NCBI GenBank assembly: GCA_020343455.1
Contig: CP070795.1
Coordinates: forward strand, 860,218-896,653
Origin: Caldifarciminota bacterium
GTDB taxonomy: Bacteria; Hydrothermota; Tepidihabitantia; SM23-42
Direction of reading: 5' to 3'
Length of the DNA stretch: 36,436 nucleotides
Shown here: positions 1 through 36,436 of the stretch, one piece after another
Position numbering within the stretch: the first letter of the stretch is position 1
Layout: every line of letters starts with the position of its first letter
The notes under the pieces: model-generated
Told to the model about the DNA's origin: nothing
The model's database searches: none
What the model saw: the letters and a program-made list of their open reading frames with translations, nothing else
Translations under genes and position numbers: made by a program

Positions 1-1
1 C

Positions 2-601
2 AAGCCGGACGCGGACCTCGTGCCGAAAATGGCAAGGGCCGGCGCCGGTCTCAATCTCTACATTTCCGGACTCGTCCACGATGAAAGAGGTCACCCGCTC
101 AAAGGCAAGGACTACAAATCGACACATGTCCGGCGCCTCGTTGACAAGATCCGGCTCAACAAGGACAAGATAATAGAATTGAGAGAAGAGGGTACTGATG
201 GCGCGGACGTCATCGTCGTTTCCTACGGGATATCTTCACGGGTTGCAGTGAAAGGTGTCGAGATCGCCCGGCAAAAAGGCATCAAAGTCGGCACGCTCAG
301 GCTCGTGACGGTCTGGCCCTTTCCTGACGAGCGCATAGTTGAACTTGCGAAAACAACAAAGGCTTTCGTCGTTCCGGAAATAAATTATGGACAGGTCGTC
401 TTTGATGTGGCCCGGTGCACTCACGGAAACGCCAACGTGGTCCTTGTGCCACATGGCGGTGCCGGTGTGCACAATCCTGCCGACGTCGCCGATGCAATCG
501 AATTCGCAGCCAAAAACGAATCCCCGCTCGAGGGCGTCCACGAGTTCAAAACCAGACTTGAGAAGTCCGTATTCGAGGGAGGTCTCAAATTAAAGGAATG
601 A
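2..601 (+). CDS. korA: 2-oxoacid:ferredoxin oxidoreductase, alpha subunit (C-terminal part)
   Basis: The frame is open from the first bases of the window, so the gene starts upstream and only about 200 C-terminal residues are seen. They match the end of KorA/PorA-type alpha subunits: the inter-domain segment with GLVHDERGHP, then the alpha/beta domain II with VVSYGISSR, LVTVWPFPDE and the VVPEINYGQ turn. In the family this subunit helps bind TPP and CoA and works with a TPP-binding beta subunit and a gamma subunit to oxidise a 2-oxoacid to acyl-CoA while reducing ferredoxin. The stop overlaps the start of korB as ATGA, which points to translational coupling. The substrate cannot be told from this fragment. 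It heads an operon with heterodisulfide-reductase-like genes. Confidence 0.85.
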   Translation, partial: KPDADLVPKMARAGAGLNLYISGLVHDERGHPLKGKDYKSTHVRRLVDKIRLNKDKIIELREEGTDGADVIVVSYGISSRVAVKGVEIARQKGIKVGTLRLVTVWPFPDERIVELAKTTKAFVVPEINYGQVVFDVARCTHGNANVVLVPHGGAGVHNPADVADAIEFAAKNESPLEGVHEFKTRLEKSVFEGGLKLKE

Positions 602-1374
602 ACCCGATCATCAATATTCTCGACAAAGGCATAGAGCAGTCCGGCGTCGACCGGAAGACGATCAGTATTCCCTCTGACATTCCTTTCCCGCCAGAGGCCG
701 TCAAAACACTGGGCATCGATTATTTTCAGACACCACGCGGCCGCGCCATTGCATTTGGTACAGGATTGAAACTAGGAAACCCTGCACTCAAAGTAATACC
801 GGTCGTCGGCGACCTCATGACGCTTGGCGGCAACCATTTCGTGCACGGAGCGCGGAGAAATATGGAGATTCTCGTTCTCTGTATAAATAATTTCGTCTAT
901 AAACGGATAGCAGGCAAACCATCACCATCTGTAAAGCCTGAGTTTTCAGCATACTCGACTTTTGAGGAGCCTTTCAATTTCCCCCATCTTGGAAATTCCT
1001 GCGGTGCCGTGTACACGGCACGATGGACAGCCCTGCACACGAAGGAACTGGCGACGTCAATTGCTGAAGCGCTCAACAAGCGCGGGTTGTCAATTATTGA
1101 GATCCTCGCACCCGGACCCAATTACTACCGAACGATCGATGGAGTCAATCTCGATATTCTGCAATTCTACCTCGACAATTCGATCATCAAGAACAACGAA
1201 GACCCGAGAAATGCCGCCATAACACCCGAAGAGAAGATTGTCGTGGGCACCTTCACCAACACGGAAAGACCTACGTTCATCGACTCATATAACCTCCAAC
1301 ACAAGAAGATACTGGGCGACAAATTCACACCCCATGGTGCGGCTCCGGCGGAACGAGGAGGAAAAGATGGCTGA
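598..1374 (+). CDS. korB: Divergent 2-oxoacid:ferredoxin oxidoreductase beta subunit
   Basis: The 258-residue protein follows the KorB fold: PRGRAIAFGTGLKLGNP at 46-62, GGNHFVHGARRN at 77-88 and CINN at 95-98. It is unusual in missing what KorB needs. The N-terminal CPGCGH segment is absent, because the protein begins at the helix after it. The third cluster Cys region reads SIPSDIPF, and the late PCPT motif is APGPNYY (171-177), so all four usual [4Fe-4S] ligands are gone and only two Cys remain (C95, C135). The TPP/Mg motif GDGD reads V69-V70-G71-D72, losing the first Asp, and NNxxYG is NNFVYK. Start fixed by the ATGA overlap with korA. It is either an inactive structural paralogue or an enzyme with altered electron transfer. 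Confidence 0.8.
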   Translation: MNPIINILDKGIEQSGVDRKTISIPSDIPFPPEAVKTLGIDYFQTPRGRAIAFGTGLKLGNPALKVIPVVGDLMTLGGNHFVHGARRNMEILVLCINNFVYKRIAGKPSPSVKPEFSAYSTFEEPFNFPHLGNSCGAVYTARWTALHTKELATSIAEALNKRGLSIIEILAPGPNYYRTIDGVNLDILQFYLDNSIIKNNEDPRNAAITPEEKIVVGTFTNTERPTFIDSYNLQHKKILGDKFTPHGAAPAERGGKDG

Positions 1375-1933
1375 GATACGCTTTGCTGGTTACGGTGGGC
1401 AGGGCATAATCAGGTCCGGGATAATCGCGGGTAAAGCAGCGTCGATCCACGACAATAAGCACGCAACGATGAGCCAATCATTCGGACCCGAAGCGCGTGG
1501 TGGCGCCTGTAGCTCGCAACTGGTCATATCAGACAGTAAAGTTCTCTACCCTTACATAACGAACTCCGACGTATTGGTTGCAATGTCGCAAGCAGGATAC
1601 GACAAATTTGAGCCAGAAATCAGCATTGAGGGAATATTGCTTTATGATGAGGATCTGGTGAAACCAAAACCGTCGCGCGGTAAAATCCAGGCACACGCCA
1701 TTCCGGCAACACGATTCGCCGAAGAACTTGGCTACAAGATAGTTGCAAATGTCGTAATGCTCGGATTTTTTACTGCCATCACCAGTCTGGTTACCTACGA
1801 GAGCATGAAGAAAGCACTACCCGGATTGGTTCCCGAGAAAGCCCTGCAATTGAATCTAAAGGCCTTCGAACGAGGCTATACGTATGGAAAAGAGCTCTTA
1901 GAAAAGAAACAATCAACCAAAGGACTTGAATAG
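1367..1933 (+). CDS. korC: 2-oxoacid:ferredoxin oxidoreductase, gamma subunit
   Basis: The 188-residue protein has the gamma-subunit signatures: FAGYGGQG near the N-terminus (a Rossmann-like glycine loop), then [10 protein letters not shown] and a conserved C-terminal region with [12 protein letters not shown]. In the family this subunit completes the KorABC/PorABCG complex, in the cytoplasm. The ATG at 1367 was chosen because GAGGAGG lies six bases upstream and the gene overlaps the end of korB by 8 nt; the frame stays open further upstream, but that would run deep into korB. Its stop is two bases before the start of the large hdrA, so the oxidoreductase and Hdr genes are one transcription unit. 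Unlike its KorB neighbour, it looks normal. Confidence 0.85.
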
Positions 1934-1935
1934 CT

Positions 1936-4900
1936 ATGCCAAAAGGAGCACTCGTCGTCGGTGGAGGTGTGGCTGGGGTCCAGTCCGCTTTAGACTTGGC
2001 CAATGCTGGCTTCAAGGTTTTCCTTGTTGAACGCGGCCCGTGTCTGGGCGGTCGTACATCCCAGATTCACAAAATCTTCACGTCGATGGACTGTACGGGC
2101 TGAATCCTCGGTCCAAAACTGATGGATGTCGGTCGGCATCCGAACATTGAAATCTTCGCCAACAGCGAAGTCGTTGGGGTTGAGGGTGAAGCGCCTGATT
2201 TCAAAGTGAAGGTAAGACGCAAATCTACATTTGTCGACTGGGACAAATGCACTGGATGCGGTGAGTGTCCAACGGTCTGCCCGGTCCATGTCAACGATGA
2301 GTTCCAGTTGGACCTTTCAAAACGAGAGGCGATCTACCGCCGGTATCCCCAGGCAGTGCCGAACAAATTCCTCATCGACAAAAAGGGCTCGCCGCCCTGC
2401 CGGTATTCCTGTCCTGCAGGGGTCAATGCCCAGGGATACATTGCGCTCATTTCACAGGGCAAGTATAAGGAAGCGCTGGAGCTTGAACGCAGAGACAATC
2501 CATTCCCGGCTGTCTGCGGCCGTGTATGTACCCATCCCTGTGAATCAGACTGCAAACGAAAAGACGTTGATGAACCCCTGGCCATTGCCCAGCTCAAACG
2601 TTTCATCTCCGACCGCGAACCCCAATTGTCACCGGCAAATCCTGCCTTAGACAAAGAAAAAGTTGCCGTAGTTGGGGCAGGCCCTGCAGGCCTATCTGCT
2701 GCCTACTTCCTCGCCAAGAGAGGGTACCGCCCGACCGTCTTTGAGGCCACCGACCATCCGGGCGGCTTACTGTATTGGGCAATACCACGATTCAGATTAC
2801 CTGAGGCCGCGCTCATGCGGGATTTGGATCACATAAAGAGTTGGGGTGTCGAGGTGAGAACGGGTGCCGCCCTGGGAAAGGATTTTGGGATCAAGGATCT
2901 CTTCAAACAGGATTACAAGGCAATCTTCCTTGGATTGGGTGCGGCCAAAGAGAAATCGATGGGCATAGACGGCGAAGATCTGCAGGGTGTCGTTCTGTGT
3001 GTCCAATTTCTCAATAAGGCCGTTCACGATCCACAGACACCGGTCGGCAAAAGGGTAGCCGTCGTCGGCGGCGGCAACTCGGCAGTAGATGCCGTTCGTA
3101 CAGCGGTGCGACTCGGCGCCGAGGAAGCATTCATTGTCTACCGCCGTTCACGGCAGGAAATGCCGGCAAATGAAGAGGAGATCGTCGAAGCGGAAAAAGA
3201 GGGTGTCAAGATCCATTACCTGACCAATCCGACAAAGATATTCGGGAAAGACGGTAAAGTCACGGGAATGGAGTGCATAAAGATGAAGCTCGGCGAACCT
3301 GACTCTTCGGGCCGGAGAAAACCGATTCCGATCGAGGGTTCTGAATTCACCATGAACATCGATATGGTGATAATGGCGATCGGCCAAGCAGCCGACGTTT
3401 CATTCCTGACCAAAGAAGAAAATTTCGAATTGACTCGGTGGGGGACCTTCGCCGTAGACCCTGACACCCTGCAAACAAGTATTCCCGGCATCTTTGCCGG
3501 CGGTGACGCGGTCACCGGGCCGGCAACGGTCATCGAAGCGATCGCTGCGGGTAAGGAAGCTGCAGAATCGATCGACCGGTATATCAGGGGCGTGGATCCC
3601 AAAGAGAACAGGAAGAAGAAAGACGATCGCGTAAGGGATGAGGATATCGAGATCCCGGATGATATACAGATTCAAAAAAGAACGGCCATGCCCATGCTCG
3701 ATCCGGAAAAAGCAAAGAAGAATTTCGAAGAAGTCGGCCAGGGCTTCTCGGACGAACAGGCAAGAAAAGAATCGAATCGATGCCTCAGCTGCGCCGGCTG
3801 CTCAGAATGTCTCGAATGCGTCAAGGTGTGCGAACCAAATGCAATAGTACACGAAATGGTTGATGAATACGTTGATTTGGACGTGGGCTCGATCATCGTT
3901 ACGACAGGCGTCGATTACCTCGATCCCACCGAAGCAAGTGAATACGGATATAAGCGCTTCAAAAATGTCTACACGTCTTTTGAGATCGAAAGAATCATGA
4001 GCGAAGACGGACCGACCGCCGGCAAACTTCCTCTTGGCAAAGAACTGACAGAACCTCTCAGTTTTGCGTTCATCCAATGCGTTGGCTCGCGCAACATGCG
4101 CCATGATATCAACTACTGCAGCCGCATCTGTTGCATGAACACCATCAAGGATAGCCTGGTCTTAAAAGAACACTATCCTGACGCAAATATTGTCGTATTC
4201 TATATCGACATAAGAGCTTTTGGAAAAGGATTCGAAGAATTCTATAATAGATCCCTGGAAAAGGGTGTAAAATACATCAAGGGTAAGCCGTCGAAGATCA
4301 TTGAGGATGATCAGGGTAGCTTGGTCATACATTATGAAGATGAAGACGGGCACTCCAACAAGATGCTCTTCGATGCCGTGTGTCTCTCCTCCGCCTTGAT
4401 TCCATCAAAGGGCTGTAAAGATTTGGCCGAAGTACTCGGCGTCGATACGGACGAAGACGGTTTCTTCAAGAACACAGAGCCTGCAATCATGCCTCTTGAA
4501 TCAACAAAGAAAGGTATTTTGGTATGTGGGTGCGCCACAGGGCCCAAGGACATTACCGATTCGATCGCTGAGGCGAGCGGTGCCGCAGTGAAGGCAGCAT
4601 GTTTTCTGGAAGGCCATGAACTTCCAATCGAGAAAAAGGAGATCGAACAGGTCGATGTTTCCGGTCCGCCAAGAGTCGGTGTCTTTGTGTGCCACTGCGG
4701 TCCAAATATATCAAAGGTCGTCGATGTAAAGGCCGTCGTTGAATACGCGAAAACATTGCCGGATGTTGTTTTCGCCGAAGACTATGCTTTTGCCTGTTCT
4801 GAAACGGCCCAGCACCAGATTCAAGAACGGATAGCTGAGTACAAATTGAACAGGGTCGTCGTCGCCGCATGCACGCCCAAGACGCATGAAATAAGCTTCC

Positions 4901-6333
4901 AGGATTCACTGACGGCAGTCGGTCTCAACCCTTACCTCTTCGACATAGCCAATATCAGGAACCAGTGTTCCTGGGTACACCAGAAGGAACCAGAAAAGGC
5001 AACCGAGAAGGCAAGAGAATTGGTCAGGATGTCGGTGGCGCGAGTCCGAAAACTCGGCCCCCTATTCATGAAAGAACTCTCGGTTAATCGTGACGTCGCC
5101 ATCATCGGTGCCGGGATCACCGGCCTCAGATGCGGGATCGATCTGCTGCAGCGCGGTTACAAGGTCAAAATTATCGAAAAGAAAGAAGTATCAGGCGGCC
5201 TGGTCCGACATCTCTCAAGTATTTATCCCAGTTTCCGCGCAGGAAAAGACATCATCGAAAAACTCATCAAAGAATTCACCGGCGCGGGAGGTGAACTTCT
5301 GACCTCGACCGAACTTGTCGACGTCACCGGTTATGTAGGCAACTTCGGGGTCAAGGTGAAGCGGGACGCAAAAGAGAGCGAATTCACAGTGGGCGCCATC
5401 GTCCTGGCCACCGGTTCAGAACTATACGATCCAGCCGGGCGCCTTGGCCGCGACAGGTTCCCGAATGTGATAACCAACATGGAGCTGGAAGAGAAAATAC
5501 TATCGGGCGGGATCGAGGACGTAAAATCCGTTGCCTTTCTCCAGTGTATCGGTTCGAGAGGCGACGGCAATAATCCCGGCTGTTCTCGCTACTGCTGTCA
5601 GGCAGCAATAAAAGAAGCAATATATTTGAAAGAACGAGGGATCGACGTAGCAATTCTGAACCGCGGTGTCAGGGTCTATTCCAAAGGTGCTGAGCGGATG
5701 TACCGTAAGGCACGGGAACTCGGCGTTCTCTTCTTGCCATACGAGGGAGAACCGGAGATATCTGGAACCGATAAGGCGCAAGCAGTTACTGTTCCGTCGT
5801 CAGACATCGACGCCGATATTACGATCCCGGTCGACCTCGTCGTCCTATCGGTGGGTATGGTCCCTGCTGCCGATTCAGGCCATCTTTCAGAAGTATTCAA
5901 AGTACCGCGCGGGCCGGATAAATTCTTCCTGGAACGTCACTCCAAATTCGGACCAGTGGAAACGACGGTTGAAGGCGTTTTCTTGTGTGGTTGTTGTCAG
6001 TTCCCGCAGGATATCGGAGATTCCATCTCCCAGGCGTCGGCCGTAGCATCCAAAGTTGCTGCGCTGCTCAGCCGAGACAAGATCACCCTTGCACCTATTA
6101 CATCCACAGTCATCGAAGAATATTGCCGTGGTTGCGGCAGGTGTGCTGAAGTATGTGAATTCCATGCGATAGAATTGGTTGAAAAGGAGAAAGGAGTCTT
6201 CACGGCCAAGGTCAACGAAGCACTCTGCAAAGGTTGCGGAACATGTGTGGCCGCGTGTCCGACCGGCGCCATCGACCTCAGGCATTTCAGGAGCGAGCAG
6301 ATCGAAGCCCAGTTGGAGGCGCTGTTTGGCTAG
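1936..6333 (+). CDS. hdrA: HdrA-NfnB/GltD-HdrA fusion, predicted selenoprotein
   Basis: This is one 1465-residue reading frame if the UGA at 2101-2103 is read as selenocysteine (U56). Order of domains: HdrA FAD Rossmann N-terminus with the MDCTGU motif; a [12 protein letters not shown] cluster (105-116); an inserted GltD/NfnB-like NAD(P)H:FAD module (about 147-600) with its own N-terminal Cys cluster and two nucleotide loops, VVGAGPAG (245-252) and VVGGGNSA (376-383); the rest of the first HdrA with Cys-rich 615-632; a second HdrA from about 912 with VCHCG and IIGAGITG (1056-1063); and two C-terminal 4Fe-4S motifs (about 1400-1450). The second HdrA lacks the Cys/Sec motif. HdrA carries the flavin that bifurcates electrons in Hdr complexes. 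The inserted module suggests direct NAD(P)H input. It starts 2 nt after the gamma-subunit gene. Confidence 0.9.
2101..2141 (+). promoter_or_regulatory. Sec UGA codon and SECIS hairpin in the first hdrA
   Basis: The in-frame UGA is at 2101-2103. After a 20-nt spacer comes GGATGTC-GGTC-GGCATCC (2124-2141), a 7-bp stem with one U-G pair and a GGUC loop. Bacterial SECIS elements are short hairpins just downstream of UGA with a GGU-type apical loop that SelB binds. The residue lies where HdrA proteins have Cys or Sec before ILGPK, and HdrA is a known selenoprotein family. The same hairpin with the same spacing occurs in the second hdrA. Confidence 0.88.
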
Positions 6334-6375
6334 TCGTTCCCAAGGCACGATGCTCATGTCATCAGATAAAGGACG

Positions 6376-6906
6376 ATGCGACAGGGAGACAAGAAGAGCG
6401 GAGACAGTACGATAATGCCGAATTCTAAGAATACGGTGACGCAGCAATCACGCGACAAGACGACCGGCTTCGAGCCGAAGATCGTGGCTTTCTGCTGTAA
6501 CTGGTGTTCATACCCGGCAGCTGATGGTGCCGGCGTCGCAAGGCTTCAATATCCGACGAACATCAAGATCGTCAGGGTAATGTGCGGCGGTCGCGTAACG
6601 CCGTCCTTCGTATTGAAGGCATTCGAGCTGGGTGCGGATGGCGTTCTCGTTGCCACGTGCCATTTCGAAGACTGCCACTATATGTTCGGAGCACGCAAGG
6701 CTGCGGATGTCCACAAGATAACCGAAAGGCTCACTGCGATGCTCGGCATCGAAAAAGAACGCCTCAAACTAGATTGGATATCCTCAGCCGAAGCCTCCAA
6801 ATTCGCAAGGGTCGCCAAGGAATTCACCGAAACGATAAGAAAACTCGGACCATCCGCGATAAAGAAAAGTCCCTATGCCACCGATGAGATCATCGAAAAT
6901 GAATAG
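6376..6906 (+). CDS. mvhD: MvhD-like [2Fe-2S] electron-transfer subunit
   Basis: The protein has up to 176 residues and is the MvhD/FlpD (methyl-viologen-reducing hydrogenase delta) family. It shows the hallmark Cys series: FCCNWCSY, the later VMCGGRV, and ATCHFEDCHYMFG, followed by a conserved KLDWISSAEA. In methanogens and many anaerobes MvhD passes electrons from a hydrogenase or dehydrogenase to HdrA. Here it lies 42 nt after the giant hdrA with no hydrogenase nearby, so its donor is unknown. The start is uncertain: ATG 6376 has a close AAAGGA, while ATG 6415 gives a 163-residue protein closer to the usual N-terminus. Its end overlaps the next gene. Confidence 0.88.
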   Translation: MRQGDKKSGDSTIMPNSKNTVTQQSRDKTTGFEPKIVAFCCNWCSYPAADGAGVARLQYPTNIKIVRVMCGGRVTPSFVLKAFELGADGVLVATCHFEDCHYMFGARKAADVHKITERLTAMLGIEKERLKLDWISSAEASKFARVAKEFTETIRKLGPSAIKKSPYATDEIIENE

Positions 6907-8047
6907 CAAGATCGCCAAAGCCATCAGGGATTCGAAGGCATACCTATGCATGGAGTGTGGTAAATGCACAGGAACATGTCCGGTCTCGAGATACAACCAC
7001 GGATACTCTCCTCGAATTCTCGTCAACAAAGCAATAAGGAGCGGTAACCACGATCTGTTGAAGGACAAGAATATCTGGGCTTGTCTGACCTGCAAGTTAT
7101 GTGATGAAAGGTGTCCTGCCGCCATCGAATACATCGATCTCACGCTCACCACGCGTCTCGAAGCAAAAAAAATCGGAGAAGGAGCACTCTGTTCTCATGG
7201 CGGAGCGGCTCAATCGCTCATGCGCATTATGACAACACCCGAGCTGGAACAGAAGCGCCTCGATTGGATCGACAATGATCTGAAAACAACGCAGCAGGGC
7301 GATGTGCTATATTTTGTTGGATGCATGCCCTATTTCGACATCCTCTTCAGCGATATAAAAGTCAATACGTTGCAGGCAGCCAGGGCAAGTGTGAAGATTC
7401 TCAATAAGCTGGGCATTACGCCGGTTGTATTACCCCAGGAAAGATGTTGTGGCCACGATCTTCTCTGGAGCGGCGACATGGAGAATTTCGAGAAACTGGC
7501 GCGCCACAATATTGAAGAAATAACGAAGTCCGGCGCCAAGAGGATCGTCTTTTCGTGCCCCGAAGGTTATCGAACATTCAAGATCGATTATCCGAGATAC
7601 TTCGGTACTCATTTTCGAGTCGAGCATATCACTGAAACGATAGCCCGGGCAATATCGAACGGTGAACTCAAAATGAAAAACCTCGAAAAGGTTGTCACCT
7701 TTCAGGATCCGTGCCGGCTCGGCAGACACCTCCGAATCTATGACGAACCGAGAAAAGCCATCACCTCTGTACCCGGCCTGCAATTGAACGAAATGGCGAG
7801 GAGTCGCCAACGCGCGATATGCTGCGGCGTAAGTGCATGGATGAGCTGCTCGACTTATTCAAAGAGCATACAGCGCGCACGCCTTACCGAGGCAAAAGAA
7901 ACAGGGGCCGATCTGTTCGTTCTCTCCTGCCCAAAATGTGAAATCCATTTCCAGTGTGCCATGAGTGACGAAAAAGCAGGAAATGACACGAGGATCGAAA
8001 CGATCCAATTGGTCACTCTAATCGCAGATGCACTGGAGGACGGGTAA
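6899..8047 (+). CDS. HdrD-like iron-sulfur protein (HdrC-HdrB type fusion)
   Basis: About 382 residues from ATG 6899; ATG 6875 is an alternative start that would add 8. The N-terminus has two 4Fe-4S motifs, CMECGKCTGTCP and CLTCKLCDERCP, as in HdrC. Two CCG domains follow, as in HdrB/HdrD: the first with FVGC, RCCGHD and SCPEGY, the second with DPCRLGRH, ICCGVSAW and SCPKCE. In HdrD the CCG domains hold the noncubane clusters that reduce disulfides. The first CCG domain has Gly where the last Cys of its CPxC motif is expected, so it may lack a full cluster. It overlaps mvhD by 8 nt and ends one base into hdrC. Confidence 0.85.
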   Translation: MNSKIAKAIRDSKAYLCMECGKCTGTCPVSRYNHGYSPRILVNKAIRSGNHDLLKDKNIWACLTCKLCDERCPAAIEYIDLTLTTRLEAKKIGEGALCSHGGAAQSLMRIMTTPELEQKRLDWIDNDLKTTQQGDVLYFVGCMPYFDILFSDIKVNTLQAARASVKILNKLGITPVVLPQERCCGHDLLWSGDMENFEKLARHNIEEITKSGAKRIVFSCPEGYRTFKIDYPRYFGTHFRVEHITETIARAISNGELKMKNLEKVVTFQDPCRLGRHLRIYDEPRKAITSVPGLQLNEMARSRQRAICCGVSAWMSCSTYSKSIQRARLTEAKETGADLFVLSCPKCEIHFQCAMSDEKAGNDTRIETIQLVTLIADALEDG

Positions 8048-8547
8048 TGGCCAAAGAAAAAATAACAGTCGATTTCCGATTTCGCGACAAACTCAATAAA
8101 GTCCAGGGCGGCAAACATCACAATTACTGCTACCAATGCAGTGCCTGCGTTGCCGTCTGCCCTGCGGCACGATTCACCGAAGATTTCAATCCGCGGGTGA
8201 TCTTGTTGAAGGCTCTTCTCGGTATGGAAGAAGCGCTGACCGGCGAAGACTCGCCAATATGGCTCTGTACGAACTGTTATTCATGTTACGAGCGTTGCCC
8301 GCAAGATGTACGCCCCATTGAAGTGATCATCGCTTTGAAGAACATGGCCGTGGAGCGACAGAAGGCACCGGCAAGTCTTGCGAAACTCTCGGAAAACATT
8401 GCGCAAACCGGCGTCAGCGTCACAATAACCTCTGCGGTCAACAGACGAAGGCAGGAATTGGGTCTTCCTCCCCTCAGAACGATACCTATCGCCGACTTAA
8501 AAAAGATCTTAGAGGATCCGCAAGGTACACCAGAGGATAGTGAATAG
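8047..8547 (+). CDS. hdrC: Heterodisulfide reductase subunit C-like protein
   Basis: The 166-residue protein has two ferredoxin-type motifs, C28-C31-C34-C38 and CTNCYSCYERCPQ, followed by a helical tail, which is the HdrC layout. In Hdr complexes HdrC relays electrons from HdrA to HdrB. The ATG overlaps the last base of the preceding stop, and the next gene (hdrB) starts 3 nt after this one, so all three are co-translated. The C-terminal segment, with VNRRRQELGLPP, is like that of bacterial HdrC proteins of uncharacterised Hdr complexes. The natural substrate is unknown, since no coenzyme M/B pathway is evident here. Confidence 0.9.
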   Translation: MAKEKITVDFRFRDKLNKVQGGKHHNYCYQCSACVAVCPAARFTEDFNPRVILLKALLGMEEALTGEDSPIWLCTNCYSCYERCPQDVRPIEVIIALKNMAVERQKAPASLAKLSENIAQTGVSVTITSAVNRRRQELGLPPLRTIPIADLKKILEDPQGTPEDSE

Positions 8548-8550
8548 AAG

Positions 8551-9435
8551 ATGAAAGTCATACCATTTTGGGGTTGTATGATGCCTCTCAAGTATCCACA
8601 GATGGAACTGGCAATCAGAAAGACCCTTCCCAATCTCGGTGTCGAACTCGTTGACATCGACGGCTTCACCTGTTGCCCGGACCCCATATACTTCAAAGCC
8701 CGGGATAAGATCAAATGGCTCACCATCGCCGCCCGTAATCTGGCAATAGCCGAAGAAACGGGTCTCGAAGTGATCACCATGTGTTCGGGTTGCATATCAA
8801 CTCTGAAGGAAGCGAAATACACCCTCGACGAAGACCCCCAAACGAAGGAAGAAGTCAACCGGCGGTTGAAGAGAGTGAACAAGGAATACAAAGGAACCGC
8901 GAAGATCAGTCACGCGGTGGTGTTGATCAGAGATACCCTGGGACTGGATGTTGTCAAGAAGTCCATAAAGCAGCCGCTCGATGGAGTCACAGTCGCTATC
9001 CACTATGGCTGTCATATACTGAAGCCGAGCCAGATCATGCATGTCGATGATGCCGACTATCCTAGCATTCTCGATGATTTCGTCGCCGCAATAGGCGCCA
9101 CACCGCTCGATCACCGAGAGAAATTACTATGCTGTGGCAAGGGATGTATGGACGAAGACCTTCCACTGGAAATGACCGAGACCATCTTTGCCTCGATCGA
9201 GGCGAGCGGCGCAGATTGCATGGGGCTTGTGTGTCCGACCTGTTTTTCTTCATTTGACCTTGGACAGATAATGATTTCCCGTAAAAAAGGGAAGACCTAT
9301 AATATTCCCGTCATTTATCTATTCCAACTCCTCGGCCTTGCGCAAGGGCTGGAGCCAGAAGAAGTGGGCCTCCATACACATCGGATAAAAGCCGACCGGG
9401 TGCTGGAAAAAATAAAAGAAAGCGCAAGAAAATGA
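8551..9435 (+). CDS. hdrB: Heterodisulfide reductase subunit B-like protein
   Basis: The 294-residue protein has two complete CCG domains: C9, C41-C42, C78-C81 in the first, and C154, C194-C195, C228-C231 in the second. This is the HdrB pattern that carries two noncubane [4Fe-4S] clusters at the disulfide-reducing site. In bacteria the acceptor of such HdrABC complexes is usually unknown (candidates are protein or small-molecule disulfides). The ATG lies just after hdrC. The gene is followed by about 200 nt of noncoding, repeat-like DNA before the second hdrA. Confidence 0.92.
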   Translation: MKVIPFWGCMMPLKYPQMELAIRKTLPNLGVELVDIDGFTCCPDPIYFKARDKIKWLTIAARNLAIAEETGLEVITMCSGCISTLKEAKYTLDEDPQTKEEVNRRLKRVNKEYKGTAKISHAVVLIRDTLGLDVVKKSIKQPLDGVTVAIHYGCHILKPSQIMHVDDADYPSILDDFVAAIGATPLDHREKLLCCGKGCMDEDLPLEMTETIFASIEASGADCMGLVCPTCFSSFDLGQIMISRKKGKTYNIPVIYLFQLLGLAQGLEPEEVGLHTHRIKADRVLEKIKESARK

Positions 9436-9451
9436 ACATTTTTGCCGAAAA

Positions 9452-9617
9452 CAGCAAATCCGAAATCCGGAATCCCAAACAAATCCTAATTCCCAAAACT
9501 CACAACACATTCATTGCTCTGCAAATCCGTGCGAGACAGATCTCGCCACGCCTTGTTTTGAACATTCGAATTTTGGATTTGCGTATTGTTTGGAATTTCG
9601 ATATTGGAGATTAGAGT
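9452..9617 (+). repeat. Imperfect palindromic interspersed-type repeat
   Basis: The left part (9455-9500) is an AT-rich run of AATCCGAAATCCGGAATCCC type. The right part (9565-9616) is an imperfect reverse complement with GGATTTGCG and GTTTGGAATTTCG. In the middle, 9528-9550 forms a strong hairpin: CGTGCGAGA-CAGA-TCTCGCCACG with one bulged C. No credible protein fits. The AAATCCGAAATCC motif resembles short dispersed palindromic repeats found in many uncultured bacterial genomes. It separates hdrB from hdrA and could affect the transcript there. Confidence 0.6.
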
Positions 9618-9641
9618 TTGAGCAATAAGGGGGTGATCAAG

Positions 9642-12095
9642 ATGCCGAAGGACGATTTGAAGATCGGAGTATTTGTTTGCGAATGTGGTACAAACATCGC
9701 CGGCTCAGTCGACGTCGACAGTGTCGTTGAGGAAGCAAAGAAGATAGGCGGCGTCGTATACAGCAGCAAGAACCGCTACATGTGTTCCGAACCAGGTCAA
9801 GCAGAGATAAAGAAAGCAATAGCAGAAGAAAAACTCGACCGGGTCATTATCGCCGCGTGCTCGCCACGTATGCACGAACCGACGTTCAGGGAATGTGTGG
9901 CCTCGGTCGGACTGAATCCTTACCTCGTTGACATGGCAAATATCCGGGAACAATGCTCGTGGGTTCATATGGGCAACCGTGAAGCCGCTACGACGAAAGC
10001 CAAAGATATCATGAAAGCGTACATTGCCAGAGCGCGATACCTGCAACCGCAGGAGGAAAGGGAAATACCGGTTGAAAAAGCAACGCTGGTCATCGGTGGC
10101 GGGATAGCAGGGATGCAGTCGGCGCTCGATTTGGCCGATGCAGGTTATCAGGTATACCTCGTCGAGAAGGAGCCCTCGCTCGGCGGCTTGATGTCTAAAC
10201 TGGCAAAGACCTATCCGACAATGGACTGCGCGATATGAATACTCGGCCCGAAGATGATGGATGTCGGTCGACATCCCAACATCAAACTCCTGACATATAG
10301 CAAAGTTGAATCGATAAAAGGATATGTCGGTAACTTCGACGTTAAGGTTCTGAAGAAGGCACGTTATGTAGATGAAACTCAGTGTACCGCGTGCGGTGAT
10401 TGCGCCAAAGTATGCCCCGTTGTCGTACCGGATGAATACCAGCAGGGACTGTCATCGAGAAAAGCAATCTATATACCATTCCCGCAGGCTGTACCATCGG
10501 CATCTCTGATCGATATGAACAGCTGTCTCGGCACAAACCCCATTGCATGCGGCAAGTGCGCCGAAAAATGTGACAAGAAATGCATAGACTACGATGCAAA
10601 GGACGAAACGATCGAGTTCAGGGTCGGTACCGTTATCGTAGCAACAGGAATGGATGTATTCGACCCGGTAATTCTGGAAGAATACGGCTACACAAAATAC
10701 GAGAATGTTGTTACGAGTATGGAGTTTGAAAGACTGCTGTCTGCCGGAGGGCCCTCTGACGGACACTTCATCCGTCCGACCGACAGGAAAAGACCGAAGA
10801 CGGTCGGCTTTGTACAATGCGTCGGCTCACGTTGCGAAAGAATCGGTAAACCCTACTGCAGCAATATCTGTTGTATGAACACGATCAAGGACACGCTATT
10901 ATTGAAAGACCACTACCCCGACATACAGGCAAAGGTTTTCTACATTGATATCAGAGCGTTCGGCAAGGGCTTCGAAGATCTATTCGCCAGGAGCAAAGAA
11001 GCAGGCGTCCAGTACATCAGGGGCATTCCCGGAGAGATCGCCGAGGACCCCAAATCCCGCAACCTGAAGGTCCTGGTCGAAGATACTACTTCCAATAAGA
11101 TCGAAGAACATGAATTCGACATGATGGTTCTTTCTGTCGGAGTGACGCCGAGATTCGATATGCCCGAGGTCCAGCAACTACTTACACTATCAAAGACGCC
11201 CGACGGCTTCTTCATGGAAGCACACCCGAAACTCAAACCAGTCGATGCACCATCGACCGGAATATATTTTGCAGGTTGTGCAGAGGCGCCGAAGGACGTC
11301 AAGGACTCGGTAACCCAAGCAAGCGCAGCAGCAGCCAGAGCTGAAACACTGTTATCCGCAGGCAAGGTGAAACTCGAAGCGATCACTTCCACTCTGAATA
11401 CCGATCTTTGCAGGTATTGTGCAACTTGTTCCAGAGTCTGTCCGTACGGAGCATTCACCGTCGATCCCAAGAAGAAAACCATATCCTACATCGAGGCGCT
11501 TTGCAAGGGATGCGGTACGTGCGCCGCAGAGTGCCGGTTTGGCGCTCTGACAATGAAGCATTTTACCGATGAACAGATCATTACTCAAATCGACGCCCAT
11601 CTTGCCAAAGATCCCCAGGAGAAGGTAGTCGTCTTTGCCTGCAATTGGTGCTCTTATGCGGGCGCCGATACATGCGGCGGAGCGCGGCTGCAGTACCCGC
11701 CTAATCAACGCCTGATCCGAACGATGTGCAGTGGCAGGGTAGACGAAAAATTCGTCCTCCACGCGTTCAAAAAAGGCGCGCCCATGGTAGTTGTATCCGG
11801 TTGCCACTACGTCGATTGCCACTATATCGATGCAAACCGCTGGACCCAGAAGAGGGTGGAGAAACTCTGGGACAAACTCGAAAGATGGGGGATCCGGCCC
11901 GAGAGATTGCTCCTCGAATGGATAAGCGCTGCGGAAGGGCAAAGGTTCCAGAAGACCATGCAGGATATCGAAGAACTGAGAAAGAAAGTGACACAGGAAG
12001 AGATCGAACACACGATCAAGGTCCTGACCGAGGAAGAAGAAAAAACCAAGGCAAAAGCGAAGCAGACAGGCGGTAAAGCTCAGAAGAAATCCTAG
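9642..12095 (+). CDS. hdrA: HdrA-MvhD fusion, predicted selenoprotein
   Basis: An 817-residue protein if the UGA at 10236-10238 is read as selenocysteine (U199). Domains in order: N-terminal VCECG Cys domain; Rossmann FAD fold with VIGGGIAG; the [20 protein letters not shown] motif; C248-C251-C254-C258 cluster; the HdrA core with CVGSRC and SNICCMNT; a 4Fe-4S pair (CRYCATCSRVCP, CKGCGTC); and from about 660 a fused MvhD domain with FACNWCSY, MCSGR and GCHYVDCHY. The tail is Lys/Glu-rich. The start is ATG 9642, since AAGGGGGTGATC just before it is nearly the full anti-16S complement. The HdrA flavin is the bifurcation site; the fused MvhD domain takes electrons from a partner not visible here. 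Confidence 0.92.
10236..10276 (+). promoter_or_regulatory. Sec UGA codon and SECIS hairpin in the second hdrA
   Basis: UGA at 10236-10238, then a 20-nt spacer, then GGATGTC-GGTC-GACATCC (10259-10276), a perfect 7-bp stem with a GGUC loop. Compared with the first hdrA, stem position 6 pairs U-A here and U-G there, so pairing is kept. The same frame runs through the UGA with uninterrupted HdrA homology on both sides. Confidence 0.9.
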
Positions 12096-12119
12096 CAGGG
12101 TCACAACCCGGAGGTTTTG

Positions 12120-12290
12120 ATGGCCGAAGTTGAAGAAAAAGATTTCAGATGTTTAAGATGCGGCGCTGAATTCAAGTTGCCGTATACAAAGGGCGTTATG
12201 CAGGAAAGGACATGCCCAAAATGCGGATCAAACAGTGTCCGGCTCGATAGAAAGAAGGAGCAAGCCGCTTCGACAGAAACGGAAAAATAA
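12120..12290 (+). CDS. Small zinc-ribbon protein
   Basis: A 56-residue protein starting with ATG after CGGAGG, 24 nt behind hdrA. It has CLRCGAEF near residue 11 and CPKCGSNSV near residue 37, a CxxC-x(n)-CxxC zinc ribbon, with a charged tail. Small rubredoxin-like or zinc-ribbon proteins often accompany Hdr and other redox operons, but no function can be assigned. The spacing suggests it belongs to the same transcript as hdrA. Confidence 0.75.
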   Translation: MAEVEEKDFRCLRCGAEFKLPYTKGVMQERTCPKCGSNSVRLDRKKEQAASTETEK

Positions 12291-12346
12291 CTCAGTCATG
12301 GGAACGCGACGCAAAAGAACGTCGCAACCGGTGACCCGATACGACG

Positions 12347-12742
12347 ATGAATGACCGCATCCGCCTCAAACAGATAGCAAAAGAAGACACGCGCTATCAT
12401 ATAGAAGCATACATATTCGTGCTCGAAGCGCTGAATTATACGCGCCAGAACCTGAACATTGAAGGCCATGTCACGGGCCGCCAACTCCTCGGAGGGATAA
12501 GAAACCTCGGCCTCGAACGCTACGGCGCCATGTGCAAGATGGTCTTAGAACATTGGGGTATCACAAAGACGATAGATTTCGGCAATATCGTAATCAACAT
12601 GGTGAACACGGGAATATTGAGCAAGACGCCCGAAGACAGCATCGATGATTTCGCCGATGTCTATGACTTCGACGATGCGTTTGTCAAGGGATACCGCGTG
12701 GATATCACAAAGGACAAGAACGAACCCCGCCGGAAAAAGTAA
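12347..12742 (+). CDS. Minf_1886 family protein of unknown function
   Basis: The 131-residue protein fits the Minf_1886 family known from Planctomycetes, Verrucomicrobia and relatives. It has DTRYHIEAYIFVLEALNYT near the N-terminus, then VTGRQLLGGIRNLGLERYG and VLEHWGITKTIDFGNIVINM, ending in a YDFDDAF segment. The function is unknown. The start is ATG 12347; an ATG four bases later is out of frame. It is the last gene before a clear promoter at 12791, so probably the end of the redox operon, although no terminator hairpin was found behind it. Confidence 0.8.
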   Translation: MNDRIRLKQIAKEDTRYHIEAYIFVLEALNYTRQNLNIEGHVTGRQLLGGIRNLGLERYGAMCKMVLEHWGITKTIDFGNIVINMVNTGILSKTPEDSIDDFADVYDFDDAFVKGYRVDITKDKNEPRRKK

Positions 12743-12790
12743 GAAATCGTGTTATTCTGCGCCACAGCACTGGTAAAATGAAAATAATAC

Positions 12791-12818
12791 TTGACAAATT
12801 TGAAATATTGAATAAAAT
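12791..12818 (+). promoter_or_regulatory. Promoter for the 12843 gene
   Basis: TTGACA (12791-12796), a 16-bp spacer, then TAAAAT (12813-12818). It lies in an AT-rich stretch 25 nt before the start codon, with AAGGAGG in between. Confidence 0.75.
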
Positions 12819-12842
12819 TTACAGAATGCAAAAGGAGGAATG

Positions 12843-13316
12843 ATGAAGAAGTTCATGATACTTATTCTGTTGGCGATGATTTTTGTAGCATGCGACTATG
12901 CAAGTGATTCACTGGCATTGCAACCTGATATCGAAATCACCTGGATCAATCCATTGGCATGGCCTACCTTTGCAGGTGACTCGACAACTGCGGCAATGAT
13001 CGATGAGATACACTTTGTGGCCGAGAACTCTCTCGACAGCTACCTGAAGGATTACACCATCGAGTACTACATTAACGATTCGCTCGTTCATGGGCCAACA
13101 TCACCCCTCGCCATCTACGGCAAGATCAGCGGTATTGTCGAACAGGGCGTCGTCGACACGTTCAAACTCCTGAACGTCCCCGTACCTCTTGCCCCGGCGC
13201 GCGATCGCCTGAGCCCAGGAGGAACTGCCAGGGCTGTATTGCGTTTCGTCGCCATCGATGAGTATTTCGAGAACACCGACACGGCCGACGTTTGGTTCGG
13301 TATCTTGATGTTCTAA
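12843..13316 (+). CDS. Putative secreted lipoprotein
   Basis: A 157-residue protein starting with a Lys pair and a hydrophobic stretch ending in FVAC, a plausible though imperfect lipobox, so it is probably anchored to a membrane outside the cytoplasm. The rest has no recognised domain; it is acidic and predicted to be beta-rich, with segments like VDTFKLLNVPVPLAP resembling CARDB/Ig-like surface proteins. ATG 12843 is preferred over ATG 12840 because AAGGAGG ends only one base before the latter. It has its own promoter and a strong terminator after it, so it is a single-gene unit. Confidence 0.7.
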   Translation: MKKFMILILLAMIFVACDYASDSLALQPDIEITWINPLAWPTFAGDSTTAAMIDEIHFVAENSLDSYLKDYTIEYYINDSLVHGPTSPLAIYGKISGIVEQGVVDTFKLLNVPVPLAPARDRLSPGGTARAVLRFVAIDEYFENTDTADVWFGILMF

Positions 13317-13332
13317 GGTAGAGAATTGTCCG

Positions 13333-13363
13333 AAAAAAGGCCGCTCAAAGCGGCCTTTTTTTT
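13333..13363. terminator. Bidirectional rho-independent terminator
   Basis: A stem of AAAAAGGCCGC paired with GCGGCCTTTTT around a TCAAA loop, followed by a run of eight T. The A-run on the left makes it work in both directions. It lies between two convergent genes. Confidence 0.93.
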
Positions 13364-13368
13364 CTAAT

Positions 13369-14769
13369 CTAACGTATTCCGAACACTTTTCTCAACGCTC
13401 TCTCGAATATCTCCAGCCCCATGTGAAGTTCGTTCTCGGTTATGACGAGCGGCGGTATGAAACGCACCGTCGACTCCCCCGCTCCGAGGAGCAGCAGGCC
13501 GTTCTTGAATGCCTCGTAGATGACCGCATTACGCCGGTCTTTCACCGGGACCTTCGATATCGCATCGCCAACGAGTTCCACGCCGATCATCAGACCCTTG
13601 CCACGCACGTCGCCGATGAATTCATAGCGTTCCTTCAAATCCGACAACCGCGCGAGCGCCACGTCTCCGCAACGTGCCGCGTTATCCAGTAACCCGTTCT
13701 CCAATAGATCGATCGTTTTGAGGGCTGCGGCGCAACTCACGGGATTGCCAGCAAATGTCGACGCGTGAGAGCCCGGTTCCCAATCCATTATCCCAGACCT
13801 TGATATGCATGCTCCGAGGGGCAACCCCGAAGCGACTCCCTTTGCCACACAGTAGATGTCTGCTTTCGTACTGAAATGTTCGATCGCGAACATCTTGCCG
13901 GTCCGTCCCATGCCAGACTGGACCTCATCATCGACGAGCAGAATTTCATACTTATCACACAGCGCACGCAGCGCGGGCATGAACCCCGGCGGCGGAACGA
14001 TGTATCCGCCCTCACCCTGGATAGGTTCGATGAACATCGCCGCAACCTCTTCTGGCGGCACGACTTTCTTGAAAAGTACATCATCTATGTATTTCACGCA
14101 GGTCATGTCGCACGAAGGATACTGCAGATTGAAGGGGCAGCGGTAACAGTAGGCATAGGAAACGTGCGTGACGCCGGAAAGAAGCGGAGCAAAGTATTTG
14201 CGCTGCGTCGCTTTTGACGCGGTGAGCGACAACGCGCCGAATGTACGGCCGTGAAACGCTCCAGTGAACGCGATGTATCGTGTCCTCCGTTTGTGATACC
14301 GAGCCAATTTCATTGCGGATTCCACCGCTTCGGCACCCGAATTGCAGAAGAATACCTTCTTGTTCCTTGCACCGGGGACGATTTCCGCCAGTTTCTCGGC
14401 TAGATTTGCCTGATTGGGATAGTAGAAGTCCGTGCCCGACATGTGGAGCAGTTTCGTTGCCTGATCCCTTATTGCCTTGACGACCTCGGGATGGCAGTGA
14501 CCGGTTGAGACAACCCCGATACCTGATGAAAAATCCAGGAAGACGTTGCCGTCGACGTCCGTCACCCACACCCCTTTGCCCTGTTCGATGACTGCAGGGT
14601 AAAAACGCGTATATGACGGAGAGACATATCTCCGGTCCTTATTCAGAATGAGTCTCGCCTTCGGACCGGGCAGCACGGTTCCGATGTTCGGCCTCTTCTT
14701 CGCTATCGCTGCCCGTGAACGGCCGTGCCTCTTCGATACTGTGCGCTTCTTGGAAACAGCCCTTGCCAT
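13369..14769 (-). CDS. Class III PLP-dependent aminotransferase
   Basis: The 466-residue protein is a class III (ornithine/GABA type) aminotransferase. It shows NSGAEAVESAMKLAR (143-157), DEVQSGMGRTGKMFA (281-295), the PLP lysine K310 in VAKGVASGLPLGA, and STFAGNPVSCAAALKT. A Cys-rich insert, C208-C211-C220-C224 (CYRCPF), is typical of a bacterial/archaeal subfamily often annotated as acetylornithine, ornithine or 4-aminobutyrate aminotransferase. The first 30 residues are basic and probably flexible. It lies 17 nt behind the aldehyde dehydrogenase gene, so the pair likely turns an omega-amino compound into a semialdehyde and then an acid. The exact substrate is not determinable. Confidence 0.9.
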   Translation of the reverse strand: MARAVSKKRTVSKRHGRSRAAIAKKRPNIGTVLPGPKARLILNKDRRYVSPSYTRFYPAVIEQGKGVWVTDVDGNVFLDFSSGIGVVSTGHCHPEVVKAIRDQATKLLHMSGTDFYYPNQANLAEKLAEIVPGARNKKVFFCNSGAEAVESAMKLARYHKRRTRYIAFTGAFHGRTFGALSLTASKATQRKYFAPLLSGVTHVSYAYCYRCPFNLQYPSCDMTCVKYIDDVLFKKVVPPEEVAAMFIEPIQGEGGYIVPPPGFMPALRALCDKYEILLVDDEVQSGMGRTGKMFAIEHFSTKADIYCVAKGVASGLPLGACISRSGIMDWEPGSHASTFAGNPVSCAAALKTIDLLENGLLDNAARCGDVALARLSDLKERYEFIGDVRGKGLMIGVELVGDAISKVPVKDRRNAVIYEAFKNGLLLLGAGESTVRFIPPLVITENELHMGLEIFERALRKVFGIR

Positions 14770-14786
14770 AGATTCCTTTGCCCTTA

Positions 14787-16274
14787 CTACTGCCAGGTAT
14801 CGATCTGAGCCTTCTGCAATGCTCCGGAATAGTCGATGTAGACGGTCTTTATCTCAGTGAATATCTCATAGGCAGTCCAGCCACCCTCACGATGGCCGTT
14901 GCCGGTATGCTTCATGCCGCCGAAGGGCAGGTGGCACTCTGCACCTATCGTAGGTGCGTTTATATATACGATACCGGTCTCTGCCAGTTCGATCGCCTTG
15001 TGCGCTCGGTTGAGGTCGTTCGTATAGATGCTCGACGAGAGACCATACACGGTGCCGTTGAGAATTTCCATTGCCTGTTCGAAATTCCTCGCTCTGAGAA
15101 CTGAAAGAACCGGGCCGAAGATCTCTTCCTGGGCGATCCTCATCGTGGGAAGCACATCGATAAATATCGTCGGTTTGTAGAACCATCCTTTGGCACAATC
15201 GCCCTCGGTATGGAACTCACCGCCGGTGATCATTTTGGCGCCCTCTTTCTTCCCTATGTCGACGTAACCGTGGATCGATTCGCGTTGCGATTTGCTCACC
15301 GTCGGACCGACTTCAGCCTCCTCATTCAAACCATTCCCGATTTTTAACCTTTCGGTCCTGGCCTTGAGCATATCGACGAATTTCTCGTAGACCGGTTCTT
15401 CGACGATGAGCCGCGAAGTTGCGGTACAGCGTTGCCCGGTCGTTCCAAAAGCACCCCAGAGCACACCCTCGAGCGCGAGTTCGAGATCGGCATCCTTGAG
15501 CACGACCTGTCCGTTCTTTCCGCCGAGTTCAAGAGAACATCTCTTCAGCGTCTTGCCACACACTTCACCGATACGCATCCCAATTTCGGATGAACCGGTG
15601 AAGGAGATACCGGCAATATCGCTATGATTTAGCAATCCCTCACCGATCTCTCCGCCACCTCCATATACGACATTGAGCACACCTTCGGGCAACCCCGCCT
15701 CGTGCAGAATCTCGGCAAGTTCACCAACGCAGGCCGGCGTATCCGTTGCCGGCTTCACAACGGCCGTATTACCACTCAACAGGCACGGAAAGATCTTCCA
15801 CGAGGGAATGGCGATCGGAAAATTCCAGGGGGTGATCAGACCCCATACACCCATCGGCTCGCGCCGTGTCATACATGATTTATTGGGCAGCTCGGATGGA
15901 AGGGTGTATCCAAAATACTTCCTTCCCTCGATACCGGCATAAAGTGCAGTGTCGATACCTTCCTGCATATCGCCCCTTGTTTCCTTTATCACCTTGCCCA
16001 TTTCACGGGTCATGATCTGCGCCACGTGCTCTTTTTTCTCAACCATTATATCCGCAGCACGCCGCATGATCTCTGAACGCTTAGGCCATGGAACTACCCG
16101 CCACTTCTTATATGCTTTCTTCGCCGCGGCGATCGCCAAATTCAGATCCTCGACATTTGATTTCGGAAAGACACCAACGACTTCATCCCAGTTTGCAGGA
16201 TTCCGGTTCTCGAATGTCCGGCCCGACTTTGAATCCATCAATTTGCCGTTAATAAGGTTCTGATATTTCTTCAT
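14787..16274 (-). CDS. NAD(P)-dependent aldehyde dehydrogenase
   Basis: The 495-residue protein is full length for the ALDH superfamily. It has TPWNFP (N151), ELGGKN (E249, general base), FGTTGQRCTATSR (nucleophile C283) and QEEIFGPVLSV. The Cys context and the C-terminal HLPFGGMKHTGNGHREGG resemble semialdehyde dehydrogenases of the 2-oxoglutarate-semialdehyde and ALDH7-like groups. It oxidises an aldehyde to the acid in the cytoplasm. AGGAGG lies six bases before the ATG. It is first in a two-gene operon with the aminotransferase, which supplies a likely semialdehyde substrate. Confidence 0.92.
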   Translation of the reverse strand: MKKYQNLINGKLMDSKSGRTFENRNPANWDEVVGVFPKSNVEDLNLAIAAAKKAYKKWRVVPWPKRSEIMRRAADIMVEKKEHVAQIMTREMGKVIKETRGDMQEGIDTALYAGIEGRKYFGYTLPSELPNKSCMTRREPMGVWGLITPWNFPIAIPSWKIFPCLLSGNTAVVKPATDTPACVGELAEILHEAGLPEGVLNVVYGGGGEIGEGLLNHSDIAGISFTGSSEIGMRIGEVCGKTLKRCSLELGGKNGQVVLKDADLELALEGVLWGAFGTTGQRCTATSRLIVEEPVYEKFVDMLKARTERLKIGNGLNEEAEVGPTVSKSQRESIHGYVDIGKKEGAKMITGGEFHTEGDCAKGWFYKPTIFIDVLPTMRIAQEEIFGPVLSVLRARNFEQAMEILNGTVYGLSSSIYTNDLNRAHKAIELAETGIVYINAPTIGAECHLPFGGMKHTGNGHREGGWTAYEIFTEIKTVYIDYSGALQKAQIDTWQ

Positions 16275-16359
16275 GAATCCTCCTGTCCCTTGTATCTATT
16301 CTGTGGTCAGATAACCTGAAATTGTTCAAAAAGCCAAAAAAAAAATCCGCCTTCCCTAT

Positions 16360-16387
16360 ATTATAGCGATTATATAGACAAAGTCAA
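16360..16387 (-). promoter_or_regulatory. Promoter for the aldehyde dehydrogenase operon
   Basis: On the minus strand: TTGACT (16387-16382), 16 bp, TATAAT (16365-16360). The leader to the start codon is about 80 nt. Its -35 box is one arm of an inverted repeat shared with the divergent promoter. Confidence 0.75.
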
Positions 16388-16392
16388 CATCA

Positions 16393-16421
16393 TTGACTAT
16401 CTTCCACCTCTGTGCTATAGT
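16393..16421 (+). promoter_or_regulatory. Divergent promoter for the 16450 gene
   Basis: TTGACT (16393-16398), a 17-bp spacer, TATAGT (16416-16421). The -35 boxes of this and the opposite promoter face each other across 5 nt. Confidence 0.65.
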
Positions 16422-16449
16422 AGTGCGCTCACCAAAGGGAGGAATTGCC

Positions 16450-17034
16450 ATGAAAATAGTTTTGCTATTCATACCAGCCATGCTGTTTTTCATCAACTGC
16501 CGCACTGAGCACGCCCAGGATTATCATCCGCTGGCGGTCGGCCTTCAATGGGAATATTCCGTGACCCAGACCGATACGGTAACGATCGCCGGCATCCAGG
16601 TTTCTACGATCACCGCTGCAGTTTCATCACCCTATGGCACGTTATTTGAACAGGTCACATCCACTGACTGGGAGGATACATCCACGGCTGCCTGGCTCGA
16701 CACGTCATACCTTCAGGAGAATGATGGCAATGTTCTCTTCTATAATGACCTCAACGACTCTGAACCTGACACCCTGCTCGTACTGCCCCTTGTCCTCGGA
16801 AATACCTGGACCGTGCGTACCGAGCCGTGGGGAGACATGACCGGCGAGGTGCTTGGTCTCGAGGAGGTATCTGTTCCGGCCGGTACATTCACCGAATCTT
16901 GGCGTATCCGGTATACTGGATTAGATGATACCGGCTACAGCTGGTTTGGGCCTGATGTCGGTCTTGTCAAACACGAAGCGGCTAGTCCCGCGTCCGCCTT
17001 CTTAAAGGAGTTGACAGACTTCAGCACTCCGTAG
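16450..17034 (+). CDS. Putative secreted lipoprotein
   Basis: A 194-residue protein. The N-terminus (MKIVLLFIPAMLFFINC) is a short basic start, hydrophobic core and Cys, a likely lipoprotein signal although Asn before the Cys is unusual. The body is predicted beta-rich with HPLAVGLQWEYSVT, which resembles secreted bacterial proteins with a WxY pattern, and ends with YSWFGPDVGLVKHE. No enzyme motif is seen. The ATG at 16450 is chosen because GGGAGG precedes it and the signal peptide starts there. It is transcribed divergently from the aldehyde dehydrogenase operon. Confidence 0.75.
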   Translation: MKIVLLFIPAMLFFINCRTEHAQDYHPLAVGLQWEYSVTQTDTVTIAGIQVSTITAAVSSPYGTLFEQVTSTDWEDTSTAAWLDTSYLQENDGNVLFYNDLNDSEPDTLLVLPLVLGNTWTVRTEPWGDMTGEVLGLEEVSVPAGTFTESWRIRYTGLDDTGYSWFGPDVGLVKHEAASPASAFLKELTDFSTP

Positions 17035-17130
17035 GCTGCCCTCCCAAGGGAAACTGCGGAATAATACATATCAACACATATGTGATAGCCACCTTACAGC
17101 AGCGCATGCTGGCGAAACCCTTGAACGGTG

Positions 17131-18537
17131 TTACCGCACCACGAACATGCGTCTAATGCTCTTCAGATCCTGCACCGAGAAGCCGCGGAACAGGTAGAGT
17201 AGAATCACATAAATACAGGCACCAACCACGATCAGCGCAATTGAGTGCCACTGCCTGAGTAGGTATAGAACAACGATCATCAAAAGCGAAGCCGCGACCG
17301 GTTTCGGCACATATCGGAGACTCCGAAATCTGATCACCCTCTGCAATTCCCAGCGCATCAGGGAGATGCTGATGGCTTCACTAACGAGCAGCGCAGCGGC
17401 GGCGCCGTACACACCGAACCTAAGAGCCAACAGGATTATGAGCAGGGTGCTGACAGCGGCAGTCATTGCGATTATCCTGAAAAAGCGCTTCTCCCTATCC
17501 ATCGCAATCAGACCGTACCCATAGATCGTGTTGACCGGAACGATCATGAAATACAGAAGGAGAATACGCAACACGGCCGCTGCCTCAGAGAACACCGGTC
17601 CGTATACAATATTGATGATACCGGGAGCGAGCATCAATCCCCCAAGGGCAAGAGGGATTGTAAGTGCAAATAGAAACCTGGTCAAAAAACTGAAATTGCT
17701 CTTCATTTTTGCCGGATGCTCAGCGTAATCTCTGGAGAGAACCGGAAAGAATACATAATAGAAAACCCTTTCGATTATCAATAGCGTAAAGATGATCTTG
17801 TATCCGGCGCTGAATATGCCAACCTCATAATTCGTCCTGAACAGGCCGAGTACAATGGGCGGCAGGCTGATCGTCACCTGATTGAAAATGATCGCCAGCC
17901 CCACGGGAATTGCCGCCGCCAGGATCGCGCGCCATCGCACCATCGAAAAACGGGGTCTGAATATCCGATATTTTCTAATGTATACCAATAACAAAAATAC
18001 CGCAGAGACTGCATACCCAAGAACGAACGAAAAAGGTACGGCCAGCAAGTCAAGGCTACTCCTCACCAAAAGCAAGAGGAGCAACAGGTATACGACATAT
18101 TGCAGGATGCGGCCCGCACCTATATACTCCATCTCTTCCCTGCCTTGGAAGACGAATTCCAGGAGAATGGCAAAAGGGAAGAGCGTAGCCGAATAGATCA
18201 AGATGATCTGTTTGGTCATGCCTTCACCGGGAAGCAGGCATATGCCGATAGCGAAGACGACAAAAATGATCACTGCCAGGAACAAGCGAAGGCCGAGGGT
18301 TTGTTCTATAAAAGCACGGTCTTTCGGATCCTTCGCTACTTCACGTGCACCGATGATCGTCAGACCCGGATTGGCAAAGAGAAGTGCATAACTGATGAAA
18401 GCCATACCGTAGTTAATCAAGCCGAATCCTTCGACCGCAAGCACCCTGGCAATGTAAACGGTTGCCGCAAAACCGATGATGCGTGTTATACCGTCACTGA
18501 AAAATAGGGACAAGAAATTCTTTGATATGGTCTTCAT
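17131..18537 (-). CDS. Polysaccharide/lipid-linked oligosaccharide flippase
   Basis: The 468-residue integral membrane protein has about 12-14 hydrophobic segments from the N-terminus on. The start, KNFLSLFFSDGITRIIGFAATVYIARVL, and the glycine-rich VYGAAAALLVSEA late in the protein match the Wzx/PST (MATE-like) flippase superfamily. Such proteins move lipid-linked sugar units across the cytoplasmic membrane for O-antigen, capsule or S-layer glycan. No glycosyltransferase genes lie next to it, so the substrate is unknown. It has its own promoter and appears monocistronic. Confidence 0.88.
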   Translation of the reverse strand: MKTISKNFLSLFFSDGITRIIGFAATVYIARVLAVEGFGLINYGMAFISYALLFANPGLTIIGAREVAKDPKDRAFIEQTLGLRLFLAVIIFVVFAIGICLLPGEGMTKQIILIYSATLFPFAILLEFVFQGREEMEYIGAGRILQYVVYLLLLLLLVRSSLDLLAVPFSFVLGYAVSAVFLLLVYIRKYRIFRPRFSMVRWRAILAAAIPVGLAIIFNQVTISLPPIVLGLFRTNYEVGIFSAGYKIIFTLLIIERVFYYVFFPVLSRDYAEHPAKMKSNFSFLTRFLFALTIPLALGGLMLAPGIINIVYGPVFSEAAAVLRILLLYFMIVPVNTIYGYGLIAMDREKRFFRIIAMTAAVSTLLIILLALRFGVYGAAAALLVSEAISISLMRWELQRVIRFRSLRYVPKPVAASLLMIVVLYLLRQWHSIALIVVGACIYVILLYLFRGFSVQDLKSIRRMFVVR

Positions 18538-18551
18538 GGAAGTACGGACTC

Positions 18552-18579
18552 AGTATACTCTGAATTCAGCCATAATCAA
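18552..18579 (-). promoter_or_regulatory. Promoter for the flippase gene
   Basis: On the minus strand: TTGATT (18579-18574), 16 bp, TATACT (18557-18552), 14 nt before the ATG. Confidence 0.6.
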
Positions 18580-18660
18580 TGGGCACGTACTTCGTACAAT
18601 CGATCCGGGAGATGTGACTATGAGATTACAGTGATCAATACGAAGATGGCAGCCACACCA

Positions 18661-19698
18661 TCACCGCAGAAGATGAACGTTGCCTAGGTGCGTAGTCTTG
18701 ATCTCGTAGTCCGCCGCGATGGACAACGCCATCTCGGCCTGCTTACGTGAAGTACAGGTCATATCCTCGAAACGAAAATGTGGATAGAATGCCAGAAATG
18801 ACCATGGTATTTTTTTGTCGATCGAGCTGTTGAACTTAGCCATCGACTCCAGTTCCTGCTCATCGACATAAGCCGGTATGAGCAGTGTGCTCACAATGAG
18901 AACCGGTGGTTTTTCCCTCTGCTCAATGCATTCAGCGATCTGCCGTATGTTCTCTTTGGTGTTTCTGTTTGAGGCACCGCATAAGGCGATATTCAGATTC
19001 TCATTGAATGTCTTGAAATCGATCTTGATGCAGCCGTCACTCGCCAGCGCAAAGTCAAGCCATTTTTTCATATATGCCGGAGCCACTGATCCATTCGTCT
19101 CCCAACAAATACGCGGCTTTCTCCTTCTCTCGCTCATCAGTTTCGATGCGTCGAGGCTATGTAGTGCAAAGGGAGTTGGATCTCCACCAAAATAGCATAC
19201 GCAACCGGTCAGTGCATCGACCGCCCTTACCAGATCATCTGCACTTGCCTTGTTCTTCCTCTCACGGAAATGCCAGTTCTGACAAAAAAGGCAATCGAAC
19301 GTGCAAGCGCCGTAGAATACCGCAAGGTTCTTGTAGCCATGATCTTTGCTGCCCTTACAAACCCAATCCGCCACACAATTCGTCGGTAACGGATCATAGT
19401 ACCAGTCGACATATGCCCATTCGCTATCCGGACCGACTATCCTCCCGCCGATATTCTTACGAACACCGCAGTAGCCAGAATCACCTTCACCAATGCTGCA
19501 CCCATTGACACATAGTGAGCATTTCACGCCGTCGGCTTCTGCCGGGATTCTTGCCGGCACGGAGAAGGAACCCCTCGCTCGCTCATGTGCTTCATCAATT
19601 GCGGGCCGCAGTTCCTCGAACCGCTCGCGAATGCAAGTCGGGCAATAGGGCATCGCTTTCGAAATGGTTGCCTCGCTGCCGCATGATTGACACTGCAT
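18661..19698 (-). CDS. Radical SAM protein, PflA/AmrS type
   Basis: A 345-residue protein. The N-terminus carries a zinc ribbon (C3, C6, C19, C22), then CSLCVNGC...GYCGVR at 60-80, and the radical SAM triad C132-C136-C139 in CTFDCLFCQNWHF. A further YFGGDPTPF and KIDFKTFNE fit the fold. This is the group of pyruvate-formate-lyase-activating-like enzymes that includes AmrS of AmmeMemoRadiSam, but the AmmA and Memo partners are absent here, so the substrate is unknown. The ATG at 19698 is used: it starts directly at the zinc ribbon and lies at the predicted transcription start. An upstream TTG is possible but would place the -10 box inside the gene. Confidence 0.85.
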   Translation of the reverse strand: MQCQSCGSEATISKAMPYCPTCIRERFEELRPAIDEAHERARGSFSVPARIPAEADGVKCSLCVNGCSIGEGDSGYCGVRKNIGGRIVGPDSEWAYVDWYYDPLPTNCVADWVCKGSKDHGYKNLAVFYGACTFDCLFCQNWHFRERKNKASADDLVRAVDALTGCVCYFGGDPTPFALHSLDASKLMSERRRKPRICWETNGSVAPAYMKKWLDFALASDGCIKIDFKTFNENLNIALCGASNRNTKENIRQIAECIEQREKPPVLIVSTLLIPAYVDEQELESMAKFNSSIDKKIPWSFLAFYPHFRFEDMTCTSRKQAEMALSIAADYEIKTTHLGNVHLLR

Positions 19699-19703
19699 GG
19701 AAA

Positions 19704-19732
19704 AGTATAATAGCAAGAGAAATGTGCGTCAA
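19704..19732 (-). promoter_or_regulatory. Promoter giving a leaderless mRNA
   Basis: On the minus strand: TTGACG (19732-19727), 17 bp, TATACT (19709-19704), then five bases and the ATG. The predicted start of transcription falls at the A of the ATG, and there is no Shine-Dalgarno sequence. Confidence 0.65.
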
Positions 19733-19784
19733 GCTTCACCGTGTCATACCCTGCCTACCATAAATTGCTTACCACCATCTTTCA

Positions 19785-19818
19785 CTCCGTCATTCTGGTA
19801 ATTATCGGATTGACGGAG
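19785..19818. promoter_or_regulatory. Inverted repeat upstream of hutH
   Basis: CTCCGTCA (19785-19792) and TGACGGAG (19811-19818) are perfect inverted repeats across 18 nt. There is no T-run, so it is not a terminator. It sits between the divergent promoters of the radical SAM gene and hutH and could be an operator. Confidence 0.4.
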
Positions 19819-19849
19819 ACGGAGTATGAAAAGTGAAACCCCGCCACCG

Positions 19850-19877
19850 TTGACTTTTGGTGGTATTTGGTTAGTAT
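19850..19877 (+). promoter_or_regulatory. hutH promoter
   Basis: TTGACT (19850-19855), 16 bp, TAGTAT (19872-19877). The -35 box lies between CCACC (19844-19848) and GGTGG (19859-19863), a small inverted repeat that could bind a regulator. The leader is about 60 nt. Confidence 0.55.
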
Positions 19878-19944
19878 TGTCCATTCTTTGAGGAGAATCA
19901 TAGTCTTCCATCGATTTGTGTCATGGAAATGAAAAGGAGAATCT

Positions 19945-21468
19945 ATGGCAATTGTGTTGGATGGTGAGCATCTAACGATCGAAAAACTTGTTGCTATCGC
20001 GCGGCACGACGAAAAGGTCGAAATCGCACCTGCGTCGGTCGAGAAGATAAAAGAATGTCGCGCCATGCTTGAGGACAAGATCAAGGCGCGAGAGATAATG
20101 TACGGGATAAACACCGGAATTGGAGAACTCTCCGAGGTTGTACTCGACGACAAACAGGTGAAGGATTTCCAGAAGTACCTCATATACAACCACGCAGCCG
20201 GCATTGGCGAACCAGCACCCATTGAACACGTACGGGGCGCAATGGCGAGCCGCGTCAATGTCATGAGCAAAGGCAAATCCGGTTGCCGGCCCCAGATACC
20301 ACTCACCTATGTCGAGATGCTGAACAAGGGTGTTACTCCGGTCGTTTGTGAGAAGGGGTCGGTCGGAGCATGCGGCGATCTGGCACCGATGTCGCAGATC
20401 GCTCTGTTGATGATGGGTGAGGGTGAAGCGTTCTATAAAGGCGAACGCCTCCCAGGAAAGGAAGCAATGGATCGGGCCGGTATCTGTATCCCGGACCTTG
20501 AAGCACGCGACGGTCTATCGTGCATCAACGGGTCCAACCTCATCACGGCGATAAGCGCACTGCAACTTTTCGATATCAATCGTTGGCTCAAACAGGCGGA
20601 GATCGCCTGTGCCATGACCCTGGAGGCACTCCTGGCCAATATGAAACCCTATGACGTACGCGTGCATGAGGCCCGAGGTTTCCCGGGCGCCGTCAGATCG
20701 GCGCGCGCCCTCATGAAATGCATTGATGGCAGTAATCTCCTGGAAGGAAAACACAAGATGAAAGTACAGGATGCGTATTCGATGCGCTCTTCGCCACAAG
20801 TGATCGGCGCCGCGCACGATGCCGTGGCATACGCCAGAAAACAGGTAGAGATCGAACTCAACGGCGTCGGCGATAATCCCATCTTCCTTCCCGAATACAA
20901 ACTGACCCTGACCGGTGCGAACTTCCAGGGCAGTCCGGTATCCCTGCCAATGGATATGGTCGGTGCCGCGGTAACGATGGTTTGCGTACTCTCGGAGAGG
21001 CGGCTCAACCGTATGACCAATGCGAATCTGAGTGTCGGCCTGCCGGCGTTCCTGACCAAAGGCGCCGGAATGTTTTCCGGACTGATGTTGAGCCAGTATA
21101 CTGCCGATACTCTTATTGTCGAACAGCGCATACTCTCTGCTCCGGCATCGACGATGTCGATACCGGCAGCTGCCGATCAAGAGGACTTCGTATCGATGGG
21201 CATGAACACGGCGCTCAAGAACGCGCAGATCATCGACAACGCTTACGGGATCCTCGGCATTGAACTGATGGCGGCAGCACAAGCCCTCGATTTCCGTGAA
21301 TTCACCCCAGGTAAGGGCGTAGCAGCGGCCAAGAAAGTAATACGCAAGTACGTTGAGCATCTCGAAGAAGACCGACCGCTCTATGACGATCACAACAAGA
21401 TGAAAGAGCTCGTCAGATCGGGCGAGATACTCGACGTCGTTGAGAAGACCGTCGGCAGTCTCGGCTGA
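19945..21468 (+). CDS. hutH: Histidine ammonia-lyase with Cys in the MIO tripeptide
   Basis: The 507-residue protein is full length for HAL, which removes ammonia from histidine to give urocanate. Conserved parts: YGINTGIG (Y53), H83 in NHAAG, INGSN, QDAYSMRSSPQ, ANFQG, and QEDFVSMG with the Glu typical of HAL rather than tyrosine lyases. The electrophilic MIO group normally forms from Ala-Ser-Gly; here the tripeptide is A142-C143-G144 (codon TGC at 20371-20373). An engineered S143C change in the Pseudomonas enzyme has been reported to remain active, so it is probably still functional. AAGGAGA precedes the ATG. hutU lies 5.6 kb downstream on the same strand, not in an operon with it. Confidence 0.92.
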   Translation: MAIVLDGEHLTIEKLVAIARHDEKVEIAPASVEKIKECRAMLEDKIKAREIMYGINTGIGELSEVVLDDKQVKDFQKYLIYNHAAGIGEPAPIEHVRGAMASRVNVMSKGKSGCRPQIPLTYVEMLNKGVTPVVCEKGSVGACGDLAPMSQIALLMMGEGEAFYKGERLPGKEAMDRAGICIPDLEARDGLSCINGSNLITAISALQLFDINRWLKQAEIACAMTLEALLANMKPYDVRVHEARGFPGAVRSARALMKCIDGSNLLEGKHKMKVQDAYSMRSSPQVIGAAHDAVAYARKQVEIELNGVGDNPIFLPEYKLTLTGANFQGSPVSLPMDMVGAAVTMVCVLSERRLNRMTNANLSVGLPAFLTKGAGMFSGLMLSQYTADTLIVEQRILSAPASTMSIPAAADQEDFVSMGMNTALKNAQIIDNAYGILGIELMAAAQALDFREFTPGKGVAAAKKVIRKYVEHLEEDRPLYDDHNKMKELVRSGEILDVVEKTVGSLG

Positions 21469-21496
21469 TCTCACGTTTCATTTCGCGCTCAGCCAA

Positions 21497-23379
21497 TCAT
21501 CCCTGAAAGACCATCGCAAACCGGCTCAGGACCAGTCGCAGATCAAAGAACGCATCATCAACGATCGTACCGTAAATGCAATGATTCACTGTGTGCTCAC
21601 TCTCACCATCGGTCAAAACGTACGTTGCCAGTCCCCTGTCTGACCATCTCTCCAACTCGCCCCACGCGTATTCCCTCTCGAAATTACGGTAACGGATCCG
21701 AACCCGGTCCGTGATACGTATCTTCATATCTCCAATAGTCATTTCGGTGTATTGCATCTTCCCGGGTAATTCCACAAAAGCGCGCTGGACCGGATGACCC
21801 GTTGACCGCGAAATGAGGTAATCGAGTTCTGCAATCCCTTCCTTATCCAAGAACGCACGCTGCCCAGCAGAAACTTTGTCGGTGAGAAGAATATGTTCAC
21901 CGCCAGGCGCCGTGATGAGAATCCCGCGTGCCGCGACGCAGACCATGACATCGTCGATTGATCGTGTAAGCGAGAAGAGGCTTACGAGAGTCAACGTCAA
22001 CCAGATTGTGGCCTTTCTGATCCGCCGCCAGCACAAGCAGAAGAATGGAAAGATAAGGAGGGGAGAAATAGTCAGTCGAATCGCCGCAAGGGGCAACCGT
22101 GCCACACAGGTCGGTATTGCGATCAGTACGGAGATAAGGATACTGACCGGAAACGCAATTACTCTGGCCACGCCAAACCACATCCAGCCGATGGCAAAAC
22201 ATAGCAGTAGAAGGAAGATGATCATCGATGCTATCGGCACGATCATCAGATTGGTCAGAACGGCGTAAAGCGGGAGCCGATGAAAATAGTAGATGACAAA
22301 CGGCGCAACGAAAACCTGCGCAGATAATGAAACCGCCATAGGCCGCAGCACGATCCGCACCAGACGTCGGCGTACTCTCTTTATCACTTTTTCTTCGATC
22401 CTCGGATAGAGAAACAGAATACCGTAAACTGCGCTGAAAGACAGCTGGACGCTCACGTCGAATAGTAGCAGCGGATCGTACAGAAGAAATATGATTCCAG
22501 TTACGTTAACAGTATGCATGCCGCTCACATCCCGCTGTGACACGAGCGCTGCGCCGAAGAGGAAGGCCATGAGTGTTGCACGAACGACGCTGGGTCTGAA
22601 TCCGGTTAAACCCGCGTAAACGACGAGCCCGCAGACGATGATGGCGAATTTAATCTTACGATCCACCGGTATGAATAACAATATGACTCCAAGAAATGCC
22701 CCGACAAAACCAACATGCAGGCCGGAAACTGCCATAATATGGAGAACGCCGGCGCGGCCGAAGACCTCTTTCAATGCCTCGGGCAATCGTCCGCTTCCTC
22801 CCAGAACCAAGCCACTTGCAACCAGGTAATCATCGCCTCGGAATAGATCTCCAAGCAACCGGTCAACATAAACCCTCAAGCGATTGAATACCCTCCCCAA
22901 AGGGTGGTCTTGTGCGTTCGATCCGATGATCTTCCCGGTCAACTGCAAAGGCTGATGTCCATAACGCGGTTGTCTCAGCCGTCCCTTGATCATGAGGCGT
23001 TTGCCAAAGTAGACATCCTGCCGGAACGCGTAGTAATGCGCCTTGCAACGGTAGTCGATCGTATCCCCGGACAGAATGATCCGATCGATACGTACAGTCA
23101 ATTTGCTTTATCGCTCATAATGGTTTTCACCATACACGACTCCCGAGAAGATCGCATCACGCTCGCCCAAAGCCACAACCCGGGGGCGGATCGCATGTAC
23201 GTTCAGCGCCGAGAGTGCGAGAACGGCAATGTAAAGAAATCTTCTTTGCAGGAACGAAAGTAATACTGCAATTATAGCGGCGACGAGATAACAGAGTACG
23301 GATATCTCCAAAGTTGTTTGCAGGATAATGCCTGTAATGATCGAAGCCAATATACCGACAGCTATTTTTTTCGCTTCAT
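21497..23379 (-). pseudogene. comEC: Disrupted comEC (competence channel protein)
   Basis: The gene spells ComEC over about 627 codons but is broken twice. ATG 23379 (ATGA-overlapping the frame before it) runs into TAG after a run of seven A; one extra A would join it to the long frame. The N-terminal membrane part then meets TAA at 23110-23108, six bases before a TTG, with the same frame and OB-like domain continuing on both sides. Downstream, the competence domain looks intact: HIMAVSGLHVGF, TGFRPSVVRATLMA and about eight membrane helices. The C-terminal metallo-beta-lactamase-like part is short and lacks recognisable metal motifs. ComEC moves single-stranded DNA across the inner membrane. 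Restart at TTG 23101 could still make a 534-residue piece. Confidence 0.7.
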
Positions 23380-23534
23380 CCTCCCACCCTTACGGACAGC
23401 TCTAATCCGCCTTTGCCGCGGCGAACTGTAAACCAACACAGACCGCCATCGATATCGTCGCGTTTGATGTACTTGGGGAAATGTGTATGACGCTACTCTG
23501 CGCGAGCGAACCGCGGTAGACTATGATTCTCCAT
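23376..23534 (-). pseudogene. Small unknown frame with internal TAG
   Basis: ATG 23534 lies in the end of the roadblock gene with AGGA nine bases upstream, and the TGA overlaps the comEC ATG. It would encode about 52 residues, but TAG interrupts after 13 (23495-23493). The later part, with YIKRDDIDGGLCWF and KGGLELSVRVGG, has ordinary coding character. No homologue is recognised. The tight overlaps on both sides suggest a real gene damaged together with comEC; chance is not excluded. Confidence 0.4.
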
Positions 23535-23898
23535 AGATGATCCTATGAATCCTCTGCCTTGCCTTGTTGAGCACAATGCGTGCCGCGCCAGGATTAGAAC
23601 CTGAGGCCTTGAGGCATGTATAGATGAAGTAATCCTCCCCGATTGGGCAGATAATGAAAAATGCGTCTTCGGTCAGCCAAATCAACTCACTCGTCCTGCT
23701 CAAGGCGAGATTGTCACGTACTTCTTTCGCGGTGAGCATGATCGAAGATATCTCGGCGTCATACGCATTGACATCATAATTAGTGTGTATCACATGTTGG
23801 GCAACTGAGATGCCGTCGTAACCAACCAAGCTTGCATACAGGCAACCGGGGATCTTTTCCGCAACCTTCTTTATCTCATCAAGCAGTTCATCAGCCAC
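23521..23898 (-). CDS. Roadblock/LC7 domain protein
   Basis: The 125-residue protein matches the Roadblock/LC7 fold (helix-strand, PGCLYASLVGYDGISVAQH, then RDNLALSRTSELIWLTEDAFFIICPIGEDYFIYTCL). Such proteins (MglB type) often act as regulators of small Ras-like GTPases in polarity and motility; no GTPase gene is in the window. GTG 23898 is taken as the start because AAGGAGGATTT stands directly before it. It lies 46 nt behind efp, in the cysS operon. Confidence 0.8.
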   Translation of the reverse strand: MADELLDEIKKVAEKIPGCLYASLVGYDGISVAQHVIHTNYDVNAYDAEISSIMLTAKEVRDNLALSRTSELIWLTEDAFFIICPIGEDYFIYTCLKASGSNPGAARIVLNKARQRIHRIIYGES

Positions 23899-23944
23899 AA
23901 ATCCTCCTTGAAGACTCAACGTATACTGACGCCATTACGCCTCG

Positions 23945-24502
23945 CTACACACGTTCCACGTACTCACCCGTTTCGGTGTTTATCTTGAGCACATCACCGA
24001 CCACGACAAACGGCGGAACCTGGCACATGTGGCCGCCCTCGAGTTTGGCCGGCTTCGATTGCGCTTGAGCCGTAGCGTCTTTCATATAGGCTTGCGTTTC
24101 CAGAACTTTCAGGTTGACGTACTTGGGCAGGATAATGCCGAAAGGCTTACCTTCATAGAACTCAACACCGACGCGAATATTTGGTTTGAGGAATTTGACG
24201 CCATCACCCAAAAGGTCGGCACCGAGAGCGAGCTGTTCGTACGTCTCCAAATTCATGAAAAAATACCTGTCATCGGCAAAATAGATATACTCCATTTCCA
24301 CCTGTTCAATCTCGGCCTCTTCGACACGGTCGCTTGACCTGAACCTTGTCTCAGTGGACAAGCCGGTCTGAAGATTTCTCAGGTTGCATATTATCATGCC
24401 GCGTTTGTTACCCGGAGTTATATGAGTCACGCTTAAAACGACATGGGGATCATGACCGATCTTCACCAACATCCCGCGCCTGATCTGAGTAGCCTGTATC
24501 AT
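23945..24502 (-). CDS. efp: Translation elongation factor P
   Basis: The 185-residue protein has the three EF-P beta-barrel domains, with ATQIRRGMLVKI at the N-terminus, NLRNLQTGLSTETRFRSSDRVEEAEIE in the first half, and CQVPPFVVVGDVLKINTETGEYVERV at the end. EF-P relieves ribosome stalling at polyproline. The tip loop, usually PGKG with the modified Lys, reads TPGNKRG here, as in some Planctomycetes-type EF-Ps, so the residue at position 34 may be Asn. Its ATG overlaps the stop of cysS (ATGA), so the two are translated in tandem. Confidence 0.93.
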   Translation of the reverse strand: MIQATQIRRGMLVKIGHDPHVVLSVTHITPGNKRGMIICNLRNLQTGLSTETRFRSSDRVEEAEIEQVEMEYIYFADDRYFFMNLETYEQLALGADLLGDGVKFLKPNIRVGVEFYEGKPFGIILPKYVNLKVLETQAYMKDATAQAQSKPAKLEGGHMCQVPPFVVVGDVLKINTETGEYVERV

Positions 24503-25986
24503 TTCGTATTCGATCGATATGTACTGACATCAATGCTCTGATCGTCGACGATTATATTTATCTTCAGCAGTCTCTTCCGGATGAAATCCGCAAGTTCGTA
24601 TTTCTTCTCTCTTCTGAACCGGTTTCTGATCATCAGTAGCAGATCAATCAGGGCGGGGCGGAGTCCGCCCGCATCGCTCCGTTCCAACATATCAAGAAAA
24701 TTACCAGCCATCTCGCCGACCAGGTCAGTCATGCCTTCTTTTTCCAACCGTTCGCGTACACTCGTCACTATCGCCATCACATCTTTGTACGGTTCACTGG
24801 ACAGCGGTTTTTCGATGATAAAACCAAGCAGCGAAACGTAGTATTTCACGCTGGCGGCTATTTCTGGAGCGTCCTCTTCATTACCTTTCTTGATCAATTC
24901 ATACACCACACCCAATGCCCTCGACGTATTGAGGTCGTCGTTCATTGCATCGGTGAATTCACCGAACATCGCCGGTTTTGAGATTTCACAAATCTCCCCG
25001 AATTTATTGGCAGCATTGCCCAAATACGTCTTGATCGTGGAAAGGGCTGCACGCGCCTCATCGAGCCGCTCGTCGTCGTAAGAAAGCTGCTTTCGGTAAT
25101 GAGTCTTGAGCATAAACATGCGTATCACATTGGCTGAGTATTTCTCCAGCACCTCTTTTATTGGAGTGTAATGTCCCGTCGATTTCGACATCTTCTCGCC
25201 GGTCAGGGTTACCCAGCCATTGTGCAGCCAGTACCGGGCGAATGGTTTGCCGGTCGCAGCGAAAGACTGCGCGAGCTCGTTTTCATGATGGGGGAATATC
25301 AGGTCCTCACCCCCGGTATGAATGTCGAAGGTCTCGCCGAGATACCGCATCGACATCGCCGAGCATTCAATGTGCCACCCCGGTCTCCCATTACCCCACG
25401 GGCTGAACCAGTAGGGCTCACCCGGTTTCGCCGCCTTCCACAGGGCGAAATCCAGAGGGTCGTCCTTTGCATCGGTCGGTGCGATCCTTGCCCCGGCCAT
25501 GAGATCGTCGATGCTCTTTTTCGACAGCTTGCCGTAATCCGGCAGCATGCGGACACTGAAATAAACATCACCCTTCTTTTCGTAGGCAAAACCCTTATCG
25601 ATCAATTGCCGCACCAGATCGATGATCTCCTCCATGTGCTGCGACGCCCTCGGATAGAAACTGGCGCGCTTGACATTGAGTCGGTCGCTTGCCCACAGGT
25701 ACGTATCGATATTATCCTGTGCGATCATTCGCCAGTCTCTTTTCTGTTCTTTCTGTTTTTCGATGATCTTGTCATCAACGTCAGTGAAATTCTCGAGGGC
25801 AAGCACCTTATAACCGAGTCGTCCAAGCCAGCGCATCAATATGTCGCGGACGATGGCGGCACGGATATGCCCGACGTGGGGCTCGCTCTGCACGGTCAGC
25901 CCGCATGTGTAAATCTTCACCGGATCGCCCAGGGGCTGAAAATCCTCGGTCTTACCGCTCAGCGTATTGTATAGTCTCAGTGCCAC
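24499..25986 (-). CDS. cysS: Cysteinyl-tRNA synthetase
   Basis: The 495-residue protein charges tRNA-Cys with cysteine. It has the class I HIGH-type motif as HVGH, preceded by the zinc-ligand motif YTCGLTVQ near residue 28, WHIECSAMSMRYLG, HTGGEDLIFPHHENELAQS, and KMSKS as GEKMSKSTGH. The length is typical. The start is GTG 25986 after GAGGAG; an ATG two bases earlier is out of frame. It follows the HEAT-repeat gene by one base and overlaps efp by 4 nt. Confidence 0.96.
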   Translation of the reverse strand: MALRLYNTLSGKTEDFQPLGDPVKIYTCGLTVQSEPHVGHIRAAIVRDILMRWLGRLGYKVLALENFTDVDDKIIEKQKEQKRDWRMIAQDNIDTYLWASDRLNVKRASFYPRASQHMEEIIDLVRQLIDKGFAYEKKGDVYFSVRMLPDYGKLSKKSIDDLMAGARIAPTDAKDDPLDFALWKAAKPGEPYWFSPWGNGRPGWHIECSAMSMRYLGETFDIHTGGEDLIFPHHENELAQSFAATGKPFARYWLHNGWVTLTGEKMSKSTGHYTPIKEVLEKYSANVIRMFMLKTHYRKQLSYDDERLDEARAALSTIKTYLGNAANKFGEICEISKPAMFGEFTDAMNDDLNTSRALGVVYELIKKGNEEDAPEIAASVKYYVSLLGFIIEKPLSSEPYKDVMAIVTSVRERLEKEGMTDLVGEMAGNFLDMLERSDAGGLRPALIDLLLMIRNRFRREKKYELADFIRKRLLKINIIVDDQSIDVSTYRSNTK

Positions 25987-25987
25987 A

Positions 25988-26971
25988 TCAACTCCTCAAG
26001 TATGCTGCTGCCGCAGCAACACGCAGCAACGCATTCTGCGCACCCATGATCTCAACAAAAAGTTCTCGATGATTGCCAGCATGATGTTCTGACAGTGCTT
26101 CTATTGCTTTAATCGCAACATTGATGTACTCATCCCGCGCAGCTGCAATCAAATAATCGTACAATTCCGGAATGTCATACTTCATCAGCACATCAACGGC
26201 GCGGATTCGTACAAACGGATCCCGCGATTGGATGGCCTTTGCGAGCGCACTCACCCCAGCTTCGTCATCCAATATCAGCAAAGCCTCGGCAACATCCACT
26301 CTCAGTTCACCCGTACTCTCTCGAAGTAATGCTTTCAATAGTGACCTCGCCGAGGTATCGCCGGCTTGGGCCAGCATTATGATGCCTGGACCTAGTGATT
26401 CAGGAGCCAATCTCTTCAACTCCTCCTTGATGTATTCGTACATGCCGACTCTACCCATCTCACTGAGCGCCTTTGCCACTGTAATGCGAACCAAGGGGTC
26501 GACATCCTGGAAGCCTGCCTGGAGCACGCCATCATCTCCATACTCCGCAAGCCCTGCATATGCGACCTGCCTTACGCGCGGGGATTCATCATTCACGCCC
26601 CGCTTTAGCAAGTCCTCCCTCACGGTATCGATCCCCGCCGCGACATTACGGTATGCGGCAACACGTACTGATGGATTCTCACTCGTGCACATGCGCACAA
26701 TCACCGGTTGAAGGTGCGGTGAGGTACGTGTATACGGGATGAGTGCAAGGAGGGCAGCTGCCTTTACTTCGGGTTCACCATCCTCTACTGCTCCCAGTAA
26801 TACATCTACACTCCTTTCCGGATCCAAGAGACGTAATCCTCGAGCAGCTTCGATGCGTACGGCCTTCACTTCATCTCTAAGACCTTCATCGATGATTCGC
26901 TTCGCTCTCTCTTGAGGTGAAAGAGCACAGCTGGCGAGCACGACTGTCACTATCCCGAGTAGATTTCTCAT
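25988..26971 (-). CDS. HEAT-repeat lipoprotein
   Basis: The 327-residue protein begins with MRNLLGIVTVVLASC, a short signal with a good lipobox, so the mature protein is likely lipid-anchored at residue 15. The rest is made of about eight HEAT/PBS-type helical repeats, such as AVRIEAARGLRLL, SPRVRQVAYAGLAEYG and DPFVRIRAVDVLMKY. Such repeats bind other proteins; the partner is unknown. It is first in the cysS-efp-roadblock operon and its ATG sits at the predicted transcription start. Confidence 0.85.
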   Translation of the reverse strand: MRNLLGIVTVVLASCALSPQERAKRIIDEGLRDEVKAVRIEAARGLRLLDPERSVDVLLGAVEDGEPEVKAAALLALIPYTRTSPHLQPVIVRMCTSENPSVRVAAYRNVAAGIDTVREDLLKRGVNDESPRVRQVAYAGLAEYGDDGVLQAGFQDVDPLVRITVAKALSEMGRVGMYEYIKEELKRLAPESLGPGIIMLAQAGDTSARSLLKALLRESTGELRVDVAEALLILDDEAGVSALAKAIQSRDPFVRIRAVDVLMKYDIPELYDYLIAAARDEYINVAIKAIEALSEHHAGNHRELFVEIMGAQNALLRVAAAAAYLRS

Positions 26972-26978
26972 CGAGCGT

Positions 26979-27006
26979 ATTATATATATTTTGCATGGTG
27001 AGTCAA
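26979..27006 (-). promoter_or_regulatory. Promoter of the HEAT-cysS-efp operon, leaderless
   Basis: On the minus strand: TTGACT (27006-27001), 16 bp, TATAAT (26984-26979), then 7 nt and the ATG. There is no Shine-Dalgarno, so the first gene is probably read from a leaderless mRNA. Confidence 0.75.
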
Positions 27007-27036
27007 CACTGCCACAGAATAGTCACCGCCCTCAGC

Positions 27037-27064
27037 TTGACAAGACCCTCTTTCGGCGTAGAAT
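27037..27064 (+). promoter_or_regulatory. hutU promoter
   Basis: TTGACA (27037-27042), 16 bp, TAGAAT (27059-27064), with GAGGAGG before the ATG at 27080. It is divergent from the HEAT-cysS promoter, with the -35 boxes 30 nt apart. Confidence 0.75.
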
Positions 27065-27079
27065 AAACGAGGAGGTCTC

Positions 27080-28762
27080 ATGAAGAAAACGAGAACGGTC
27101 AAAGAACTCGCCTACAGACCCGTAGCTGCACCACACGGTACGAAACTATCCTGTAAGAGCTGGCAACAGGAAGGTGCTCTCAGAATGCTCCAGAACAACC
27201 TCGATCCGGATGTTGCCGAGAAACCGAAAGAACTGGTCGTCTACGGTGGAAGCGGTAAAGCCGCGCGAAACTGGCAATGCTACAATGCGATCGTCGACGC
27301 ACTCAAGAAACTAGAGAACGATGAGACACTCCTCGTCCAATCGGGCAAACCCGTCGGCGTGTTTCAGACTTTCAGGCACGCGCCGCGCGTGCTCATTGCC
27401 AACTCACTTCTGGTACCCAACTGGGCGAACTGGGACTATTTCCGCAAACTCGAAGCCCTCGGTCTGATTATGTACGGACAGATGACCGCGGGGTCGTGGA
27501 TATATATAGGCACGCAGGGCATAATTCAAGGAACTTATGAAACCTTCTCCGCATGTGCGCGAAAGCACTTCGGCGGTTCATTGAAAGGTAAATGGATACT
27601 CACCGGCGGAATGGGCGGAATGAGCGGTGCACAGCCACTTGCCGTGACCATGAACGAAGGAGTCATTCTCGACATTGAAGTTGACGCCGCCCGCATCCAG
27701 AAAAGGATCGACCAGGGTTTCTGTGATGTAATGGTCGATAACCTCGACCGGGCCCTGGATCTTGTCTTCAGCGCAGTGAAAGACAAAAAACCGCTTTCTG
27801 TGGGCCTCATCGGTAACACCTCTGATATCGAACCCGAATTACTGAAGAGGGATATCATCCCCGACATCCTGACTGACCAGACATCTGCCCATGACGAATT
27901 GAACGGGTATGTCCCGGGCGGCATGAGCCTCGGTGACGCGAACGCGCTGCGCTCGAGAAAACCTGAAGAATACAAGGAACGGGCACTCGAATCGATCGCA
28001 AGGCAGATGGAGGCGATGCTCGCGATGCAGCAGAAAGGGGCGATCGCATTCGACTACGGCAATAACATACGCGGGCAGGCACACAGAGCAGGCATCGACG
28101 ATCCGTTCAGGATTCCCGGTTTTGTGCCAGAGTACATCAGACCCCTGTTCTGCCGCGGCCGCGGTCCTTTTCGCTGGGCCGCCCTTTCCGGCGATGAGCG
28201 CGATATTCAATGCCTCGATGAGAAAGTCCTCGAACTGTTTGGAACTGACGATTCGGTGCGGCGCTGGATAGAGCTGGCGCAGAAGAAGATACCGTTCCAG
28301 GGATTGCCTGCAAGGATCATGTGGCTCGGTTACGGCGAACGGGACCGGTTCGGCACGGAAATCAACCGCATGGTAAAACATGGCACGATCAAAGCGCCGA
28401 TCGTCATCGGCCGAGATCACCTCGATACGGGTTCGGTCGCCTCACCTTATCGCGAAACCGAGGGAATGCTCGATGGATCAGATGCAATTGCCGACTGGCC
28501 CATACTGAATGGTATGCTCAACATCGCATCAGGCGCCTCCTGGGTATCGGTCCACCACGGTGGCGGCGTAGGCATCGGCTACTCCCTGCACGCCGGGCAG
28601 GTGCTGGTCTGTGACGGATCTGACGAAATGGATGACCGGATCAAACGTGTACTCACGAACGATCCTGGTATCGGCATTGCCCGCCACTATGACGCCGGCT
28701 ACGATGAAGCCGTGCGTTTCGCCAAAGAAAAGGGGATAAACATCCCGATGAACCGGGAGTGA
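27080..28762 (+). CDS. hutU: Urocanate hydratase with Cys-to-Met active-site change
   Basis: The 560-residue protein is full-length urocanase, which uses NAD+ as a tightly bound electrophile to hydrate urocanate to imidazolonepropionate. Strong matches: [49 protein letters not shown] and [17 protein letters not shown]. The urocanase signature FQGLPxRICW, whose Cys (C410 in the Pseudomonas enzyme) is important for activity, reads [10 protein letters not shown] with M414 here (codon 28319-28321). It may be slow or differ in chemistry. It has its own promoter. hutI and hutG-type genes are not in the window, so the rest of the pathway lies elsewhere. Confidence 0.94.
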
Positions 28763-28773
28763 ACATCCTGCCC

Positions 28774-28801
28774 TTGACATATTTGAACGACTCGCTATAA
28801 T
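28774..28801 (+). promoter_or_regulatory. Promoter for the M23 peptidase and nadA
   Basis: TTGACA (28774-28779), 16 bp, TATAAT (28796-28801): both boxes are perfect consensus. It begins 12 nt after hutU. Confidence 0.85.
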
Positions 28802-28817
28802 ACAACGGAGCGAGAAA

Positions 28818-29723
28818 TTGGATATCATTCTAATATCGGGGAAAGGAAGGAAAACAGCCAATCTTCGTATCAAACCGACCTACCTCATACTGATCCTCAT
28901 CATCTGCGTCTGTGTCATTGTCTCTTTCTTTTATAACCTCACAAGTTATGCGCGAAAGGAAGTCGACCGGAGCAGACTGTCCACCTTGGAGAACGAGAAT
29001 CGCGTCGTGCGTCGGGAGATAACAAGGATCGAAAGAGAGCTCTTCAGCCTGCAAGGTATGATCGACAGCCTGGAAACGTATGACAAGAAACTGCGCTCCT
29101 ATGCGCCCCTCAGACCGATCGATGAAGAAATGCGGAAGATGGGGATCGGTGGTTATACGCCGGAATTCGGCGAGGGGGATGTCACACCAGCTGTCCAAGA
29201 AGAATTGACCAGTCTTACCGAATCTCTCGATAACCTCCTTGGCCGTGCCCGGATCCAAAAATCGAGTTACGAAGAACTCGCAAAGCATCTCCATGAAAAA
29301 ACCCATCTCAGGGATCATACACCGTCGATCATGCCCGTCCAGGGATGGATGATACGAGGCTATGGTTACCACATCGATCCATTTACCGGACAGGTGAAGA
29401 TGCACGAGGGACTCGATATTGCCGCACCTACGGGTACACCGATCGTCGCTCCAGCCTCTGGCACGGTCCGCTATGCCGGCGAGAAGAAGAACTATGGTCT
29501 TTGTATCGAGATCGACCATGGCTACGGTTTCGTCACGATGTATGCGCACTGTCAGCGGATAAGAGTCAATTCTGGAATGCGCATACGGCGCGGCGACGTC
29601 GTTGCCTACGTGGGCAATACTGGACGTTCGACCGGGCCCCACCTCCACTATGAAATCCGTCTTTCCCGAGTCGCGGTCAACCCATTGAATTATATTCTGA
29701 CCGCCGCCTCAATCATAGATTAG
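28818..29723 (+). CDS. M23 family metallopeptidase (murein hydrolase)
   Basis: The 301-residue protein has an N-terminal membrane anchor (20-40), a coiled coil (about 45-90), and a C-terminal LytM/M23 domain (175-295). Zinc ligands H196 and D200 (HEGLD) and H277 (GPHLH), and the conserved H244, are present, so it should be an active peptidoglycan endopeptidase of the periplasm. The start is TTG 28818 with GGAG eight bases before it. Its stop overlaps the GTG of nadA by one base. The pairing with nadA looks like simple co-transcription. Confidence 0.9.
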   Translation: MDIILISGKGRKTANLRIKPTYLILILIICVCVIVSFFYNLTSYARKEVDRSRLSTLENENRVVRREITRIERELFSLQGMIDSLETYDKKLRSYAPLRPIDEEMRKMGIGGYTPEFGEGDVTPAVQEELTSLTESLDNLLGRARIQKSSYEELAKHLHEKTHLRDHTPSIMPVQGWMIRGYGYHIDPFTGQVKMHEGLDIAAPTGTPIVAPASGTVRYAGEKKNYGLCIEIDHGYGFVTMYAHCQRIRVNSGMRIRRGDVVAYVGNTGRSTGPHLHYEIRLSRVAVNPLNYILTAASIID

Positions 29724-30634
29724 TGTTGGTCAAAGATATTCGGCAGCAGATAGAATCACTCAAACAGAAGAAGAACGCAATAATACTCGCTCATAACTAC
29801 CAGGTGCCCGAAATTCAGGATATAGCCGACTACGTCGGCGATTCCCTGGAACTGGCGCGGATCTCGCAGGGCATAGAGCAAGATACGATCTTGCTGTGCG
29901 GTGTATATTTCATGGCCGAGATCACCAAGATACTCAATCCCGGCAAGACCGTCCTGATGCCCGACCAGCATGCCGGGTGTCCAATGGCAAATATGATCAC
30001 ACCCGCATTGCTTTCCTCCGCCAAGCAGGATCACCCCAAAGCCGCGGTCATGTGTTACGTGAATTCCAACGCCGACGTGAAAGCCCTGACCGATATATGC
30101 TGTACCTCGGCAAATGGGGTCAAGGTCGCTGAGTCGCTCCGTGAAGAGGAGATACTTTTCATTCCGGATCAGTACCTCGGTGCCTACGTTTCGAAGAGCC
30201 TCCGGCGGAAAACATTCCATCTTTGGCCTGGTTATTGTCCGACCCACATGGTGTTTTCCAGAGAAGGTTTGGAGAAGCTAAAAGAAGATTGTCCCGGGGC
30301 AAAGATCGTCGCCCATCCGGAATGCCGCCTCGATGTCCAGGAGATTGCCGATAGAATATGCTCGACATCGCAAATGATAACATATGCCAAAGAAAGTGAA
30401 GCAAAACACTTCATAATTTGCACTGAATTGGGCATGCTCCACCGGCTAAAAAAGGAGAATCCGGAGAAGGTGTTCATCGCGGGCAGTCCCAATGCGATCT
30501 GTCCCAACATGAAGCTCACGACCCTCGAGAAGATCCTATGGTCGTTGGAGCGTAACGAATTCGAGATAACGGTTGACGAACAGGTGCGGATGCAAGCCCT
30601 TGGCTCGATCGAGCGCATGCTGATGGTAAAATAA
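29723..30634 (+). CDS. nadA: Quinolinate synthase
   Basis: The 303-residue protein condenses iminoaspartate with dihydroxyacetone phosphate to quinolinate in NAD synthesis. The three [4Fe-4S] ligands are C86 (GCPMAN), C172 (GYCPTH) and C260 (AICPNM), with AHNYQVPEIQD near the N-terminus and HPECRLDV at 198-205. Length fits the family. GTG is the start and overlaps the stop of the M23 gene. nadB and nadC are not in the window. No terminator was found behind it; the rho promoter starts within a few bases. Confidence 0.95.
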   Translation: MLVKDIRQQIESLKQKKNAIILAHNYQVPEIQDIADYVGDSLELARISQGIEQDTILLCGVYFMAEITKILNPGKTVLMPDQHAGCPMANMITPALLSSAKQDHPKAAVMCYVNSNADVKALTDICCTSANGVKVAESLREEEILFIPDQYLGAYVSKSLRRKTFHLWPGYCPTHMVFSREGLEKLKEDCPGAKIVAHPECRLDVQEIADRICSTSQMITYAKESEAKHFIICTELGMLHRLKKENPEKVFIAGSPNAICPNMKLTTLEKILWSLERNEFEITVDEQVRMQALGSIERMLMVK

Positions 30635-30638
30635 CCTA

Positions 30639-30666
30639 TTGACAAAGCTCTAAAAACAATTATAAT
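30639..30666 (+). promoter_or_regulatory. rho promoter
   Basis: TTGACA (30639-30644), 16 bp, TATAAT (30661-30666), perfect in both boxes. Transcription would start near 30673, giving a leader of about 130 nt. Confidence 0.85.
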
Positions 30667-30707
30667 CTCCTAGAGTTTAGTGATCCTGAATACATTATAG
30701 AAGGCTA

Positions 30708-30781
30708 TCAATTTAAGTTGCCCATAGGTCATCAATAATGTAGGACCTCAGAAGATATTGTTATATCGACACTTAAATTGA
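30708..30781 (+). promoter_or_regulatory. Structured leader of the rho mRNA
   Basis: An 11-bp perfect inverted repeat, TCAATTTAAGT (30708-30718) and ACTTAAATTGA (30771-30781), closes a 52-nt segment that itself contains AGGTC/GACCT. The second arm ends nine bases before the AAAGG ribosome site. Rho genes are often autoregulated through their leaders, so this is a candidate control element. Confidence 0.45.
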
Positions 30782-30801
30782 CCACAAATGAAAGGTGCAT
30801 G

Positions 30802-32058
30802 ATGGAAATAGATGAACTAAAAAAGAAAAAGGTGACTGAGTTACATGCCATTGCCAAGGACATGGGTCTATCGAGCTTCACGGACCTGAAGAAGCCCGAC
30901 CTAATTCATGCGATAATAGAAGCGGAAACAAAACGCGCTGAACTCGTACCCGTCGAAGGGGTCCTGCAAATCCATTCGGAAGGTTACGGGTTTCTCCGGT
31001 CGCCTAACTACAATTACTTGCAGAGCCAGGACGACATCTACCTGTCAATCTCGCAGATCCGCAAGTTCAATCTGAAAGTCGGCGATCATATCAGGGGGCT
31101 CGCCAGGCCGCCACGTGAAGGCGAGCGTTATTTTGCGATGATAAAGATCGAGCACATCAATAATATCCCACTTTCGGAATTCCGTGAACGCGTCCTGTTC
31201 GATAACCTCACCCCCCTGTATCCCAACGAGCGCATTCATCTTGAGGTCGATGGGAAAAACGACCGTTCCATGCGAATCGTGGATCTCTTCACCCCGATCG
31301 GCAAGGGGCAACGCGGCTTGATCGTATCCCCGCCCCGTGCCGGCAAGACCGTATTGTTGCAGAAAATCGCAAATTCCATAACAACAAACCATCCTGAGAT
31401 TTATCTCATCGTTCTCTTGATCGACGAGAGACCCGAGGAGGTGACCGATTTCGAACGCTCGGTAGACGCTGAAGTCGTTTCATCAACTTTTGACGAAACA
31501 CCGGAACGCCATACCGAAGTCGGCGAGATCATTCTGGAGAGGGCGAAACGTATGGTCGAAACGAAGAAAGACGTCGTCATACTGCTGGACAGTCTCACTC
31601 GTTTGGCGCGCGCGCATAATGCGGTAGTCCCGCACTCGGGTAAGACATTATCCGGCGGTTTGGATTCGACCGCACTTCAAAAACCCAAGAAATTCTTTGG
31701 AGCCGCGAGAAACATCGAGGAAGGCGGCAGTCTTACAATAATATCGACCGCCCTGATCGACACCGGCTCCAGAATGGACGAAGTAATCTTCGAGGAATTC
31801 AAGGGTACGGGTAATCTTGAATTGATACTGGACCGGAGGCTTTCCGACCGAAGGATATTCCCGTCCCTCGATCTATACAAATCAGGTACAAGGAAGGAAG
31901 AACTGTTGCTTTCAGAATTCGAAATCAACCGGCTGTGGATCATGCGTAAACTACTGTCTGAAATGAACACCATCGAGCAGATGGAATTCCTGGGCGAAAA
32001 GATGGCCCGGTCAAAGACCAACAAAGAGTTCCTCGAGTCAATGAGTACTGACAGGTAA
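30802..32058 (+). CDS. rho: Transcription termination factor Rho
   Basis: The 418-residue hexameric RNA helicase ends transcription in the cytoplasm. Domains: N-terminal helix bundle (1-45) with [15 protein letters not shown], the cold-shock-like RNA-binding domain (about 50-115) with [13 protein letters not shown], and the ATPase: [11 protein letters not shown] Walker A (176-186), [14 protein letters not shown], and [15 protein letters not shown] 30802 is preferred (AAAGG six bases before); ATG 30799 and an upstream TTG are possible. It heads the rho-rpmE-prfB operon. Confidence 0.96.
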
Positions 32059-32070
32059 GGAGTGACTTTA

Positions 32071-32304
32071 ATGAAAAAGAAGATCCACCCGAAGTACGTA
32101 CCGTGCATCGTAACCTGCGCGTGCGGCAACCGTGTCGAGACTCGATCCACCGTCGAGAAGATAAGTGTCGATCTCTGCTCCAAGTGTCACCCCTTTTTCA
32201 CGGGAAAGCAGAAGATCGTCGATTCGGCTGGTAGGGTAGAGAAATTCAAGAGACGGTACGCTTCGAAGAAAACAACAACAAAAGCCCGTAAATCGAAGGA
32301 GTAG
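32071..32304 (+). CDS. rpmE: Ribosomal protein L31
   Basis: The 77-residue protein is the zinc form of L31. It begins [12 protein letters not shown] and carries CAC (C16, C18) and [10 protein letters not shown] (C36, C39). Its Lys-rich tail is normal for contact with rRNA. AAGGAG lies eight bases before the ATG. It lies 12 nt behind rho and is followed after 3 nt by the GTG of prfB, the common rho-rpmE-release-factor order. Confidence 0.95.
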
Positions 32305-32307
32305 ACG

Positions 32308-33418
32308 GTGAAAAGACTTGTCGATGGCAGTGTTGTTACAGTCGATGAAATCAAAGAACTGAAGACGCGCTTCGATGGTCTGAAGGAGCATCTTTGACCT
32401 TCAGAAGATCGAACAGGAAGTAGAAAAACTACAAAAAAGAACCTCCCATCCTGATTTCTGGACGAACAAAGCCGAAGCCCAGAAAGTCATGTCGGAGATC
32501 AGCGAAAAACAGTTCTGGCTCGAAGCGATCAACGGTATAACCGCCGACCTTGAACTCCTCAACGATATCGTAGGATTACCCAAGGTCGATGAAAAGATGC
32601 TGGCTGAAGCGGCCGGTGAGGCAAGAAAATTGAGTAGCAGAATCCGCGACCTCGAGTTGAAATTGCTGCTCGGCAAAGAAGATGACATGAAAGACTGCAT
32701 CCTCACGATCCATCCTGGTGCGGGCGGCACAGAATCATGTGACTGGGCCGAAATGCTTTTCAGGATGTACCTTCGCTGGCTGGAGATCAAGAATTTCACC
32801 TACCGGACGCTCAATCTGCTGCCCGGCGATGTTGCCGGCATAAAAGATGCCGCGATCGAGGTGATCGGCAAATACGCCTACGGCCTGCTCAAGGCAGAGG
32901 TTGGAATTCACCGGCTGGTACGAATATCGCCGTTCGATGCAAATGCCCGACGCCATACCTCCTTTGCATCGGTATTTGTATACCCCGAGGTGGAGGACAT
33001 CAGTGTTAATATAAACGATGACGACCTGCGGATCGACACCTATCGCGCCGGCGGTCACGGTGGACAAAATGTCAACAAGGTTTCATCGGCGGTAAGAATA
33101 ACACACCTTCCGACCGGTATCACGGTTCAATGCCAGAATGAGAGATCGCAGTTTCAGAATAAAACAAATGCCATGAAGATACTGACCTCCCGGCTGTATG
33201 ATCATTACAAGAAACAGGAGGAGAAAAAGATCGAGAAACTCAACAAGCAAAAAACGAAGATTGCCTGGGGCCATCAGATCAGATCATACGTATTCCACCC
33301 CTATAAACTTGTTAAGGACCATCGGACTGACTATGAAACATCTCATGTTGACAATGTGATGGATGGTGAAATCGACGATTTTATCTACGCCTACCTCAAC
33401 ATGCAGGCGAAGATCTAA
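32308..33418 (+). CDS. prfB: Peptide chain release factor 2, with programmed +1 frameshift
   Basis: A 369-residue RF2 made from two frames: GTG 32308 through CTT at 32394 (29 codons), then, after skipping T32395, GAC from 32396 to the stop at 33418. It recognises UGA and UAA. The RF2 identity is shown by [20 protein letters not shown] and the [10 protein letters not shown] loop that drives hydrolysis. AAGGAG sits six bases before the GTG start. Without the shift a 29-residue peptide is made, so RF2 controls its own level. It is the last gene of the rho operon, where many bacteria have prfA instead. Confidence 0.95.
32383..32398 (+). promoter_or_regulatory. RF2 programmed frameshift site
   Basis: AAGGAG (32383-32388), three bases, then CTTTGAC (32392-32398). 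This is the same arrangement as in E. coli prfB: an internal Shine-Dalgarno placed three nucleotides before the CUU UGA C slip site. Confidence 0.95.
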
Positions 33419-33430
33419 CTCCTCAAAAAC

Positions 33431-34735
33431 TTACCTCAAGAACAGAGAAACTACAAACAATCCCGCAATGACGGAGATGACAATGAGGATGATCATCATA
33501 TACCGGTCACGTTTCTTCTCCTTGGACGCCTGAGCTATGATGTACTTGGACAGTTGATCACTCATTTTCCCCAGTTCCTGTTTCATTTCATTGGAACAAA
33601 TCACAAGCTTGCTGTTAGCGTCCTTTGTATCGTCCAAGCGGCAACACATTTCCTCGGTCGCCCGCTTGTATTCCTCCTGGACCGACTTGATTGCTTTCGC
33701 CGATTGGTCGCCCAACGACCTCAGATGTACGCTGAGGTCCGTGAGGTTACTGCTGAGCTGCTGAGCAATACTCGCTTGATTCTTGCTGAGACTGGCCAAC
33801 GCCCTGTTCAGCTTGTCGAGAGTCCCGTGCAATTCCTCCATGTTCTTGTCCGAACTCTGCCGAAGTTCTTTCAATGATCTACTGATGTCATCCATGTTGT
33901 CTTTCATTGACTGTTGCATATCGGCGATTGCCTTCCGCTGTTCTGCGGACAGGGTTGCCAGAGATTTCTCGAGAGAGAGCCCTACTTCATCGAAACGTAC
34001 GGCCTCGCGCAGGCCGGCGAACGCCTCTTCGATATTCTTCACCGATGAACCGAGTTGACTGACATCTCTTTTCAGAGTCTCCGTATGGTCGATCACCTTT
34101 ACCGGGATCTCTTTCCTCCCCATCTTGACACCGACCGCACTTGTTTCGGCTCGATGCGAATCCGGGATTTTCATCTCTGCGGGTTCTGGTTTTTTCGTGC
34201 TCTTTTCAATCTTGGGCGCTTTAGAAGTATCTCCTTTGGAAACATCATTATAGTAGTCCAAGATACGTTCTTCGATCTTGTCATCCTTGACGTCAAGACC
34301 TCTCAGATAGTCGATCGCATTCAACGCCTCTTTGGTCCGGTTCTGTTCTGTCTGTTTGTCTATATACTCAAACATATACTGAGCAGCGTCCTGCTTTTCA
34401 CCCAGTTCGACGAGTATATCAGCTATTGTGAAATACATGTCGAATCCGTCAGGTTCATGTCTGAGAATCTTCTTACTCAGGGCAAGGGCATTGCGAAGAA
34501 AGTTGTCTCTTCGGAAAGCTTCGACTCCCTTTCGGAAGTTATCCATCGATTCATCCCTCTTTCCGATCTTAAGGTACAGGTCACCAAGCCGGTTGTATAG
34601 ATTACCATCCTCGGGGTTCAAATCGATTGCTTTCCTCACTTCATCCATTGCCTCCGGGATCTTACCCTTGATTTCAAGGTCATTCGCGTTCTTGAGAAGC
34701 TGCCCTATTGCATATTCTTTGCGTGCAGAAATCAT
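33431..34735 (-). CDS. TPR and coiled-coil protein with C-terminal anchor
   Basis: The 434-residue protein has four TPR-like repeats (about 1-165; for example PEDGNLYNRLGDLYLKIGK), a Lys/Pro-rich linker (165-210), a long coiled coil (about 230-400), and one C-terminal membrane helix (YMMIILIVISVIAGLFVVSLF). It is probably a tail-anchored scaffold. No catalytic motif is seen. The gene is convergent with prfB (12 nt apart, no terminator seen). Confidence 0.8.
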   Translation of the reverse strand: MISARKEYAIGQLLKNANDLEIKGKIPEAMDEVRKAIDLNPEDGNLYNRLGDLYLKIGKRDESMDNFRKGVEAFRRDNFLRNALALSKKILRHEPDGFDMYFTIADILVELGEKQDAAQYMFEYIDKQTEQNRTKEALNAIDYLRGLDVKDDKIEERILDYYNDVSKGDTSKAPKIEKSTKKPEPAEMKIPDSHRAETSAVGVKMGRKEIPVKVIDHTETLKRDVSQLGSSVKNIEEAFAGLREAVRFDEVGLSLEKSLATLSAEQRKAIADMQQSMKDNMDDISRSLKELRQSSDKNMEELHGTLDKLNRALASLSKNQASIAQQLSSNLTDLSVHLRSLGDQSAKAIKSVQEEYKRATEEMCCRLDDTKDANSKLVICSNEMKQELGKMSDQLSKYIIAQASKEKKRDRYMMIILIVISVIAGLFVVSLFLR

Positions 34736-34818
34736 CTTACACTCCTTCCTATTGCACCCACGCCCCCCAACAGTCAGGTTTCGGTGCTTTTTCTCGCTTA
34801 GACTTAAGCCTCATCTAT

Positions 34819-34846
34819 ATTATAAACATAATGTCTATCTTGTCAA
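34819..34846 (-). promoter_or_regulatory. Promoter for the TPR protein gene
   Basis: On the minus strand: TTGACA (34846-34841), 16 bp, TATAAT (34824-34819), perfect in both boxes. The leader is about 75 nt and has AAGGAG before the ATG. Confidence 0.85.
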
Positions 34847-34899
34847 CCCCCAATTAGAATGAAAATACACCCCGAATCAAGGCCCATTCTCTTCATCGT

Positions 34900-36024
34900 T
34901 CATCGCACTTTCTTTATCCGGGTTCCCCGATAATAATGGTATAATATCTGTCTGTAATTTCTACCCTGTACTGCCATCTCGAGTGCGCCGAACTGACACA
35001 TACCAACACCATGGCCGAATCCTCTGCCTTCGATCATGACCTCATCACCCTTCGTCTTCACGAAGATACACGTTGATTTCAGCAACCCTCCCGGGTCATC
35101 TGGCTCGCCGAACAGTGTTCTTATCCGGTAATTGGCTATCTTGAGCTCCCGTTTGTTCGTAACGAGGATGAGTTCCTTCAATCTATGGCTCCTTTTACTC
35201 CTCATCATCCTGAACGAATGGATCAATTCACCTTCCTCGAGTTTAATATTGATCCTGCCAAGACGGCGACGCAGGTGAGCGAAGAATTCATCCCGCGTCA
35301 TGACTTTTGTCCACCGGTAATGCGGGCTCTTTCTGCAGTAATCACAACGGACGCTTGCAAGGTAGGGCGGCGCCGCCCCGGCCCAGGCATCGTTAAAATC
35401 GGCGGTCCTGCCGCCGCATGTCGAGTGGTACTTGGCTTCTACCGCCGTACCTCGATAGTAGAGCGCCTCTCCGGCCGTACTCTCCACAACCCGGTTCGTC
35501 ATCTCCCTTTCGCAAGCTATCCCCTTGTAGACTTGATCTTGAACCGTTGCATAGAGGTCGAACCCAAGATCTGAATACTGCCCGATATGTGCAAGTGCGT
35601 ACGTTCGGGCCGCAACTGCTTGAGCCTTTGCCGCCTCCAATTCCTTCTCGTTAATACCTCCGATCTCGCAAGGCACCACACCTTTCAGATATGATTCTAT
35701 ATCCAGAACGTTTATGACCCACAGTCGGCCGTCGATCTTTCTCACCTCAAGGCCGCCGCGGTAGTTCCGCCCGTTTACGGCTACCCGACCGTCCTTCGGC
35801 CCCAAAATCAAAGGAAAACTCCCTTCTGGCGTGACACGGTAGTCGCTGTAGAATCCTTTGCCTAAGACACCGCTCACCACTGCTGCATCAACACCACATT
35901 CGACGGCCACCCGTACCAGATTCTCTCTGCGCACCCTCCCCACATACGGCATGCAATTCACCGTGATGAGCATTACAATGGCTAGAATACGGGCACGTGA
36001 ATCAACCTTATTCTCTAACCTCAC
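34900..36024 (-). CDS. SpoIID/LytB domain protein
   Basis: The roughly 374-residue protein has an N-terminal hydrophobic stretch ending in Cys (LITVNC) and the SpoIID/LytB core: VLDIESYLKGVVPCEIG, KAQAVAARTYAL, YHSTCGGRTADFNDAW and GRGFGHGVGMCQFGALEMA. In Bacillus SpoIID removes stem-less glycan as a lytic transglycosylase; in non-sporulating bacteria the role is in wall or envelope remodelling. GTG 36024 is preferred (AAGGAAG before it); a longer frame to 36045 exists. It overlaps the end of the Mut7-C gene by 17 nt, so they are co-expressed. Confidence 0.88.
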   Translation of the reverse strand: MRLENKVDSRARILAIVMLITVNCMPYVGRVRRENLVRVAVECGVDAAVVSGVLGKGFYSDYRVTPEGSFPLILGPKDGRVAVNGRNYRGGLEVRKIDGRLWVINVLDIESYLKGVVPCEIGGINEKELEAAKAQAVAARTYALAHIGQYSDLGFDLYATVQDQVYKGIACEREMTNRVVESTAGEALYYRGTAVEAKYHSTCGGRTADFNDAWAGAAPPYLASVRCDYCRKSPHYRWTKVMTRDEFFAHLRRRLGRINIKLEEGELIHSFRMMRSKRSHRLKELILVTNKRELKIANYRIRTLFGEPDDPGGLLKSTCIFVKTKGDEVMIEGRGFGHGVGMCQFGALEMAVQGRNYRQILYHYYRGTRIKKVR

Positions 36025-36436
36025 CCAGAACTTCCTTGACCTCACTCAGCATATTCTTATAGTGGCTGCCCTTCCAGTATATGCGCCCGCAATGAGGGCA
36101 TTTAGCATATTCTTCGAAATTTCTGTATGTGAAGTATGGCACTTTTCCCTTGACCGCGTTTTTCTTTGCAGGTATCAGTTCTTCGTTGCACAATAAGCAT
36201 CGCGTGAATGGTTTTATGTCTTTCCATAAGTCATAAGTCTCGACAAGATTGCGAAGCTGCTTCTCCGGTTCCGCCGTTTCAACAAAAAAAATACCTCCCC
36301 GGCCCCGCAGCTTCGTATTCCGCGTCACGATGATCCTTCCCTCCTTGCGTGCACTGAGGAGGATCGCCATCCCTTCATTGGAGTACGCTGAATCGATTCC
36401 GATTATTCTCAATAGCGTGGAGAGCCTGCCTAGCAT
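36008..36436 (-). CDS. Mut7-C RNase domain protein (partial)
   Basis: At least 142 residues, cut by the window edge. It starts MLGRLSTLLRIIGIDSAYS, usually preceded in the family by a short strand with an Asp, so the true start lies beyond the window. It shows IIVTRNTKL (PIN-like fold) and two CxxC zinc pairs, CLLCNEELIP and CPHCGRIYWKGSHYKNM. Proteins of this family (PF01927) are PIN-like putative ribonucleases. It is followed by the SpoIID-type gene with overlap. Confidence 0.88.
   Translation of the reverse strand: MLGRLSTLLRIIGIDSAYSNEGMAILLSARKEGRIIVTRNTKLRGRGGIFFVETAEPEKQLRNLVETYDLWKDIKPFTRCLLCNEELIPAKKNAVKGKVPYFTYRNFEEYAKCPHCGRIYWKGSHYKNMLSEVKEVLGEVRE

Follow-up and report, generated by a model that had tools for sequence, protein, structure and literature searches.

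The OFORs described in one structural study are dimers of identical protomers (PMC5020499). In StOFOR1 of Sulfolobus tokodaii, the residues lining the substrate pocket include Asp468a', which the partner protomer supplies, and in StOFOR the C-terminus of the beta subunit extends over the other protomer (PMC5020499). StOFOR1/2, H. pylori OorDABC and Magnetococcus OGOR are all such dimers, with two TPP sites; by contrast, in candidate division WOR-3 we found a degenerate second gene copy for both the alpha and the beta subunit. In BbsCD dehydrogenase and eukaryotic NAD-IDH a catalytic subunit is paired with an inactive paralog, and the WOR-3 Kor resembles them in duplication, predicted loss of catalysis in one copy, and retention of both. 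A literature search turned up no described case of an OFOR pseudo-subunit or inactive paralogous OFOR subunit. The part of the WOR-3 genome paper available to us lists korABCD and does not mention a duplicated set.

The stretch of DNA analysed here (the window, 36,436 nucleotides) comes from a WOR-3 MAG, the nearest named genome being CP070705.1 (93% identical protein). Its gene korB2 (positions 598–1374, + strand) encodes a 258-aa homolog of the beta subunit, with a start codon overlapping the stop codon of the upstream korA2 (ATGA, 598–601), bearing out the coupling to korA claimed in the initial annotation. KorB2 matched Pfam TPP_enzyme_C (E=7e-16), and scored 96.7 bits against the NCBIfam profile TIGR02177 PorB_KorB, under its curated cut-off of 261.9. 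The closest PDB match was the beta subunit of S. tokodaii OFOR1 (E=1e-20). An AlphaFold2 model (pLDDT 78, pTM 0.82; confidence low near residues 109–123 and at the C-terminal end) took the OFOR beta fold, and its top Foldseek matches were the OFOR beta chains 5b48_B, 6n2n_B and 8ys5_C (E=4e-15), from StOFOR, Magnetococcus OGOR and H. pylori OorB. By these matches and the model, KorB2 is a KorB/PorB-type protein with the OFOR domain VI / TPP_enzyme_C fold retained, as the initial annotation had it, and shares domain VI with StOFOR1/2, OorDABC and OGOR. Its operon setting is also that of a KorB/PorB beta subunit, with korA and korC beside korB2 in 23/23 loci.

The ligands of the cofactors are gone. 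All four Cys of the proximal [4Fe-4S] cluster were missing from every aligned KorB2. Relative to StOFOR1 beta, KorB2 has no N-terminal segment and with it no equivalents of Cys12 and Cys15; Cys46 is replaced by Phe30, where SDIPF (673–687, + strand) stands in place of SGIGC, and Cys197 by Gly173, where APGP (1108–1119, + strand) replaces SPCG/PCP. In the GDGD region KorB1 reads SGDGDLMAIGGNH and KorB2 reads V--GDLMTLGGNH, a 2-residue deletion in the GDG...N Mg2+-TPP motif that is common to all KorB2 (SGDGDL of intact KorBs becomes V-GDL; the motif lies at 802–813, + strand). By alignment, Asp72 of KorB2 is paired with the second Asp and the deleted one is the Mg2+-binding Asp of GDG; the VVGD of the initial annotation is more exactly this deletion. 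TGGQxxPTTP is missing as well. The Asn pair of the TPP motif is still present in the window (NNFVY, 886–900, + strand) and its NN Asn is retained in most KorB2, the second Asn being Ser or His in several orthologs. In all, 41 positions that are conserved in single-copy enzymes and present in KorB1 were gone in KorB2, the cluster Cys among them. KorB2 is therefore predicted to lack a [4Fe-4S] cluster and probably does not bind Mg-TPP normally, as had been suggested.

Two alternatives named in the initial annotation were rejected. Ligands displaced elsewhere in the protein could not make up a self-contained cluster, since KorB2 has two Cys in total (95 and 135), both in fold-core positions. A frameshift or missed N-terminus is excluded because the frame closes just upstream, with the ATG overlapping the korA2 stop, and the short N-terminus is common to all KorB2 orthologs.

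The window holds only part of the operon. It opens with the 3' part of korA2 (2–601, + strand; Pfam PFOR_II/Transketolase_C), a catalytic-type alpha subunit whose 5' part is cut off at the window edge by an assembly gap, a run of N, and is found at ∼581.5–583 kb of the same assembly. This 5' half, korB1 and korA1 lie ∼277 kb away on the opposite strand of the same "single contig", indicating an error of scaffolding or a rearrangement of the MAG at this point; the corresponding genes are contiguous in relatives. Both korB1 and the degenerate korA1 lie beyond the gap and had been missed in the initial annotation. The order korA1-korB1-korA2-korB2-korC (the pentad) was found in each of the 23 loci whose flanks were long enough (21 plus L087 and L089). 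In an intact relative (L034) korA2 encodes 420 aa, with YPITPST, QMEDE and QRGGPSTGVPTKT. The gamma subunit gene korC (1367–1933, + strand; Pfam POR, E=2e-33) is single-copy.

Once both gene pairs are compared, the losses prove complementary. Taking residue roles from StOFOR (PMC5020499), the Thr of YPITP and the Thr of PSTG were each present in 20/20 KorA2 and 0/20 KorA1 (the YPITP position in KorA1 being Val in 10, Met in three, Pro and Glu in two each, and Ala, Gln and Ile in one each). The Arg344 equivalent was in 20/20 KorA2 and 9/20 KorA1. KorB1 retains GDGD, NN and the four Cys in 20/20, so that KorA2 and KorB1, 20/20 each, have what a complete catalytic alpha–beta pair requires and stand as normal members, with KorC, alongside StOFOR1/2, OorDABC and OGOR. 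The alignments show that korA1 and korB2 have degenerated at predicted catalytic positions and that korA2 and korB1 have not, as expected if KorA2 and KorB1 make up a complete active site and KorA1 and KorB2 a dead one. Moorella oxalate oxidoreductase (OOR), which has the OFOR fold, likewise has a changed YPITP (YPIRP), but it remains catalytic with TPP and clusters, whereas the replacement in KorA1 is unconstrained and KorB2 has lost its cofactor ligands.

We searched the phylum for korB2 and found it in 26 of 147 genomes; a 27th match (G067) was a single ordinary KorB and was left out of the count. A collection-wide search recovers close relatives only, and the distribution given here is that within WOR-3, from MAGs only. 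In other WOR-3 genomes korA and korB are each single and retain every catalytic residue. In trees KorB2 formed one clade (100/100 support), sister to KorB1, and KorA1 and KorA2 were sister clades from the same genomes as KorB1 and KorB2; the matching topologies show a single tandem duplication of one ancestral korAB pair. The dN/dS of korB2 was 0.06–0.11 for pairs with unsaturated dS and that of korB1 was 0.03–0.06; korB2 is under purifying selection, somewhat weaker than for korB1, and korA1 is also under purifying selection. With 26 genomes, monophyly and purifying selection, the losses in KorB2 go far beyond chance. Two species of one genus (G003 and G005) carry just one korAB, of the ordinary kind, within this hdr-frd-kor cluster. 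There a single korABC, of a type seen in another family of the order, sits behind frdA (L062 and L058), in the place taken in L034, of the same genus, by the pentad, which suggests replacement of the gene cluster. One further observation concerns G139 (L046:2452–3216, L088), where korB2 is broken into two frames of 154 and 100 aa; this is a frameshift or sequencing error, found in one genome only.

We consider it likely that the product of korB2 is the beta half of a dedicated pseudo-protomer in an (A2B1)(A1B2)C oxidoreductase, where A and B denote the KorA and KorB copies. The ancestral (alpha-beta-gamma)2 dimer would have given way to two unlike heterodimers arranged with pseudo-symmetry, (A2B1)(A1B2), together with KorC. 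The [4Fe-4S] cluster, Mg-TPP and the substrate, probably 2-oxoglutarate, would all be bound by A2B1, which would carry out all catalysis and electron exit; A1B2 would be a non-catalytic scaffold, whose A1 trans-loop would complete the A2B1 site across the dimer interface and whose B2 tail would probably clasp A2B1. The complete korB1 and degenerate korA1 in the operon argue that KorB2 makes up half of a pseudo-protomer rather than serving an odd enzyme as its beta subunit; the gene order in 23/23 loci, the single korC, purifying selection, and the single korAB in the same context in G003 and G005 support this reading. A structural role for KorB2, suggested at the outset, is thus likely; an enzyme whose electrons leave by another path, suggested with it, is not needed, since KorB1 has the cluster.

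Both predicted contacts left a trace in the alignments. The equivalent of the StOFOR1 Asp468a' loop in the window's korA2 is NLYISGLVHDERGHP (53–97, + strand; HMMER alignments), and the Asp468a' column falls on the Leu of TGLTHD. This column was Leu in 20/20 KorA1 and in 11/11 single-copy enzymes; in KorA2 it was Leu in 11 and Arg in four, the others being Gln, Ile, Val, His and Asp. The motif FHVTGLTHDxRGYP is nearly unchanged in KorA1, and its TG has become SG, SA or SP in several KorA2. When the alpha alignment was scanned in every window of 14 columns for KorA1 being more ancestral than KorA2, the trans-loop ranked first and the substrate-side windows ranked at the opposite end. A loop kept in KorA1 and relaxed in KorA2 is the pattern to be expected if the A2B1 site is served by A1, with no live site left for A2 to serve. 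The other trace is a C-terminal tail, GDKFTPHG in KorB2 (1315–1338, + strand; alignment), with the consensus (G)(D)KFxP(Y/H)G; 20/20 KorB2 have it, as do the clade's single-copy relatives, and KorB1 has lost it. We infer from this reciprocal retention an (A2B1)(A1B2) particle rather than an A2B1 homodimer. Several results count against the pseudo-protomer model. The QMEDE Glu, equivalent to the TPP-activating Glu294, is kept in 20/20 KorA1 as in 20/20 KorA2, and a fully dead A1B2 site would not need it; it may be structural or a trace of residual TPP binding. The Arg344 equivalent in 9/20 KorA1 and the NN Asn in most KorB2 point the same way. In a mirror-tree analysis the top partial correlation was B1–B2 (0.58), and neither the A1–B2 nor the A2–B1 pairing was singled out. 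The family also has a narrow range, being known from MAGs of a single candidate phylum, and the operon of the window's own MAG is split by a gap.

As for substrate and acceptor, the GIGCTGR of KorB1 places a basic residue where StOFOR1 has Lys49b, which that enzyme requires for 2-oxoglutarate (PMC5020499). Many pentads have genes for fumarate-reductase-like FrdAB as neighbors, and the L054 pentad has sucCD; these names come from reading the sequences, not from a family scan. The basic residue and these neighbors point to 2-oxoglutarate as the probable substrate of the proposed (A2B1)(A1B2)C. Downstream of korC in the window, all on the + strand, are an HdrA-GltD-HdrA fusion (HdrL-like; 1936–6333, profile matches), mvhD/FlpD (6376–6906; Pfam FlpD, E=2e-49), an HdrD/DsrK-like gene with Fer4 and two CCG domains (6875–8047; Pfam), hdrC (8047–8547; profile matches) and hdrB (8551–9435; TIGR03288, 299.6 bits). 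The order in L034 is [hdrA-mvhD-hdrC-hdrB-frdB-frdA]-korA1-korB1-korA2-korB2-korC-hdrA(L)-mvhD-hdrD/K, beyond which the window adds hdrC-hdrB. Upstream of korA1, L034:1–5589 contains a second hdrA-mvhD-hdrC-hdrB and, after it, genes for a 2Fe-2S/4Fe-4S protein and for a flavoprotein resembling fumarate reductase, possibly an Hdr-Frd-Kor-Hdr supercluster. Transfer of electrons to HdrL-MvhD-HdrBC is plausible where hdrA adjoins korC, and in many genomes the proposed enzyme would probably hand its electrons to this neighboring complex.

An in-frame TGA occurs at matching positions in two HdrA genes of the window (2101–2103, in the fusion, MDCTG-U-ILGPK; 10236–10238, MDCAI-U-ILGPK), probably selenocysteine in both. 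A selB match over the cut-off was found in this genome and in seven related genomes; the tRNA-Sec candidate in this MAG was below cut-off. ORF callers will truncate such HdrA genes. Loci with Sec-containing HdrA/HdrL (an HdrA-GltD fusion) and MvhD appear in the portion of a report on Desulfobacterium autotrophicum available to us (PMC2702500). The window's HdrA/GltD fusion with in-frame TGA and mvhD resembles that HdrL, but in the same portion no Kor pentad is described at the HdrL loci (PMC2702500).

The initial annotation had offered a role as an adaptor to HdrA; in the form considered here, KorB2 (with KorA1) would mainly dock Kor to HdrA/HdrL and channel electrons into the Hdr complex. The association stands in part: both the window and ∼18/23 pentad loci have hdrA directly 3' of korC, and the KorB2 tail is also found in single-copy KorBs of the clade that are mostly hdr-linked, and is missing from ∼15 KorBs without hdr neighbors. 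As the defining role it is unlikely, because the linkage is not constant. Pentads without adjoining hdr genes occur in G012 and G008 (L049, L051), and that of G091 (L054) adjoins sucCD/frdAB/rnfC instead, with no adjoining hdrA in any of the three; KorB2 and its tail are unchanged there. Conversely, one KorB without the tail is nonetheless hdr-linked (L064), which together with the hdr-free pentads weakens the tail as a strict HdrA-docking signature, and four hdr-linked single-copy KorABs do without any KorB2 (L056, L057, L061, L065). KorB2 would also hold no Fe-S cluster for electron transfer to HdrA.

It is quite improbable that the pairs form separate complexes, an active (A2B1)2C and an independent A1B2 acting as a regulator or as a CoA or metabolite sensor. 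Purifying selection on both A1 and B2, the QMEDE Glu of A1 and the many fold residues retained in B2 would suit such a protein; but the A2 trans-loop of a homodimeric A2B1 would still serve a live site, yet it is A2 that is relaxed here and A1 that is preserved, and there is only one korC and no tail on B1. The pairing (A1B1)(A2B2), with two altered sites and an A1B1 substrate not needing the Thr/Arg pair, is very improbable. It would match the gene order, in which A1B1 and A2B2 are co-duplicated neighbors, and in MtOOR the YPITP Thr can change for another substrate (YPIRP; PMC5020499), but the any-of-seven amino acids at this column in A1 look like relaxation rather than new specificity, and A2 would keep a perfect substrate site uselessly beside a TPP-less B2. 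Decay, a pseudogene or a sequencing artefact has a negligible chance as a general explanation, despite the broken frame in G139 and an own MAG that is incomplete and gapped beside korB2, given 26 genomes with the same lengths, the same losses, low dN/dS and invariant gene order.

Counts of korB genes in WOR-3 MAGs overestimate the number of oxoacid oxidoreductases, and kor genes there need a check of cofactor residues. Returning to the pseudo-protomer, we think it fairly likely that this is an OFOR with obligate asymmetry, with one active site per particle and a pseudo-protomer encoded by separate genes that would contribute the trans-loop and the clasp. In thiamine enzymes, communication between alternating sites is still debated. 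If the reading is true, the WOR-3 enzyme would offer a natural experiment on whether a second active site is something that OFOR protomers depend on or communicate with, and a half without substrate, TPP or cluster binding, strictly conserved next to the active one, would separate the catalytic from the structural roles of each protomer.
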